The notes under the pieces were generated by a model. It worked only from the letters and a program-made list of their open reading frames with translations. It did not search any database and was not told the DNA's origin. Made by a program: the position numbers and the translations under genes. This document shows, in pieces, positions 1 through 64,000 of a stretch of DNA of 64,000 bases. Origin of the DNA: Cytophagaceae bacterium (lineage in GTDB: Bacteria; Bacteroidota; Bacteroidia; Cytophagales; Flexibacteraceae); contig JAIXYP010000069.1 of the NCBI GenBank assembly GCA_027490155.1, positions 1-64,000 of the forward strand, written 5' to 3'. Every line of letters begins with the position of its first letter. Position 1 is the stretch's first letter.

Positions 1-602
1 ACCCCCTCAGCCACAACCCCAACAACACCAGGGACCATATTGGTCAGCAGGCGTTGGATGCCGTCACGTAGGGTGATGGTGCTGCTTGGGCAACCAGAGC
101 AGCTGCCACGGAGCTCAACACGGACTACGCCTTCTTCAAACGAGCGGAATGATATGGCACCCCCATCGCTTTCGACAGCGGGGCGAACGTACTCGTCAAG
201 CACCTTCTTGATCTGCCCTACGATTTCGGAGTCAGCGGTGGTGTCTTGGTTTTGTTGTGCGGCTTCTGCCAGTTGGCTAACGGTTAAGCTGGCCAAGATC
301 GGCTCTTCACGCTCTAGGTAGTCCTTGATCAAGGTTTTGAGGCTCGGGATCAGGTCTGACCAGTCAAGGTCGGCTTGTTTGGTGATCGTGATGAAGTTAC
401 TCATCAAGAAAACCCGCTCGACACCCTCATGCCCAAAAATGGTTGAGGCCAACGGTGACTTCCCCTCGGCTTCTGCGCTAGAGGCAAAGTCAAGGTCTAG
501 GCCCTCTGGCATCAGCATAAAGTTGACGGCAAACTTGAGGCTGTTCGGGTTCGGGACAGACTCGGTATAGAGGTGAACGTAGCGTTTTGTCGTGGTAGCC
601 AT
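1..602 (-). CDS. NFU-type iron-sulfur cluster carrier (partial, C-terminus off the left edge)
   Basis: Reading the minus strand from the ATG at 602 gives an open frame of 200 codons that runs off the window start, so the stop is not seen. The N-terminal half has the look of an Nfu_N domain (YTESVPNPNSLKF near residue 12, then the SPLAS and FLMSNFITI segments). The C-terminal half is a NifU-like domain with the cluster-binding CxxC in RGSCSGCPSS. Proteins of this two-domain family carry an assembled 4Fe-4S cluster to apo-enzymes in the cytoplasm. A second, single-domain NFU protein is encoded at 60078-60374. Complex I, rich in Fe-S clusters, is encoded in the same window, so it is a plausible client (inference). 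Confidence 0.9.
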   Translation of the reverse strand, partial: MATTTKRYVHLYTESVPNPNSLKFAVNFMLMPEGLDLDFASSAEAEGKSPLASTIFGHEGVERVFLMSNFITITKQADLDWSDLIPSLKTLIKDYLEREEPILASLTVSQLAEAAQQNQDTTADSEIVGQIKKVLDEYVRPAVESDGGAISFRSFEEGVVRVELRGSCSGCPSSTITLRDGIQRLLTNMVPGVVGVVAEG

Positions 603-872
603 GCCGGAGGGTGAGTTGTTCTGGTTGCGGTGGGGTAGGCCCCAAGGGTGTCCAGAGAATGGAGGTCAGTAATTTATTGTTTCGTAGGGTTGCTTTGGCC
701 CCCTTACCGATTGTATTTTGGGTTCCATGGTTGGCGCAAAACTGGCCGATCATGGGTTGCGGACGTAAAGTTACGGCATCCGCCCCGATCTTGAGCACAA
801 CCACAAAAACAAGTCCACGGCATCTTACTGATTCCATAGTTCCGCCCCGAAAGCCTTATTTATCCTCAAACC

Positions 873-887
873 CTGCCGAATCGGCAG
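873..887. promoter_or_regulatory. Inverted repeat upstream of the atp genes
   Basis: The sequence CTGCCGAATCGGCAG has two perfect 7-base arms around one central base. It ends 9 bases before a TAnnTTTG-type box. The position suits an operator for the atp operon, but this is inference from symmetry and position only. Confidence 0.35.
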
Positions 888-895
888 ACTAGCCC

Positions 896-903
896 TAGTT
901 TTG
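896..903 (+). promoter_or_regulatory. Possible Bacteroidetes -7 box for the atp operon
   Basis: TAGTTTTG matches the Bacteroidetes -7 consensus TAnnTTTG. It lies about 145 bases before the first atp-cluster start codon. No clear TTG-type -33 element is seen 19-21 bases upstream, which lowers confidence. Confidence 0.35.
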
Positions 904-1047
904 TGACGTCAAATCGCCCTGCCTCAGGTTGGGGCAAGGCGTTTTCCCCAAGTCCTAGCACCCTACACCTATATATAGGTATTGGGTTAGAGACTTGGTA
1001 GCTGCCTGACGCCACCTATATCCTCAAATGCCCCATCACCCTAGGTT

Positions 1048-1413
1048 ATGAAACATTGGTTAATCACGACTGGTCTGCTGATTCTGCTTTTTGCCATCGT
1101 GCCGATGGTATGGCCAGCATCTGCGCATCCGCAAATATGGGTGGTGCTGTGCATTGGGGCGGCCCCTGCCTTTATTGTTGCACGGGTCAATGCCTATATG
1201 GCGGGCAAAAACAGCGATGATGCCTTTCTGTACCAGATGGGAACGCTGATGTTTAGGATGCTGTTTTCGCTGTTGGCATTGGCGGCCTTCTTGTACCTGT
1301 TGCCCCAGACTTGGGACCAAAAAATCGTCGCGGTTTGTTGGTTTTTTTTAGCCTATGCTTGTTACGCTGCGGTAGAGGTTAAGGCTTTTTTGTCTAACTT
1401 GCGCCGCAATTAG
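1048..1413 (+). CDS. AtpI-like small membrane protein
   Basis: A 121-residue, strongly hydrophobic protein with about four predicted membrane segments (roughly residues 4-24, 28-46, 65-85 and 92-112). It lies 31 bp before atpB in the same direction. Small four-helix proteins at the head of F-type ATP synthase operons are usually AtpI-type assembly or Mg2+-related factors that help form the c-ring. Here that role is inferred from position and topology; the sequence has no motif I can recognise. It starts at ATG 1048 with a positively charged MKHW N-terminus. Confidence 0.6.
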   Translation: MKHWLITTGLLILLFAIVPMVWPASAHPQIWVVLCIGAAPAFIVARVNAYMAGKNSDDAFLYQMGTLMFRMLFSLLALAAFLYLLPQTWDQKIVAVCWFFLAYACYAAVEVKAFLSNLRRN

Positions 1414-1444
1414 GGATCCAGGTCCCAGAAAAATCAGAATAAAT

Positions 1445-2632
1445 ATGACGTGTTTTTGTTCTTGGCTTCCAGATAATTTGGTGAAAGGCTTTGTCGCTGT
1501 TGCATTTCTTCTGCTTTCTTTGGTAGTGACAGCTAATGAGCCTGCCACAGATCAAAATCACCAAACGACGGATTCGGCCTCAGTTATCCATGCCGCACAG
1601 CCTGCTGCTGGTCATGACGCTACAATTTCTGAAGCCCACGGAACCGAGCACACTGCCGGCCATGACGGCGATCACGCAGGTGGTCATGATGCCCACGCTT
1701 CTGGCGAGTACAACGCCGCTGAGACCATCAATCACCACATTGGCGACTCGCATAGCTGGGAGTTTGCCCACAATTTGATCCTGCACCTACCTGTCATTGT
1801 CTACATCAAAGGCGAAGGTCTGCAAGTATTCAGCTCATCTCACCTACACGAGCATGGTGCCGTCTATAATGGCTTCAAGCTAGAGCATGGCAAAAAGGAG
1901 AAGCTAGTCTCTGTTGACGGCAAAGACTTTTATGACATCAGCATCACCAAAAACGTCGCTAGCATGCTGGTTAGTGCCTTGTTGCTGCTAGTTGTTTTCA
2001 GCATGGTTGCCAAAGGATATATCACCAACCGTGGCAAAGCACCTAAAGGTATTCAGTCATTGTTCGAGACCATTATCTGTTTCTTGCGTGACGATGTTGC
2101 TAAGCCAAACCTAGGCCGCAAGTGGGAGCGCTACATGCCTTTCCTGTTGACCGTGTTTTTCTTCATCTGGTTCAACAATTTGCTAGGCCTGATGCCTGGT
2201 GGTGCTAACCTGACAGGTAATATTGCCTTGACGATGTGCCTTGCCGTCTTTACCTTCCTGATCACCCAGTTCAGTGGTACCAAAACCTATTGGGGCCACA
2301 TCTTCTGGATGCCAGGTGTGCCTGTGATCCTGAAGCCTATCTTGGCCGTGATCGAGTTCATCGGTATTTTCACCAAGCCATTCGCTTTGATGATCCGTTT
2401 GTTCGCTAACATCTTTGCGGGTCACATCATTATCCTGAGCCTGATTGGGCTGGTGTTTATGTTCAAGAGCTATGCCGTTGGTGGTATTGCCACAGTCGGC
2501 GCCAGTGTCATGATGATCTTGGAGTTTTTGGTCGCGATCATCCAAGCCTTTGTATTTACCCTGTTGTCCTCGGTCTTCATTGGCCAGGCGCTAGAAGAGC
2601 ACCACCACGAAGAGCACGCCGAGGCTCACTAA
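1445..2632 (+). CDS. atpB: F0F1 ATP synthase subunit a
   Basis: 395 residues, membrane-embedded subunit a, forming the half-channels through which protons reach the c-ring. An N-terminal hydrophobic segment (about residues 14-30) looks like a signal peptide. It is followed by a His- and Ala-rich stretch (about 50-100) common in Bacteroidetes AtpB. The membrane core contains the essential arginine (near residue 318) in MIRLFANIFAGH and a C-terminal helix with the conserved Gln in AIIQAFVFTLLSS. The tail is again His/Glu-rich (EEHHHEEHAEAH). It is followed by atpE after 111 bp. Confidence 0.95.
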   Translation: MTCFCSWLPDNLVKGFVAVAFLLLSLVVTANEPATDQNHQTTDSASVIHAAQPAAGHDATISEAHGTEHTAGHDGDHAGGHDAHASGEYNAAETINHHIGDSHSWEFAHNLILHLPVIVYIKGEGLQVFSSSHLHEHGAVYNGFKLEHGKKEKLVSVDGKDFYDISITKNVASMLVSALLLLVVFSMVAKGYITNRGKAPKGIQSLFETIICFLRDDVAKPNLGRKWERYMPFLLTVFFFIWFNNLLGLMPGGANLTGNIALTMCLAVFTFLITQFSGTKTYWGHIFWMPGVPVILKPILAVIEFIGIFTKPFALMIRLFANIFAGHIIILSLIGLVFMFKSYAVGGIATVGASVMMILEFLVAIIQAFVFTLLSSVFIGQALEEHHHEEHAEAH

Positions 2633-2743
2633 GATTGCCTATTCCAGTGTTGAGCCTAACGCTCAGGACTGTTAAGATAAAGGGGATGGGTACCCTCAAA
2701 GCAGCCCAGGACTAGATCATTCAAACCTTTATTCATTACTAAC

Positions 2744-3010
2744 ATGTTCACTACCGTTCTGAACACATTGCTACAAGCAACTGTAGAAGCTCCAAATTAT
2801 GGTCCTATGGGCGCAGCAATCGGTGCTGGTCTAGTCACGCTAGGTGCTGGTCTTGGCATTGGTCGTATTGGTGGTTCGGCTGTTGAGGGGATTGCCCGTC
2901 AGCCAGAAGCCAGTGGCAAAATTCAGGGTCTTACTATCCTTACTGCGGCTTTCGTAGAAGGTGTGGCCCTCTTCGGTGCCGTTATCTGCTTCTTGATCGG
3001 CAACAAGTAA
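2744..3010 (+). CDS. atpE: F0F1 ATP synthase subunit c
   Basis: 88 residues, two membrane helices joined by the polar loop ARQPE (51-55). The ion-carrying carboxylate is Glu72 in AAFVEGVALFG. The residues after it are Gly-Val rather than the Ser-Thr of sodium-binding rings, so a proton-driven ring is more likely (inference from known c-ring motifs). About ten copies of c are needed per complex, so strong translation is expected. A stable hairpin lies 20 bases after its stop codon, in an unusually long 257-bp gap before atpF. Confidence 0.95.
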   Translation: MFTTVLNTLLQATVEAPNYGPMGAAIGAGLVTLGAGLGIGRIGGSAVEGIARQPEASGKIQGLTILTAAFVEGVALFGAVICFLIGNK

Positions 3011-3030
3011 TTGTGCATAACATTCACAGA

Positions 3031-3058
3031 CCTTGGGGTGGCAGCTGTCATCCCGAGG
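3031..3058 (+). other. Intercistronic hairpin after atpE
   Basis: Arms CCTTGGGGTG (3031-3040) and CATCCCGAGG (3049-3058) pair over 10 bases with two G-T wobbles and an 8-base loop. No T-run follows, so it is unlikely to be a full terminator. A role in mRNA stability or in setting the c-subunit ratio is an inference. The remaining gap to atpF contains only weaker symmetry (ATACCGGTAGGTAT near 3102) and no gene. Confidence 0.5.
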
Positions 3059-3267
3059 TTTGCTGATGTTGATACAACTTGTTGACCTGATTAGTGGATA
3101 CATACCGGTAGGTATAAAACCCACTAGGCAGCTAACAGAACATTTAGTACTGAGACAAGGTTGTGGCCCTAAGGCCAACTGCACCCCTTGCCCTCAATCA
3201 TTACCCTTAATCCTCAACGGTTCGAGGTGCCTCAATTGGGGCCTGAGAACCTTAGACCATACCGATA

Positions 3268-3762
3268 ATGGAGTTATTAACCCCCGATTTTGGTTTATTC
3301 TTCTGGTCAGCCCTTGTGTTCTTGGTGCTGCTGTTTTTGCTCAGCAAGTTCGCTTGGGGTCCTATCATGGCTGGCCTGCGCGAGCGTGAGGACGACATCG
3401 AGAAGTCGCTAAAGGCTGCACAAGAAGCCCGTGACCAGATCGCCCAGATGACCTCTCAGAACGAAAAACTGCTGGCCGAAGCCCGCAGCAAACGCGAAGA
3501 GATGCTCCGTGATGCACAAAAACAAGCTACCGACCTGTTGGACAAGGCCAAAGCCGAAGCCGAAAAACAAGCTGGTATCTCTTTGGCTGCTGCACAAGCC
3601 GCTATCGAAACCCAACGTGCTGCTGCTGTTGCTGAGATCAAAAACATCGCAGCCGACATGAGCATCGCAATTGCCGAGAAGGTCATCAAAAAACAAATGA
3701 GTGCCGACGGTGCTCAGCAAGAGCTGGTCAAGACCTTGCTGGCCGAGTATGGTGTTAACTAA
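3268..3762 (+). CDS. atpF: F0F1 ATP synthase subunit b
   Basis: 164 residues, normal length for subunit b. A single N-terminal membrane helix (about residues 9-27, in the FFWSALVFLVLLFLL segment) is followed by a long charged, Ala/Glu/Lys-rich coiled coil (about 35-140) that forms the peripheral stalk. The subunit ties F0 to the alpha3beta3 head through delta. The N-terminal MELLTPDFGLFFW is typical of Bacteroidetes AtpF and fixes the start at 3268. It is followed by atpH after 55 bp. Confidence 0.95.
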   Translation: MELLTPDFGLFFWSALVFLVLLFLLSKFAWGPIMAGLREREDDIEKSLKAAQEARDQIAQMTSQNEKLLAEARSKREEMLRDAQKQATDLLDKAKAEAEKQAGISLAAAQAAIETQRAAAVAEIKNIAADMSIAIAEKVIKKQMSADGAQQELVKTLLAEYGVN

Positions 3763-3817
3763 TGGTGTCAACTAGTATTTAAGCCTAGCCTAACACCCAC
3801 CAACCGCAGCATTTGAT

Positions 3818-4375
3818 ATGAACAACCCACAAGTAGCCCACCGATACGCCAAATCCTTGCTAGATCTTGCTAAAGAGCTGGCATCGGTTGAGGGTGTGCG
3901 TGCAGATATGGCACTAGTAGCCGCTACTTCCGCCGAAAGCCGGGAACTGCGCCTCTTGTTCGCCAGCCCCATCGTGACCCCTCTCAAGAAGTTAGAGGTG
4001 TTCAAAGCCCTGTTTGGCGCCACCGTCAACAAGCTGACGACTACTTTTGTCGAGCTGCTTGGACATAAAGGCCGTATTGACCTTATGCTTGACATCGCTG
4101 GTGCGTTTGAGCAGCAATACAATGAACTCAACAACGTGGCTGTTGCCACGCTGACCACTGCCACCCCGATTGACGCAACACTACGTGCCCAATTCATGGC
4201 ACTTGTTGCGAAGGAGACTGGCAAAACCGCCACTCTGGTTGAGCAAGTGAACCCCGATGTCATCGGAGGATTTTTGCTCCAGATGGACAACCAGCAGATC
4301 GACAGCACCGTGAAAACACAGCTGGCGAACATGCGCCTAAAATTGATTGACAACACCTACATTTCAAAACTATAA
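3818..4375 (+). CDS. atpH: F0F1 ATP synthase subunit delta
   Basis: 185 residues, the OSCP/delta subunit connecting the b stalk to the top of the F1 head. The N-terminal helical-bundle signature [12 protein letters not shown] is clear (from residue 6), as is the C-terminal motif [18 protein letters not shown] (about residues 147-164). The length is normal. It sits between atpF and atpA, with only 2 bases between its stop and the atpA start, suggesting translational coupling. Confidence 0.95.
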
Positions 4376-4377
4376 TC

Positions 4378-5952
<1,575 letters not shown>

Positions 5953-5980
5953 TCTGACCTAATAGATATTAATTTGAAAG

Positions 5981-6009
5981 AACACCCTGCGTTTGTGGGG
6001 TGTTTTTTT
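5981..6009 (+). terminator. Intrinsic terminator of the atp operon
   Basis: AACACCC (5981-5987) pairs with GGGTGTT (5998-6004), followed by an uninterrupted T-run to 6009. It closes the atp operon immediately after atpA, confirming that transcription is not meant to continue into a gamma gene here. Confidence 0.85.
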
Positions 6010-6013
6010 GTGC

Positions 6014-6359
6014 CTAACGAAACACAAAATACTCCGCTTTACTTGGCTCACAATTAGCCTGCAAATAGGCTAATGGCTCATCCATTCCAGCTTCATCCTT
6101 GGGTAGGATGATGTATTGAATATCGCGGAGGTGATTGATCAGGATCTGTTTCGTATCCTGTATCCAAGTTTGTATCATCATACAAGGGTTTGGAACGGTG
6201 ATGAAGTTTCAGGGGACCTAATTTGAGCCAACCTTTGGCATACTTGGATTTTGCCCCCAACTTTCCCCATCCTTCCGTACCTTTGCCTGTTAACACCACT
6301 GCTTCGGGTCTGTACAACTGTTGTATAGGTTCAGTAGTGGGGTAGGCGTGCAGTTGGGC
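6014..6359 (-). pseudogene. Possible frameshifted remnant of an unknown gene
   Basis: On the minus strand two protein-like frames overlap. The first runs from 6359 to about 6210 and includes YRPEAVVLTGKGTEGWGKLG. The second continues in another frame from about 6210 to the stop at 6014-6016 and includes KQILINHLRDIQYIILPKD and YLQANCEPSKAEYFVFR. From the ATG at 6181 the second frame alone would code 55 residues. The frame change falls near a CCCC run (about 6217). I do not recognise the protein. It may instead be a short intact gene (6014-6181) or chance coding-like sequence. Confidence 0.25.
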
Positions 6360-6412
6360 CTAACCAATAAGGGCCTTTGCATCCTAAGTATCACATCCCC
6401 CGCATTCGGACT

Positions 6413-7222
6413 ATGTTTTCAGGCATTATCAGGCGATCACCCACAGCAACAGAGGCATCAGCAGGTGTAGCCACTGACGTTTTTGGATCGTTGGACCCCA
6501 ATAACATCCCGGAGCACATTGCCGTCATCATGGATGGCAACGGGCGTTGGGCCAAGAAACAAGGGATGAGCAAACGTCTATTTGGCCATAACAACGCCAT
6601 TGAGGCTGTGCGGGCTTGTTCCGAAGGTTGTGCCGAGCTTGGTGTCAAATACTTGACACTGTATGCCTTCAGCACCGAAAACTGGGGCCGCCCCCAAGAG
6701 GAGGTTGATGGCCTGATGTCTTTGTTAGTCCATACCATCGCTGCAGAGACCCCGACCTTGAACAAAAATCAAATTCGGCTGACGACTATTGGCCATACAG
6801 CAGGTTTGCCTGTTGCTTGCCAAGCTGAGCTTGCCAAAGCCATGGAGGACACAGCTGCCAACACCAGGATGACCTTGGTTTTGGCCCTCAACTATAGCGG
6901 ACGTTGGGATATCACCCAAGCGATGGCCCAGATGGCTTCCAAAGTAGCTGCTGACGAGCTCAATCCCGCTGATATTACCAGTGAGATCATTAGTGCCCAC
7001 ATGAGTACAGCAAACATGCCTGACCCTGAGCTCTTGATCAGGACCAGTGGTGAGCTCCGGATTAGCAACTTTTTGCTCTGGCAACTAGCCTATACCGAAC
7101 TTTATATTACAGAGACCCTTTGGCCAGACTTCCGGAAGGAGGATCTGCATGCTGCATTGGCTGCCTACCAAATACGAGATCGGCGGTTCGGACGGGTACA
7201 GTCCACCGACCAAACGACTTGA
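6413..7222 (+). CDS. uppS: Isoprenyl (undecaprenyl) diphosphate synthase
   Basis: Cis-prenyltransferase that builds the C55 lipid carrier for peptidoglycan and other envelope polymers from farnesyl and isopentenyl diphosphate. From the ATG at 6413 it has 269 residues. The catalytic Asp41 lies in MDGNGRWAK. Further family motifs are LYAFSTENWGRP, LALNYSGRWD and the C-terminal PDPELLIRTSGELRISNF. A longer reading from a TTG at 6377 is possible, but the ATG gives a normal N-terminus. It precedes bamA, a common pairing in Bacteroidetes. Confidence 0.95.
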   Translation: MFSGIIRRSPTATEASAGVATDVFGSLDPNNIPEHIAVIMDGNGRWAKKQGMSKRLFGHNNAIEAVRACSEGCAELGVKYLTLYAFSTENWGRPQEEVDGLMSLLVHTIAAETPTLNKNQIRLTTIGHTAGLPVACQAELAKAMEDTAANTRMTLVLALNYSGRWDITQAMAQMASKVAADELNPADITSEIISAHMSTANMPDPELLIRTSGELRISNFLLWQLAYTELYITETLWPDFRKEDLHAALAAYQIRDRRFGRVQSTDQTT

Positions 7223-7317
7223 CCCTATTGACGTTTTTATCACCAAGCAGGGTGCCAATGCTCCGGACCTCTGCCAACTTAACAAGACCCTAACAACCGC
7301 ATTATCGCCCTTCTACA

Positions 7318-7325
7318 TACTTTTG
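7318..7325 (+). promoter_or_regulatory. Possible -7 box upstream of bamA
   Basis: TACTTTTG matches TAnnTTTG and lies 56 bases before the bamA ATG. The expected TTG at about -33 is not evident, so it may be weak or need an activator. Confidence 0.35.
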
Positions 7326-7381
7326 CGGTATTCAAGCTCGTTCCTGCCTATAACAACGCTGGGCGCGTAGCACTTCCATCC

Positions 7382-9901
7382 ATGAGGCTTCAATTATCAA
7401 CAGTTATCTTTTTCGTTTTTGCCGCCCTTGGCTTTGCGCCTTGTGCAATGGCCCAGATCCGGATAGGAGACGATACCCCCATCATCGACCTCAGCTATAC
7501 TGCCCCCAAATCCTATGAGATTGGTGGCATTGCCGTGACAGGTGTCAAATTCCTAGACCCCAATGCCCTCATCAACATGACTGGCCTGAGAGTAGGAGAC
7601 GAAGTTAAGATCCCGAGTGAGGCCCTAAGTACCGCCATCCGCAAACTCTGGGAGACCAATATCTTGGGTGATGTGCAAATAAACGTCACTAGGGTTGAGG
7701 GTAAATTGGTTTTCCTAGAGCTCAACCTAAAGGAGCGTCCAAGGCTATCTGGCTTTTTGTTTAAGGGCGTGTCTAAAAGTGAGCGTGATGACCTGCGCGA
7801 AAAGATAAACTTAGTTCGTGGTCGTCAGGTGACAGATGCCTTGATAAGTCAAGTCAAGTCCTCAATCAAGAAGTTTTTTGTCGAGAAAGGTTTCCTGAAT
7901 ACAACTGTCAACCTCCGTCAAGACGATGATAGCGCTACCCGTGGTAGCACCGTTCAGCTCAGGATTGAGGTGGATAAGAAGGAAAGGGTAAAAGTTAATA
8001 GCATCACTTTTGAGGGCAATCTGGCTTACGACCAAGTCGCTTTACGCCGCAAGATGGAAGAGACGAAGGTCAGGAAGTGGTACCGATTCTTTAAGTCCAG
8101 CAAGTACATCAAGGCCAACTACGACAAGGATAAAAAAGCCATCATTGACCAGTACAACAAAGAGGGCTATCGTGATGCCGAGATTCTGTCTGACACCATT
8201 ATGGCCCATGATAGCCGTTCGGTGGATATCCGGATCAAACTAGACGAGGGCAAAAAGTACTACTTCCGGAACATTACCTGGACGGGTAACTACCTCTATG
8301 ACGGCAAACTATTAGGTAGCATCCTAGGCATCAACAAAGGAGATGTCTATAACATGGAAACCCTAGAGCGCCGTTTGCAGTTCAACCCAACTGGTGCAGA
8401 CATCAGCTCATTATACATGGATGACGGTTATCTGTTCTTCAGCGTGGACCCTGTTGAGGTCAATGTGGATAAAGACTCCATCGACATCGAAATGCGTGTT
8501 TACGAAGGCAGCCAAGCCACCATCAACCGCATCAACATCAGCGGCAACACCAAGACCAACGACCATGTTGTGCTTCGGGAGATCCGGACCTTGCCTGGGC
8601 AGAAATTCAGCCGGGCTGACCTGATCAGGACGCAGCGCGAGCTATCGCAATTGGGCTACTTTGACCCTGAGCAAATTGGCATCCAGCCAGTTCCGGACCC
8701 TAACAAAGGAACAGTGGATATCAACTATACCGTCGTCGAGCGACCTAGTGACCAGATCGAGCTCAGTGGTGGCTGGGGAGGTTTTTTTGGATTTGTGGGT
8801 ACAGTCGGCCTAACGTTCAACAACTTTAGCCTCCGCCGTATTGGTGACTTCAAGTCCTGGAGCCCATTGCCTAGTGGAGATGGGCAACGTGTCAGCGTCC
8901 GGGTGCAGGCCAATGGTGCTGCTTTCCAAACCTATTCTGCCAGCTTTACCGAGCCTTGGTTAGGCGGGCGGAAACCGCAATCCCTCACTGTTGGGCTTAA
9001 CCATAGTATCCAGAATAACTTTGGGTCAAGGATCGCGAGCAACCTACAGCTCAGTAGTGTTACAGTCAGTTTAGGTAGGCGCCTCAGGTGGCCAGATGAT
9101 TATTTCTCTTTGGTCAACACCCTCAATATCCAGAACTACACCCTAAATAATTACACCATCTATGGCACCGCCACTGACGGATTTAGCGACGGGGTCAGCA
9201 CAGCAATTAGCCTCAATACCACCATTTCGCGCAATAGCGTCAACAACCCAACATTCCCGACCAACGGTAGTACCATCAGCTTAGCAGTCAGCCTAACGCC
9301 GCCTTACTCAGCTTTCCGGAGCAACAATAAATTCAATAATCTAGCTGAGCGTTTCCGCCTGATCGAGTACCACAAGTGGATGTTCGATGCCTCCTGGTTC
9401 ACGCCGATTGCTAAAAACTTGGTGCTGAATACCCGTGCGCACATGGGTTTCCTTGGGTCGTATAACAATGACCTTGGTATTGGGCCTTTTGAGCGGTTCA
9501 AACTGGGCGGATCGGGTCTGTCAGGCTTCAACTTCATCTTGGGATATGATGTCATTGGCCAGCGTGGTTACCAAGACTCTAGGGTGATAACGAACGGCAA
9601 TGCCAACGACGGCGCTATTGTCTACAACAAATGGGTTACCGAGCTGCGTTATGCCATCAGCACCAATCCAGCGGCCACTATTTATGCCCTTACCTTTGTT
9701 GAGGCTGGCAACTCTTGGGCCAATTATCGCGACTACAGTCCATTTAATATGTACCGTAGTGCAGGTATCGGAGCCCGTATCTTTATGCCTGCCTTCGGGA
9801 TGTTAGGGCTCGACATGGGTTTCCCATTCGACGATGCGCCTACCTACAACAGCAACCGCGCTCCAGAGTTCCACTTCACGATCGGTCAACAAATCAGGTA
9901 G
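7382..9901 (+). CDS. bamA: Outer-membrane protein assembly factor BamA
   Basis: 839 residues. A cleavable signal peptide (about residues 1-25, ending CAMAQ) is followed by about five POTRA repeats (roughly 45-440; for example EIGGIAVTGVKFLDPNAL and INRINISGNTKTNDHVVLRE) and an Omp85 beta-barrel (about 455-839) ending in a C-terminal strand (FHFTIGQQIR). BamA inserts beta-barrel proteins into the outer membrane. It is followed 4 bases later by a Skp/OmpH gene, the periplasmic chaperone for the same clients. Confidence 0.95.
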   Translation: MRLQLSTVIFFVFAALGFAPCAMAQIRIGDDTPIIDLSYTAPKSYEIGGIAVTGVKFLDPNALINMTGLRVGDEVKIPSEALSTAIRKLWETNILGDVQINVTRVEGKLVFLELNLKERPRLSGFLFKGVSKSERDDLREKINLVRGRQVTDALISQVKSSIKKFFVEKGFLNTTVNLRQDDDSATRGSTVQLRIEVDKKERVKVNSITFEGNLAYDQVALRRKMEETKVRKWYRFFKSSKYIKANYDKDKKAIIDQYNKEGYRDAEILSDTIMAHDSRSVDIRIKLDEGKKYYFRNITWTGNYLYDGKLLGSILGINKGDVYNMETLERRLQFNPTGADISSLYMDDGYLFFSVDPVEVNVDKDSIDIEMRVYEGSQATINRINISGNTKTNDHVVLREIRTLPGQKFSRADLIRTQRELSQLGYFDPEQIGIQPVPDPNKGTVDINYTVVERPSDQIELSGGWGGFFGFVGTVGLTFNNFSLRRIGDFKSWSPLPSGDGQRVSVRVQANGAAFQTYSASFTEPWLGGRKPQSLTVGLNHSIQNNFGSRIASNLQLSSVTVSLGRRLRWPDDYFSLVNTLNIQNYTLNNYTIYGTATDGFSDGVSTAISLNTTISRNSVNNPTFPTNGSTISLAVSLTPPYSAFRSNNKFNNLAERFRLIEYHKWMFDASWFTPIAKNLVLNTRAHMGFLGSYNNDLGIGPFERFKLGGSGLSGFNFILGYDVIGQRGYQDSRVITNGNANDGAIVYNKWVTELRYAISTNPAATIYALTFVEAGNSWANYRDYSPFNMYRSAGIGARIFMPAFGMLGLDMGFPFDDAPTYNSNRAPEFHFTIGQQIR

Positions 9902-9905
9902 TCTT

Positions 9906-10514
9906 ATGCAGAGCCACATCACACGGGTTTTTAGGTTTACCATAGGCATTGTCCAGACTGCTAACTTCAAGGCTGCAGGCGCTGTGCTGCTTATGGCATT
10001 TTGGCTATTGGCTCCTACCCAGCTGATGGCCCAGAAGTTTGGCTATGTGGATACCAAGTTCGTCCTGAGCAAGATGCCTGAGTACAAAACTGCACAGGGC
10101 GAAATTGACAAAGTTTCTAGCCAATGGCAGTCCGAAATTGAAGCTAAATTTAAGGACGTGGATAAGCTCCGGAAGGAGTACCAGGCCGAGGAAATCCTCT
10201 TGACCGAGGACATGAAGAAAGAGCGCCTCGGCGTGATCGTCGAGAAGGAAAAGGTAGCGAAGGAGCAGCAAAAGAAGATCTTTGGGTTTGAAGGTCTGTT
10301 GTTCCTAAAAAGGCAAGAGCTCGTCAAACCCGTGCAAGACAAAGTCTATGAAGCTGTCGAAAAGGTCTGCAAACAGAAAAAGGTGGCCATCATGTTTGAC
10401 AAAAGTGGCGACCTCGTGATGCTCTATACCGACCCGAAGCACGACTACACTGACTACATCCTGGAAGAGCTAGGCCTAGGTGACAAAAACGATACCATCG
10501 ACAACAAAAAGTAG
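9906..10514 (+). CDS. Skp/OmpH-family periplasmic chaperone (first copy)
   Basis: 202 residues from the ATG at 9906, 4 bases after the bamA stop. An upstream in-frame start inside bamA is possible, but only this one places a signal peptide at the N-terminus (about residues 1-43, hydrophobic core AGAVLLMAFWLLAPTQLMAQ). The mature part begins KFGYVDTKFVLSKMPEY, the OmpH signature. It continues as a long charged helical hairpin that forms the prongs of the trimeric chaperone holding unfolded outer-membrane proteins. It is coupled to bamA and followed by a terminator. Confidence 0.9.
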   Translation: MQSHITRVFRFTIGIVQTANFKAAGAVLLMAFWLLAPTQLMAQKFGYVDTKFVLSKMPEYKTAQGEIDKVSSQWQSEIEAKFKDVDKLRKEYQAEEILLTEDMKKERLGVIVEKEKVAKEQQKKIFGFEGLLFLKRQELVKPVQDKVYEAVEKVCKQKKVAIMFDKSGDLVMLYTDPKHDYTDYILEELGLGDKNDTIDNKK

Positions 10515-10560
10515 GGTAGGGGATTAGTCCTCTGACTATGACTGAATAACATTACCGATA

Positions 10561-10582
10561 GGAGCTTTAGGGCTCCTTTTTT
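10561..10582 (+). terminator. Intrinsic terminator after bamA-skp
   Basis: GGAGC (10561-10565) pairs with GCTCC (10572-10576), followed by six T residues. It separates the bamA unit from the next small gene. Confidence 0.75.
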
Positions 10583-10646
10583 GTGATATCCCTTAGGGTC
10601 AAAATCAGCATTTGGAGACTATTTGAGCCGTTTTTTGGTCGATCAA

Positions 10647-10682
10647 CTACTAATTTTAGTAGGTTTTAGTAGATATCAGTAG
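10647..10682. repeat. 10-bp TAGTAG repeat array with inverted arm
   Basis: Three consecutive 10-base units, ATTTTAGTAG, GTTTTAGTAG and ATATCAGTAG (10653-10682), follow one another exactly. The first is also the right arm of a perfect inverted repeat (CTACTAA at 10647-10653, TTAGTAG at 10656-10662). One-helical-turn spacing places all copies on the same DNA face. The array ends 6 bases before the start codon of a winged-helix protein, so it resembles an operator for autoregulation (inference). Confidence 0.55.
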
Positions 10683-10688
10683 CTGGGT

Positions 10689-10973
10689 TTGGCGGGTAAG
10701 CGGCTAAACCAATCTACCTACCTCGAGAAACAAAAGACCAAGAAACTAGCCCAGTTTGAGGCCCTCATGACCAACCAAAATCTCAAAGAACGCCAAGCGG
10801 CACTAATCGCGAGCTGGCAGCGCAAACCGAAGGACTTTGTCAGTATCGAAAATCACCAGCGATACCATGGCCTGACTTATCAAACAGCGCGGACTGACCT
10901 CCTCAAACTCGTCGAGATGGGCCTAGCAAGGATGATCATGGCTGGTAAAAAGCAGCTCTATGAGCGGATATGA
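10689..10973 (+). CDS. Small winged-helix protein resembling the Fic C-terminal domain
   Basis: 94 residues from a TTG start, with a stop codon in frame just upstream. An ATG at residue 27 is the alternative start. The C-terminal half (NHQRYHGLTYQTARTDL then LVEMGL) closely resembles the winged-helix segment that ends many Bacteroidetes Fic proteins. The catalytic Fic core (HPFxxGNGR) is absent here and in the surrounding 1 kb. It may be a free-standing DNA-binding protein or the tail left by deletion of a fic gene. The TAGTAG repeats directly upstream favour a working regulator; the missing ATG favours a remnant. Confidence 0.5.
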   Translation: MAGKRLNQSTYLEKQKTKKLAQFEALMTNQNLKERQAALIASWQRKPKDFVSIENHQRYHGLTYQTARTDLLKLVEMGLARMIMAGKKQLYERI

Positions 10974-11184
10974 CCGATCTACTTAGCCTTAATGCCATGT
11001 TAAAGCATCTGCAGCGGAGGCCCTTTCGGTCTATCCAAGCCGATCTTGCCCACAGTTGGCGGCAGCATTGCTACTTTTTTGAACAGATTCATTATTATTG
11101 CACCGCAAATGCCCCGACAAGTATGGCGGCAGCAACGACGCAATGCCCCGATGGCAATCGCCATTGGTCCAATTACAACAAGAG

Positions 11185-11865
11185 ATGATAAAGAACCTGA
11201 TGGTTGCCCTTGCTATGGGTACCGCCCTGGCAGCAGCCACCACCACTACTTCGGTAGCACAAGCAGAAGAAAAACCAGCAACTACCCTTGCGGTTAATCC
11301 TGCCAACAATGGCCCCCTCAAGATCGGCTATACTTCTGTCTATTACATCCTGAGCGCCTCCCCTAGGGCTAAGGAGATCGAGAGTGACTTAAAGGCACGT
11401 AATACCCAACTCGAGAAAGAGCTTCAGAAAAAAATGGCCGACTTCGAAGAGAAGTACACTGGTTTCCAACGTGGACAAAACACCATGAGCGAAACCATTA
11501 AGGCTGATAAATACAACGAGCTCAAGAATCTGGAGAGCAGCATCAAGGAGTTCCAGAAGAACGCCGAGCAAGAAATGAGCACCAAACGTGAAGAGCTCGT
11601 AGCCCCAGAGATCGAAAAGATCACGAAGGCCATCAAAGAGGTCGCTTCAGAAAACAGCTACACCTACATCCTGAACGGTGACCCACAGATCATGATCTTC
11701 GGCGCTGATCAGTTTGATGTGACTGACCTTGTGTTCAAGAAACTAGGCATTGCTAAGCCAGTCCCTGGTGCTAACGCAGGTGGAACTGACAGCCCGGCAA
11801 AACCAGCCAATAAGCCAAGTACTTTCCCTAAAGGTGGTGGTGCCAAGAAGCCAGGTGCGAAATAG
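11185..11865 (+). CDS. Skp/OmpH-family periplasmic chaperone (second copy)
   Basis: 226 residues from the ATG at 11185, chosen because it puts a signal peptide first (MIKNLMVALAMGTALAAATT, cleavage likely near AQAEE). The OmpH start KIGYTSVYYILSASPRAKEI is followed by a long Lys/Glu coiled region (about 65-160) and a C-terminal domain. The tail is Pro/Gly/Lys-rich and low in complexity. Two consecutive Skp-like genes after bamA are common in Bacteroidetes. Here the pair is split by the Fic-like gene and a terminator. Confidence 0.85.
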   Translation: MIKNLMVALAMGTALAAATTTTSVAQAEEKPATTLAVNPANNGPLKIGYTSVYYILSASPRAKEIESDLKARNTQLEKELQKKMADFEEKYTGFQRGQNTMSETIKADKYNELKNLESSIKEFQKNAEQEMSTKREELVAPEIEKITKAIKEVASENSYTYILNGDPQIMIFGADQFDVTDLVFKKLGIAKPVPGANAGGTDSPAKPANKPSTFPKGGGAKKPGAK

Positions 11866-11881
11866 CTCCTAGCCTTGGGCA

Positions 11882-11901
11882 TTTAGCCATCTCTGGCTAA
11901 A
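11882..11901 (+). other. Perfect hairpin after the second OmpH gene
   Basis: TTTAGCCA and TGGCTAAA form a perfect 8-bp stem with a TCTC loop, 17 bases after the stop codon. There is no T-run. It may protect the mRNA 3' end ahead of the terminator at 11926-11958. Confidence 0.45.
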
Positions 11902-11925
11902 CTTCCTGATGAAAACAACCAAACA

Positions 11926-11958
11926 ACAGACCAAGTGGACTTTCCGCTTGGTCTGTTT
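11926..11958 (+). terminator. Probable terminator of the second OmpH gene
   Basis: ACAGACCAAG (11926-11935) pairs perfectly with CTTGGTCTGT (11947-11956), followed by a short T-run. The hairpin covers a GTG that could extend the next open frame, which supports the ATG at 12004 as the next gene's start. Confidence 0.65.
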
Positions 11959-12003
11959 GCATTACACCCTACTCACTTTAGTCCTGCACCACTTCGATTT
12001 ACA

Positions 12004-12405
12004 ATGACCCTGATACCTGCCCAAGTCATGTTCTGGCTCTGTTTGTCACTCATGATGGTGCATGAGCTAGACGCAACCTGGCATAAGGAGTGGCGATTGT
12101 TACCAGGTCTGTCCTCCCTGCCAGACCGATGGGGACGGATTGTTTTTGTGTTAGCGCACATACCGATTTTTTGGTGGGTGTTATATCAGGTCGGGCAAGA
12201 CGTGAGCGTTGCAAGCACGATGACCAACACGATGACTAGCCCCAGTACTTTCCGGATTGGGTTTGATGTTTTTGCGATCGCCCATTTAGGTGCGCATTAC
12301 CTTTTGCGTAAACACCCAGCCATCGCCATGACGGGTTGGGACTCTTGGCTGTTAATTGTTGGCGCAGCGTTGGCCGGATTAGCAGACCTGTGGTTGCTGT
12401 GGTAG
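12004..12405 (+). CDS. Small integral membrane protein, DUF6713-like
   Basis: 133 residues from the ATG at 12004. Hydrophobic segments at about residues 5-19, 44-62, 82-95 and 111-131 suggest four membrane spans. The segment MMVHELDATWHKEWRLLPG matches the pattern I associate with the DUF6713 family (His-Glu followed by Trp/Lys-Glu-Trp). The function is unknown. The gene is monocistronic by position, between a terminator and the rpoC promoter region. The family name is from memory and should be treated as tentative. Confidence 0.6.
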   Translation: MTLIPAQVMFWLCLSLMMVHELDATWHKEWRLLPGLSSLPDRWGRIVFVLAHIPIFWWVLYQVGQDVSVASTMTNTMTSPSTFRIGFDVFAIAHLGAHYLLRKHPAIAMTGWDSWLLIVGAALAGLADLWLLW

Positions 12406-12525
12406 GCTAGGGGACGAGTATTGTCGTGCCCTAGGTTTGGCTACAGGTAACCGATTGTGAATGAGCCTGATCAGTAAAAGCTATAGGACGTTTTTTTGAT
12501 TTTGGTGCAGATTTGTGTTAAATAA
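12406..12525. other. Intergenic region before the rpoC promoter
   Basis: No gene is seen between the small membrane protein and rpoC. In particular there is no rpoB, which normally lies directly upstream of rpoC. The rest of the gap, to 12728, is the rpoC promoter and a leader of about 170 bases with a small hairpin (ACCGTC with GGCGGT near 12576-12594). Confidence 0.6.
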
Positions 12526-12557
12526 TTAGCGGCTGCCCAAAAAAGTCCGTACTTTTG
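12526..12557 (+). promoter_or_regulatory. rpoC promoter, Bacteroidetes type
   Basis: A TTAG element (12526-12529) and TACTTTTG (12550-12557) are separated by 20 bases. This fits the Bacteroidetes primary-sigma consensus of TTTG at -33 and TAnnTTTG at -7. A dedicated promoter is expected if rpoC is transcribed apart from rpoB. Confidence 0.6.
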
Positions 12558-12728
12558 CAGGCTTAACTCAAAAACCGTCTTCTTCAGGCGGTCTGTAAAG
12601 GCTCATGGGCCCTTGCAGCCGACTAAACAAGAAGAACTGTCCAGGACCTAGACGCAGGCCGCGGGCTTGGTTTATTGAGGAGGTTAACCTAGCGATTGCA
12701 ACAATTTTGCAACCCATAAACCATACTT

Positions 12729-15700
12729 ATGGCATTCAGGAAAAACAAGAAACTGAACCAAGACTTCACGAAGGTCACCATTTCGTTGGCGAGCCCCGAG
12801 TCAATCCTGGACAGTTCTCATGGTGAGGTACGCCAGCCAGAGACCATCAACTACCGGACTTATAAGCCCGAGATGGATGGTCTGTTCTGCGAACGCATTT
12901 TTGGCCCTACAAAGGACTGGGAATGCCACTGCGGTAAATACAAACGTATCCGGTACAAAGGCATCATCTGCGATCGCTGTGGTGTCGAAGTAACCGAGAA
13001 GAAAGTACGCCGCGAGCGTATGGGCCACATCGAATTGGTGGTGCCGGTTGCACACATTTGGTACTTCAAGTCCCTGCCGAACAAAATCGGCTATCTGCTC
13101 GGTCAGCCGACCAAGAAGCTGGACCAAATTATCTATTACGAGCGTTATGTGGTCATACAGCCCGGCATCTTGGCCGAGGATGGTGTGGAGCAAGACATGT
13201 TCCTGACCGAGGAAGAGTACCTAGATCACCTAGACAAACTCCCAGCTGATAACCAGCGCCTTGACGACTCAGATCCGAACAAATTCATCGCCAAAATGGG
13301 TGCCGATGCGCTCATGATGATGCTCAGCCGTCTGAACCTAGACAAGTTGAGCTTCTCCCTGCGTGACTCTGCTGCCAAGGATACAAGCCAACAACGCAAA
13401 GCTGAGGCCCTCAAACGCCTCAAAGTTGTCGAGGCCTTCCGTGATGCCAACACCCGTGTCGAAAACCGGCCAGAGTGGATGATCATCAAGATGGTCCCTG
13501 TTATCCCGCCCGAGTTGCGTCCATTGGTTCCGCTAGACGGTGGCCGTTTTGCGACTAGTGATCTTAACGATCTCTATCGCCGGGTCATCATCCGGAACAA
13601 CCGCCTCAAGCGCCTGATCGAGATCAAAGCGCCAGAGGTTATCCTCCGGAACGAAAAACGTATGTTGCAAGAAGCTGTTGACAGCCTTTTTGACAACAGC
13701 CGTAAGGTTAATGCGGTCCGTGCCGAAGGCAACCGTGCCCTCAAGTCCCTGTCCGACATGCTGAAAGGCAAGCAAGGACGGTTCCGCCAAAACTTGCTTG
13801 GTAAGCGTGTTGACTACTCTGGCCGTTCGGTCATTGTTGTTGGCCCTGAGCTGAAACTACATGAGTGCGGTCTGCCAAAAGACATGGCAGCCGAACTTTT
13901 CAAACCGTTTATCATCCGCAAGCTCATCGAGCGCGGTATCGTCAAGACGGTCAAGAGTGCCAAGAAGATCGTTGATCGTAAGGACCCTGTCGTTTGGGAT
14001 ATCCTCGAGAACGTCCTGAAAGGCCACCCAGTCCTGCTCAACCGTGCGCCTACGCTCCACCGTTTGGGTATTCAGGCCTTCCAGCCTAAACTGATCGAGG
14101 GCAAAGCTATCCAGCTACACCCATTGGTTTGTACCGCGTTCAACGCCGACTTTGACGGTGACCAGATGGCCGTTCACGTGCCGCTGGGTAACGCCGCCAT
14201 CCTCGAGGCCAGCATGCTAATGCTAGCTAGCCACAACATCCTGAACCCTGCCAACGGCGCCCCAGTTACGGTACCGTCTCAGGACATGGTTTTGGGTCTG
14301 TACTACATCACCAAGATGCGCCTCAGCACCCCTGAGGAAACCGTCGCTGGCCAGGACATGATCTTCTTCTCTCCGGACGAGGTGATCATTGCTGTCAACG
14401 AAGGTAAAGTGAGCAAACATGCCCGCATCAAGGTCCGGGTTAACGTCCGGAATGCTGATGGTTCGTTGTCCAATCAATTGGTAGAGACCACCGCTGGCCG
14501 TGTCTTGTTTAACCAAATGGTGCCTTTGGCTGTCGGCTACATTGACCGTCTGCTGACCAAAAAAGAACTCCAGAAAGTTATTTCTGAGGTCTTCAAGATC
14601 TGCGGAATGGCTCGCACCGCCCAGTTCCTAGACGACATCAAACACCTTGGCTTCCAGTCTGCCTTCAAAGGTGGTCTATCCGTAGGTCTTAACGATGTCA
14701 AGATCCCGGCCGAGAAAATGATCCTGATCAATAGCGCCAAGGACGAAGTCCAGGTCGTTGTTGATAACTACCAAGACGGTCTGATCACCGATAACGAGCG
14801 CTATAACCAAGTCATTGACATCTGGACCCGTGTGAACTCAAAAATCACCGAGACCCTGATGAAGCAGCTCGAGAACGACGACCAAGGCTTCAACAGCATC
14901 TTTATGATGATGCACAGCGGTGCCCGTGGTAGCCGTGAGCAGATTCGTCAGCTAGGTGGTATGAGGGGTCTGATGGCCAAGCCACAGAAAAACCTACAAG
15001 GCTCAGTTGGTGAGATTATCGAGAACCCAATCTTGTCAAACTTCAAAGAAGGCCTTGACGTATTGGAGTACTTTATCTCTACCCACGGTGCCCGTAAAGG
15101 CCTTGCTGATACCGCCCTTAAAACGGCAGATGCAGGCTACCTGACCCGTCGTTTGGTTGACGTTGCACAAGACGTCGTCATCAACGAAGAGGATTGCGGC
15201 ACACTCCGTGGCCTCGAGGTGACTGATCTTAAGGACAATGACAACTTGATCGAGTCTCTTGCTGACCGCATCTTGGGTCGTGTTACGGTCCACAATATCT
15301 ATCACCCTGTCACCAACGAACTGCTGATTACGGCAGGCGATGACGTGACTGAGGAAATCGCGGCTGATATCGTTGCTGCAGGTATTGACAGGGTCGAGAT
15401 CCGCTCGGTATTGACCTGCGAAACCAAGCGTGGTGTTTGCGCCAAGTGTTACGGACGTAACCTTGCTACTGGCAAATTGGTACAGCGTGGTGAGGCCGTA
15501 GGTGTCATCGCTGCTCAATCGATCGGTGAGCCAGGTACACAGCTAACCCTCCGCACGTTCCACGTCGGTGGTACTGCTGGTAACAGCACCGTGGATGCCA
15601 ACCTCAAAGCTAAGTACGACGGTGTCATTGCCTTCGAAGAAGTCGAGGTCCTGCCAACAACAACTGCCGATGGCAAACCTACTGATGTGGTCAAGAGCCG

Positions 15701-17072
15701 TATCGGTGAGGTCATGATCATCGAGCCGAAGTCAGGTAAAGTCCTAATGACGAACTCGGTACCATTTGGTTCTTACCTCAAGGTCAAAGCTGGCCAAGCC
15801 GTCAAGGCGGGCGACGAGCTTTGTACTTGGGATGCTTGGAACGCCGTCATCCTATCTGACATCAGCGGTACCATCCACTTTGACGCCATCGAAGAGAGCA
15901 TCACGTTCCGCGAGGAGTCTGATGAGCAAACTGGCCGTAGCGAGAAGGTTATCATCGAGTCAAAAGACAAAAACAAAAACCCAGCGATCCGTATCGTCGG
16001 AGACAATGAGCGTAGCTACAACCTACCGGTTGGTGCCCACCTTGTCGTCGAAGATGGTCAGGTGATCAGTGCTGGTCAGATCCTGTGTAAGATCCCACGT
16101 CAAGTTGGTCGTACACGTGACATCACCGGTGGTCTGCCACGTGTTACTGAGCTTTTCGAGGCCCGTAACCCGAGCAACCCTGCTGTTGTTAGCGAGATCG
16201 ATGGTGAGGTTACGTTTGGCGGTGTCAAACGTGGTAACCGCGAGATCATGATCGAGAGCCGTGACGGTATCAAGAAGAAGTATATGGTGCCACTGGCCAA
16301 GCACATCTTGGTCCAAACCAATGACTTCGTCCGTGCTGGTATGCCACTCAGCGATGGTAGCATCACCCCGAACGACATCTTGTCGATCAAGGGCCCAACT
16401 GCCGTCCAAGAGCACTTGGTGAACGGTATTCAGGAAGTTTATCGCCTCCAAGGTGTTAAGATCAACGACAAACACATCGAGTGTATCGTCCGTCAGATGA
16501 TGCAAAAGGTCGAGATCGTTGACGCTGGCGACACTATGTTCCTCCAGAACCAAGTCGTTGACAAGTGGACATTCCGCACCGAAAACGATGGCATCATGGA
16601 CAAGAAGGTCGTGGTAGAAGCTGGCGATAGCACCGTGCTAGAGCCAGGCCAGATCATCAGCGCCCGCCAGTTGCGTGACGAAAACTCTGCGCTCAAACGC
16701 AAAGACATGCGCCTAGTCGAGGTGCGTGATGCCAGCCCTGCTGTTTCGCGCCCAACCCTACAAGGTATCACTCAGGCATCACTCGGCACCGAAAGCTTTA
16801 TCTCAGCTGCATCGTTCCAGGAAACCACTAAGGTACTGAGCGAAGCCAGCATCAGAGGCAAAGTTGACCACTTGCTTGGCCTCAAAGAGAACGTGATCGT
16901 AGGTCACTTGATCCCGGCTGGTACTGGTCAGCGTGTGTTTGACAGCCTCATCGTCGGTGCCAAATCTGACCAAGAGCGCCTTGCCACGATCGACCCAGCT
17001 GTCTATGCTGAGGAAATCATCAAGGCCAACACCCCTGCTCGCCGCATCCCGCGCCGCGAGTCTGTTTCCTAG
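12729..17072 (+). CDS. rpoC: DNA-directed RNA polymerase subunit beta'
   Basis: 1447 residues, full length. The N-terminal zinc site lies in [20 protein letters not shown]. The clamp and rudder regions are followed by [16 protein letters not shown] and the catalytic [15 protein letters not shown] near residue 472, whose three aspartates bind the active-site Mg2+. The second zinc site is at [15 protein letters not shown], and the C-terminal jaw region is complete. Codon choice is strongly biased, as expected for an abundant protein. Unusually, rpoB is not next to it; instead a promoter and a small membrane-protein gene precede it. Confidence 0.98.
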
Positions 17073-17115
17073 TCTCGTCCCGAATAGCAGGCAACTGCTA
17101 AACTAGATTTATCCA

Positions 17116-17156
17116 CCTGCCCAGTGACTGTTATGGTTGCTGGGCAGGTTTTTTTT
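17116..17156 (+). terminator. rpoC terminator
   Basis: CCTGCCCAG (17116-17124) pairs perfectly with CTGGGCAGG (17140-17148), followed by eight T residues. Confidence 0.9.
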
Positions 17157-17548
17157 GGGGCCTTAGCAAATGGGGTGGTTGCTGATGTGCAGCACACAGG
17201 TAGGTAAATTTGCTAAAGTGGAGGTAATACTTTAAAGTGGAGGTAATACTTTGCAGGAACCTAACCACTCATTCCGACCAGTCTTTATCTTTGGTAGATA
17301 GGCATTGGATCCAATTTAGGGCAGGTGGTTTTGCAACATTATTTGAAGTCCGAATCCCTATGATTGGAACGGTACTAAATCGAGAAGCCCTTAGGGGGCA
17401 AAATGCAGACTTCGCACCACATGATTAAGGGTGCTTAAAGCTATTGTCCTGGATATTACGATGCCTCGTGGGAGCAATTCGATGCTACTATACTATTAAT
17501 ATAATCTCTTTTTGATCTAGGCTCTGGACAAATTATTAGTCCTAATCA
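17157..17548. other. Intergenic region with a tandem duplication
   Basis: No supported gene. A frame of 63 codons at 17237-17428 has no start-site support or family resemblance, though its last part (RIPMIGTVLNREALRGQ) reads like protein and could be a remnant. The 19-bp tandem repeat is listed separately. Confidence 0.5.
17214..17251. repeat. Perfect 19-bp tandem duplication
   Basis: TAAAGTGGAGGTAATACTT occurs twice head to tail with no mismatch and no spacer (17214-17232 and 17233-17251). The duplication looks recent. It could be a slippage product or a doubled binding site. Confidence 0.8.
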
Positions 17549-18523
17549 TTATTCAGCAGCAGGCTCCGTCGGTTCTGGTTCATTGGCTTCTGGCGAGGAT
17601 GCTGTAGCAACGGCCGTTGTTCTTTGCACTACCTTCTTCTTCCTAAAAAGGTTTATGAGATAGGCGCCAAGCCCGCCAAGCCCAAGGATGATGACCTTTA
17701 TATACTTAAGAAAAAATGCACCAATGATCGAGAAGAACCCCGCCTTGGACAGTACTTTGCCTGCAATCAGACCACCTATGCCATAGGCTGCTAATTTGTC
17801 AATCGAGCTGTCATAATCTATGTAGCGGCTGCCAGATACAACTTCAAACTTGTCAAGCAGGTCCTCGCCAGCCGTTTTGACTTCAGCAAGTGTGGTTTTG
17901 TCACATACTGCCGTGATCTTGACCTTACCTTCACGGGTCAGGACAACAAAGTTGTAGTTAATGGTTGATATCGTGTCTTGGCCAAACCGCAGTTCTTTAG
18001 CCCAATGCAAGACGTGTTTTTTGTCATCATAGAATGGGGGCGAAGCCCAACCCAGTAGCTTGATGGGTTTATAACCACCATCAAGACGCATCCGATTTCC
18101 CTCATGTAAATCTGTTTGCATCTGCTCAAGCAACTCTGTAAAGTCCATGTTTTTGGCGTCAGAGTCATCGATATGACCATCATTAACGTACCAAATCACA
18201 TAAAAGATATTTCGCATTGTTGAGTCAGGATTGACCGCCAAGACTAAACCCAAGATATCGTCACTTGGTGGATTGTCTAAAGACATCAAGTACTGTTTAG
18301 CATCCTTACTATCTAGAAATAGGTGATTTGGCGGTACGGTAATTTTTCCGATTTTGCCAATATCGTAGGTGCCGCTGTATTTTGGGTCATATTCATAAGC
18401 GGTATCTGGCTCTACAGCCTCTGCCTCCTGATCGTCTTCCTGAGCAAAACAATTGGTTGGGAGCAAGCTGCCGACGAACAATAGTACTAGGATGAATGCG
18501 TAGGAAATGATTGACTTTGTCAC
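17549..18523 (-). CDS. DUF2167 family membrane-anchored protein
   Basis: 324 residues from a GTG start at 18523, chosen because it begins a clear signal peptide (hydrophobic core AFILVLLFVGSLL, ending NCFAQ). The DUF2167 pattern is recognisable: GKITVPPNHLFLD, NDGHIDDSDAKNMDF, GWASPPFYDD, NYNFVVLTREGKVKI and DKLAAYGIGGLIAGKV. One C-terminal membrane helix (about residues 268-290) precedes a positively charged RKKK and an acidic tail, so the bulk is probably periplasmic or on the outer face of the inner membrane. The family's function is not established. Confidence 0.8.
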   Translation of the reverse strand: MTKSIISYAFILVLLFVGSLLPTNCFAQEDDQEAEAVEPDTAYEYDPKYSGTYDIGKIGKITVPPNHLFLDSKDAKQYLMSLDNPPSDDILGLVLAVNPDSTMRNIFYVIWYVNDGHIDDSDAKNMDFTELLEQMQTDLHEGNRMRLDGGYKPIKLLGWASPPFYDDKKHVLHWAKELRFGQDTISTINYNFVVLTREGKVKITAVCDKTTLAEVKTAGEDLLDKFEVVSGSRYIDYDSSIDKLAAYGIGGLIAGKVLSKAGFFSIIGAFFLKYIKVIILGLGGLGAYLINLFRKKKVVQRTTAVATASSPEANEPEPTEPAAE

Positions 18524-18568
18524 GCGTTATCTTGTAAGTGATGTGGTTAGGTACCAATAATGGGCTCC

Positions 18569-18576
18569 CAAACATA
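18569..18576 (-). promoter_or_regulatory. Possible -7 box of the DUF2167 gene
   Basis: On the minus strand the sequence reads TATGTTTG, matching TAnnTTTG, 45 bases upstream of the GTG start. No clear -33 element is seen. Confidence 0.4.
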
Positions 18577-18804
18577 AGTATGGAATCGGAATCTGTAATT
18601 GGTGTAGGCCTAAGAAAATTTTTAACGAGCGAATGTGAAAGAATATTGTAGAAGCTAGGCAACCTTAACACCGAATCAACTGTCTGCCCTAAGTACACCA
18701 ATTGGTTAGTAAAGCAGCATTAATAGGCATTGCCCTATTACCCTCCCCAACCTAGCTTAGTACTGACCCCCCGAAGCATCGATCACGTTTAATTTTTACC
18801 TAGC

Positions 18805-21612
18805 ATGGATTATCGAAGATTAATTAGTTGCACCAGGCTATTATTGGTGTGTATGTTTTGCGCATGGGCGCAGACAAGTTTTGGGCAAGTGAACGGCTCT
18901 GGATGGGCGGAGCAGGTTGGCTTTAGCCGCTTTAACCTGGTTTTTAATGGTATTAGTAACAATACCATCGCCTACTATCCTGCGACAGGGGATATATCCA
19001 TCATCTGGACCTATGCACGGGGGATCAACCCAAGTGGTCGGACAGTAGGATACAATCATTTTGACAAACGCAGCAACCGTTGGCTTTGGTCTGCTGGCAC
19101 CACCAATCATGGCACTACGGATGATTCATGCAACTATCAACTTTCGCCATTGATGCCTGCCTGTAATAGTATACGAATGGGATCAGGATTTCAAGATGGA
19201 AGAGTTGGTTCCCCCAATTTGATTTGGGATGGGCAGCGTGAAGCGGTTGTGAATTACGCTGTCTACCCTAATGACCCACAGAATACTACCAGAATCCACA
19301 CTTTGCAGCCAAGATTTGGGTCCTATTTTGCACAAATGGCACAAAGCCGAGTGGCAGTGGATACTGTTAGGAGAGATCTAACAAAGGAGGCCTTTTATCA
19401 TGTCACAGCCAGTGCGGATGCTAACAACTACCTGCTCACGGTAACTGATGACACGCTCAATAACCCTGGGCTTTTGGATGGTGGGATCTTAAACAACCTG
19501 ATATTGTACCACAGTACCAACTTGGGTAGCACTTGGACGACCAATACCATTCCTTTTGTCAATGTATCCAATGGTATTCGTTATCCCGTTTCCTATAATC
19601 TTACCATGGATGCCAAGGACAATATGGTTGCAATCATAGTGCAATGCTACACTGAACCAGCAGGTGGTATTTCTACCTATTTGTTTAAATCAACCTACAA
19701 GGGGCAGCCCGGTACATGGACTTCAAGGCTAATTGCGCTTAAGACAAAAAGCGATGTGGCCAATCTTGGAGGGAAATTTGTCACGCCAGCAGACGATAGT
19801 CAGTTTAGCGTGTTGATTGACAACGCTAACAAGGTGCATGTTACTATGCATGCAGGTAGTATCAATTTAGATTCGTTTAGCATTGGGATATATGGCAACG
19901 GAGGCCTTCCGAATGCATCGTTTTCCAAACTCTATTATTGGAACGAAGATATGCAGGGTGTGAATGCCTATCGCATTTTGGCAGGAATCTTGGACGTTGA
20001 TCATAATGGTTCGATTGACATACCGGACTATGGGCAAGTGGGTGATCCTGGTTTTTATCGACAAGCGGGACTTTCGTTCTCGAATTTAAGCGTAGATCAA
20101 TATAACAATCTTTACATCACCTACAGTGCATGTGTAGAGGGGACCCAAAATGCAAGTAACACGAATGTCACGCGCGACCTTTATGTTATGTCATCGTATA
20201 ACGGTGGTATAAGCTGGACCAACCCCATCAATGTAGCTGGTCGTCTATCAATTGATAATTGCTTCACAAGTGACGATGGATCATCTGGTTGGAGCTGTCA
20301 TGAGGAAGCCTTCCCCTCTGTTGTCAAACGTATTGGGGCTGATGATAAATTGCACATTGCGTTCTACTCAAGTCATTATGTAGGATTTGGATCAAGGTAT
20401 TCACCAATTTTCGGAGGCTACTACATGATTTCCTATAAAGCCATCAGTACCCATGACATTGAGGGCTCATTCCTGAAGGCCAATTTGCCTACCCAAGTTT
20501 GCGCTGGGGCAACAATCCCGATCACGGTCTCGGCGCCGACCAATCGGGTTTGTATTTATGGCCCCCTAACAGCTACTTCGGTATTTCGGGCAGAGCTAGA
20601 CACCACGGGTTTTGGTGCTTTCCGGAACCCAATCTTGCTAGGAACTTTTACAGGCAATGCTGCTGGTGGAACGATCACTGCTCGCTTTCCCGCCAATATG
20701 CAAGTCAATGGGCATATTCGTGTGGTGGTTAACAATGCTGACTCCAATGCCAACCCGATGAAGTATCAATCAACAACAGGAGAGTTCCCTATCAATGTAG
20801 GTATGGCGTCACCAAGCGGGGCCCTAACAAACCTATCCTTACTTGTTGATTCTAGGATAATCCCTCAAAATGGGCAGGTGTGTAGTGGCTGTAACTTGCG
20901 GGCCACCAATGACGGTACCCCGAACAATGACAACCAAACCTGGACCATTAGCCCAAGTACGGCTGGCACAATCCAGCCCAATGGCGATCCCTACTTTGGT
21001 CCTGCCCGCACTACGATTGTACTTAACCCCAACTATCAAGGCCCAATGACGATCAGCGTAACCGCCAATAATGACTGTGGTACAGGTCCGGCTGCTAGCA
21101 TGGTTGTCAATGTCGTGGGTGGCACTGCACAATACCAAAGCACGGGGGTGATGACCACCAACCTAGTGGGAGGCCAATGGCTTTATGCTAGTTCGATCCG
21201 GAGTCCCTTTGTGCCACTAAGCCCACCACAGCTCTCGAACACGTTTGATCTTCGTGCTTCGGGGCAAGCCAATGGCTACTACCGCTATGATGATGGCACC
21301 TGCCAGAGTAACATCCTATACTACAGCCCTACACTTGGCCTTAGCACCACAGAGGCATCAACGATTGCTTTCCAGATATATCCCAATCCTGCTACGGATG
21401 CCTTCCGGATTGAGGCAGCGCTTAAAGATGGCCCTGCTGAGGTGGTTATCTATAATGGTGTCGGTCAGGTGGTACACCAAGGCAAACTGCAAGGAGGCGA
21501 GGGGCAGTCTGTTTCACAAGAAATCAATACGGCTCGGCTAACCCGCGGTGTCTATTTGGTGCGGGTCGGCAGTGGTAAGGCCATTGGGGTTCAGCGTCTG
21601 GTGTTGCGCTAG
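18805..21612 (+). CDS. Type IX secreted propeller-like surface protein (paralogue 1)
   Basis: 935 residues. A signal peptide (about 1-27, ending TSFGQ) is followed by a large repeat-containing domain with Asp-box-like turns (STNLGSTWTTN near 237, SYNGGISWTNPI near 469), as in sialidase-type beta-propellers. A calcium-loop-like segment, DVDHNGSIDIPDY, lies near residue 397. The C-terminal region has Ig/PKD-like parts and ends with a type A sorting domain (YPNPATDAF near 859, RGVYLVRVGSGKA, final RLVLR) that directs export through the Por system and surface attachment. Paralogue 2 follows at 22201. No catalytic function can be assigned. Confidence 0.8.
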   Translation: MDYRRLISCTRLLLVCMFCAWAQTSFGQVNGSGWAEQVGFSRFNLVFNGISNNTIAYYPATGDISIIWTYARGINPSGRTVGYNHFDKRSNRWLWSAGTTNHGTTDDSCNYQLSPLMPACNSIRMGSGFQDGRVGSPNLIWDGQREAVVNYAVYPNDPQNTTRIHTLQPRFGSYFAQMAQSRVAVDTVRRDLTKEAFYHVTASADANNYLLTVTDDTLNNPGLLDGGILNNLILYHSTNLGSTWTTNTIPFVNVSNGIRYPVSYNLTMDAKDNMVAIIVQCYTEPAGGISTYLFKSTYKGQPGTWTSRLIALKTKSDVANLGGKFVTPADDSQFSVLIDNANKVHVTMHAGSINLDSFSIGIYGNGGLPNASFSKLYYWNEDMQGVNAYRILAGILDVDHNGSIDIPDYGQVGDPGFYRQAGLSFSNLSVDQYNNLYITYSACVEGTQNASNTNVTRDLYVMSSYNGGISWTNPINVAGRLSIDNCFTSDDGSSGWSCHEEAFPSVVKRIGADDKLHIAFYSSHYVGFGSRYSPIFGGYYMISYKAISTHDIEGSFLKANLPTQVCAGATIPITVSAPTNRVCIYGPLTATSVFRAELDTTGFGAFRNPILLGTFTGNAAGGTITARFPANMQVNGHIRVVVNNADSNANPMKYQSTTGEFPINVGMASPSGALTNLSLLVDSRIIPQNGQVCSGCNLRATNDGTPNNDNQTWTISPSTAGTIQPNGDPYFGPARTTIVLNPNYQGPMTISVTANNDCGTGPAASMVVNVVGGTAQYQSTGVMTTNLVGGQWLYASSIRSPFVPLSPPQLSNTFDLRASGQANGYYRYDDGTCQSNILYYSPTLGLSTTEASTIAFQIYPNPATDAFRIEAALKDGPAEVVIYNGVGQVVHQGKLQGGEGQSVSQEINTARLTRGVYLVRVGSGKAIGVQRLVLR

Positions 21613-22200
21613 GGTGGACCCGAGCCAATCCTGTGCCGATAACGATCCCTCTGGCGGCTTTGCCAATGCGTATATGTTCGAGGCAGCTGATTGCGGCTCA
21701 TTTATTGCGGTGCAAATCAGTAAGGGGTAACCCGAAAGTAACCCCCTATCCGAGTCCCAGTCCTGCTTCCACCAATCTGATACAGTTTGGGAGGCTAAGT
21801 TAAGTCAGTGTTATCGGCAGATTATGTGCCCCTTGAGGGTTTCGGGAGGTCTCCAAACATTGCTTTTGCCGCGTTCCCTAAAATTTTTTGATAGTTTTTG
21901 ACCTTTTGGGCAACCTTTTATGTTGCTTGTTGGTCTAAAGACTATAACCTTGGTTATACCCTCCAGACTCACCTTTGGGTTTCAAGATTAAGAAAGTGAA
22001 TGGATTGGCAACCAATTTGACAACATAACGGCGTTTGTACTGCAAAAACTGGTTGTCAGATGGCGCTGAAGCGACAATATTTTGAAAATATGACACCTAC
22101 GGGTCATTTGTATTGCAAAATGGTTGCTTCCCAAACCCCTAGCCCTTAGTTTTGAGGCAATTTCAGTTCACAAAAAATCCATTACTCTAACACTGTCGGC
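21613..22200. other. 588-bp upstream region of the second paralogue
   Basis: No gene is seen. It includes a short inverted repeat GGGGT/ACCCC (near 21724-21747) after the first paralogue and a pair of imperfect direct repeats listed separately. Such a long upstream region before a gene with strongly biased codons suggests substantial regulation (inference). I could not pick a confident -33/-7 pair. Confidence 0.5.
22034..22125. repeat. Two imperfect direct repeats upstream of paralogue 2
   Basis: TTTGTACTGCAAAAACTGG (22034-22052, followed by TTG) and TTTGTATTGCAAAATGG (22107-22123, followed by TTG) differ at few positions. Their starts are 73 bases apart, which is seven helical turns. They may be binding sites for a regulator of the large secreted protein that starts at 22201. 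Confidence 0.4.
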
Positions 22201-25164
22201 ATGAAAAAAATATGTTTACTGCTAGCGCTAGCAGCCACAGGCTTCACCGCCTATGGTCAGAAAGCACTCAACGCAGCGGGCAATGCGCGTAGCAAATACG
22301 CGATCGACCCATCTGCACGTCCCGAAGTTCGTCGGGCAGACTCTCCTATGGAGAGCGAAAAGTCAGTCCCGTCTGGTCCACGTACCGTCAGTTCCATCGT
22401 TGGTTCTGACTGGGCTGACCAAGTCGGCTATACCTATTTCGATTTGCAGTCTTACGGCTCTAACTCAACTGGTCTTCAGTACTACCCATCGACTGGCAAC
22501 ATTTCTGTCATTTGGCAGTATGGACGCGGTGTGGCCCGTAGCAGCCGTATGGCAGGCTACAACCACTATAGCGGCTCGCTGAACCGTTGGTTGTTTACTG
22601 CTGGTATAACTACCCCAGGATCGCAGGATGACTCTGTCAACTTCATGTTATCGCCACTTAGGCCTGTCTCCAACAGTAGTACTCAAACTGGTATTTCCAG
22701 CTTCCTTAACGGTCGTATTGGCTGGCCTAACTTGATCTGGGATGGTACCAAAGAAGCTGTTGCAGCTTATTGCGTTTATCCTAATGATCCGGGTTCGCTA
22801 ACCCGTATCCATACTTACCAGCCTTCTGTCGGCAATTATTTTGCTCAGTTTGGTACCCCAGACCGTTCTGCTGCTGATACAGTACGCCGTGACTACACCA
22901 AAGAAGCTGTTTTCCACCTGACTGCTAGTGGTGGTAACAACTCTTACCTCTTGACCGCTTCTGGGGACGTAGATAACAACCCTAGCCTACTTGCTGGTGG
23001 TACAGTTAATAACTTGATCGTCTATCACACCTCGGACCTTGGTACTAGCTGGACAGCTAACACAATTCCTTTCATCAGCTCTGCTTACGGCATTGGCGGT
23101 GTTAAAGGTACTGGCTATGCTATCGACGCCAAAGGTGACGAAGTTGCTGTTGTCGTTCAGTGTATGACTGCCCGTCCTGACAATGGTCTTGCTACCTACT
23201 TGTTCCGTTCAAGCAACAAAGGTTTGCCAGGTACCTGGACCAGCCGCTTGATCATGAAACGTACCTCAGCCGATACCTCATTCCGCGTTGGGTCTAACTT
23301 TGTTTTGGCTAGCGACGGTTCGTTCTCGGTCCTGATCGACAACAATGGTAAGTCGCACGTCACTGCTCATGCCGGATACCAAACACTTGACTCTCTTGGT
23401 GGTGCTACTGGTACTTTCTACATGAACGGTGCCTTCTCTAGTGCTATCCCTAGCCAGCTCTACTACTGGAACAGCGATATGTCTGACAACTCTGGTTTCC
23501 GCGAGCTAACCGGTATTGTTGACATCAACCGTGATGGTACGATCGATATCCCAGCCTATTCTGCCACCAACGGTGCAGGTCCATATCCACAAGCTGGTAT
23601 CTCAATGTCAACACTTGCTACTGATGCAAACAACAACCTTTACATCACCTACTCTGGTTGTGTTGAGGGTACCCAAGCAACCTCTAACCCGAACGTAACA
23701 CGTGATGTTTACATCATGGCATCTTACAACGGTGGTACTACCTGGACCAACCCAATCAACGTCGCTGGTCGTCTGGTAATCAATAACTGCTTTACTGCTG
23801 ATGATGGTTCGTCAGGATCTGGTCTTTACGAAGAGGCTTACCCAATCACTAACCGTCGTATCGGTGCTGATGGCAAACTCCACATGCAGTTTGTTTCAGA
23901 TGATCTTGCTGGTCTTGCCCGTGGCGGTACCAACTCAATCGCTGCTATCAATGGCTGGACTAACTGGCGTGGTAACCTGATCAGCTACAAAGGCATCAGC
24001 ATCAACGACATCGAAGGTTCATACCTTAAGGCTACATTCCCTGCTCAAGTTTGTGCTGGTGCTACCTTGGCTATGCCAGTTGCTAGCCCTGTAAACCGTC
24101 TTTGTATCTATGGTCCAGTTGACGCTTCTAGCGTATTCCGTGCCGAGCTTGACACAACAGGTAACTCATCTTTCGCTAACCCTGTCCTTCTTGGTACCTT
24201 CACTGGCAGCGCTGCTGGTGGTACTATCACTGCTAACTTCCCAGCTGGCTGGCAAGGTAATGGCCATATCCGCATCGTAATCAACAATGCTGATCCGAAC
24301 GCCAACCCACAGTTGTACCAATCAACCACAGGCGAGTATCCTATCACTGTCACGATCGGTGCTCCGAGCTCACCTACTAACATGACCAACATCACCTCAT
24401 CTGGTGGTAACGTCACTGCCGGTGGTGCTGTTTGCGGCGTAAACTCTGTCAACTTCAATGTTAACGGTGTTTCTAATGCCAACCTATACGAGTGGTCAAT
24501 CACGCCAGCTGCTGCTGGTAGCATCCAAATCAATGGCGATCCAAGCATTGGCGGTACTACTTCGCTAGCTTCTTTCAACAGCACTTATACAGGTCCGGTT
24601 ACTGTTGGCGTCAAAGCAATCAATGGTTGCGGTACTAGCACAGAGACCACATTTGGTTTCAACGTTGGTGGTGGTGCTGTTGGCTTCGATCCGAACAATG
24701 CAAACACCCTTGTTAGCACAGTTGGTGGTGGTCAGTGGGAGTACAGCGGCTCGATCATCGGACCGTTCCAACCATTGTCTCCAGCTGTTACCCAGACTTC
24801 GCTTAACCTAACCTCACCAGTACAAGCTGACGGATTCTATCGTTACAATAACGGCACCTGCCCTTCTAACGTTGTTTCTTACATCTTGGTCGGACTTAGC
24901 AATGCACAGCTTGCCAACGCCATCAGCATCTACCCTAACCCAGCTCGCGAGTCGTTCCAGGTTGCAGCTACTGCACTTGACGGCCGTGCTAACATCACTG
25001 TCTTCAACGGTGTTGGTCAGTTGGTTAAAAAGGCTTCTCTTGACCTTGCAGGTAGCATCTCTGGCAACACAACCATCAGCACTGATGGTATGGGCAAAGG
25101 CATCTACTTCGTTCGCGTTAGCACAGGCAAAGCCTCTACTATCAAGCGTGTCGTGATTCAATAA
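22201..25164 (+). CDS. Type IX secreted propeller-like surface protein (paralogue 2)
   Basis: 987 residues with the same architecture as the gene before it. After the signal peptide (about 1-19, ending TAYGQ) there is an additional stretch of about 45 residues, then the shared domain starting GSDWADQVGYTYF. The calcium-loop-like segment DINRDGTIDIPAY is near residue 441 and the shared block VAGRLVINNCFTADDGSSG is near 522. The sorting domain begins YPNPARES near 911 and ends KRVVIQ. Codons are heavily biased to GGT, GCT, AAC and TAC, as in the atp and rpoC genes, suggesting very high expression, unlike paralogue 1. No catalytic role is evident. Confidence 0.8.
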   Translation: MKKICLLLALAATGFTAYGQKALNAAGNARSKYAIDPSARPEVRRADSPMESEKSVPSGPRTVSSIVGSDWADQVGYTYFDLQSYGSNSTGLQYYPSTGNISVIWQYGRGVARSSRMAGYNHYSGSLNRWLFTAGITTPGSQDDSVNFMLSPLRPVSNSSTQTGISSFLNGRIGWPNLIWDGTKEAVAAYCVYPNDPGSLTRIHTYQPSVGNYFAQFGTPDRSAADTVRRDYTKEAVFHLTASGGNNSYLLTASGDVDNNPSLLAGGTVNNLIVYHTSDLGTSWTANTIPFISSAYGIGGVKGTGYAIDAKGDEVAVVVQCMTARPDNGLATYLFRSSNKGLPGTWTSRLIMKRTSADTSFRVGSNFVLASDGSFSVLIDNNGKSHVTAHAGYQTLDSLGGATGTFYMNGAFSSAIPSQLYYWNSDMSDNSGFRELTGIVDINRDGTIDIPAYSATNGAGPYPQAGISMSTLATDANNNLYITYSGCVEGTQATSNPNVTRDVYIMASYNGGTTWTNPINVAGRLVINNCFTADDGSSGSGLYEEAYPITNRRIGADGKLHMQFVSDDLAGLARGGTNSIAAINGWTNWRGNLISYKGISINDIEGSYLKATFPAQVCAGATLAMPVASPVNRLCIYGPVDASSVFRAELDTTGNSSFANPVLLGTFTGSAAGGTITANFPAGWQGNGHIRIVINNADPNANPQLYQSTTGEYPITVTIGAPSSPTNMTNITSSGGNVTAGGAVCGVNSVNFNVNGVSNANLYEWSITPAAAGSIQINGDPSIGGTTSLASFNSTYTGPVTVGVKAINGCGTSTETTFGFNVGGGAVGFDPNNANTLVSTVGGGQWEYSGSIIGPFQPLSPAVTQTSLNLTSPVQADGFYRYNNGTCPSNVVSYILVGLSNAQLANAISIYPNPARESFQVAATALDGRANITVFNGVGQLVKKASLDLAGSISGNTTISTDGMGKGIYFVRVSTGKASTIKRVVIQ

Positions 25165-25221
25165 GCCTAGCCTCGCTAGCTTGCGGAAATAGCCTCAGCT
25201 AGGGATGATATAGTATCCCAG

Positions 25222-25261
25222 ATCGGACTTGGTGTAGCAATACGCCAAGTCCGATTTTTTT
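25222..25261 (+). terminator. Terminator of paralogue 2
   Basis: ATCGGACTTGG (25222-25232) pairs perfectly with CCAAGTCCGAT (25245-25255), followed by a run of T residues to 25261. This strong terminator fits a highly transcribed gene. Confidence 0.9.
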
Positions 25262-25292
25262 GGTATCAGAGTTGGGTTGGCTGTTGTTAGCC

Positions 25293-25371
25293 ATAGTTAG
25301 CACCTTGGGTTAATTTGTCCAAGGAGCCCAGCCCTAACTATCGTTTGTTGGCCATGGCTGCTATCTGGCCA
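25293..25371. other. Cluster of nested hairpins in intergenic DNA
   Basis: An outer stem ATAGTTAG/CTAACTAT (25293-25300 with 25334-25341) encloses an inner stem CCTTGG/CCAAGG (25303-25308 with 25319-25324). A further hairpin TGGCC/GGCCA (25349-25353 with 25367-25371) follows. All arms pair perfectly. With the block at 25414-25554 this makes about 260 bases of dense secondary structure between two convergent genes. It could be a structured RNA on either strand; I cannot match it to a known class. Confidence 0.35.
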
Positions 25372-25413
25372 GGATCACGAAGCAACGGATTGAGAACTGA
25401 TGGATGCCGTTTT

Positions 25414-25554
25414 AGTGCCGGTAGCTTTGCTTGTGCTGGTTAAGCAAAGGCAGAATAGGGTGCAGTCCGGGACTAATGCCCGGCAACTAGATAGCCTTGT
25501 TGCGAGGTATAAGGCCTATTGCCGCCTTTCCTAAGCTGGCCCGATAGGCTTGCC
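25414..25554 (+). ncRNA. Cobalamin-riboswitch-like structured block (possible relic)
   Basis: Several conserved blocks of the cobalamin (B12) riboswitch appear in the right order with small changes: AGTGCC, then GGTTAA, then GGGTGCAGTCCGG, then GCCCGGCAACTAGATA, and finally GGCCCGATAGGCTTGCC in the place of the B12 box. Supporting stems are GCTTTGCTT with AAGCAAAG-GC (25424-25452), CCGGG with CCCGG (25467-25482), and ATAGCCTT with AAGGCCTAT (about 25491-25519). No gene follows on this strand; the next element is a terminator for the opposing gene. It may be a decayed riboswitch, an orphan RNA, or chance similarity. Confidence 0.3.
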
Positions 25555-25654
25555 TCAGCACCTGAATGGATAGGTCCAGTATTTGGTTAGCCTGACCCAT
25601 CCATGGTTACCTACTGACACAAGTTTGGACACCGTAGCAACTAGCCCAGAAATA

Positions 25655-25694
25655 CCAAAGGGCCCTCACGATAATGATCATGAGGGCCCTTTTG
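25655..25694 (-). terminator. Terminator of the mlaE-like gene, possibly bidirectional
   Basis: AAAGGGCCCTCA (25657-25668) pairs perfectly with TGAGGGCCCTTT (25681-25692). A- and T-runs on either side allow it to work from both directions. It lies 38 bases beyond the stop codon of the minus-strand permease gene. Confidence 0.8.
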
Positions 25695-25732
25695 GGTATC
25701 GGCATACATAACGTGGCAAAATCCCGTCTCAA

Positions 25733-26485
25733 CTAAAGCATGATACCAGCGATGACATAGTCAGCTACCAGCAAGGCGATACAGCTATTGGTTACAGCAT
25801 TGGTACTGGCAACACCTACCTCAAGCGATCCGCCCTTGGTATAGAAGCCTTCAAAAGCACTTATCGAGGTGATCAGGAAGCCAAACACAGTAGCCTTGAC
25901 CAACGCAAACAGAATGTTATAAGGTACAAATGAGGTCCTGATACCTTCGACGTACTCGGCGTTGGTGATCAAACCAGAGGCAACCGCCCCAAGATAGCCG
26001 CCAATAATACCAAGGAAACAGGATAAAATCGTTAGGAGGGGCACCATGGTCGTACCTGCGATAATCTTAGGTAGGGCTAGATAACTAGCTGAGTTGATAC
26101 CCATAACATCCAGAGCATCTATCTGCTCGGTGATGCGCATCGTGCCGAGGTTGCCTGCAATGTTTGAGCCGACCTTACCTGCCAAAATCACGCAAGTAAA
26201 GGTGGTGCTAAGCTCAAGCAGGACCATATCCCGGACAATGGTGCCTACGACCAGTTTCGGTACAAATGGGCTGAACAAATTGTGGGCTGTTTGCACCGCA
26301 GTAACTGCCCCGATGAATACCGAAACTACGGAAACAATGAAGACGGACTTGGAGCCAATATTCACCATTTCGTCCATGATGAGGCCCGGATACACAGAAA
26401 ATCGCTCTGTTTGGCTCACGGTCTTGCCCAAGAAGATCATGTAGCGCCCTAAGGCCTTGATGAGTGTGAGCGGATTTAGGTTCAT
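25733..26485 (-). CDS. MlaE-type ABC transporter permease
   Basis: 250 residues from the ATG at 26485. An upstream ATG at 26539 is ruled out because it overlaps the -7 box at 26537-26544. Five or six membrane helices and the family motif AGKVGSNIAGNLGTMRITEQ (followed by IDALDVMG) identify an MlaE/YrbE permease. These proteins, with an MlaF ATPase and an MlaD-type MCE protein, move phospholipids between the inner and outer membranes. No mlaF or mlaD gene is next to it in this window; downstream is a terminator, so the partners must be elsewhere or upstream genes have been separated. Confidence 0.9.
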   Translation of the reverse strand: MNLNPLTLIKALGRYMIFLGKTVSQTERFSVYPGLIMDEMVNIGSKSVFIVSVVSVFIGAVTAVQTAHNLFSPFVPKLVVGTIVRDMVLLELSTTFTCVILAGKVGSNIAGNLGTMRITEQIDALDVMGINSASYLALPKIIAGTTMVPLLTILSCFLGIIGGYLGAVASGLITNAEYVEGIRTSFVPYNILFALVKATVFGFLITSISAFEGFYTKGGSLEVGVASTNAVTNSCIALLVADYVIAGIML

Positions 26486-26536
26486 AGGGAGAAGATGAAG
26501 CCCTGCCTTGATTTTTGCTAAGGCAAAGACTAGTGA

Positions 26537-26544
26537 CAAAGGTA
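26537..26544 (-). promoter_or_regulatory. -7 box of the mlaE-like gene
   Basis: On the minus strand the sequence reads TACCTTTG, a good TAnnTTTG match, 51 bases upstream of the ATG at 26485. It decides the start, since transcription would begin downstream of the alternative ATG at 26539. Confidence 0.55.
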
Positions 26545-26762
26545 CTTAGATATGCCCTAGTAACATAGAGTTGGCTCAATCAGGGACATATCGGTTATTT
26601 TGGCAATATGGATAGCTGTAGTTAACGCCAGTCTATTGGGTAAGATCATGTCTCTGTAAAGGCACTATTTATACCTCGTTTTTGGCAGGTGCTTGTTTCA
26701 GCTTAGTATCAGCCGCATTATCTAGTTGGTAGTTATCAATGTTAGAGACTTTAGCATAATGC
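26545..26762. other. Intergenic region between mlaE and secDF
   Basis: No supported gene. A minus-strand frame ending at 26669 (KVSNIDNYQLDNAADTKLKQ) reads like a protein tail but has no ATG and overlaps the secDF terminator. It could be a short remnant. Confidence 0.4.
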
Positions 26763-26801
26763 AAAAAAAGGCCATCCTTGCAGTGGCAGGGATGGCCTTT
26801 T
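26763..26801 (-). terminator. secDF terminator
   Basis: AAAAGGCCATCC (26766-26777) pairs with GGATGGCCTTTT (26790-26801). On the minus strand the stem ends in a seven-T run, 37 bases past the secDF stop. Confidence 0.85.
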
Positions 26802-26837
26802 AGATTGGGGATCGTTACCCCAATTTAGCTAATGGAA

Positions 26838-29804
26838 TTAGCTGATTTTGTTCTTCTTCCAGGCATCGAGTACGAAAGGTACCGCGATGTAGATGGTTGA
26901 GTAGGTACCGCTCAGGACACCAACAAGGAGTGCAAACGACATACCGCGAACGGTTTCACCACCGAATACCAGTAGGATCAGGACAACCAAGAACACGGTT
27001 GAGGCGGTAACCACGGTGCGGCTGAAGGTATTGTTGAGTGCGCGGTTAAGCAAATCTGCGCGATCGACGTCTTCGCCTTCTTCCTTGATCATCTCGCGGA
27101 TACGGTCAAAGATAACGACCGTGTCATTAACCGAGTAACCAACGATGGTCAAGACGGCAGCGATGAAGTTCTGGTCGATCTCTAGGGTGAAAGGCAACAG
27201 GTCTTTCCCGATAGAATAGAGTACAATCACAACTAATGCATCGTGGAAGATAGCAATGGTTGCACCAAGGGCATACTCCCAGCGGCGGAAGCGGATCCAG
27301 ATGTAGCCGAAGATACCGATTAGGGCGATGATCACGGCGATCAAGGATTTGCTACGGATGTCTTGGGCGACAGTTGGGCCAACTTTAGCGCTAGACTTGA
27401 TTTCGTACTTGGCACCTACTTTATCAAGGCCAGCTTTAACAGCAGTTTCAACCTTGATGGCGGCATCTTCTGACTGATCAGTGATCAGGTAGTTGGTCGT
27501 GATTTTGACACGTGAAGCTTCGCCAAAGGCCTTAACTTCTGGCGAGCTTTGGAGGTTTCCCGCTAGGGCGTCACGGACTTGGTCGGTCGTTACGTCTTTG
27601 TCAAACTGGACGATGTAGCTCCAACCACCGCTGAAATCAACACCGTAGTTCAGACCACGAACAGCAATCAGGGCCAAGCCACCAAAGATCAGGATGCTAG
27701 AGGCTATGTAGGCGATTTTACGTTTGCCAACAAAGTCAAAGTTGACATTTTTGAACGCATCCTTCGACAGGCTGGTCCAGAAGCCAATGCTTTGTCCTTT
27801 TGATAGGCGACGCTCGTTCAGCAAACGGGTCACGTAGATCGAGGTGAATAGCGAGGTGATAATACCCAAGATCAGTGTTGAGGCAAAACCTTGGACAGGT
27901 CCGCTACCGAAGTACACCAGAACCGCACCTGCAATCAGGGTGGTGATGTTGGCATCCCAGATGGAGCTAGAGGCCATTTTGTAGCCGTTGTCAATAGCCA
28001 AGGCAAGTGGCACACCTTCGCGTAGCTCTTCTTTGATACGTTCGTTAATCAGTACGTTCGCATCCACAGCCATACCAATGGTGAGGACGATACCGGCGAT
28101 ACCTGGCAGGGTCAAAACTGCGTTAAACTGTACCAGTGCACCGAGGATAAACACAATGTTGATCAAAACGGCGATGTCAGCCACGAAGCCAGAAGTGCTG
28201 TAATAAGCCACCATGAACAAGATGATCACCAAGAAACCGACCAAGATCGAGATCAATCCTTGTTGGATAGACTCAGCACCAAGGGTAGGACCGACGACAG
28301 ATTCTTCAACAATCCGGATAGGCACAGGCATCTTACCAGCCTTCAGGATGTTCTCAAGGTCACTTGCTTCTTCGATGGTAAAGTTACCACTGATGCTGCT
28401 GCTACCGTTCGGGATCTCGCCTTGTACGGTTGGCGCACTCTGCACACGGTTATCAAGGACGATTGCGATGGATTTGCCAACGTTGGCACGGGTCAGGTTG
28501 CGCCAAATGCGGGCACCTTCGGGCTTCATTGACATGTTGACCGAGTTACGGCCACGCTCATCGATATCACGATAGGCACTTGCTACTTCCTCGCCACCAA
28601 GCTGGGCATTGCCTTCGCGGGTAGTTTTGAGTGCATACATCATCAAGAAAGGTTTGCCATTGCCACCATTATCGTCTGGTTTGCTCTGCCAAAGGATGCG
28701 CATGTTGCCTGGCTTGAACTTCTGAACATCAGGAAGGCCCAAAATGCGGTTGATGTTGGCAGTGTCCTTAACAAGGGCGAAGATGCCACGACCATAAGGG
28801 TCAATGCTGATCAGGCGACGTAGGGTCTTGCTAACTGCAGTATCTTTCTTGGCAGTATCGGCTGGTTTGCTGACATCGGCAGTTTTGGTGGCGCTATCGG
28901 CTTTGGCAGTTGCGCTGTCCGAAGTTGTTGCCAGCGAACCAGCAAGAGCGGCGCTATCAGGTTTGGCGGCAGCTACCTCGTCTTCTTTGACTAGTTTGTT
29001 GCCAGAGCGCTCCTGCATGACCATGTAGTCATTGAGCTTCTGATAGAATGGGATAAACTCCTGCACGGTGAAGGTCTCGTAGAACTCGAGCTTGGCAATG
29101 CCTTGCAATAGTTTACGGACACGCTCTGGGCTTTCGACACCTGGTAGCTCGATCTGGATGCGGCTAGTGCCTTGTAGGCGTTGGATGTTCGGCTGGGTGA
29201 CACCGAATTTGTCGATACGGGCACGGAGGATCTCGAATGTACGATCAAGGGTACCGTTTACCTCATCATTTAGGTACTTCAGGACCTCTTCGTCTTTTGC
29301 CGAAAGGTTGATGATACGGTCGTTGGTACGATTGCTAAAGATGCTAGCCAGTGTTGTTCCGTTAGATACGGCCTTGAACTCTTTGTAGAATAGGGCCACA
29401 AAGTCGCTATTGCTGACCTCAGTACTGCTTGTTTGGGCAGCCTTAAGGGCTTGCTGGAACGCGGGGTTAGGGTTGTCGTTGGCCAAAACACGTAGGATGT
29501 CAGCACCGCTAACTTCCATCGTGACGAACATGCCTCCTTTAAGGTCAAGCCCCAATTTGATTTCTTGGTTCTTGGCGTCCTTGTAGGTGAAGCTCATGAT
29601 ACCTAGGTCCAGCACGGGTTCGGTCCACATGCTATCCAGATAGGCTTGTTTTTTGCGCAGATCGACTTCGCCAGTTTTGGTGTCGGTTGCGAAGCTGCGG
29701 GCATCATCCTCGACGTTGTTGGCCACAAACGTGAACGAGAGGTAGTAGATGCAGAGGGCCGTAAACACGATGGTTACAAGCCAATATAGACCTCGTTGTT
29801 GCAT
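26838..29804 (-). CDS. secDF: Protein translocase SecDF fusion
   Basis: 988 residues from the ATG at 29804, which gives the usual Bacteroidetes N-terminus MQQRGLYWLVTIVF. The SecD half has a large periplasmic region and DLKGGM, then RNSVNMSMKPEGARIW and membrane helices with FNAVLTLPGIAGIVLTIGMA. The SecF half starts near residue 640 with its own helix, GLNYGVDFSGG, and a helix bundle containing GYSVNDTVVIFDRIRE. SecDF uses the proton gradient to pull exported proteins through SecYEG. An Ala/Lys/Asp-rich insert (about residues 275-325) interrupts the first periplasmic domain. A 13-C tract lies 3 bases before the start codon. Confidence 0.97.
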   Translation of the reverse strand: MQQRGLYWLVTIVFTALCIYYLSFTFVANNVEDDARSFATDTKTGEVDLRKKQAYLDSMWTEPVLDLGIMSFTYKDAKNQEIKLGLDLKGGMFVTMEVSGADILRVLANDNPNPAFQQALKAAQTSSTEVSNSDFVALFYKEFKAVSNGTTLASIFSNRTNDRIINLSAKDEEVLKYLNDEVNGTLDRTFEILRARIDKFGVTQPNIQRLQGTSRIQIELPGVESPERVRKLLQGIAKLEFYETFTVQEFIPFYQKLNDYMVMQERSGNKLVKEDEVAAAKPDSAALAGSLATTSDSATAKADSATKTADVSKPADTAKKDTAVSKTLRRLISIDPYGRGIFALVKDTANINRILGLPDVQKFKPGNMRILWQSKPDDNGGNGKPFLMMYALKTTREGNAQLGGEEVASAYRDIDERGRNSVNMSMKPEGARIWRNLTRANVGKSIAIVLDNRVQSAPTVQGEIPNGSSSISGNFTIEEASDLENILKAGKMPVPIRIVEESVVGPTLGAESIQQGLISILVGFLVIILFMVAYYSTSGFVADIAVLINIVFILGALVQFNAVLTLPGIAGIVLTIGMAVDANVLINERIKEELREGVPLALAIDNGYKMASSSIWDANITTLIAGAVLVYFGSGPVQGFASTLILGIITSLFTSIYVTRLLNERRLSKGQSIGFWTSLSKDAFKNVNFDFVGKRKIAYIASSILIFGGLALIAVRGLNYGVDFSGGWSYIVQFDKDVTTDQVRDALAGNLQSSPEVKAFGEASRVKITTNYLITDQSEDAAIKVETAVKAGLDKVGAKYEIKSSAKVGPTVAQDIRSKSLIAVIIALIGIFGYIWIRFRRWEYALGATIAIFHDALVVIVLYSIGKDLLPFTLEIDQNFIAAVLTIVGYSVNDTVVIFDRIREMIKEEGEDVDRADLLNRALNNTFSRTVVTASTVFLVVLILLVFGGETVRGMSFALLVGVLSGTYSTIYIAVPFVLDAWKKNKIS

Positions 29805-29807
29805 AAC

Positions 29808-29820
29808 GGGGGGGGGGGGG
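29808..29820. repeat. Homopolymer of 13 G (C on the coding strand) next to the secDF start
   Basis: Thirteen G residues in a row on the plus strand; on the secDF strand this is C13, three bases before the ATG. A second run of six G follows at 29827-29832. Such long G/C homopolymers slip in replication and are a classic source of phase variation when placed in leaders or promoters. Length error in the assembly is also possible. Confidence 0.85.
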
Positions 29821-30083
29821 AGAAAAGGGGGGATTGGTGGGTAATAAAGATTAGACGACTGCAGCCAAGCAAGTTCTACCTGCCGTAACAATAGATAAGG
29901 AGGCGCTTGGTTGTGGTCGTTAGACTGATGTTATGATCGACCAAGTTGGGTGCGTGATCAATTATCAGCCTTAGTGCCCTAGCGTTTCGTCCGTTTGAGT
30001 GGGTAGATTTCGTCAATGGCTCCACTTTAAGGCCAATGTACTTATCCTATCAAATGCCGAAGCGGGCTGCTTAGTAGCAATAA

Positions 30084-30506
30084 CTATGGCGCATTGGCCA
30101 CGATACTTGTCCTGAGGATGCAGCGCGTAAGCAAAACCGGCATCCGGAGTGCATACTGTGCATGGACAATCAGCTTGACTCGGACGACACCTATACTATA
30201 TGGTATAACGTCTGGCCGGATGAACTCAAGAAAGGCAGGTACTGTTGTGCTGACAGGCGCTCCAGGGGCTTGGGCTTGGTGCAGCTCGGTACCTGTTGGC
30301 AGGTTGGCTTTCTCAGGTTGTTTGTGGGTACCCGAGCTCAACTTTACAGCCTTAGCACTATTGGCGATGGCTGCCAGGTGGCTCTGCCGCGCCTTGATGG
30401 AGTTGGTCGTCAGCAGTTGCTGGCCCACCACAGCCGACAGCATAGCCATGATCAGCAGCCATGAGGCAGCCGTCAAAGACCAATGTTGTGGATAAGCGGT
30501 TTTCAT
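30084..30506 (-). CDS. Hypothetical single-pass membrane protein
   Basis: 140 residues from the ATG at 30506. One hydrophobic segment (about residues 12-28, ASWLLIMAMLSAVVGQQLL) follows a short N-terminus, so the rest probably faces the periplasm. The remainder has no motif I recognise; the C-terminus contains VIPYSIGVVRVKLIVHAQYA. It has its own -7 box (30514-30521) only seven bases upstream of the ATG, which supports the gene and suggests a leaderless or nearly leaderless mRNA. It is divergent from nuoA. Confidence 0.5.
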   Translation of the reverse strand: MKTAYPQHWSLTAASWLLIMAMLSAVVGQQLLTTNSIKARQSHLAAIANSAKAVKLSSGTHKQPEKANLPTGTELHQAQAPGAPVSTTVPAFLEFIRPDVIPYSIGVVRVKLIVHAQYALRMPVLLTRCILRTSIVANAP

Positions 30507-30513
30507 CAGAGGG

Positions 30514-30521
30514 CAAAGGTA
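30514..30521 (-). promoter_or_regulatory. -7 box of the hypothetical membrane protein
   Basis: Reads TACCTTTG on the minus strand, a strong TAnnTTTG match. Only seven bases separate it from the ATG at 30506, placing the transcript start at or very near the start codon. Confidence 0.5.
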
Positions 30522-30558
30522 GTAATAATAATTAGTTTGGCACAATAGGCCCTATAAG

Positions 30559-30591
30559 GTTGGGTTTGGCAGCTTTATACCAATATCTTTG
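30559..30591 (+). promoter_or_regulatory. nuo operon promoter
   Basis: GTTG (30559-30562) and TATCTTTG (30584-30591) are separated by 21 bases, close to the Bacteroidetes consensus. The start of transcription would be near 30598, leaving a leader of about 190 bases before nuoA. Confidence 0.6.
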
Positions 30592-30789
30592 CACACTTGC
30601 CTAGCCCAAAGCTGGTTCTTTGTGCGTTTTGATACTTGGCCTAGATCTTTATGGCCTCGGAACGAAACCCCAAACCTGAACCAGAAGTTATGCAGGTACT
30701 TTGTTTTTTGTTCGGACCAAGATTCGTCACTCGGCCGTAATGCCCTAGGACAACAAGGCCAACCCTCAAAACTTCATCACTAAATACCT

Positions 30790-31158
30790 ATGCAAGTTTC
30801 TTCCCCGCAGGACTATTTGCCTATCATTATTCAGTTCGCCTTGGCCTTGGGCTTCGTCGTGCTTTCGATGATCGCCTCGCATGCCATCGGCCCCAAACGC
30901 AAAGCCAAAATCAAGGACGAGCAGTGGGAGTGTGGTATCGAGTCCGTTGGTGATGCGCGTGCCCCAATCTCGATCAAGTACTTCTTGGTCGCAATCTTGT
31001 TCGTTTTGTTTGACGTCGAGGTTATCTTTATGTACCCTTGGGCTGTCAACTTTAGGTACCTAGGCTGGATCGGCTTTGTAGAGATGGTTATCTTCATGGG
31101 CTTCCTGCTTACTGGCTATTTCTATATCATCAAGAAGGGCGTCCTTAATTGGGAGTAG
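30790..31158 (+). CDS. nuoA: NADH-quinone oxidoreductase subunit A
   Basis: 122 residues, three membrane helices. The family signature EQWECGIESVG is followed by ISIKYFLVAILFVLFDVE and YPWA. NuoA is a small membrane subunit near the quinone site of complex I. It is the first gene of a complete nuoA-N operon. A second, diverged NuoA is encoded alone at 62052-62567. Confidence 0.95.
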   Translation: MQVSSPQDYLPIIIQFALALGFVVLSMIASHAIGPKRKAKIKDEQWECGIESVGDARAPISIKYFLVAILFVLFDVEVIFMYPWAVNFRYLGWIGFVEMVIFMGFLLTGYFYIIKKGVLNWE

Positions 31159-31231
31159 TCCTAAAAGTCGTCGGCCCTAAGCCGACAGAGATTCAACATT
31201 AACATTTCGCCCCTACACAACAGACAAGGTT

Positions 31232-31798
31232 ATGGCAGTGAAAATGGTAGAAGCGCCTGAAGGCATCGAAGGCCAAGGTTTCTTCGCAACTTCGTTCGAA
31301 AAAGTAGTAGGTCTGGCCCGTGCCAACTCATTGTGGCCTTTGCCCTTTGCCACCTCATGCTGCGGCATCGAGTTTATGGCCACCATGGCTAGCCATTATG
31401 ACCTAGCCCGCTTTGGCAGCGAGCGCCCTAGTTTCAGCCCACGTCAGGCTGATATGTTGATGGTGATGGGTACCATTGCCAAAAAGATGGCCCCGATCCT
31501 GAAGCAGACCTACGAACAAATGGCCGAACCACGTTGGGTTATTGCTGTTGGTGCCTGCGCCAGCAGTGGTGGTATTTTCGATACTTATTCGGTCCTGCAA
31601 GGCATCGATAGGGTTATTCCGGTTGACGTTTACGTCCCTGGCTGCCCACCACGTCCTGAGCAAATCTTGGAAGGTGTGATGCAGATCCAGGAGTTGGCCA
31701 AAAATGAGTCTCTCCGGTACCGCAACAGCGATGCCTATGCCGCCAAACTCGCCCGCTATAACATCGAGACTGAGGGTAAACTGCTTTACAGTCTTTAG
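31232..31798 (+). CDS. nuoB: NADH-quinone oxidoreductase subunit B
   Basis: 188 residues. It carries the 4Fe-4S cluster N2, the last electron carrier before quinone. The ligands are visible in [23 protein letters not shown] and [12 protein letters not shown]. The first two residues of the cluster motif form the adjacent Cys-Cys typical of NuoB. The length is normal, and it lies 73 bp after nuoA. Confidence 0.97.
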
Positions 31799-31854
31799 TA
31801 GCCCTCCAATCAATCCAAACCGCACAGTATCCTCCTGACCCGGACCATCTATTT

Positions 31855-32355
31855 ATGCTGACCAACGAACAAGTACTGGCAGATATCAACAGCAAGTTTG
31901 GCGACTATGTGACCGACGTTGCTGATCCTTTCGGGATGTTGACCTTCACGACCTCGCGCGAGAAGCTAGTTGACCTTTTTAAGTACCTGTACGATCATAA
32001 GGAGTTCCAGTACCAGTTCCTGACCACCCTATGTGGTGTGCATTATCCTGACCAAGTAGATCGTGAGCTGGGTGTTGTCTATCATCTACATAGCCTTGTC
32101 CAGAACCACCGGATCCGGATCAAAACTTTTGTACCGATCGACAACCCATTAGTGCCGACCCTTACAGGTTTGTTCAACAGTGCCAACTGGCAGGAGCGTG
32201 AGACTTATGACTTCTTTGGTATAGAGTTCACTGGGCACCCAGACCTACGCCGGATCATGAACGTGGATGAGATGGACTACTTCCCGCTTCGGAAGGAATA
32301 TCCACTAGAGGACCAACAACGTCGTGATAAAGACGACCGCATGTTTGGTCGATAG
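31855..32355 (+). CDS. nuoC: NADH-quinone oxidoreductase subunit C
   Basis: 166 residues, the 30-kDa subunit of the complex I connecting module. The signature ERETYDFFGIEFTGHPDLRR (about 120-139) is well conserved. The gene is separate from nuoD, not fused as in enterobacteria. It has no cofactor of its own and supports NuoB and NuoD. Confidence 0.96.
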   Translation: MLTNEQVLADINSKFGDYVTDVADPFGMLTFTTSREKLVDLFKYLYDHKEFQYQFLTTLCGVHYPDQVDRELGVVYHLHSLVQNHRIRIKTFVPIDNPLVPTLTGLFNSANWQERETYDFFGIEFTGHPDLRRIMNVDEMDYFPLRKEYPLEDQQRRDKDDRMFGR

Positions 32356-32467
32356 ACCCTAGGCGTCACCAGATTCCGATTTTATACCGATACTACTGTC
32401 CAGCAAGGGCTAGGTCCCTAACCGACACACTACCCCAACACAACTCGCCCCATCATAAACTGGCCTT

Positions 32468-33691
32468 ATGGACTATAACTTAGCCACCGCAGCCGCCGCC
32501 CCAGACAAAGAGCTGGTGCATTATGTCAACGAGCTGACAACCATCAACCTTGGCCCGACTCACCCCGCAACGCATGGTGTGTTCCAGAACGTGCTCAAGA
32601 TGGATGGCGAGAAAATCGTTTCAGCTGATACAACGGTTGGCTATATCCACCGTGCTTTCGAGAAGCTAGCCGAACATCGTCCCCTGTACCAAATCACCCC
32701 GATCACCGATCGCCTCAACTATTGCAGCTCGCCCATCAACAACATGGGCTGGCACATGACCGTCGAGAAGCTATTGGGTGTGCAAGTACCTAAGCGTGCC
32801 CAGTACATCCGTGTTATCATGATGGAGTTGGCCCGTATTTCGGACCACATCATCTGTAACAGTATCTTGGGTGTTGATACAGGGGCCTTCACAGGCTTCT
32901 TATATGTGTTCCAGATGCGTGAGAAGATCTATGAGATCTACGAAGAAATCTGCGGCACCCGCCTAACGACCAATATGGGCCGTTTAGGTGGTATGGAGCG
33001 TGACCTTAACGAGCGTGCCATTACCAAACTGCGTGCCTTCCTGAAGGAGTTCCCAGTTGTGTTGCAAGAGTTTATTGACTTGTTCGAGCGCAACAGGATC
33101 TTTATGGACCGTACCCTAGGTGTTGGTGCTATTTCTGCCGAAATGGCCCTCAACTATGGCTTTACGGGGCCTAATCTCCGCGCAGCTGGGGTTGATTATG
33201 ACGTCCGGGTCAATGAGCCATATAGCAGCTACGAGGACTTTAAGTTCGAGATACCTGTCGGCACCATTGGTTGTACTTATGACCGTTTCTTGGTCCGGAA
33301 CGAGGAGATGTGGCAATCAGTTAGCATCATCCAGCAGGCGCTAGACAACCTGCCTAACGATGGCTTTGCTGCCGATGCCGAGCATTATTACCTCCCTCCA
33401 AAACAAGAGGTCTATCGGAGCATGGAAGCCCTGATCTACCACTTCAAAATTGTGATGGGAGAGATCGATGCCCCAGTGGGTGAGGTCTATCACAGTGTCG
33501 AAGGTGGCAATGGTGAACTAGGTTTCTACCTCGTCAGTGATGGTGGCCGTGCTCCGTATCGTTTGCACTTCCGCCGTCCCTGCTTCATCTACTACCAAGC
33601 CTACCCAGAGATGATCAAGGATATGGTCCTGTCGGATGCCATCGTCTTGCTCAGCAGCATGAACGTCATCGCGGGTGAGTTGGATGGGTAA
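32468..33691 (+). CDS. nuoD: NADH-quinone oxidoreductase subunit D
   Basis: 407 residues, the 49-kDa subunit that forms the quinone pocket with NuoB. It shows NLGPTHPATHGV (near residue 27), YIHRAFEK, the MGWHMTVEKLLG region and the C-terminal SDGGRAPYRLHFRRPCF. It descends from the large subunit of NiFe hydrogenases but lacks their metal-binding cysteines. The gene is full length, 112 bp after nuoC. Confidence 0.97.
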   Translation: MDYNLATAAAAPDKELVHYVNELTTINLGPTHPATHGVFQNVLKMDGEKIVSADTTVGYIHRAFEKLAEHRPLYQITPITDRLNYCSSPINNMGWHMTVEKLLGVQVPKRAQYIRVIMMELARISDHIICNSILGVDTGAFTGFLYVFQMREKIYEIYEEICGTRLTTNMGRLGGMERDLNERAITKLRAFLKEFPVVLQEFIDLFERNRIFMDRTLGVGAISAEMALNYGFTGPNLRAAGVDYDVRVNEPYSSYEDFKFEIPVGTIGCTYDRFLVRNEEMWQSVSIIQQALDNLPNDGFAADAEHYYLPPKQEVYRSMEALIYHFKIVMGEIDAPVGEVYHSVEGGNGELGFYLVSDGGRAPYRLHFRRPCFIYYQAYPEMIKDMVLSDAIVLLSSMNVIAGELDG

Positions 33692-33869
33692 TAGGTCCAA
33701 GCTATTGTGATCAACAACCAACTTAAGACTTTCACTAAACTGAATCACTGTTCCGAAGCACTAGTCAACTAAAATACTTAGAAGACTTTTACGCCCTTGG
33801 GGTCTTAACCCAAACTGGACAGTCATAACAATAACAGTCCCCCTACTGCCCAAACCAGTCACAGTCCTT

Positions 33870-34391
33870 ATGAATGAAACTAGTCAAGATATCGACTTCA
33901 CCTTCAGCCCTGACGAACTAGTAGAGGCCAAACGCCTAATTGCTAAGTTTCCGGAGGGCAAACAAAAGTCTGCCGTACTTGGGTTGCTCCACATGGCGCA
34001 AGCCAAATGGGGCTGGGCATCTGTGCCAGCGATGGACTATGTTGCCTCTTTGCTGGACATCAATCCGATTGAAGTCTATGAGGTAGCCACATTCTACACC
34101 ATGTTCCATCTGGACAAAACGGGTAAGTATGTGCTGGAGGTATGCCGCACAAGTCCTTGTTGCCTATTGGGTGCCGAGGAAACTGTCGAAAGGCTTGAGG
34201 CGAAACTAGGCATCAAGGTTGGCCAGACCACTCCTGATGGCTTGTTCACCCTCAAGGAGGTTGAGTGTTTGGCTGCCTGCGGTTTCGGCCCGGTTATCCA
34301 AATCCATGAGGCCTACCACGAGCACATGACTCCGGATAATGCTGAGCAATTAGTGGACACCTTGACCTCTAAGGCATTGGCTCAAAACTAG
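33870..34391 (+). CDS. nuoE: NADH-quinone oxidoreductase subunit E
   Basis: 173 residues, a thioredoxin-like subunit carrying the 2Fe-2S cluster N1a of the NADH-oxidising module. Ligands lie in EVCRTSPCCLLGA and VECLAACGFGP. The N-terminal helical part (FPEGKQKSAVLGLLHMAQ) is typical. In other Bacteroidetes it is followed by nuoF; here two unrelated genes intervene, the first starting only 8 bases after its stop. Confidence 0.95.
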   Translation: MNETSQDIDFTFSPDELVEAKRLIAKFPEGKQKSAVLGLLHMAQAKWGWASVPAMDYVASLLDINPIEVYEVATFYTMFHLDKTGKYVLEVCRTSPCCLLGAEETVERLEAKLGIKVGQTTPDGLFTLKEVECLAACGFGPVIQIHEAYHEHMTPDNAEQLVDTLTSKALAQN

Positions 34392-34399
34392 AGGTTACC

Positions 34400-34774
34400 A
34401 TGGAAGCTTCAAAATCCGGCAAATACAGGGTGTGGCTAACCTATGACTTCAACTTTGGGATCAACCTCCAGGGGCTTTTTCAGTTTCTGGATAAGTATGA
34501 TGCCAAGGAGTGTGGCCACTCTACAGCTACATTTATGTACAGGCCATCAAGCTTAGACAACTTGTTAGATGACATTAAGGTTGAGATATCAACCTACGTG
34601 ACGTTTGAAGCTGGTGCCCGGATTTATATCGTCTATCCTAAGGACGTGGAGTACTCTGCAAAAACTGGTTTGCCCTACTATCATGTGGTAGGTAAACTAA
34701 TCAGTGGCGTTCGCAAACCTGCCCAATGGGCTGGTTATTACCAAGTAGAGCAAGATTCGGAAGTAGATGAGTAA
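34400..34774 (+). CDS. Unknown protein paired with a PIN-domain protein inside the nuo operon
   Basis: 124 residues, soluble, no signal peptide or membrane segment. The N-terminal YRVWLTYDFNFGINLQGLF is followed by KYDAKECGHSTATF, then VTFEAGARIYIVYPKD and KLISGVRKPAQWAGYY, and it has an acidic tail. The pattern of short strands and helices suggests a small alpha/beta fold. I do not recognise the family. Its stop codon overlaps the start of the PIN gene by 8 bases, so the two are translationally coupled. A first gene with this overlap to a PIN toxin is often the antitoxin, but there is no recognisable DNA-binding domain (inference only). Confidence 0.75.
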   Translation: MEASKSGKYRVWLTYDFNFGINLQGLFQFLDKYDAKECGHSTATFMYRPSSLDNLLDDIKVEISTYVTFEAGARIYIVYPKDVEYSAKTGLPYYHVVGKLISGVRKPAQWAGYYQVEQDSEVDE

Positions 34775-35237
34775 GGTAGCACTGGCAGATACAGGATTTT
34801 GGATTTCCTTGTTGGACGATTTGTCGGATAAGGATCAGCACCATCGTGCCGAGACCTACTTTAACCTTGCTGCTGCATCTGGTGTCACGATCTATAAACC
34901 ATGGCCTTGCCTTTATGAGGTATTTAGGGCCAGAGGTGTCAAAAGCCCACGTTTTAGGGCTAGCCCTTATCTCCCGCAGGTCTTGGGATCAGACCATATC
35001 ATTGATGACACAGACTATCGCTTGTCCTCTATCCAGTACCTGAGCCAACAATTTGGCCCTGATACGCACACAGATAAGAACTTCAGTAGCCTATCCCTAG
35101 TTGACATCGTGATCAACAAGATATTAGAGGATCGGCCTAACCAAATACAGTACTTTATCACTAACAACGTCAAGGACTTTCAGCCAACCCTAGCTAGGCT
35201 TAATCGGCTCGAAGTCATAGATCTAAAGATAACCTAA
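34767..35237 (+). CDS. PIN-domain protein (putative ribonuclease) inside the nuo operon
   Basis: 156 residues. The acidic positions of a PIN nuclease are present in order: Asp8 in LADTGFWISLL, Glu51 in CLYEVFRAR, Asp113 in LSLVDIVINKIL, and Asn134/Asp137 in FITNNVKDF. PIN proteins cleave RNA with Mg2+ or Mn2+; many are the toxins of VapBC-type pairs. It is longer than a typical VapC (about 130), with an insert around residues 58-105. It overlaps the upstream unknown gene by 8 bases and ends 7 bases before the nuoF start, so it must be transcribed with complex I unless a cryptic promoter exists. Confidence 0.8.
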   Translation: MSKVALADTGFWISLLDDLSDKDQHHRAETYFNLAAASGVTIYKPWPCLYEVFRARGVKSPRFRASPYLPQVLGSDHIIDDTDYRLSSIQYLSQQFGPDTHTDKNFSSLSLVDIVINKILEDRPNQIQYFITNNVKDFQPTLARLNRLEVIDLKIT

Positions 35238-35244
35238 CGTCCAG

Positions 35245-36591
35245 ATGGCCATCAAAATTCTATCCGAACACTTTGACACCCCGGGGATCGAGACCCTAGA
35301 GGTGTACCGTTCAAAGGGCGGCTACCGCGCTGTCGAGAAAGCACTCAAGACCATGTCGCCTGACGAAGTGGTCGAAGAGGTCAAAAAATCTGGCCTTCGT
35401 GGCCGTGGTGGCGCTGGCTTCCCGACGGGCATGAAGTGGTCTTTCATTGACAAAAAGAGTGGCAACCCACGCTACTTGGTCTGCAATGCGGACGAAAGTG
35501 AGCCTGGCACGTTCAAGGACCGCCATCTGATGGCCAAAAGCCCGCACTCACTTGTCGAGGGTATGATTGTCAGCAGCTATGCACTAGGTGCTAATCTATC
35601 CTATATCTATATCCGTGGTGAGCTACTCTATGTATTGCGCATCCTCGAAAAGGCGATTGCGGAAGCATACGCAGCAGGTCTGCTAGGCAAAAACATTATG
35701 GGCACTGGCTATGACCTTGACCTATTTGTGACCCCTGGTGGTGGTGCCTACATCTGCGGTGAGGAAACTGCCCTGATCGAAAGCCTAGAAGGCAAACGCG
35801 GTAATCCGCGTAACAAGCCGCCTTTCCCTGCTGTCAAAGGCCTATGGCAGAACCCAACCGTTGTCAACAACGTCGAAACGATTGCGGCAGTGCCCTGGAT
35901 CGTGAACAACACGGGGGATGAGTATGCCAAAATCGGTATTGGGCGCAGCACTGGCACCAAGCTGATCTCGGCTTGTGGACACCTGAACAAACCAGGTGTT
36001 TATGAAATTGAGCTAGGCCTCCCAGTCGAAGAGTTCTTATACAGCGACGAATACTGTGGCGGTATCTGGAAAGGACGCAAGCTGAAAGCCGTTGTGGCAG
36101 GTGGTTCGTCTGTGCCAATCTTGCCTGCTGAGCTAATCCTTAAAACAGTCAATGGCGAAAACCGTCTGATGAGCTATGAGTCCCTCAGCGATGGCGGATT
36201 TGCAACGGGCACAATGTTGGGCTCTGGTGGTTTCATTGCCTACGACGAGACTAGTTGCATCGTCCGTAATACATGGAATTTCAGCCGTTTCTACCACCAC
36301 GAGAGCTGTGGCCAATGTAGCCCATGTCGTGAGGGTACTGGCTGGATGGAAAAGGTCCTGCACCGCATCGAGAATGGCCATGGGTCCATGCATGACATCG
36401 ACCTGCTAGTTGATGTCGCCAAAAAGATCGAAGGCAATACCATCTGCCCACTTGGTGATGCTGCTGCTTGGCCTGTAGCTAGTGCGATCCGTCACTTCCG
36501 TCATGAGTTCGAGTGGCACATCCAGCACCCTGCTGAGGCTACCAAACCTGGTGCCGTGTACAAGCCAGAATTTGCCGCTGTTACTGCATAA
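35245..36591 (+). CDS. nuoF: NADH-quinone oxidoreductase subunit F
   Basis: 448 residues, the NADH- and FMN-binding subunit with the 4Fe-4S cluster N3. NADH site: GLRGRGGAGFPTGMKW. FMN site: CNADESEPGTFKDRHL and GAYICGEETALIESLEG. Cluster ligands: ESCGQCSPCREGTGW and the later Cys in NTICPLGDAAAWP. It starts 7 bases after the PIN gene, so its translation may depend on ribosomes finishing that gene. Confidence 0.97.
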   Translation: MAIKILSEHFDTPGIETLEVYRSKGGYRAVEKALKTMSPDEVVEEVKKSGLRGRGGAGFPTGMKWSFIDKKSGNPRYLVCNADESEPGTFKDRHLMAKSPHSLVEGMIVSSYALGANLSYIYIRGELLYVLRILEKAIAEAYAAGLLGKNIMGTGYDLDLFVTPGGGAYICGEETALIESLEGKRGNPRNKPPFPAVKGLWQNPTVVNNVETIAAVPWIVNNTGDEYAKIGIGRSTGTKLISACGHLNKPGVYEIELGLPVEEFLYSDEYCGGIWKGRKLKAVVAGGSSVPILPAELILKTVNGENRLMSYESLSDGGFATGTMLGSGGFIAYDETSCIVRNTWNFSRFYHHESCGQCSPCREGTGWMEKVLHRIENGHGSMHDIDLLVDVAKKIEGNTICPLGDAAAWPVASAIRHFRHEFEWHIQHPAEATKPGAVYKPEFAAVTA

Positions 36592-36626
36592 ATTGCAGTT
36601 CACACCATTTGTTAAGCATACTATAC

Positions 36627-36634
36627 TACTTTTG
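36627..36634 (+). promoter_or_regulatory. Possible internal promoter before nuoG
   Basis: TACTTTTG matches the -7 consensus 98 bases upstream of the nuoG ATG. The nearest TTTG upstream (36608-36611) is only 15 bases away, so the spacing is poor. It may give extra expression of the distal nuo genes. Confidence 0.3.
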
Positions 36635-36731
36635 CCATGTCGTTGGTGCCCTTTGGCCTGACGACATGGCTACAAACCAGTGATCAGGGGTCATGGCATA
36701 ATGCCACCCCCTACTTATCAAGGATACAGGA

Positions 36732-37742
36732 ATGGCAACAATCACCTTCGATGGTATTGAGGTAGAGGTACCAGACAACAGCACCATCCTCCAGGCTGCA
36801 CGCAAAATTGGCGGCAGCGTGGTGCCACCAGCCATGTGCTATTACGAGCCACTCAAAGGCAGTGGAGGTAAATGTCGTGCCTGCTTGGTCAAGGTCACTG
36901 CAGGTTCTGCCAAGGACCCAAGGCCTATGCCTAAACTGGTTGCTAGCTGCATCACACCTGTTCAGGATGGGATGATCGTCGAGAACACCCTCAATGAGGA
37001 GGTGCTCAAGACACGTAAAGGCATCGTTGAGTTCCTTCTCATCAATCACCCGCTTGACTGCCCGATCTGTGATCAGGCAGGCGAGTGTGATCTCCAGAAC
37101 TTTGCCTTCGAGCACGGGACTGTGGCCCAGCGATATGAAGAAGAGCGCCGCACCTATGACATGGTGGACATCGGCCCTTACATCAAGCTGCACATGAACC
37201 GTTGCATCTTGTGTTACCGTTGCGTTTACACAGCTGATCAGTTAACCAACAAACGGGTACATGGTGTCCTCAACCGAGGTGATCACTCTGAGATTGGTAC
37301 TTATATCGCTAACAGCATCGATAACGACTTTAGCGGTAACGTTATTGACGTATGCCCGGTAGGCGCATTGACGGACAAGACCTTCAGGTTCAAAAACCGT
37401 GTTTGGTTTACCAAACCAGTTGATGCCCACCGTGATTGCCCAACTTGCTCTGGCAAAGTTGTCCTTTGGTATAGAGGTGCCGATGTCCTCCGTGTCACGG
37501 CCCGCAAAAATGCCTACAACGAGGTCGAAGAGTTCATCTGTAATACCTGCCGCTTTGACAAAAAAGCCACAAGCGACTGGGTTATCGATGGACCGCGGAA
37601 GATAGACCAAGCTTCTGTGATCTCACAAAATCAATACGCCCAAAACACCGTTATCCCCGCCTTTACCAAAACGGTAACGGAGGGTTATACCGAGGTCAAC
37701 GACACCCTGCCCGAGCATAAGCAGCTAGCTGCCAAAAACTAG
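36732..37742 (+). CDS. nuoG: NADH-quinone oxidoreductase subunit G, short form
   Basis: 336 residues. Only the N-terminal Fe-S part of NuoG is present: a 2Fe-2S site (MCYYEPLKGSGGKCRACLVK), the N4/N5 sites (HPLDCPICDQAGECDLQNF, RCILCYRCVYTADQ, DVCPVGALTDKTF) and a further CPTC...CNTCRF pair. The large molybdopterin-like domain of enteric NuoG is absent, which is normal for Bacteroidetes rather than a truncation. It passes electrons from NuoF toward NuoI. Confidence 0.93.
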   Translation: MATITFDGIEVEVPDNSTILQAARKIGGSVVPPAMCYYEPLKGSGGKCRACLVKVTAGSAKDPRPMPKLVASCITPVQDGMIVENTLNEEVLKTRKGIVEFLLINHPLDCPICDQAGECDLQNFAFEHGTVAQRYEEERRTYDMVDIGPYIKLHMNRCILCYRCVYTADQLTNKRVHGVLNRGDHSEIGTYIANSIDNDFSGNVIDVCPVGALTDKTFRFKNRVWFTKPVDAHRDCPTCSGKVVLWYRGADVLRVTARKNAYNEVEEFICNTCRFDKKATSDWVIDGPRKIDQASVISQNQYAQNTVIPAFTKTVTEGYTEVNDTLPEHKQLAAKN

Positions 37743-37884
37743 GTTCAGCGCGCCACCATTATTACCCATCAAGTCATGGTCTCCATTTTAAGACCTATGA
37801 CATCCATCAAGACCCAAAGCAAAAGCACAAAGCCTGCCGCTCACTAAGCCAATAGCTGCCCTGCCAAGCACCTGACCCACCGAT

Positions 37885-38919
37885 ATGGAATCAGTACTGA
37901 TATTTAAGGCCATTTTTATCCTCGTTGTCTTTGGCATCACGCTATTGACCGCGACCTACAGCACCTTGGCTGAGCGTAAAGTTGCCGGTTTCCTTCAGGA
38001 CCGACTTGGCCCTGATCGTGCTGGACCTTATGGTTTGCTCCAGCCTTTGGCCGATGCGGTCAAGATGTTCTTCAAAGAGGAGTTTATCCCCTCTAGTGCT
38101 AACAAGTGGCTCTTTATTGCAGGGCCCTCTCTTGCGATGCTCACGGCCTTGATGACCAGTGCTGTAGTTCCGTTTGGCGACTCCATCATTTGGGATGGAC
38201 AGGAGTTCAAACTGCAAGGCATGGAGATCAATATCGGGATCTTGTATGTGTTCGGCATTGTTTCCCTAGGTGTATATGGCATCATGGTTGGTGGCTGGGC
38301 CAGCAACAACAAATTCTCCTTGTTAGGTGCCATTCGTGCTGCTAGCCAAAACATCAGCTATGAACTGGCCATGGGTCTCAGCATCATCGCCATCATGATG
38401 ATGACCGGCTCACTAGACCTTAACGCTGTGGTCAAGGGGCAAGCAGGTTTCCATGGTATGGCCTGGAACGTTTTCTACCAACCACTGGCCTGTATCATCT
38501 TCATCGTCTGCGCCTTTGCAGAGTGTAACCGCACACCGTTTGACTTGCCTGAGTGCGAAACCGAACTGGTTGGGGGCTATCACACCGAATACAGCTCGAT
38601 GAAACTGGGTCTGTACCTCTTTAGTGAGTACACCAATATGTTTGTCAGCAGTGCCGTGATTAGCATCTTGTTCTTCGGCGGTTACAACTTCCCTGGCCAA
38701 GACCTATTGCCATTCAGCCACAACGTGATCACGATCATCGGTGCGGCAGTGTTCTTTGGCAAGATCTTGTTCTTCATCTTCTTCTTTATGTGGGTGCGCT
38801 GGACTTTGCCACGTTTCCGCTATGATCAGCTAATGGGCCTAGGCTGGAAAAGCCTTTTGCCATTGGCCATCGTTAACGTCATGATCACAGGGGCAGTTAT
38901 CCTCCTGACTGGCAAATAA
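37885..38919 (+). CDS. nuoH: NADH-quinone oxidoreductase subunit H
   Basis: 344 residues with about eight membrane helices. The signatures AERKVAGFLQDRLGPDRAGP (about 29-48) and AECNRTPFDLPECETELVGG (about 213-232) are conserved. NuoH forms the membrane entrance of the quinone channel and links the hydrophilic arm to the proton-pumping arm. It lies 142 bp after nuoG. Confidence 0.97.
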   Translation: MESVLIFKAIFILVVFGITLLTATYSTLAERKVAGFLQDRLGPDRAGPYGLLQPLADAVKMFFKEEFIPSSANKWLFIAGPSLAMLTALMTSAVVPFGDSIIWDGQEFKLQGMEINIGILYVFGIVSLGVYGIMVGGWASNNKFSLLGAIRAASQNISYELAMGLSIIAIMMMTGSLDLNAVVKGQAGFHGMAWNVFYQPLACIIFIVCAFAECNRTPFDLPECETELVGGYHTEYSSMKLGLYLFSEYTNMFVSSAVISILFFGGYNFPGQDLLPFSHNVITIIGAAVFFGKILFFIFFFMWVRWTLPRFRYDQLMGLGWKSLLPLAIVNVMITGAVILLTGK

Positions 38920-39011
38920 ACCGACTGACACTTGGCTGTGGTACCAACCAAAATAGGAAATGGCCACAATCAGACATCAAGCAACATCAACACTTTTAAG
39001 TAAAGAGACCG

Positions 39012-39554
39012 ATGCAACTATCAAACAGAAGTAAGAAAATGGTGGTGAAGCCCATGACGCTGAAAGAGCGCATGTACCTGCCTGCCATTGCTGCTGGCTT
39101 GGGCATCACGATCAAACACTTCTTCCGGAAGAAGCCAACGATCCGTTATCCTGAAGTGAAAAGGGAGTTTTCGCCTGTGTTCCGTGGTCTGCACGTCCTC
39201 AAACGTGACGATTTAGGACGTGAGCGCTGCACCGCTTGCGGCCTATGTGCCGTTGCCTGCCCAGCTGAGGCCATTACGATGATCTCTGCAGAGCGCAAAA
39301 AAGGAGAAGAAGGCCTCTACCGCGAAGAAAAATATGCCGAGGTCTATGAGATCAATATGTTGCGTTGCATCTTCTGTGGCCTATGCGAGCATGCCTGTCC
39401 TAAAGCTGCCATCTATCTTCAGCCTGACGTCATGGCACCGGCCTTCTACTCACGCGAGGAGGTCATCTATGGCAAGGATCGCCTTGTTGAAAATGCCGAC
39501 AAACGTGCCAACGCTGGCCTTGACAGGGTCAACGGTGTGCGCAAGCTGTCCTAA
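39012..39554 (+). CDS. nuoI: NADH-quinone oxidoreductase subunit I
   Basis: 180 residues, a ferredoxin-like subunit with two 4Fe-4S clusters (N6a, N6b). Ligand sets: RCTACGLCAVACPAEAI and RCIFCGLCEHACPKAAI. It lies between the Fe-S subunits of the peripheral arm and NuoB. The start at 39012 gives an N-terminus with an amphipathic basic helix, as usual. Confidence 0.96.
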   Translation: MQLSNRSKKMVVKPMTLKERMYLPAIAAGLGITIKHFFRKKPTIRYPEVKREFSPVFRGLHVLKRDDLGRERCTACGLCAVACPAEAITMISAERKKGEEGLYREEKYAEVYEINMLRCIFCGLCEHACPKAAIYLQPDVMAPAFYSREEVIYGKDRLVENADKRANAGLDRVNGVRKLS

Positions 39555-39583
39555 TTGTTTATCCCATCACCGCAGAGGCAAAG

Positions 39584-39615
39584 GTTGCCATCTGTGGCCC
39601 ATTTGTTTATTTTTG
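39584..39615 (+). promoter_or_regulatory. Internal promoter before nuoJ
   Basis: GTTG (39584-39587) and TATTTTTG (39608-39615) with a 20-base spacer fit the Bacteroidetes promoter consensus well. It lies in the 115-bp gap between nuoI and nuoJ and could separately drive the membrane-arm genes nuoJ to nuoN. Confidence 0.5.
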
Positions 39616-39669
39616 CCGTTTCTGCAGGCCCTTGCCTCAGTGGCAAATCCCTAACAGTACCGCTCCATC

Positions 39670-40188
39670 ATGGCTGATAAGCTGTTTTACTTCCTGACCT
39701 TCCTTGCTCTCCTGAGTGCGCTTATGGTGGTCTTCAGTCGCAACCCTATCCATAGTGTGTTGTACCTGATCCTGACCTTCTTCACGCTTTCGGGTCACTA
39801 TGTGTTGCTCAATGCGCAGTTTATCGCAGCGGTCAATATCATCGTCTATGCTGGGGCCATCATGGTCTTGTTCCTGTTTGTGGTCATGTTCCTGAATCTC
39901 AGGTCCGAAACGCAAGAAAAGACATCCATATTGTCTAAGGTAGCCTCGGTCACTGCTGCAGGCTTGCTGATGGTGGTGCTGGTCGCTGCCCTCAAGGACG
40001 TAAACCTTGGCACCGTCCAAGCCACCCCAGACTTTGATAGCCAAGTAGGTATGGTCGAGCAGCTAGGTAAGGTCTTGTTCAGTAAGTTCTTGTTGCCGTT
40101 TGAGCTCGCCTCTGTTTTGTTCTTGGCCGCTATGGTTGGTGCTGTTATGCTTGGCCGTCGCGAACCTGGTGAACAAAATACGTTCTAG
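39670..40188 (+). CDS. nuoJ: NADH-quinone oxidoreductase subunit J
   Basis: 172 residues, five membrane helices. The conserved segment HSVLYLILTFFTLSGHYVLL is followed by VNIIVYAGAIMVLFLFVVM, the region that contains the pi-bulge helix. NuoJ belongs to the membrane arm and takes part in coupling quinone chemistry to proton pumping. It is followed by nuoK after 163 bp, a gap with no supported gene. Confidence 0.95.
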   Translation: MADKLFYFLTFLALLSALMVVFSRNPIHSVLYLILTFFTLSGHYVLLNAQFIAAVNIIVYAGAIMVLFLFVVMFLNLRSETQEKTSILSKVASVTAAGLLMVVLVAALKDVNLGTVQATPDFDSQVGMVEQLGKVLFSKFLLPFELASVLFLAAMVGAVMLGRREPGEQNTF

Positions 40189-40351
40189 TAACCCCTCTTC
40201 CCTATTGTATCAAATGGGGCAACCAAAATTGACTTCTTGACCACATCAGCCATTGGCTCGAAGGTCTTAGTTATAATATCACCCCAGATGGATCATCCAT
40301 CTACACCATTGCCCCGCTAGCAGACGATGTTAGCCTAACCCAATAAAGATT

Positions 40352-40678
40352 ATGCAGATACCTGAGGTAATGCGGACTGTGCCCCTGGAGTACTACTTGT
40401 TCTTCAGCACGGCTTTGTTTGTGATTGGTGTGTTGGGGGTGCTAACGCGCCGTAACGCATTGGTCATCTTTATGTCCGTGGAGCTGATGCTCAACGCTGT
40501 CAACCTGCTGCTTGCGAGTTTTTCATCCTACCGGCAGGACTCTGTTGGGCAGGTATTTGTGTTTTTCATCATGGCTGTGGCTGCGGCTGAGGTCACTGTT
40601 GGCCTCGCGATCATTGTCATGATCTACCGCAACACCAAGTCAATCGACGTCCAGTTGCTTAACAGGCTTAAAGGCTAG
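40352..40678 (+). CDS. nuoK: NADH-quinone oxidoreductase subunit K
   Basis: 108 residues, three membrane helices. Conserved segments include NALVIFMSVELMLNAVNLL, with the essential glutamate in the SVELMLN motif, and AAAEVTVGLAIIVMIYRN, with the second conserved glutamate. NuoK resembles the MrpC antiporter subunit and forms one proton path with NuoJ. Confidence 0.97.
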   Translation: MQIPEVMRTVPLEYYLFFSTALFVIGVLGVLTRRNALVIFMSVELMLNAVNLLLASFSSYRQDSVGQVFVFFIMAVAAAEVTVGLAIIVMIYRNTKSIDVQLLNRLKG

Positions 40679-40746
40679 GACATCACTACATCACCCATCA
40701 CTCTACAGGTTCATCCCGATCCCATTAGTCGGCAACCGAAACAGAT

Positions 40747-42684
40747 ATGAACGCAGAAGCATCCGAACTGGCCCTTGAGTTAGCGCTCATCCCGCTGATC
40801 CCGCTCATCGGCTTTATCATCAATGGCTTGGGCTTCGGCAAGCTCAACAAAACCGTCGCTGGTTGGCTAGGTACGTTGGCCGCCCTCGGTTCGTTTGCTA
40901 ACACACTGCATGTGGTGCTAGAGCATTGGGGCCAAAGCCTCACGGTGGACTACTTTAGCTGGATTAGTGTTGGTAGCCTTGATATCCATTTTTCCTTCCT
41001 GCTTGATCCCCTGAGCTCGATCATGCTCTTGGTCATCACGGGCGTTGGCTCGCTGATCCATATCTATAGCATGAGCTACATGCACCATGACGAAGGATTC
41101 GGTAAGTTTTTCGCTTTCCTGAATCTGTTTTTGTTCAGCATGTTGCTGTTGGTGATGGGTAGCAACTATGTCGTTATGTTCATCGGCTGGGAAGGTGTTG
41201 GTCTTTGTTCGTTCCTGCTGATTGGGTTCTGGAACAAAGTACCGGCTTACAACGCTGCCGCTCGCAAAGCTTTCGTGATGAACCGAATTGGTGACCTAGG
41301 GTTTTTGCTAGGCATCTTTATCCTGATTGCCTTGTTCGGCTCGGTTGAGTTCGGTGTGATTTTCCCACAAGCTGCTGCTGTTTTGACACCTAATAGCGGT
41401 GTTGCAATTGCCTTGACGATGTTACTGTTTGTCGGTGCAATGGGCAAGTCGGCCCAGCTGCCACTCTACACTTGGTTGCCTGACGCGATGGCTGGCCCAA
41501 CACCAGTATCTGCACTCATCCACGCTGCAACGATGGTCACTGCTGGTATCTATATGGTGGTCCGGAGCAACGTCTTGTATGTTTTGGCCCCTACGACACT
41601 TGAGTTTGTGGCTTGGATTGGTCTCGCTACTGCCCTAATCGGTGCGGCTATCGGCTTGTTCCAGAACGATATCAAAAAGGTATTGGCCTACAGTACCGTC
41701 AGCCAACTTGGGCTGATGTTCCTAGCGCTTGGAGTTGGTGCTTTCAGCTCAGGCATGTTCCACGTTGTGACGCATGCTTTCTTCAAGGCCTTGTTGTTCT
41801 TAGGTGCTGGTAGTGTTATCCATGCCATGAGTGACGAGCAAGACATTCGCAAGATGGGTGGGCTCAAAGGCAAATTGCCTGTGACATTCGCTGTTTTCCT
41901 GATTGCCACGATTGCCATCTCAGGTATCCCACCCTTTGCTGGCTTCTTCAGCAAGGATGAGATCCTGTCGCATGTCTATGAGCATAGCAAACTGATGTGG
42001 GGCCTAGGCCTGTTAGTTTCGTTCATGACTAGCTTCTATATGTTCCGCTTGGTGTTCCTGACCTTCTTTGGTGGATTCCGAGGCACAGACCACCAGAAAC
42101 ACCATCTACATGAGTCTCCATGGCTGATGCTGGGTCCACTTGTCGTACTAGCTGGTCTATCAATTGCTGGTGGATTGCTTGGATTGCCACCTGTCTTGAG
42201 CCACAACAACTGGATGGCAGATACATTGGCCCCAATTTTTGAGCAAGCCAAGGCGGTTAACGCTAGCCTATTCGGACATGGTAGCATGACCCACGAAACA
42301 GAGTGGATGCTGATGGCTGTCAGCACCGTGGTGGCTTTGGTCGCCTTTGCGGTTGCGGCCTTTACGTTCGGCGGGGGTAAAAACGTGCCTGCCGCAGACG
42401 GTAGCCCGATCAACCCTGTGCAGAAACTGGTCTATAATAAGTTCTACATCGATGAGCTTTACGGAGCTGTTATCGTGACGCCAATCAAGGCATTTGGTGA
42501 GTACCTCTATGCCGTGATCGAGTACCTCATAATTGACTTGGTGGTCAATATTGTGGGTTGGTCGGCCACCATGGGAGGTAAAGCCTTGCGTCGTCTCCAG
42601 ACAGGAATTGTGAGTTTTTATGTGTTACTGATGGTGCTGAGTGTCGTTGCACTGGCCCTGATTGGTTTCACGATCAAATCCTGA
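40747..42684 (+). CDS. nuoL: NADH-quinone oxidoreductase subunit L
   Basis: 645 residues, the distal antiporter-like pump subunit. It has about 16 membrane segments. The antiporter core motif GAMGKSAQLPLYTWLPDAMA is followed by GPTPVSALIHAATMVTAG and the broken-helix lysine region FQNDIKKVLAYSTVSQLGLM. The C-terminal part includes the long lateral helix and a final anchor helix. The gene is full length. Confidence 0.97.
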   Translation: MNAEASELALELALIPLIPLIGFIINGLGFGKLNKTVAGWLGTLAALGSFANTLHVVLEHWGQSLTVDYFSWISVGSLDIHFSFLLDPLSSIMLLVITGVGSLIHIYSMSYMHHDEGFGKFFAFLNLFLFSMLLLVMGSNYVVMFIGWEGVGLCSFLLIGFWNKVPAYNAAARKAFVMNRIGDLGFLLGIFILIALFGSVEFGVIFPQAAAVLTPNSGVAIALTMLLFVGAMGKSAQLPLYTWLPDAMAGPTPVSALIHAATMVTAGIYMVVRSNVLYVLAPTTLEFVAWIGLATALIGAAIGLFQNDIKKVLAYSTVSQLGLMFLALGVGAFSSGMFHVVTHAFFKALLFLGAGSVIHAMSDEQDIRKMGGLKGKLPVTFAVFLIATIAISGIPPFAGFFSKDEILSHVYEHSKLMWGLGLLVSFMTSFYMFRLVFLTFFGGFRGTDHQKHHLHESPWLMLGPLVVLAGLSIAGGLLGLPPVLSHNNWMADTLAPIFEQAKAVNASLFGHGSMTHETEWMLMAVSTVVALVAFAVAAFTFGGGKNVPAADGSPINPVQKLVYNKFYIDELYGAVIVTPIKAFGEYLYAVIEYLIIDLVVNIVGWSATMGGKALRRLQTGIVSFYVLLMVLSVVALALIGFTIKS

Positions 42685-42804
42685 GTCCCCTAATCTTTAC
42701 CTAACAGAATAGCCCATTTACGTCTGACAAATCTGACCGATCCGTACGGGTCCCATTGATCCCCCGCAACGTCCATCAGCCCAAACAGGCCAAACGCATA
42801 CCCG

Positions 42805-44274
42805 ATGATTACGCTACTCTTGATCTTATTACCATTACTAGCAGGGCTTGTTTGCTTTGCACTCCCAGGCAAAACGGCCCGTGGCGTAGCATTTGGCGCA
42901 ACCCTCGTTCAATTGGTACTGACCTTATGGGCGGTCTCACGGTTAGAGCCAGGCTCCGCGGTTGATAGCTTGTCAGTCAGCTTGCCTTGGCTTCAGGACT
43001 TCGGGATTGGCTTTAGCCTTGGCCTTGATGGTATCAGTGGTCTGTTGGTCTTATTGACATCCACTTTGCTACCGCTGATTTTGCTCAGCACCTTTGGCCG
43101 TCATGATGACAAACCTGCTAGTTTCTTTGCCCTGATGCTCTTGATGCAGGCAGCATTGGTTGGTGTCTTTGAGGCACGTGATGCAGTTCTGTTCTACTTT
43201 ATGTGGGAGGCAGCATTGATCCCGGTCTATCTTTTGGCTGGTATCTGGGGTGGCGAGCGCCGAGTGCAGGTAACGCTTAAGTTCTTTGTCTATACCGTCT
43301 TTGGTTCCTTGTTTATGCTGGTGGCTTTGGCCTACCTCTACAGCCAAACTGCTGCTGTCCTAGGCCACTCATCAGCAGCCATTGCTGACATCTATACAGT
43401 TGGACGTGGGCTGGACCTTACTGGCCAAATCTGGATCTTCTGGGCTTTGTTCCTTGCTTTCGGTATCAAGATGCCGATTTTCCCACTACATACTTGGCAG
43501 CCAGATACTTATACCGAGTCTCCGGCACCTGCAACTATCTTGCTATCAGGCATTATGCTCAAGATGGGCATTTTTGGTCTGATCACATGGTTGTTGCCAG
43601 TTGTGCCTATGGCAGCTAAGTTCTATGCACCTGTTGTGATCTTCTTGGCCATTATTGGTGTGGTTTATGGCGCCGTGATTGCCATTCGTCAGAAGGATAT
43701 CAAACGCTTGGTAGCCTATTCATCATTTTCGCACGTTGGCCTGATGGCTGCGGCAATCTTCACCTTCTCTGCAGAAGGTATCCAAGGTGCTGTTGTCCAG
43801 ATGTTCGCCCATGGCGTCTCAGTGGCTGGTCTTTTCATGATCATTGACTACATCGAGCGTCGTACCAACTCGCGCGACATCCTTGCCCTTGGCGGGATCA
43901 CTAAAAGCGCCCCTGTCCTTACTGTTTTGTTCCTGATCATTACCTTAGGCTCGGTTGCATTACCGCTAACCTCAGGTTTCATTGGCGAGTTCATGATGTT
44001 GTTGGCCCTTGGGAAGTACAACCTTGTCGCTGCGGGCATTGCAGGCACCACCATCATTTTTGGTGCTGTCTATATGTTTGTGCTCTTCCAGGGTGTAATG
44101 TTCGGTAAAGCCACTAAGCTTACCGAATCCTTCAAGGATCTCACAAGTGCTGAGACCATTGCTTTGGTGCCACTTGTGGTCCTGACATTCTGGATTGGTC
44201 TGTATCCGGCTCCTTTCCTCAAACTTTCTGAGCCTGCCGTGCTCGCTTTAGTTAATCTTCTTGGTGGCCTGTAG
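42805..44274 (+). CDS. nuoM: NADH-quinone oxidoreductase subunit M
   Basis: 489 residues, the second antiporter-like subunit. Diagnostic segments are FYFMWEAALIPVYLLAGIWG, with the pump glutamate, FGIKMPIFPLHTWQPDTYTE and the IRQKDIKRLVAYSSFSHVGL lysine region. About 14 membrane helices. It lies 120 bp after nuoL. Confidence 0.97.
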   Translation: MITLLLILLPLLAGLVCFALPGKTARGVAFGATLVQLVLTLWAVSRLEPGSAVDSLSVSLPWLQDFGIGFSLGLDGISGLLVLLTSTLLPLILLSTFGRHDDKPASFFALMLLMQAALVGVFEARDAVLFYFMWEAALIPVYLLAGIWGGERRVQVTLKFFVYTVFGSLFMLVALAYLYSQTAAVLGHSSAAIADIYTVGRGLDLTGQIWIFWALFLAFGIKMPIFPLHTWQPDTYTESPAPATILLSGIMLKMGIFGLITWLLPVVPMAAKFYAPVVIFLAIIGVVYGAVIAIRQKDIKRLVAYSSFSHVGLMAAAIFTFSAEGIQGAVVQMFAHGVSVAGLFMIIDYIERRTNSRDILALGGITKSAPVLTVLFLIITLGSVALPLTSGFIGEFMMLLALGKYNLVAAGIAGTTIIFGAVYMFVLFQGVMFGKATKLTESFKDLTSAETIALVPLVVLTFWIGLYPAPFLKLSEPAVLALVNLLGGL

Positions 44275-44313
44275 GCCCGTGCCCATCCCTACCAACCACC
44301 CAACATACCTGTT

Positions 44314-45699
44314 ATGCTAGCAATTAGCGCTCTCTCAGTTTTCGGAATCATCGTGTTGTTTCTGGGTTTCAGCAACAACAAAAGTGCACTGATGCTGGCA
44401 GCGATGTTGTCGCTGTTGGCCACTTTTGGGCTCGCATTATACGAGTGGCAACACCCCGAGATCACCCCAGCCGTTGCAGCTGGCATGATGTCGTTTGACA
44501 ACCTTTCGATCTTGTTCACGGCAGTTTTGCTGGTGACTGGCATCCTGTTGCTTCCACTTAGCGAGCGGTTTTTGGTCGACCCAAAGGCCCAACCGGCTGA
44601 GTACTACGCCATTTTGCTCTTTAGCATGGTAGGCGCCATCATGATGGTGACTTTCGATAACCTGATCATGTTGTTTTTGGGTCTCGAGATCCTATCCATT
44701 AGCCTCTATGTACTGACAGGTAGTGACAAACGTAACTTGCTGGCCAACGAAGCCGCCCTCAAGTACTTCTTGATGGGTGCTTTTGCCACAGGTGTATTGC
44801 TTTATGGTGTTGCCATGCTCTACGGTGCTGCTGGTAGCTTCAGCCTATCGGATATCGCCCTTTATGTTCAGGACAACCATGACAACCTAAGCCCGATGCT
44901 CTATATCGGCCTGTTCATGATGTTGGTCGGCATGCTGTTCAAACTCTCAGTTGCCCCTTTCCATTGGTGGACTGCCGATGTTTATACGGGTGCCCCTAAC
45001 TTCTTCACGGCCTACATGAGCACCATCGTCAAGACTGCTGGTTTTGCTGCTTTGTACAAGATTCTGTCTGTGAGCTTTGTAGGAGTCTATGACTACTGGT
45101 TCCTGATGTTAGCCATCTGTGCCGTCCTGACCTTGTGCATCGGTAACCTGACTGCTACTGCCCAGCAATCGTTCAAGCGGATGATGGCTTACTCTGGTGT
45201 CTCTCATGCTGGTTATATGCTGATTGCCGTCGCCTCGTTTAGCGACAAAACCCCAGAGGCGATTTTCTTCTACAGTCTGGCTTACTCCATAGCTACCATC
45301 ACGGCCTTTGCTGCCCTGATGCGTGTGGCTGATACCAAGGGCTCGGCAGATTTTGCTGCATTCTATGGCCTTGCCAAAACCAACCCGTTCTTGTCCTTCG
45401 CCCTGACCGTTTCGATGTTGTCATTGGCTGGCATTCCGCTAACGGCTGGCTTTATGGGGAAACTCTTCGTCTTTATGTCCGCCCTTGAGCAAGGACATGT
45501 AGCCTTGGTCGTTGCTGCCGTCCTGATGAGTGCGGTTGGTGTGTACTACTACCTCCGTGTCGTGATAGCTATGTATATGCGCGAAGGCAATGGTGTTGCT
45601 GTGACCCTAAGCCCACGTTTCCGGGTTGTGCTTATCGCCACTACCGTGTTGACCATACTCCTGGGTGTTGTACCTAGTTTGGTGGCTGGGGCATTGTAA
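44314..45699 (+). CDS. nuoN: NADH-quinone oxidoreductase subunit N
   Basis: 461 residues, the third antiporter-like subunit and last gene of the operon. It shows LFLGLEILSISLYVLTG, with the pump glutamate, FKLSVAPFHWWTADVYTGAP and the QQSFKRMMAYSGVSHAGYM lysine region. It follows nuoM after 39 bp. No strong terminator follows; a weak ACTG/CAGT stem with an eight-T run lies near 45706-45740. Confidence 0.96.
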   Translation: MLAISALSVFGIIVLFLGFSNNKSALMLAAMLSLLATFGLALYEWQHPEITPAVAAGMMSFDNLSILFTAVLLVTGILLLPLSERFLVDPKAQPAEYYAILLFSMVGAIMMVTFDNLIMLFLGLEILSISLYVLTGSDKRNLLANEAALKYFLMGAFATGVLLYGVAMLYGAAGSFSLSDIALYVQDNHDNLSPMLYIGLFMMLVGMLFKLSVAPFHWWTADVYTGAPNFFTAYMSTIVKTAGFAALYKILSVSFVGVYDYWFLMLAICAVLTLCIGNLTATAQQSFKRMMAYSGVSHAGYMLIAVASFSDKTPEAIFFYSLAYSIATITAFAALMRVADTKGSADFAAFYGLAKTNPFLSFALTVSMLSLAGIPLTAGFMGKLFVFMSALEQGHVALVVAAVLMSAVGVYYYLRVVIAMYMREGNGVAVTLSPRFRVVLIATTVLTILLGVVPSLVAGAL

Positions 45700-45792
45700 T
45701 CATCGGGTGAGTACTGGCCTTTGCAGTCTATGTTTTTTTTGGGTACCCTTAGAGCTATAAACTAGTCAGGTCAAATCCTGTCTGTCATCTCT

Positions 45793-45939
45793 GTGCACCT
45801 TACTCTCCGCAATTTTGGGCCAATCTCCGAGCTAGACCTAGAGGTCAAGAAGGTCACCATATTTGTTGGTGAGCAGGGTAGTGGCAAAAGCATGGTGGCA
45901 AAGTGGCATCTATTTGTTGAGTTCGTAGCTTTAGTGTAA
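45793..45939 (+). pseudogene. Truncated AAA/OLD-type ATPase remnant
   Basis: From a GTG at 45793 the frame reads LTLRNFGPISELDLEVKKVT followed by IFVGEQGSGKSMVAKWH, then stops after 48 codons. This is the exact start of ABC/OLD-like AAA ATPases, with an intact Walker A motif (GEQGSGKS), but everything downstream (Walker B, signature) is missing. A second short protein-like frame (NVDYVDQLFPEGKLIA, about 45953-46000) in another register may be a further piece. Such ATPases are common in defence and overcoming-restriction loci. The rest of the gap to 46137 has no supported gene. Confidence 0.6.
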
Positions 45940-46137
45940 TTAGCTTTTACTCAATGTGGACTATGTCGATCAGTTGTTCCCAGAAGGCAAACTCATCGCT
46001 ACCTTTTCTCCATCCATCATCAACATTCTCAATTTTACCTTACCAATGCCTATTCAAATGCACGGGCTAGGTTGAAAATAGCTAACCTTAAATCGATGCG
46101 ATCTACAGCCCCAGTTATGGATTGGGCCTCAGTTTAG

Positions 46138-46812
46138 CTACCACGCCACCAAGGTATCCAATGGGATGTCAAACGAACCATTTACCAAGGTACCTGCTGC
46201 TGAGTTGCTGATAGGCGACATTAGATACTCACCACGTACACGGAGTAGGCGGCCTCCATTTTCTTGAAAGTAGATGCGGTTGACCCGCATAATGGCATCT
46301 GCTAGGCTGCTGTTCGGTACGGAGCCCTCAAAGAGTTTGGAGGCGCTCTCTCTGTTGGGGAAGTAGTACTGGATATTTGCGCTTTTGTTGCGGGCCACCA
46401 CGCCAGTATCGGACCAATGACGAACGCCAAAACGCAGAATCATCTTGCTGCCGCTGACGGTATCGGTGCGGTAGATATAGACAACCCGGACCGCAGGACT
46501 GACGCTGCTATCGACCGATATGTTGACATCATCGTTTGTGAAGTACTGGGTTAGGTTAATTGACTCATTAAGGGGTGTGCCATTGCGCATCGCACCATTG
46601 ATCTTGAGGCCAAGAAAGCCACCAGTCCGAGCAGGAACCTTTACCTCTGGTTCGAAGGTTGGGGCCGGGCTGTTATCCTTTGTGTTGCAACCTAAAAGCG
46701 ATACGGCACCGATCAATACCAGACCAAGCGCCAACAGATTATGGCCTTTCCTTGTCAAGTAATGCAAGAAAAAAGTACTTAGTTCTGTCATTGTCGGTGT
46801 TTGGTTGGCCAT
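46138..46812 (-). CDS. Hypothetical lipoprotein
   Basis: 224 residues from the ATG at 46812; a GTG at 46836 or an ATG at 46791 are alternatives. The hydrophobic segment LALGLVLIGAVSLLGC ends in a lipobox whose cysteine would be lipidated, followed by the polar NTKDNSPAP linker. The mature part is about 180 residues with strand-rich character and no motif I recognise. It is probably anchored in the outer membrane or facing the periplasm. It is a single gene with its own -7 box. Confidence 0.65.
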   Translation of the reverse strand: MANQTPTMTELSTFFLHYLTRKGHNLLALGLVLIGAVSLLGCNTKDNSPAPTFEPEVKVPARTGGFLGLKINGAMRNGTPLNESINLTQYFTNDDVNISVDSSVSPAVRVVYIYRTDTVSGSKMILRFGVRHWSDTGVVARNKSANIQYYFPNRESASKLFEGSVPNSSLADAIMRVNRIYFQENGGRLLRVRGEYLMSPISNSAAGTLVNGSFDIPLDTLVAW

Positions 46813-46873
46813 GGTGGTTGACTGTTCGATGGGCACAGGGGAAGCCTAGGGCTGGATAATGGGGTTGCGAAAC

Positions 46874-46881
46874 CAAAGTAA
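46874..46881 (-). promoter_or_regulatory. Possible -7 box of the lipoprotein gene
   Basis: Reads TTACTTTG on the minus strand, one base from the TAnnTTTG pattern, and identical to the candidate box of proS at 58341-58348. It lies 61 bases upstream of the ATG. Confidence 0.35.
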
Positions 46882-47007
46882 AAGTAATGCCTTTTAATGA
46901 TCGACCTGATCAAAAATAATCTCAGGACTTGCTTTTGACCCCATTTGGGCACCTTATTTGTGCATTGACCTCTTGCTTCTGGCACATGATGTACGGCAGC
47001 GCGGAGG

Positions 47008-47015
47008 TATCTTTG
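47008..47015 (+). promoter_or_regulatory. -7 box of the outer-membrane barrel gene
   Basis: TATCTTTG, a good TAnnTTTG match, 50 bases upstream of the ATG at 47066. It supports that ATG over an upstream in-frame start at 46958. Confidence 0.5.
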
Positions 47016-47065
47016 CCTACATAACGCTGTCTGACAGCACCATATTGACCACCTCTTCAACGACT

Positions 47066-48745
47066 ATGGCTTTGGCGGCATCCCTGACTCATGACTTGAC
47101 CACTAGGTTTGGCTATGCCAAACTTGTTAGGCCGTTTCGTTTTGTTTTGTCTTTATCCCTCTTGATTGCCCTTGGGGTGATACCTCAGGTGGCTCAGGCC
47201 CAATTCGGCTACTTTCAGGATGTGAGCCGGCTGACGATGGACAGGCCCATTGGTACTGCCCGCATCCAGGGCATGGGTGGGGCAAGCCAAGCCATCGGAG
47301 CTGACCTCAGCAACTTGGCTACCAACCCTGCTGGCATCGGTTGGTATCAGCATGGAGAATTGGTGGCTGCCCCAGCGGTCACGATTAATGCAGCCAACGG
47401 AAAATACCTAGGCCAATCGGTTAATGACTCCAAGTCAAATCTCAACTTTAGCAATGTTGGTTTTGTGTTTGCCAGCCATCCGCCTAGCAACAGTGCCAGT
47501 GTGCTGAGGGGTGGGGCCTTTGCGATTGGCATCAATCGGCAGGCTGATTTTCAGACTTCAGTTTCTTGGGCAGGGACCAGTAGCGGAGTAAGTACCGATG
47601 CATTAGGTAACCTTTCTGCAGTAGCTAACGGATTGGTGCATAACTACCTCGACTTGGCCAGAAGTAACGGTATTGGGATTAACATTATAAAAGCGCCTCA
47701 GCTTTTCCCAGACCAACAGCAAGTCCGGAGTGGTTACAGTGTGTTCATGCTCGACACCACAACAACTGGTGGCCTATTCACAACATTTCTGCCCCCAGCG
47801 GACTTTGCCCAAAAGATGACTATCAATACTAGTGGTAGCCGCATGAGCATTGACATTGGTGGTGGGGCCAACTTACTAGATCGTATTACGTTTGGCCTAT
47901 CAGCAGGTATGGGCCTGTACAACTACACGGAGGCAAGGAACTACACCGAAACATTTGACAAGATCTATTATGACGGGGCGAACCCCATCAAAAATGACTC
48001 CACCTATTTAGGTTCTAGCTACACGCTCGAGGACCAAGTCACGACCAGAGGGGCATCTTTCAATCTGCGGGTTGGTGTCCAGGCCCTGCTAACCAAGACT
48101 TTGCGGTTTGGGGCTTCCGTTCAGCTGCCGTCAGTTTATGGGATGTATCAAGGCTACGAAACCAAACTTTCGGCCAACTACCGCAACGTGACCCAAACCA
48201 TTACGCGTAACGGCATCCAGAGAACACAGCCCTTACCAACTGATCCGTTTCGCGGGCCAGTTGAGGTACCTGATGTTTATTACCTAGTCACCACACCTTG
48301 GAAGTTTAGCTCGGGCCTAGCCTATGTCAACCGCAAGTTTGGTATTGTCTCGGCAGATGTGGACTATATTGACTATGCAACAGCTAGCATTAGCAGCCCT
48401 GACTTCAACGCGGCAGGGGATAACCAAGCCATCAAAACAGTCTATAATAAGGTGGTCAATGTGCGCTTAGGTGCTGAGCTGAGGTACGACAACTGGCGCG
48501 GCCGCCTTGGCTTTGGCCAGTATGGTAATCCGCTCAGCGATAAGGTCGAACTAGGCTATTTTTTCAGCAAGGGTACCCAGTATTACAGCGTTGGAGGCGG
48601 CTATCGTGACAGTGACTTTTTTATGGACTTTGCATTGACCTATAACCGTAATCAGCAACGCTATACTGCCCATACCTATACATTGCCTGCTGATATCACC
48701 CAGCATCTCTGGAACTTGCAGACAACTTTTGGCTATTACTTTTAG
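47066..48745 (+). CDS. Outer-membrane beta-barrel protein, FadL/PorV-like
   Basis: 559 residues from the ATG at 47066. The signal peptide has the core FVLSLSLLIALGVIPQ and ends AQAQF. The mature N-terminus GTARIQGMGGASQAIGADLS followed by NLATNPAG is the hallmark of the OmpP1/FadL/PorV group. Alternating aromatic strands run to a C-terminal LQTTFGYYF, a typical barrel end. Members transport hydrophobic compounds or serve the type IX secretion machine; which applies here cannot be told. Confidence 0.8.
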   Translation: MALAASLTHDLTTRFGYAKLVRPFRFVLSLSLLIALGVIPQVAQAQFGYFQDVSRLTMDRPIGTARIQGMGGASQAIGADLSNLATNPAGIGWYQHGELVAAPAVTINAANGKYLGQSVNDSKSNLNFSNVGFVFASHPPSNSASVLRGGAFAIGINRQADFQTSVSWAGTSSGVSTDALGNLSAVANGLVHNYLDLARSNGIGINIIKAPQLFPDQQQVRSGYSVFMLDTTTTGGLFTTFLPPADFAQKMTINTSGSRMSIDIGGGANLLDRITFGLSAGMGLYNYTEARNYTETFDKIYYDGANPIKNDSTYLGSSYTLEDQVTTRGASFNLRVGVQALLTKTLRFGASVQLPSVYGMYQGYETKLSANYRNVTQTITRNGIQRTQPLPTDPFRGPVEVPDVYYLVTTPWKFSSGLAYVNRKFGIVSADVDYIDYATASISSPDFNAAGDNQAIKTVYNKVVNVRLGAELRYDNWRGRLGFGQYGNPLSDKVELGYFFSKGTQYYSVGGGYRDSDFFMDFALTYNRNQQRYTAHTYTLPADITQHLWNLQTTFGYYF

Positions 48746-48771
48746 TATCTCTTTTTCAGACTCCAATCTCC

Positions 48772-49761
48772 ATGACTATCGCATTTTTTAGTGCTCAAAC
48801 GTACGAAAAGCCCTTTTTTGACCTGGCCACTCAGCATATTGACCTTAAGATCAAGTACATCAAGGCTGGGCTGAGTGCCGAAACCGCCATTTTGGCCCAA
48901 GACTGCGAAATCGCTTGCATCTTCGTGAACGACCATGCGGATGCGGCTGCCCTCAAGGCTTTGCGTGAGCTGGATATTAAACTCTTGGCCCTGCGCTGTG
49001 CTGGCTACAATCAAGTGGATTTACCTAAGGCCAAGGAGCTAGGCATTACTGTGGTGCGGGTGCCGGCCTACTCGCCTTACGCCGTGGCCGAGCATACCAT
49101 TGCCCTGATGTTGACCCTCAATCGGCATACTCACAAGGCCTATAACCGTGTGCGTGAGTCCAACTTTGCCCTTGATGGCTTGTTGGGTTTTGATATGCAT
49201 GGCAAAACTGTTGGGCTGATCGGCCTAGGCAAAATTGGTGTTATCACAGCGCAGATATTGGCTGGTTTTGGCTGCAAATTATTGGGCTATGACATGGTGG
49301 AAAGTGAGGAGGCCAAAGCAGTTGGTGTCACTTTTGTCCCGCTTGATGACCTCTTGGCCCAGGCCGACATCATCACGCTGCACTGCCCACTGACACCGCA
49401 GACCAAACACTTGATCAATGCTCGCAGTATCAAACTCGTCAAACCAGGGGTGATGATCATCAATACCAGCCGTGGTGCCTTGATAGATGGTGCAGCAGCG
49501 ATCGAAGGCCTCAAGAACAAGCAGATAGGCTACCTTGGCATGGATGTCTATGAAGAGGAAGGCGATTTGTTTTTCCGTGACCTATCAGAGCAGGTTATAC
49601 AGGATGATGTGTTTATGCGCCTTAGTACCTTCCCAAATGTGCTGATCACAGGGCACCAAGCCTTCTTCACGAGTAATGCACTGACCAATATTGCCAATAC
49701 CACCATCCAGAACGTGCTGGACTGGCAAGATTGCCGTCCATTGACAAATCAGGTGCTATGA
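48772..49761 (+). CDS. D-2-hydroxyacid dehydrogenase (D-lactate dehydrogenase type)
   Basis: 329 residues, full length for the LdhA-like group. N-terminal substrate domain with LRCAGYNQVDL; NAD-binding motif GLIGLGKIGV (about 146-155). Catalytic residues are the Arg in NTSRGALIDG, the Glu in the YEEEGDLFF region, and the His in LITGHQAFFT. The enzyme reduces pyruvate or a similar 2-oxoacid with NADH. It lies 26 bp after the barrel gene. Confidence 0.92.
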   Translation: MTIAFFSAQTYEKPFFDLATQHIDLKIKYIKAGLSAETAILAQDCEIACIFVNDHADAAALKALRELDIKLLALRCAGYNQVDLPKAKELGITVVRVPAYSPYAVAEHTIALMLTLNRHTHKAYNRVRESNFALDGLLGFDMHGKTVGLIGLGKIGVITAQILAGFGCKLLGYDMVESEEAKAVGVTFVPLDDLLAQADIITLHCPLTPQTKHLINARSIKLVKPGVMIINTSRGALIDGAAAIEGLKNKQIGYLGMDVYEEEGDLFFRDLSEQVIQDDVFMRLSTFPNVLITGHQAFFTSNALTNIANTTIQNVLDWQDCRPLTNQVL

Positions 49762-49916
49762 TTTTGGTTTAGGCCATTGTTTTTTTCTTCCAAACCACTG
49801 GTTACCACTTGTTTATTTGGGTGCTTCTGCCTAGATTTATTATGTCATGGCCTTGAAGGTTGCCCTTAGCTGCCGACATGGCCATGATCACCCACCAAAT
49901 CCACCCTACCAAAACC

Positions 49917-50285
49917 ATGAGAATGACCCTACGCCCGTTATTAGCCCTCGTTTTGACCCTAGCCATAGGTGCGATGAGCCCTGTGATTGCGGCCAAGAGT
50001 GGTCCAGGTAATGGGAGCAATACAACTGGTGGCGGTGCTGAGGTGGCCACCTTCGTGAATGGCTGGACAGATGCGGATGGCAAGTACCACAGTGGTTACT
50101 ATCTACTGCCAACCCAAAGCCCTGCCTTGGTAGCACCAGATGCCGCAAAGGCCAAGCCTGTTATTCCTTATGGCTCTGAGAGCTACGTACCTACTCCTGG
50201 CAAATACCGGTCGACCAGCAACAACATTGGCAACCATGTCCCGACCGCTATGCCCAATATGACGTATGGGCAGGTGATGAGGTAG
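49917..50285 (+). CDS. Small secreted protein of unknown function
   Basis: 122 residues from the ATG at 49917; in-frame ATGs at 49878 and 49884 are alternatives. A signal peptide is clear (hydrophobic core RPLLALVLTLAIGAMSPVIA, cleavage near AAKSG). The mature part is short and low in complexity, Gly-, Ser-, Pro- and Tyr-rich, with ADGKYHSGYYLLPTQSPAL and SESYVPTPGKYRSTSNN. No family is recognised. It may be a periplasmic or extracellular protein. Confidence 0.55.
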   Translation: MRMTLRPLLALVLTLAIGAMSPVIAAKSGPGNGSNTTGGGAEVATFVNGWTDADGKYHSGYYLLPTQSPALVAPDAAKAKPVIPYGSESYVPTPGKYRSTSNNIGNHVPTAMPNMTYGQVMR

Positions 50286-50588
50286 TGGGAATTAATTAAT
50301 TTTCTCATACTTTTTGCAATTAAAGTAACCTCATTTGATTGGTGTGATGTTAATCCTAGGAGGTTGCAGGCAATTATATGGTGTTGCATCTCAAACAGTA
50401 ACGCAGGCCTAGCCTTCAACTTCGGCCGCATTAAATAGGGCAGATTTATTGCCCTTAACACTTTCATCCCCAAAGCGGACCGTTGTTCCAGTTTGGCGTG
50501 GCTTGATCGCCCAGATGTATTAGCATTGCGCCTTTGTACAGCCTCCCTTCGCTACAATGCGGGAGGCTATCACAAGCTCCACTGCCAC
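50286..50588. other. Intergenic region with two hairpins before the TonB-receptor-like gene
   Basis: No gene is seen. AGGGCA/TGCCCT (50437-50442 with 50450-50455) could end the upstream transcript. The second hairpin, nearer the next gene, is listed separately. Confidence 0.5.
50540..50568 (+). promoter_or_regulatory. Leader hairpin before the TonB-receptor-like gene
   Basis: AGCCTCCC (50540-50547) pairs perfectly with GGGAGGCT (50561-50568) with a 13-base loop. It ends 20 bases before the ATG at 50589, so it lies in the mRNA leader, close to the ribosome-binding region. It may influence translation. Confidence 0.4.
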
Positions 50589-53054
50589 ATGACATCAACG
50601 CTATACCCATCCAAGTATTTTTCCATTCTTTTCCTCCTATTCCTGACCAGTCTGTCCGTCATGGCGCAGTCTGACCAAGGATTGCCACAGGTTACGGGGC
50701 GGGTCCGGACAGCTTCGCAAGAGGATGTGCCTTTCGCCAGTGTGGCCTTACTCGCCTGGCCTGATAGCACCATCGCAAAGGCCACTGTGGCGGATGCAGA
50801 GGGTCGGTTTGAGCTCATGCCAAGCAAGGCTGGCCAATTTAAGATCCTGGTCAAAGCAGTTGGTTATGTGCCCTACCTCAGCTCCTTGGTTAAGCTCAAT
50901 GTCGGCGGGCAGGTCGCACCACTCAACATCCAGATGCGAGAGGCTGCCTATCAGTCCAGCACGGTGGAGGTAATAGGACGTAAACCAATCATCAGGCAAG
51001 AGGCAGGCAAAACGGTTGTCGATGTCGAAAACTCAACCATGAATGTGGGCCTAGATGCCCTGAGTGTCCTTAGACGGATGCCAGGTGTTGTCGTCAGTGG
51101 TGAAGGGGCGATCTCTCTACGTGGTAAAGCGGGTGTCCAGATCATGATTGATGGTAAATTAAGTTACTTATCGGCACAGCAGCTGACCGTTCTGCTCCGC
51201 AGTATGTCCAGTGCTGAGATCAAAGAAATTGAGCTCATTACCCAACCCGACGCACGGTTCGACGCGCAAGGCACAGCTGGTATCATCAACATCAATACCA
51301 AACGCAATAAGCTAGAGGGCATCAATGGTGAGGTCCATGGCTATGCAGGCCAAGGTGTTTATAGCAAGTACAACATCGGCACCAGCCTGAACTGGGCCAA
51401 AAATGGTTACAAGGTCTATGGTGGATATGACTATACCGACCGTGGTAATCTGATGGATATCCTGAATCGGCGGGCCTACCCCTACCAACAGCCAGATGGC
51501 AGCCGCGTGTCGGAGTTGCAGGACCTGACATCCTATTATGCCATCCGGACCCGAAACCATAGCATGCGCCTCGGCACGGAGATCGAAAAGGGTAATACTT
51601 CAGTGCGTTTGGAAGGAAATACGCGTTTGAGCCGTGAGCTGTTTGAAGCCAATAGCACCAGTTTGTTTTTTGATAATAGCAACCAGCTCCAATCCCGCAC
51701 CCAGACCGATGACTACAATCCGGACAGGTTCACAGACCTGCAACTATCGGCTCAGGTGAGACAGAAGCTAGACACCGCTGGCCAGAATATTAGCCTCAAT
51801 GCCTATTATGGACAGTTTTTGCAGAATAGCGAGCAGACCTTTAAGCTCTGGCAGGTGGATGGGCAGGATAACTTTTTGCGGTTCCAGGAGCGGTACATGA
51901 CCACGACACCAGATAACAAGGTGTTCGCCATCAAGACTGACTATGAGCTGCCGATTGGGCCAAGTTTCAAGCTGAGTGCGGGGGGCAAGTTTGCGCAGGT
52001 ATCCGTCCAGACGACCAATGCCTTTTTTAATGTAATGAATGGTGCGCGGCAAGCAGATGCCGATGCCACCAATACATTTGAGTATGTGGAACAAATCAGG
52101 GCGGCCTATGTGCAAGCGGATTACAAAAAAGGTAAAATGAGTTACCAATTAGGACTGCGGACCGAACATTGGGTAGCTGATGGCAAGCAGGTTAACACCC
52201 CTATTAGTTTCAGCCGAAATCAATTGTTCTTTTTCCCGTCCGGATCCCTAGCATGGCAGCAGGATGACCATACCACCCTGAGCGCCCAATATAGCCGTCG
52301 CCTCAATCGGCCTAGTTATGGCAACCTCAATCCGTATTTGTTCCAGATGGATGCCTATACCTTCTATGCAGGCAACTCTAACCTGACAGCCGAAATCTCG
52401 AATACTTTAGAGCTAACCTATAGTATATTAGATGGGGCAGTGGCCTTTTCGGCCAGTTATGGGCAAGCAGATAATAACTTACAGGGAGACACCCCATTCC
52501 GTTTTAGCGATACCAGCCGCCGCCTATTTATTGCTCCGATCAATATCCCGAACTACCAGAATATCTCCCTCAATGTATATGGCAGCCTGCCACTAACCAA
52601 ATGGTGGAATGCTGACTATTATGTTGGTGTCTATTTCAATAAGTATAGCGGGAACATCTTGGGTGGGGATTTTGGCAACGAGGCCATAACTCCCAATGCG
52701 CAGCTGACCAATACGTTTACATTGGCCAAGGGCCTCGAGTTTGAGCTCGGGGGCAATTACAATGGACTATCTGCTTATGGCATTTCGCGCACACAAGGTT
52801 TTGGACAGGTATCGGCGGGGCTCAAGTATAAGTTCTGGGAGGATGCAGCTAGTATCAGGTTGGCAGCGCAGGACATCTTCTGGTCCGAGGTCTATAACAC
52901 CACCATTGACTCGAAGTGGTTGACCTATACAGGGAAATTCCGTGGGGATAACCGGATTGTGATGCTGTCGTTCAGCTATCAATTTGGACAGCTCAAGTCC
53001 CGCGCGCCTGATAAACAAAGCGATACGGAGCTGCAACGAATGGGGGGTAGGTAG
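50589..53054 (+). CDS. TonB-dependent receptor-like outer-membrane protein
   Basis: 821 residues from the ATG at 50589, which starts a signal peptide (FSILFLLFLTSLSVMAQS). A CarboxypepD_reg domain follows (about 28-115; VTGRVRTASQEDVPFASVAL), then a plug domain (RRMPGVVVSGEGAISLRGK and QIMIDGKLSYLSAQQL). After it comes a barrel of the outer-membrane beta-barrel 3 type (SAQYSRRLNRPSYGNLNPY) ending FSYQFGQLKSRAPD plus a charged tail. Members import or bind large substrates, but the substrate here is unknown. No SusD-like partner is adjacent. Confidence 0.87.
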   Translation: MTSTLYPSKYFSILFLLFLTSLSVMAQSDQGLPQVTGRVRTASQEDVPFASVALLAWPDSTIAKATVADAEGRFELMPSKAGQFKILVKAVGYVPYLSSLVKLNVGGQVAPLNIQMREAAYQSSTVEVIGRKPIIRQEAGKTVVDVENSTMNVGLDALSVLRRMPGVVVSGEGAISLRGKAGVQIMIDGKLSYLSAQQLTVLLRSMSSAEIKEIELITQPDARFDAQGTAGIININTKRNKLEGINGEVHGYAGQGVYSKYNIGTSLNWAKNGYKVYGGYDYTDRGNLMDILNRRAYPYQQPDGSRVSELQDLTSYYAIRTRNHSMRLGTEIEKGNTSVRLEGNTRLSRELFEANSTSLFFDNSNQLQSRTQTDDYNPDRFTDLQLSAQVRQKLDTAGQNISLNAYYGQFLQNSEQTFKLWQVDGQDNFLRFQERYMTTTPDNKVFAIKTDYELPIGPSFKLSAGGKFAQVSVQTTNAFFNVMNGARQADADATNTFEYVEQIRAAYVQADYKKGKMSYQLGLRTEHWVADGKQVNTPISFSRNQLFFFPSGSLAWQQDDHTTLSAQYSRRLNRPSYGNLNPYLFQMDAYTFYAGNSNLTAEISNTLELTYSILDGAVAFSASYGQADNNLQGDTPFRFSDTSRRLFIAPINIPNYQNISLNVYGSLPLTKWWNADYYVGVYFNKYSGNILGGDFGNEAITPNAQLTNTFTLAKGLEFELGGNYNGLSAYGISRTQGFGQVSAGLKYKFWEDAASIRLAAQDIFWSEVYNTTIDSKWLTYTGKFRGDNRIVMLSFSYQFGQLKSRAPDKQSDTELQRMGGR

Positions 53055-53129
53055 TCCTTCGAGGCATGGTCTGGAGATCATGAATGGGATGGGGTAGCTG
53101 CTTGGCATGGCATTTGTATTCGGGATGTC

Positions 53130-54089
53130 ATGATCTACAAAAGTTGGACTTTGCTCTCTACTGTCCTGATTGTATTGGTTGGTTTTTTCCTGATAAGTCC
53201 TAACTGTTTAGCACAACTACCCGATGCTGCTGATTCATTGACTGATTCTTCCGTGGTTACCTTCACGGATAGTTCCAGTGCTAACGTAGTTAGAATCCGC
53301 TCCTACGGAGATACGCTTTATTCCCGTACAGCGCCGACTTGGGGTTTTGCTTTTGCCAATCGCAAACCAAAAAACCATAGTGGGTTGGTGTTTGGCTACA
53401 TAGCTCGGGCCGGAACCAGACCTTGCCGGGTGAATGGCATCAATATGTCTTTGGTGACTGGGTCAGGATATTATGATGAACCACCTAGGCCGAATCGTTT
53501 GGCCACTGCCTATCTAATCAATGGACTTGATCTCTCGGTATTCAGCAACTTGGGTCAAACGAATGGCTTAAGTCTAGCCCTCGCCTTAGGCAAAACTAAA
53601 GTGAACGGTTTTTCTGCTAGCATAATTCAATATACCCATCGAGTAAATGGATTGGATATTGGTGCATTGGGCAGAGTTGAGCGCCTCAATGGGGCAGGTG
53701 TTTGTGTGAGGCTTTATGCAGATACTGTAAATGGAGCAATATTAGCACCAGTTCAGGGCTATAATTTGGTGCGAGGACTAAGTGTTGGGCTGCTAAATGG
53801 TGGACAGGAAGTTAGGGGAATGGCCATTGGCGCTTTACTTTGGACTGATCAGCAAAAGGGCTTCTTCATTAGTATCTTTAATAGAACCAAAAACGTCTCG
53901 GGTATCCAGGTAAGCATTTGTAACAGTTCAGAAACTGTGCGTGGCGTTTCGATTGGGGCAATTAATGATGTTAAGGAGGCGCAAGGGCTACAATTGGGGA
54001 TTTTTAACCGCAAAACAAGCGGCAATGCTCTCCAGATTGGTTTGCTCAACCAAAATAAAGATGGTATCACCCCTATCCTTGGTTGGTAA
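53130..54089 (+). CDS. Surface-repeat protein (LA_2272-like)
   Basis: 319 residues. Signal peptide (about 1-29, ending NCLAQ). From about residue 110 the protein is built of 20-25-residue repeats with the consensus (N)GL-x-(I/V)(G/S)-x-(F/L)-N, for example VNGLDIGALGRVERL, VRGLSVGLLNGGQEV, VRGMAIGALLW and VRGVSIGAINDVKEA. This is the pattern of the LA_2272-type surface repeat, predicted to fold as a solenoid or barrel-like sheet. The function is unknown. The gene is 75 bp after the receptor gene in the same direction. Confidence 0.65.
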   Translation: MIYKSWTLLSTVLIVLVGFFLISPNCLAQLPDAADSLTDSSVVTFTDSSSANVVRIRSYGDTLYSRTAPTWGFAFANRKPKNHSGLVFGYIARAGTRPCRVNGINMSLVTGSGYYDEPPRPNRLATAYLINGLDLSVFSNLGQTNGLSLALALGKTKVNGFSASIIQYTHRVNGLDIGALGRVERLNGAGVCVRLYADTVNGAILAPVQGYNLVRGLSVGLLNGGQEVRGMAIGALLWTDQQKGFFISIFNRTKNVSGIQVSICNSSETVRGVSIGAINDVKEAQGLQLGIFNRKTSGNALQIGLLNQNKDGITPILGW

Positions 54090-54119
54090 GGCTAGCTAGG
54101 TATTGAAATTTTCAAGTCC

Positions 54120-56291
54120 CTATTGGCTAATCACAACCTTTGTTTGACGCTGCCCACCAGGCCACCGAACGACAAGCGAATAGATACCAGCTGGTAAACC
54201 CTTGGTCGATATGGTATTTACTTCCGTAGCTGTTAATTGACGTTGAGACCAAGTTTTACCCACAGCATCCATCAGGCTAATGGTTAGTTTTTGGCCCAGT
54301 AGCCCAGGCTCAATACGGAAATTGAGTTCAGTAGCTGCATTGGTTGGATTCGGATACACCACCAACCGCTCCCCATCAGGCCTAGCCAATGTCTGCCAAT
54401 CAAGACCAGTGACAATATCTGGATTAAACTTGGCCCGGTACGACCCACCAAAGCCAAAAACAAAGAGCATCGAATCTGCAAAGCCGATTTGATTAACACC
54501 TTGGAAATTGTAAATGTTAATCGGCAGGCTATCTGCAGGGGTCCAGATTTGTTGCCAGGTTTGCATTTGGTCCGTGCTGCGATATAGTCGATTAGCCTGA
54601 ATAACCCAATAGGCCCCAAAATGATGGGTTGGGCTCCGAAACGGTCCGGTGGCAGGCAAGCTAGCACGCGTATATGTTATTCCCCCATCGACGGAGGAGG
54701 CTGCATATCCATCTGCTACAATGCCGATGCTGTCTCCACGCCCAATTACCTTGAGGTTTTTCAAGGTATCGACAAAAGTGGTCACAAAGGGGCTATTCGC
54801 ATTTTCGGCACGGTAAATCTTGTCACTATTATAGAGAAATATACGAGAACCAACTGTATAAAGTGCACTACCACCCCACGTCGGCACGCCGATAAAGGAC
54901 TTGGGACGCCAGGTAAGACCTTTGTCTGTGGAAAGGGCTAAGCGTGTAGTTTGTGGGGCAGCGTAATAGACACTCAGAAGGCTGTCAGATTGCCCTAGCC
55001 GTGAATTGACTGCCATTAAGCGCCTTGTTGTGCTAGCTACGGTTACTGGTGTCCATGTGGTACCTAAATCTGTGGAATAATAGGAGTTAAACGAATTGCG
55101 CGCAAACCAAACGTCTTCGTAGATGGATGTACTATTGGTTTCTAATTCATCATTCCCAATTATTGGCCGATTGATTTTAAAGTAGTGATCCCCTTGGTCG
55201 AAGGATAGGTGTTGACTCGGAAAAAACAGGTAACGTGGGTTGAGATGGAAAGTACCCGTAGCTGGTTTGAGAATATTTGGAAATGGGTAAGGGATCCAAT
55301 CCAGTCCCACTTTTTGGTATAAATTGTTAGGGTAACCTCCAATATAATAGTTCGTACCCCTAACATCAAAATAACATTCAGCTGACGAATCGATAAATGG
55401 AGCTGCCAACGCCCATCTGCTTCCTAACCGCTTATACAATCCATGATAAGTGAGATAGGCAATTTCGTTATTTCGATAACTCATCAAACCATATTGAGAT
55501 TGCAATCCTATCGTATCAGTAATAAAACTTTGGGATAATTTATCAAATCGATATAGGCGAAACATTGGATCATTATCGGCATGCAATTCCTGTGCCCAGA
55601 TAGTTGTATCCTCCTTGACCAGATTATAGATTCCATCGTTACTGTAAAAAGGCTGAATGAACTTTGTTTTGCCAATGAGACTTTTCTGGCCATCTAAATC
55701 AACTTCAAACAAGGTTGTATCTATATGTCGTCTGAAATAAAACAATTGATTTGGGCTGTTACTAAAACTGTAGGTTGCCCCAGGTACACTGTCGATGGTG
55801 GTCACCACTGATTGATTGGTATGCCTGCTGTACTTCGCGAACTTGAGAACACCTCCTTGGTTATGGCAAAAGTAACTCAAACTTGTATCTGTAACGGCCG
55901 GCAAGCTAAATGCGAGCACTGGTTGTTGGAAACCCAAACCATCCTTTAGATCAACAACCGTGGTTTGATTGGAAAGTGGGTCAAAAAAGACGACTTGATA
56001 GCCACCATATGGTATAGCGACAATGAGACTATTACTGCTCAGAATTCTAGAGGCAGGCCAAGGAATGGGACAAATTGAAACTTTCCTTGAATCCACGTTT
56101 AGATTTAGGACTTTGCCTGGTAAACCACCAAACGAACTGCCATTAAACACAATATGATCGCCAAGAATGGCATACTGTCCAATCGGTGTGGAGTAGGGTA
56201 GATCAAATGCCTGAAAACCCCCAAACTGCGCAAAGCAGGTTGGGGGGAGCGTGGCAAGAATAGCTATAAAGGGTAGCAGTAGCGCTCTCAT
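54120..56291 (-). CDS. Type IX secreted protein with Asp-box propeller
   Basis: 723 residues. Signal peptide (about 1-21, ending TCFAQ). The body is strand-rich with several Asp-box turns in the second half (STDLGTTWTPV, STDKGLTWRPK, SVDGGITYTRA, STDQMQTWQQI), as in sialidase/BNR beta-propellers. The C-terminal YPNPTNAATELNF near residue 645 and KGLPAGIYSLVVRW to VVISQ form a type A sorting domain for Por secretion. It is not closely related to the paralogues at 18805-25164. No catalytic residues can be assigned. A detached sorting-domain fragment lies 11 bases upstream of its ATG. Confidence 0.8.
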   Translation of the reverse strand: MRALLLPFIAILATLPPTCFAQFGGFQAFDLPYSTPIGQYAILGDHIVFNGSSFGGLPGKVLNLNVDSRKVSICPIPWPASRILSSNSLIVAIPYGGYQVVFFDPLSNQTTVVDLKDGLGFQQPVLAFSLPAVTDTSLSYFCHNQGGVLKFAKYSRHTNQSVVTTIDSVPGATYSFSNSPNQLFYFRRHIDTTLFEVDLDGQKSLIGKTKFIQPFYSNDGIYNLVKEDTTIWAQELHADNDPMFRLYRFDKLSQSFITDTIGLQSQYGLMSYRNNEIAYLTYHGLYKRLGSRWALAAPFIDSSAECYFDVRGTNYYIGGYPNNLYQKVGLDWIPYPFPNILKPATGTFHLNPRYLFFPSQHLSFDQGDHYFKINRPIIGNDELETNSTSIYEDVWFARNSFNSYYSTDLGTTWTPVTVASTTRRLMAVNSRLGQSDSLLSVYYAAPQTTRLALSTDKGLTWRPKSFIGVPTWGGSALYTVGSRIFLYNSDKIYRAENANSPFVTTFVDTLKNLKVIGRGDSIGIVADGYAASSVDGGITYTRASLPATGPFRSPTHHFGAYWVIQANRLYRSTDQMQTWQQIWTPADSLPINIYNFQGVNQIGFADSMLFVFGFGGSYRAKFNPDIVTGLDWQTLARPDGERLVVYPNPTNAATELNFRIEPGLLGQKLTISLMDAVGKTWSQRQLTATEVNTISTKGLPAGIYSLVVRWPGGQRQTKVVISQ

Positions 56292-56302
56292 CCTTGTATG
56301 GG

Positions 56303-56449
56303 TTAGTTGAATACAACTTTAACACTGGCATCATTAGTACCTTGAACCTTGAGCATATAAATGCCTTTGGGTAGGTCAAGTTGCTGCTCTGGCTCTTGCC
56401 CAATGGTGGTTTGCACTAGTTGACCGGTGGAGTTGAGGTATGATCTCAT
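56303..56449 (-). pseudogene. Orphan fragment of a type IX sorting domain
   Basis: A 48-codon frame from the ATG at 56449 reads YLNSTGQLVQTTIGQEPEQQ then LDLPKGIYMLKVQG and ends VKVVFN. This is the second half of a type A sorting domain (GQLV...L.KGIY.LKV...KVV). The frame continues only about 19 codons upstream before a stop, without a signal peptide or passenger domain. It is best explained as the tail left after deletion of a larger secreted-protein gene, next to the intact one at 54120-56291. A -7-like box TAGCTTTG lies at 56474-56481 on the same strand. Confidence 0.6.
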
Positions 56450-56754
56450 AGTTATATCCTTTGTTGTTATCCACAAAGCTAAAGCAACTAATGGGCCATC
56501 CCTGCATTAAAAGCTAGTCCGAAACACCCACCCCGCCAAAGTATAATTTACCTTTTCCGATATTCAATGGGTCATTATTTGCCCTCGTCTATTCTAAGCC
56601 AGTTTATCTATCACTATTCCTATGTGGTGTAAAGTGTTAAAACCATCAAACACTTTGTTAATCCGTAAAAAATGCAATCAGCTAAAAGCAGCTATTTTCT
56701 AAGTGAACCCCACTAAGTAGGCCGATAAGATGGATTGGTCTCTTTCAAAACAAA
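56450..56754. other. Intergenic region upstream of the orphan fragment
   Basis: No supported gene. It holds the -7-like box at 56474-56481 and otherwise AT-rich DNA, probably the scar of the lost secreted-protein gene. Confidence 0.4.
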
Positions 56755-56795
56755 CCACCCACTCCCAACACCAAAAAGATGCCGAAAGTGGGTGG
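56755..56795 (-). terminator. proS terminator
   Basis: CCACCCACT (56755-56763) pairs perfectly with AGTGGGTGG (56787-56795). On the minus strand it is followed by a T-rich stretch, 27 bases beyond the proS stop. Confidence 0.7.
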
Positions 56796-56822
56796 TAAAT
56801 AGTTGCCAATTAACTTGTCAGC

Positions 56823-58298
56823 CTAGTAGGCTCGGGCGAACAAAACCCGCCTGGCACTAGGCTGCCCGCTATAGATGCAGGTGCCAGGCTCGAGGCTTCC
56901 GTCAATAGGTAGGCAGCGAATGGTGGCCTTGGTTTCTTCTTTAATTTTGGTTTCGGTTTCGGAGGTGCCATCCCAATGCGCACTCACGAATCCACCCTTG
57001 GTGTCTAGGACTTCTTTCAGCTCATCGTAGGTGTTGACCTCGGTGATCATACTGTCACGGAAGGTGAGGGCCTTGTTGTAGAGGCTATCTTGAATCTGGG
57101 TCAGCAATTGCGGTACCAGTTCCACAATGCCATCCATCGGTACACTTTCCTTGGTTTTGGTATCCCGACGAGCGAGCTCTAGGGTTCCGTTTGCTAGGTC
57201 ACGTGGCCCAATGGCGATGCGCAAGGGTACTCCTTTGAGTTCGTACTCGGCAAACTTCCAACCTGGGGTTTGTTTGTCATCATCGTCTAGCTTGACACGG
57301 ACACCCGCTTTGACTAGGGCTGCTTTGAGCTCATAACATTTGTCTTTGAGTTGGTCAAGTCCTTCTGACCCACGATAGATCGGCACAATCACGACCTGCC
57401 AAGGGGCTAGGTTCGGAGGCAGTACAAGGCCATCATCATCACTGTGGGCCATGATGAGGGCTCCCATTAGGCGGGTACTAACGCCCCAAGATGTACCCCA
57501 AACGTATTCGAGCTGGCCCGTTTTATCGGCAAACTTTACATCAAAGGCCTTGGCGAAGTTCTGGCCCAAGAAGTGGCTGGTGCCAGCTTGTAGGGCTTTG
57601 CCGTCCTGCATCATGGCCTCAATGCAATAGGTATCTTCGGCGCCAGCGAAACGTTCGTTAGCCGTTTTGACACCCTTGATCACTGGCATGGCCATCACGG
57701 TCTCTGCAAACTCGGCATAGACGTTCAGCATTTGTACAGTCTCGTCGATGGCTTCTTGGCGCAGGGCGTGCGCGGTGTGCCCTTCTTGCCACAAGAACTC
57801 GGCTGTGCGGAGGAACAAACGGGTACGCATCTCCCATCGGACGACATTGGCCCATTGGTTGATCAGCAATGGCAGGTCACGGTAGCTCTGGATCCAGTTT
57901 TTGTAGGTACTCCAGATGACGGTTTCGCTCGTAGGGCGGACGATAAGCTCTTCCTCGAGTTTGGCATCTGGGTCCACAATGACACCCCCACCGTTCGGGT
58001 CGTTTTTGAGGCGGTAGTGGGTCACGACGGCACACTCTTTGGCAAATCCTTCGACGTGGCTAGCCTCTTTGCTGAGGTAGGACTTAGGGATAAAAAGCGG
58101 GAAATAGGCATTGCTATGGCCTGTATCCTTAAATCGGCGGTCAAGCTCACTCTGGATACGTTCCCAAATGGCATAACCGTACGGTTTGATCACCATGCAG
58201 CCCCTAACAGCCGAGTTTTCGGCAAGGGAGGCCTTTTTGATGATCTCGAGGTACCACTCGGCGTAGTTTTCGGCACGTGTAGGAAGTCCTTTGGCCAT
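56823..58298 (-). CDS. proS: Prolyl-tRNA synthetase (short, archaeal/eukaryotic-like type)
   Basis: 491 residues from the ATG at 58298, which begins [20 protein letters not shown] as in other Bacteroidetes. It is a class II enzyme: [16 protein letters not shown] (motif 2 region), WQEGHTAH, and the later ATP-site part [20 protein letters not shown] (motif 3). The C-terminal anticodon-binding domain ends in LFARAY. There is no editing insertion, which places it in the shorter ProS type. Upstream in-frame starts to 58364 are not supported, since the candidate -7 box lies at 58341-58348. Confidence 0.95.
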
Positions 58299-58340
58299 TA
58301 TGGGTCTATTGGGTAGGGTTGATAGATTTGTATCGGAGGG

Positions 58341-58348
58341 CAAAGTAA
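58341..58348 (-). promoter_or_regulatory. Possible -7 box of proS
   Basis: Reads TTACTTTG on the minus strand, 42 bases upstream of the ATG. It differs by one base from the TAnnTTTG pattern. Confidence 0.35.
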
Positions 58349-58474
58349 GCCATAAATGGCCCATCGTACCTAATTTGCAGGTCCAGATGCCAAGGGCCAG
58401 CGCGTTTTGCCTGCCTTTCTGGGCTGATTTTTTTCACTAATCTGGGCGATGTTTTCTATTGCCCATCCCAAACT

Positions 58475-59998
58475 ATGACCAACCTACCCCAACGTGTTGA
58501 CCTCAGCCTTGTGCGGCAAATGATGGAAGTCTCTGGCGCAGGGTTGCTACTGGCGATCAGCGGTGGGGTGGATAGCGCTGTGTTGCTGGACCTGCTGTTG
58601 GCTGCTGGAATAAAGCCAGCACTTGCCCATGTCAACTATGGTCTGCGAGGTGAGGATAGCGATGCCGATGCGGTGCTGGTGCAGCGGCTAGCACACCAAC
58701 ATGGCCTAGCTTTTCATCTTCGCAAGATCATGCCTGATGATTGGCCATCACATCAGAGCATCGAGATGGGAGCCCGCAACTTGCGCTACCGTTGGTTTGC
58801 TCGCCTTTGTCGGGACTTTGGGTATCAGGCGGTATTGACGGCCCATCACCTAGATGATACCTTAGAAACAGTATTACTCAACCTTGTGAGGGGAACAGGT
58901 TTGCCTGGACTTGGTGGCATGGCACCTATTACCACCCTACGTTTTGACGATCAGGAACTATGCGTCTTGCGGCCATTGCTTGGGGTCAATAAAAAAATGA
59001 TTTTGGATTATGCTATTGGTAATAATCTGATTTGGCGCGAGGACCTATCCAACCAAACGGACCAGTACCAACGGAATGTCATGCGGCATCAGGTTTTGCC
59101 GGCCTTGCAACAAGCCTTCCCGATCTACGAAAAGACCTTGCCACGGTCCTTAGCTCGGATAGGGGAGGAGCTCAAACTATTGGCGCAGCTTAAACGGAGA
59201 TTTCGGCGTGCCATTGATCAAGGCCAAGAAGCTATGCTGGTGGGCGAGGTGGTATTAGGATATGGTCCTAAAATCAGCCCTAAGGCCTACCTAAAGCATT
59301 TGGTCTTGCTAAAGCCGATTTTGGCCAAAATTGGTATGACAAGTGCTAACCAGCAGGAGGCCTTGGTATTATTACGTGCTGATATCGGTTTGGCGATCAA
59401 GAATGGATTTTGGTATCTGCAGGGGCAGTTGAAGCCATTGGTTACACATGGACCTGACCAGCCTAAACCATTGGTACCCTTTAGCAAAAGGGTCTGGATG
59501 ACACCGAGCCATGTGGTGGTCCTTGATCGGCATCGGTTGTTTTTGGTGCCTAAAGCCAGTTATCAAGGCTGCAAGGATTTAGCTGCATTGGAACCTGTTT
59601 TGGTGCTAGCAGGGAAGTACACCTTGCCTACCCCGGCACTTGGCATCATCGAAAGGAGAACCATCACTGCTCCAGTCGATGTCCCCTCCAATGACATGTT
59701 GTTTGATCCTGAAAAAGTCGGAGCAAATACCGAGTTATGGCTACGGACTATGCAGGCAGGGGATAAAATCAAGCGTAGGGGGATGTCTCATGGCCATAAA
59801 AACCTCGTTGACGCACTGTCAGAATTGGGCCTTCCGGACCACCATAAACAGGCCACTTTTGTGGTTACGTTGGCTGACGGCCGCATCGTTTGGGTTGTTA
59901 ATCGTGCTGTCAGTACTGATTTTGCGCTCAATGAGGCTGCGAAGGGGCAGATTATGCCTATGACTGCGATTGGGTGGAGCAGATCAATCGAAATTTAG
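58475..59998 (+). CDS. tilS: tRNA(Ile)-lysidine synthase
   Basis: 507 residues. The PP-loop motif SGGVDS lies at residues 29-34, followed by HVNYGLRGEDSDADA, the TAHHLDDTLETVLLNLVRG segment and RNVMRHQVLPAL. The enzyme adds lysine to C34 of the AUA-reading tRNA(Ile) in an ATP-dependent reaction. The C-terminal substrate-binding domain (about 410-507, GDKIKRRGMSHGHKNL) is complete. It is divergent from proS. Confidence 0.93.
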   Translation: MTNLPQRVDLSLVRQMMEVSGAGLLLAISGGVDSAVLLDLLLAAGIKPALAHVNYGLRGEDSDADAVLVQRLAHQHGLAFHLRKIMPDDWPSHQSIEMGARNLRYRWFARLCRDFGYQAVLTAHHLDDTLETVLLNLVRGTGLPGLGGMAPITTLRFDDQELCVLRPLLGVNKKMILDYAIGNNLIWREDLSNQTDQYQRNVMRHQVLPALQQAFPIYEKTLPRSLARIGEELKLLAQLKRRFRRAIDQGQEAMLVGEVVLGYGPKISPKAYLKHLVLLKPILAKIGMTSANQQEALVLLRADIGLAIKNGFWYLQGQLKPLVTHGPDQPKPLVPFSKRVWMTPSHVVVLDRHRLFLVPKASYQGCKDLAALEPVLVLAGKYTLPTPALGIIERRTITAPVDVPSNDMLFDPEKVGANTELWLRTMQAGDKIKRRGMSHGHKNLVDALSELGLPDHHKQATFVVTLADGRIVWVVNRAVSTDFALNEAAKGQIMPMTAIGWSRSIEI

Positions 59999-60000
59999 CC

Positions 60001-60008
60001 TATCTTTA
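60001..60008 (+). promoter_or_regulatory. Possible -7 box of the single-domain NFU gene
   Basis: TATCTTTA differs from TAnnTTTG only in the last base. It lies 2 bases after the tilS stop and 69 bases before the NFU start. Confidence 0.3.
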
Positions 60009-60077
60009 CCCATTCTAAATAAGTACCTAAGCCGATGACTGCCAACCATCGGCGGACTACCCAGAAGAACGACCACC

Positions 60078-60374
60078 ATGATGACAACTGAAGACATATC
60101 GCCATTGGACCTCGTGATCGACAACCCAGCAGCTTTGTTACCTGAGGTTGAGGCTGCGCTTGATACCATTCGCCCTTGGATGATTACTGACGGTGGCAAT
60201 GTCAGGATTTTGGAGTTGACACCTACGGGTATCCTTAGGCTGGAGCTGGAGGGTGCTTGTGGCAGCTGCCCTATGTCTGCCATGACGATGAAGGCAGGTG
60301 TTGAAGAGGCCATCCGGAAGGCAGTGCCAGCCATTATCCGTGTTGAGGCTGTAAATGCTGTGGTTGCACACTAG
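60078..60374 (+). CDS. NifU C-terminal domain protein (single-domain NFU)
   Basis: 98 residues. The NFU core is complete: LDTIRPWMITDGGNVRILEL, then LEGACGSCPMSAMTMKAGVE with the cluster-binding CxxC. It probably carries and transfers 4Fe-4S clusters. It lacks the Nfu_N domain of the protein at 1-602, so the window encodes two kinds of NFU. An ATG follows directly after the first, so the true start may be 60081. The GNAT gene follows 27 bp later. Confidence 0.9.
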   Translation: MMTTEDISPLDLVIDNPAALLPEVEAALDTIRPWMITDGGNVRILELTPTGILRLELEGACGSCPMSAMTMKAGVEEAIRKAVPAIIRVEAVNAVVAH

Positions 60375-60401
60375 GCCCAAGATTAAACCTCGCCAAAAGC
60401 C

Positions 60402-61016
60402 ATGGCCAACTTTCGATTTCCGATTCCGCCAGACTTGGTGCTAGATGGGCCCTATCTGCGCCTAGTACCCATGCAGGCTGAGCATCTGGAAGACTTAGTA
60501 TTGGCTGGTCAGGATCCACGTACCTGGCAATTCTACTCATTTGATGCCTCCGTCCGTAGCCGAATGGAGCGCTTTGTGGCCGAAACCCTAGCAGAACAAT
60601 CTGCTGGCACCAAGTTTCCCTTTGTTATGATCCGGAAGGACAATAACCAGATCATCGGCTCCAGCTCTTTATACGAATTCAGCCCCCACCAAAACCTAGA
60701 GGTAGGCCATACCTGGATTGGTGCAGAACATTGGGGTCAAGGCTATAATGAAGCCGCCAAATTGCTGATGTTGGGCTATTGTTTTGAGCAACTAGGACTC
60801 TTGCGGGTACACTTTAAGGTCTGGAACCAGAACGAACGGTCGCAGCGTGCTATGCTTCGGATTGGCGCAACCTTCGAGGGATTTACCCGCCGCCACATTA
60901 TCCGCGAAGATGGCATCGTGCGGACGAGTGCCATATTTAGTATTCTGGATACGGAGTGGGAGGGGGTTAAAGAGCGGCTTGTGGGGGTTGTGAACTCCCA
61001 CAAAAAGGTTGACTAA
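60402..61016 (+). CDS. GNAT-family N-acetyltransferase (RimJ/RimL-like)
   Basis: 204 residues. The start (DGPYLRLVPMQAEHLEDLVL) and the acetyl-CoA-binding part (GHTWIGAEHWGQGYNEAAKL) are typical, followed by GLLRVHFKVWNQNERSQRAM and LRIGATFEGFTRRH. Enzymes of this group acetylate protein N-termini, amino acids or small amines; the substrate here is unknown. It converges with the SDR gene, with one base between the two stop codons. Confidence 0.87.
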   Translation: MANFRFPIPPDLVLDGPYLRLVPMQAEHLEDLVLAGQDPRTWQFYSFDASVRSRMERFVAETLAEQSAGTKFPFVMIRKDNNQIIGSSSLYEFSPHQNLEVGHTWIGAEHWGQGYNEAAKLLMLGYCFEQLGLLRVHFKVWNQNERSQRAMLRIGATFEGFTRRHIIREDGIVRTSAIFSILDTEWEGVKERLVGVVNSHKKVD

Positions 61017-61017
61017 C

Positions 61018-61821
61018 TCACCCCACCCTTTTCACCACCGTCGCACTAGCCTGTGCCGTTGGCAAGATCAGGATATCAGCAATGTTGACATGGGCAGGGC
61101 GCGTAACCATGTAGACGACCGCATCGGCAACATCATCAGCGGAGAGGGGTGAGAGGCCTTTATAAACATTACCAGCCCGTTCGGCATCCCCTTTGAAACG
61201 CACCAACGAAAACTCAGTATCTACCATGCCCGGGGCAATGGAGGCCACCTTGATGTTATGCGGATTGAGATCAATGCGCATGCCTGCCGTTATCCGATCC
61301 ACCGCAGCTTTAGAGGCACAATAGACGGCTCCATTGGCATAAGTTTCGCGCCCTGCGATGGAGCTGATATTGATGATATGGCCTGACTGACGGCTCACCA
61401 TCTGGGGCAATACGGCCTTGGTAACATAAAGTAAGCCCTTTACATTGATGTCGATCATGGCATCCCAGTCATCCAGATCGGCATTTTCGCTGCTAGCTAG
61501 TCCGTGTGCATTGCCGGCATTGTTGACCAGTACATCGATCGACTGCCAGGCTTCGGGCAAGGAGTTAATGTTTAACTTAACTGCTTCTCTGTTCGACACA
61601 TCAAATACCAAAACCAATGATGGCACCGTAAGCTCTGCCTGCAATTCAGCCAATCGGTCAGCACGGCGGCCAGTTATGATGAGGTTATAGCCCAATCCGG
61701 CTAAGGCTTTGGCTGTTGCAAGACCAATGCCCGATGTAGCACCCGTGACCATCGCAATGGGTTGGTTGGCGTTTGGCTGTGCTGATATCGTTGCTTGCTC
61801 TGGTGTGTTAGTTGCTGACAT
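61018..61821 (-). CDS. Short-chain dehydrogenase/reductase
   Basis: 267 residues from the ATG at 61821. An upstream ATG at 61875 is excluded because the -7 box lies at 61855-61862, between the two. The NAD(P)-binding motif VTGATSGIG, the NNAG motif (VLVNNAGNAHG), the catalytic Ser in ISSIAGRETYANG and the YxxxK in YCASKAAVDR are all intact. It resembles the YdfG/serine 3-dehydrogenase group of 3-hydroxyacid oxidoreductases (by general similarity). Confidence 0.92.
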   Translation of the reverse strand: MSATNTPEQATISAQPNANQPIAMVTGATSGIGLATAKALAGLGYNLIITGRRADRLAELQAELTVPSLVLVFDVSNREAVKLNINSLPEAWQSIDVLVNNAGNAHGLASSENADLDDWDAMIDINVKGLLYVTKAVLPQMVSRQSGHIINISSIAGRETYANGAVYCASKAAVDRITAGMRIDLNPHNIKVASIAPGMVDTEFSLVRFKGDAERAGNVYKGLSPLSADDVADAVVYMVTRPAHVNIADILILPTAQASATVVKRVG

Positions 61822-61854
61822 AGTGGTGTCTTCTGGGATGGCCTTATGGAGGCA

Positions 61855-61862
61855 CAAAGGTA
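61855..61862 (-). promoter_or_regulatory. -7 box of the SDR gene
   Basis: Reads TACCTTTG on the minus strand, 33 bases upstream of the ATG at 61821. It decides the start of the SDR protein. Confidence 0.55.
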
Positions 61863-62051
61863 AGCTGATGGGCAAGGCCAGCAGTGGTCAGTCCTCAAAT
61901 TTGGCGGAAAGTCCAGATATTGGCCCTTCTGAAACAATATAAGGCCCAACTTTGTAGCCAAGTAGCAATGGTAATCTGGTCTTAGATGCGCCTTCTAGCT
62001 ATTCTGGGCATAATCAAAGCCAAACCCTAACCACCCTAGACACTAACCCAA

Positions 62052-62567
62052 ATGGACAAAAACGCACCTGTGTTGTTGGCTGATGCCAGTGGTTTGCTAG
62101 CCATACTGGTGTTCCTGATGGGTGCGGTGGCCTTTTTGCTGCTGCCGATTATACTGGGACGTTTCCTACGTCCAGACCGCCCCAACGCCGAAAAAAATGC
62201 CCCTTACGAAAGCGGCGAGGCTCCCGAAGGTTTTGCGCACGGACGCTTCAACCTACGGTTTTATATGGTGGCCCTATTATTCCTGCTCTTTGATGTGGAG
62301 CTGGTTTTGCTTTACCCCTGGGCCACGGTCTATGCTGATGCAGGCCTGATTGCGGCCAATGGCAAACTTTGGGGCTGGCTTGGCCTGATCGAGATTGTGT
62401 TGTTTGTGGCTCTGCTAGGTTTTGGTCTGGCTTATGCTTGGGCCAATGGTTACATGGTTTGGGTCAAGCCCAAAACAGCATTAGCGGACGTGGAACGACC
62501 GCTACCGACTTCAGTTTATCAAGCTGTGAATGCTAGGGTAAGTACCATCAGCAAGCTCAGGAAGTAA
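62052..62567 (+). CDS. Second NuoA paralogue (solitary, extended)
   Basis: 171 residues. Three membrane helices and the NuoA signature are present: APYESGEAPEGFAHGRFNLR followed by FYMVALLFLLFDVELVLLYP. Relative to the operon NuoA (30790) it has a longer loop after the second helix, a C-terminal tail of about 35 residues, and a quite different sequence. In the signature the usual EC-G-E reads YESGE, as in the other main NuoA lineage. No other nuo gene is adjacent, so it may substitute for NuoA in an alternative complex or be left from a second operon. Confidence 0.85.
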   Translation: MDKNAPVLLADASGLLAILVFLMGAVAFLLLPIILGRFLRPDRPNAEKNAPYESGEAPEGFAHGRFNLRFYMVALLFLLFDVELVLLYPWATVYADAGLIAANGKLWGWLGLIEIVLFVALLGFGLAYAWANGYMVWVKPKTALADVERPLPTSVYQAVNARVSTISKLRK

Positions 62568-62588
62568 GGATATATCCTTGACTGACCT

Positions 62589-64000
62589 CTATTTAATATC
62601 TGGGTCAAACCCCATATTGTAGAACAAGAAGGCCAGTTTATCGGCTTCCAGATCTACGGCCTTGCCGAGGCTGCTGCCCCCGTGGCCTGCCTGTGTATCG
62701 ATCCTGATCACGACAGGGTTGACACCTGCTTGGCAGCGTTGTAGCTCGGATATGAACTTGAAGCTATGGGCTGGCACCACGCGGTCATCATGGTCAGCAG
62801 TCACGACCATCGTTGCGGGGTATTTGGTGCCCTTGTGTATGTTATGAAGCGGCGAATACTTACGGATGTAGTCAAAATAGCGGGGTTCGTCAGGGTTACC
62901 ATATTCAACAATCCAGCCCCATCCGACGGTGAACTTATGGTAACGGAGCATATCTAGCACACCCACCTCAGGGAAGGCTACTTTGCAGATTTCGGGGTGT
63001 TGGGTCATGACGGCGCCAACCAATAGGCCACCATTGCTACCACCCGCAATAGCTAGGCGCTCAGGACTGGTGTATTTTTCGGCACCGAGGTATTGAGCAC
63101 AGGCCACAAAGTCGTCAAACACGTTTTGTTTGTTGGTCAGCATGCCTGCCTTGTGCCACTCTTCGCCATACTCGCCCCCACCACGTAGGCAGGCAGTGGC
63201 CAGGACCATTCCCATCTTGAGTTTGGCCAAGCTGATGGCACTGAAGGCAGGCTGTAGGCTGACATTAAATCCACCGTAAGCATAGAGCAGGGTAGGGTTG
63301 GTTCCGTTCAGCTCTAGGCCTTTACGGTGGGTGATGAATAGCGGGATTTTGGTGCCATCCTTGCTGGTCACGAATACCCGTTTGGTTTCGAATGCTGTTT
63401 TGTCAAAGTCCAGTTTGGGTTCGAACAAGACCTTGCTGTTGCCCGTCTCGATATCATAACTTAAGACAGTGCGCGGGTAGAGCTGGCTCGTGAATTGGTA
63501 GTAGATTGTTTTGGCATCATGTTTACCAGCAAAACCTGTGGCAGTGCCGAGGTCAGGTAGTTTGACTTCGCGCTCTTGTTTGCCCATGAGGTCATACTGG
63601 ACCACTTTGGAAGTGACATCAACCATATAGTTGACGAAGATTTTGCCACCTGCCATCGTAGCTGACTCGATTGGTGTTTGGCCAGCGGGGATGATAACGG
63701 TCCAGTTTTCGGGTTCAGGCTTGGCCGGGTCGATGGCGACGATGCGTTTGTTGGGTGCCTGATGGTCGGTTAGCATATACTGTATATTGCCGACGTTGCC
63801 CATCGGGCTATAATTGTTGTCGAACCCTCGGCACAATACACTAAAAGGCGCGTTGACTTTGCCAGCCTTGCGGTACCTGATCTCGGAGCCATAAGTGCCT
63901 TGTGAAACGTATAGGTACTCATGCTGCTGGTCCTCACTGATGCCAATGCCGTGGTAACGCTGCGGGTTGGCGGCATCCTGATAGACCAATACATCGGCAG
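62589..64000 (-). CDS. Prolyl oligopeptidase family serine peptidase (partial, N-terminus off the right edge)
   Basis: About 470 C-terminal codons are visible; the frame is open to the window edge (DVLVYQDAANPQRYHG), so the start lies outside. The visible part covers most of the seven-bladed propeller and the alpha/beta-hydrolase domain. Catalytic residues: Ser in AIAGGSNGGLLVGA, Asp in TADHDDRVVPAHS and His in QAGHGGSSLG. RGGGEYGEEWHKAGM and YAYGGFN are further S9A motifs. The enzyme cleaves short peptides after proline. Its cellular location cannot be judged without the N-terminus. Confidence 0.93.
   Translation of the reverse strand, partial: ADVLVYQDAANPQRYHGIGISEDQQHEYLYVSQGTYGSEIRYRKAGKVNAPFSVLCRGFDNNYSPMGNVGNIQYMLTDHQAPNKRIVAIDPAKPEPENWTVIIPAGQTPIESATMAGGKIFVNYMVDVTSKVVQYDLMGKQEREVKLPDLGTATGFAGKHDAKTIYYQFTSQLYPRTVLSYDIETGNSKVLFEPKLDFDKTAFETKRVFVTSKDGTKIPLFITHRKGLELNGTNPTLLYAYGGFNVSLQPAFSAISLAKLKMGMVLATACLRGGGEYGEEWHKAGMLTNKQNVFDDFVACAQYLGAEKYTSPERLAIAGGSNGGLLVGAVMTQHPEICKVAFPEVGVLDMLRYHKFTVGWGWIVEYGNPDEPRYFDYIRKYSPLHNIHKGTKYPATMVVTADHDDRVVPAHSFKFISELQRCQAGVNPVVIRIDTQAGHGGSSLGKAVDLEADKLAFLFYNMGFDPDIK

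What the first reader, a model, noticed from the sequence alone, without database searches (positions are those of the whole stretch)
10647..10973. Free-standing Fic-type winged helix behind a phased repeat array
A 94-residue protein matching only the C-terminal winged helix of Fic proteins is preceded by three exact 10-bp TAGTAG units, one doubled as an inverted repeat. Phased repeats at the start codon look like an autoregulatory operator. This suggests that the DNA-binding tail of a Fic protein has become a separate regulator, or that a fic gene was deleted and its operator remains.
Basis: partly seen in the sequence, partly recalled or inferred. Interest (0 to 1): 0.55.

Follow-up and report, generated by a model that had tools for sequence, protein, structure and literature searches.

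The report
Fic toxin's DNA-binding tail with operator
A bacterium has lost the enzyme part of a Fic defence toxin but kept the toxin's DNA-binding tail together with the DNA switch it probably bound, so this may be a toxin turned into a small regulator, though it could also be a recent ruin.

Summary
The ORF at 10689-10973 is the C-terminal winged helix (wHTH) of a SoFic-type Fic protein (PADLOC SoFic, profile 276-348 of 361, E 3.1e-4). The array before it is of the operator type found before intact genes of this group. A genome scan for the array alone hit a full-length Fic gene in a Pontiellaceae bacterium. Three further full-length genes with the same recognition helix (YQTARTD), found by protein, carry CTACTAAT/ATTAGTAG sites. 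Most genes with other helices carry other sites.

A sister species has the same operator and tail at the same place, between two ompH genes; in 8 of 8 other family genomes where the pair was found the gap is short and empty. Over 85 tail codons, window versus sister dN/dS is 0.072 at dS 0.50, close to the neighbouring ompH (0.049), so the tail has not drifted since the split. The sister copy, however, has no ordinary in-frame start. Best reading: a Fic toxin gene cut down to operator plus DNA-binding tail, probably kept as a small autorepressor. Main rival: two recent truncations. A second operator copy, without fic, precedes a phage neck gene in the same genome.

The parts
10645..10684 (+). 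Operator: outer inverted repeat AACTACTAAT-N20-ATCAGTAGCT holding CTACTAA and three TTAGTAG/TTAGTAG/TCAGTAG units at 10-bp steps
   Evidence: conserved in the sister species; same class of site before intact fic genes
10689..10973 (+). Free-standing Fic-tail protein, 94 aa, TTG start
   Evidence: 85 codons at dN/dS 0.072 against the sister
10689..10706 (+). Likely remnant of the old Fic N-terminus (TTG in the place of the old start codon, then A-G-K-R-L)
   Evidence: by-eye alignment with G001 and with the intact G348 gene
10707..10715 (+). Deletion joint; the catalytic body is missing here; G001 has 29 more bases
10716..10970 (+). Complete C-terminal helix plus wHTH of a SoFic-type Fic protein
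10875..10910 (+). Recognition helix TYQTARTDLLKL
   Evidence: goes with CTACTAAT sites in four intact genes
9906..10514 (+). ompH gene upstream (flank of the insertion)
11188..11865 (+). ompH gene downstream (flank of the insertion)

Best explanation
A class-II, SoFic-type Fic gene (an AMPylating toxin of anti-phage defence with a C-terminal wHTH) once sat between two ompH genes in this genus. Its wHTH bound CTACTAAT/TTAGTAG sites next to its own start codon and repressed it. An internal deletion removed the whole catalytic body and left the operator, the start-codon position, a few N-terminal codons and the complete DNA-binding tail. The tail is probably still made as a 94-aa protein that sits on its own operator, side by side on the 10-bp-phased repeats, as a small autorepressor. 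Shown by sequence: the homology, the operator class, the truncation and the coding constraint since the two species split. Inferred: DNA binding, repression, and that the product is still made.
For: Tail homology: PADLOC SoFic E 3.1e-4, alignments. Operator class: the array scan hit an intact Fic gene in Pontiellaceae; CTACTAA/TTAGTAG lies before 3 of 3 YQTARTD genes and 1 of 24 others in the set of 27, and before a fourth YQTARTD gene, G348; Fisher p 0.0014 with the pattern-found L061 left out and G348 added, 0.009 with both left out. Constraint: dN/dS 0.072, dS 0.50, changes at codon positions 2/3/22, while spacers that look unconstrained are 68-71% identical. Operator nearly unchanged between the species while its upstream flank has diverged. 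Same fragment at the same place in 2 of 2 genomes of the genus. Precedents: CccR autorepresses through its C-terminal HTH, and the isolated C-terminal half binds (PMC9755527, passages); BldC, 68 residues without a dimerization domain, oligomerizes head to tail on direct repeats (PMC5859096, abstract).
Against: The G001 copy has no ATG/GTG/TTG in the frame of the tail, and its N-terminal remnant is in another frame. TTG is a weak start. CccR needs its dimer for repression in the cell, and the Fic dimer region is gone here. Only two genomes carry the form; among 395 genomes of the phylum the other 8 strong matches are full-length. The window's right operator arm has two changes. The structure model was poor and gave no PDB match at E<=0.001.
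Confidence: 0.5

Rival explanations
1. Recent ruin: both species kept an intact, constrained SoFic-type gene until lately, and each then lost its catalytic body by its own deletion. Operator and tail are leftovers without present function.
For: The joints differ by 29 bases and weak similarity; G001 is out of frame and without a normal start; the low dN/dS would date from the intact gene. Another decayed tail of this kind exists: a 66-aa ORF in L122/L123 that begins near the recognition helix.
Against: It needs two late, separate deletions that both spare the operator, the start region and the whole wHTH. Seven amino-acid changes at dS 0.50 leave little time for drift, by my estimate about a tenth of the divergence. 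AA(A/G)CGGCTAA next to the joint is common to both.
Confidence: 0.37
2. Dead relic since before the two species split, drifting freely.
For: The catalytic body is gone; no curated family reaches its cut-off; G001 is not in frame.
Against: dN/dS 0.072 at dS 0.50; 22 of 27 changes at third positions (binomial p 3.8e-7 against one third); no indel within the 85 codons.
Confidence: 0.05
3. The array is not a fic operator but a dispersed element (mobile or phage-linked) that lies beside a Fic tail by chance.
For: A second copy sits in a phage-gene contig of the same genome without any fic gene.
Against: The same class of site lies at the start codon of intact fic genes from other families, and goes with the helix type.
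Confidence: 0.05

Closest known systems
SoFic (class-II Fic AMPylase with C-terminal wHTH; anti-phage defence)
   Same: C-terminal wHTH; PADLOC SoFic profile matches the tail. Full-length relatives with the same helix hit the same profile at E 1e-43 to 1e-51 (three tested).
   Different: The window protein has no Fic domain and no Fic motif. The 440-aa group is itself only distantly related to the solved Shewanella SoFic (phmmer E about 1e-15 to 1e-13 for L079).
CccR (Fic protein of Yersinia pseudotuberculosis, autorepressor)
   Same: Operator of two 10-bp inverted repeats far apart (26 bp there, 20 bp here) near its own start; binding by the C-terminal half alone (PMC9755527, passages).
   Different: CccR keeps its Fic domain and needs the dimer to repress; here there are extra units in 10-bp phase and no Fic domain.
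BldC
   Same: A very small DNA-binding protein without a dimerization domain that oligomerizes on direct repeats (PMC5859096, abstract).
   Different: MerR-like, not a Fic tail; a resemblance in the proposed way of working only.

Membership tests
SoFic / class-II Fic protein | Fic domain with HPFx[D/E]GN | tested here: not met
   Absent from the 94-aa ORF; Pfam reports no Fic domain in it
SoFic / class-II Fic protein | N-terminal inhibitory motif ([ST]xxxE[GN]) | tested here: not met
   Absent in the ORF by reading; SSQLEG is present in the intact relative L079; the motif itself is recalled
SoFic / class-II Fic protein | C-terminal wHTH | tested here: met
Autorepressed Fic gene (CccR-like) | Inverted-repeat operator at its own start | tested here: met
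   (by sequence)
Autorepressed Fic gene (CccR-like) | Protein binds the operator and represses | not testable with these tools
   needs gel shift and reporter
Dead pseudogene | Neutral drift since the species split | tested here: not met
   dN/dS 0.072, codon positions 2/3/22
Functional small protein | Translatable frame conserved in relatives | tested here: inconclusive
   In frame from TTG in the window; no ATG/GTG/TTG in frame in G001, a MAG

The most novel reading that the evidence does not exclude
A defence toxin has been domesticated into a repressor. The 94-aa Fic tail is kept by selection without its enzyme and acts in trans: the nearly identical operator before the neck-protein gene of a phage-gene contig in the same genome (G000:C13:3851-3892) is its second target. 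The cell would then use the toxin's old DNA-reading head to hold down a phage virion gene, or the phage would have taken up the operator to sense or soak up SoFic-type regulators.
Probability: 0.12. Interest if true: 0.75.

Novelty: new variant of a known kind. Interest (0 to 1): 0.47.

Why it matters
How SoFic-type toxins are kept silent is largely open. The loci here suggest a simple rule that can be tested in many genomes at once: such genes carry an operator at their own start whose letters follow the recognition helix (YQTARTD with CTACTAAT, SNQTAR with TTCC[TA]AAT, and so on). That makes the autorepressor model predictive. The window case would show that the regulator half can outlive the toxin half.

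Tried and rejected
Mobile-element or phage reading of the array: considered after the copy in the phage-gene contig turned up, and largely dropped when the array scan hit an intact fic gene. A CRISPR-repeat reading came to mind because GTTTCAATCC follows the phage copy; at the mismatch levels searched, the genome shows no cluster of further copies.

Chance hits of the array pattern, read and set aside: L055, inside a long ORF, and L059, inside a small ORF of a viral contig.

The 72-aa ORF 10970-11188 overlaps the tail's stop codon; G001 has a stop in it and no family matched it.

Phage neck-gene relatives, to learn whether a fic gene once sat at the phage site: 15 of 148 genomes matched, the window's own among them; no ORF listed in those 15 loci bears the Fic motif; no relative in viral contigs. 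Uninformative. The other 5 of 8 proteins or searches around the phage contig were only those.

Structure: AlphaFold with two sequences gave pLDDT 71 with an over-long first helix; Foldseek gave no PDB match at E<=0.001. No weight is put on it. Rfam: 0 matches in 10400-11300. Single-strand folding of the array: z -1.5 in the window as DNA, -3.2 for the phage copy as RNA; not pursued.

Rows dropped before the counts: L098 (script did not find the Fic motif; helix SKETARTD), L091, L084/L086 (split gene, read separately) and the Fic genes of other C-terminal types.

Literature: (0 papers); only listings were seen except for the four papers named in the report.

Full report
WHAT IS THERE. The window lies in a 4-Mb genome of 69 contigs (G000, contig C25). 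Between two ompH genes (9906-10514 and 11188-11865) stand a 40-bp repeat array (10645-10684) and, six bases after its last TAG, a 94-aa ORF that starts with TTG (10689-10973). The array holds TTAGTAG, TTAGTAG and TCAGTAG at 10-bp steps, an inverted CTACTAA before the first unit, and an outer inverted repeat AACTACTAAT-N20-ATCAGTAGCT. Three phased AGTAG (or CTACT) units occur once in the window and never in 300 dinucleotide shuffles of it.

THE PROTEIN. Pfam and NCBIfam do not name it. PADLOC's SoFic profile matches residues 14-90 at its C-terminal end (E 3.1e-4). A search of 59 related genomes matched in four: the window's own, the sister copy (90% identity) and two full-length Fic proteins of the same order. 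With an alignment of ten tails, 395 genomes of the phylum gave nine matches below E 1e-17: eight in frames of 434-506 aa and the window's as the only free-standing one (the window's own tail and those of G228 and G339 were in the alignment). Weaker matches in short frames exist there (for instance L104, L110, L113) and were not read.

THE ARRAY IS A FIC OPERATOR. I first scanned the genome collection (84,980 species) for the array alone, CTACTAANTTTAGTAGNNTTTAGTA. Two contigs matched: the sister's, and one of a Pontiellaceae bacterium. In the latter, array copies fill the gap before a Fic gene (451 aa from TTG, 447 aa from ATG) with HPFVDGNG and the tail helix VYQTARTDL. I then read the upstream regions of Fic genes found by protein alone. 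L079 (AYQTARTD) has CTACTAATTTTAGTAAAATTAGTAG and further TTAGTA units running up to the ATG; L100 (TYQTARTD) has CTACTAATTTGACATCAATTAGTAG. With that rule in hand I looked at G348, whose gene is split over two contigs: the C-half (L084) reads TYQTARTDL and the N-half (L086) has AACTACTAATTTTGAACGTATTAGTAGTTGGT directly before ATG. Genes with other helices have other sites in the same place, read by eye: SNQTAR, TTCC[TA]AAT, with TTAGGA units 10 bp apart in L006 and L080; SYGTARAD, CTAACAAT; AYATARAD, CTATCAAT; RQTASK, GTTAAAT; SYNTARKD, AACTCAAT; ANFTAR, TTGCTAAT. The best inverted repeat in the 130 bases before the start beats 200 shuffles at p<=0.05 in 19 of 27 genes. The eight that do not are L006, L080, L087, L088, L094, L099, L151 and L156. 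The 27 are not independent (L152/L154 and L153/L155 look alike), L151 and L156 appear to have misjudged starts, and in the SN[FY]TAR genes the repeat could be a terminator. CTACTAA/TTAGTAG occurs in 3 of 3 YQTARTD genes of that set, one of them (L061) found through the pattern, and in 1 of 24 others (L095). With L061 left out and G348 added, Fisher p is 0.0014; with both out, 0.009. The numbers of YQTARTD genes are small.

WHAT IS KNOWN OF SUCH OPERATORS. CccR, a Fic protein of Yersinia pseudotuberculosis, represses its own gene through its C-terminal HTH. Its footprint is two 10-bp inverted repeats 26 bp apart, its C-terminal fragment binds alone (KD 6.1 against 2.6 micromolar), and repression in the cell needs the dimer (PMC9755527, passages). 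The outer repeat here, 10-bp arms 20 bp apart, has the same form. The CbFic2 paper of 2023 says that DNA binding by SoFic had not been shown (PMC10628234, passages). Sofic of E. coli is toxic, its C-terminal domain matters for toxicity, and a 47-residue antitoxin gene lies downstream (PMC12249575, first of four parts and passages). My five searches of this library (listings) showed no report of helix-matched, phased operators for SoFic-type genes; they cannot prove that there is none.

HOW THE TAIL CAME TO STAND ALONE. In 8 of 8 other family genomes in which the second ompH was found, the first ompH ends about 30-165 bases before it (starts judged by eye; for L075 the first ompH was recognised by its C-terminal end). 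A ninth genome, G007, gave no match. In the window the gap is 673 bases. The fic gene was therefore an insertion in this genus. In G001 the array is followed by AGTAGTTGGAG-ATT-TCG-GAC-CCC-AAA-CGG-CTA, in G348 by AGTAGTTGGT-ATG-AAG-AAG-CCC, and in the window by AGTAGCTGGGT-TTG-GCG-GGT-AAG-CGG-CTA. By this alignment, made by eye, the window's TTG stands where the old start codon was, and M-x-x-P-K-R-L is the old N-terminus (intact relatives with this helix begin MxxP). The catalytic body is gone in both. The joint is poorly conserved; AA(A/G)CGGCTAA next to it is common to both, and G001 has 29 more bases after it. One shared deletion is the simpler reading; two separate ones are not excluded.

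IS IT ALIVE? Over 85 aligned codons of the tail the two species differ at 2, 3 and 22 first, second and third positions; dS is 0.50 and dN/dS 0.072. Neighbours: atpA 0.019 at dS 0.284, uppS 0.052 at 0.60, bamA 0.009 at 0.475, ompH1 0.049 at 0.49, ompH2 0.044 at 0.151. Spacers that look unconstrained are 68-71% identical, though other spacers here are much more conserved. A gene dead since the split is excluded for practical purposes. What stays open is whether it is a kept small protein or two genes that were intact until recently. Against life in G001: no ATG, GTG or TTG in the tail's frame, and its N-terminal remnant is in another frame. G001 is a MAG of 390 contigs, so an error is possible but not shown. 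In the window the frame is whole from TTG to stop.

A SECOND OPERATOR. The same genome has one more copy, G000:C13:3851-3892, with a perfect outer repeat, in a 6.2-kb contig of phage genes (portal and head proteins, tail-completion/neck protein; 'Mu-like' is my recall). It lies just before the neck-protein gene, with no fic gene in the contig. In the whole genome the only other match to the tail protein was marginal (E 0.14), and the two other Fic proteins have other tails, so the window protein is the only known candidate to bind there. That could be a trans target, a remnant of a phage-borne fic cassette, or a decoy; nothing here decides between them.

VERDICT. My best reading is a kept small autorepressor (0.5), with recent double truncation as the main rival (0.37).

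Noticed in passing
L051 (G000:C13) 3851-3892: A second, perfect copy of the operator before a phage neck-protein gene, with no fic gene in the contig.
   Followed up: partly
L053 (G000:C36), L085 and L037 upstream regions: Fic genes of another C-terminal type (helix ..DTALRDI..) also have GCATAATTTGCGG- or GCAAAATTTGCGG-like inverted repeats near the start, so self-operators may be wider than the SoFic type.
   Followed up: no
L122 and L123 2995-3195: In two viral contigs the same stretch holds a 66-aa ORF beginning near the Fic recognition helix (ISYQTARTDLLKL), probably a dead Fic tail.
   Followed up: partly
window 10974-11187 and 7201-7381: Two spacers before ompH2 and bamA are about 93-98% identical between the two species, more than the coding genes beside them, which suggests conserved leader or promoter elements.
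   Followed up: no
L147 (MT840011.1): A phage-labelled human-gut scaffold carries an intact 435-aa Fic gene of this group with phased TTGCAAG/TAGCAAG units and a perfect inverted repeat before it.
   Followed up: partly
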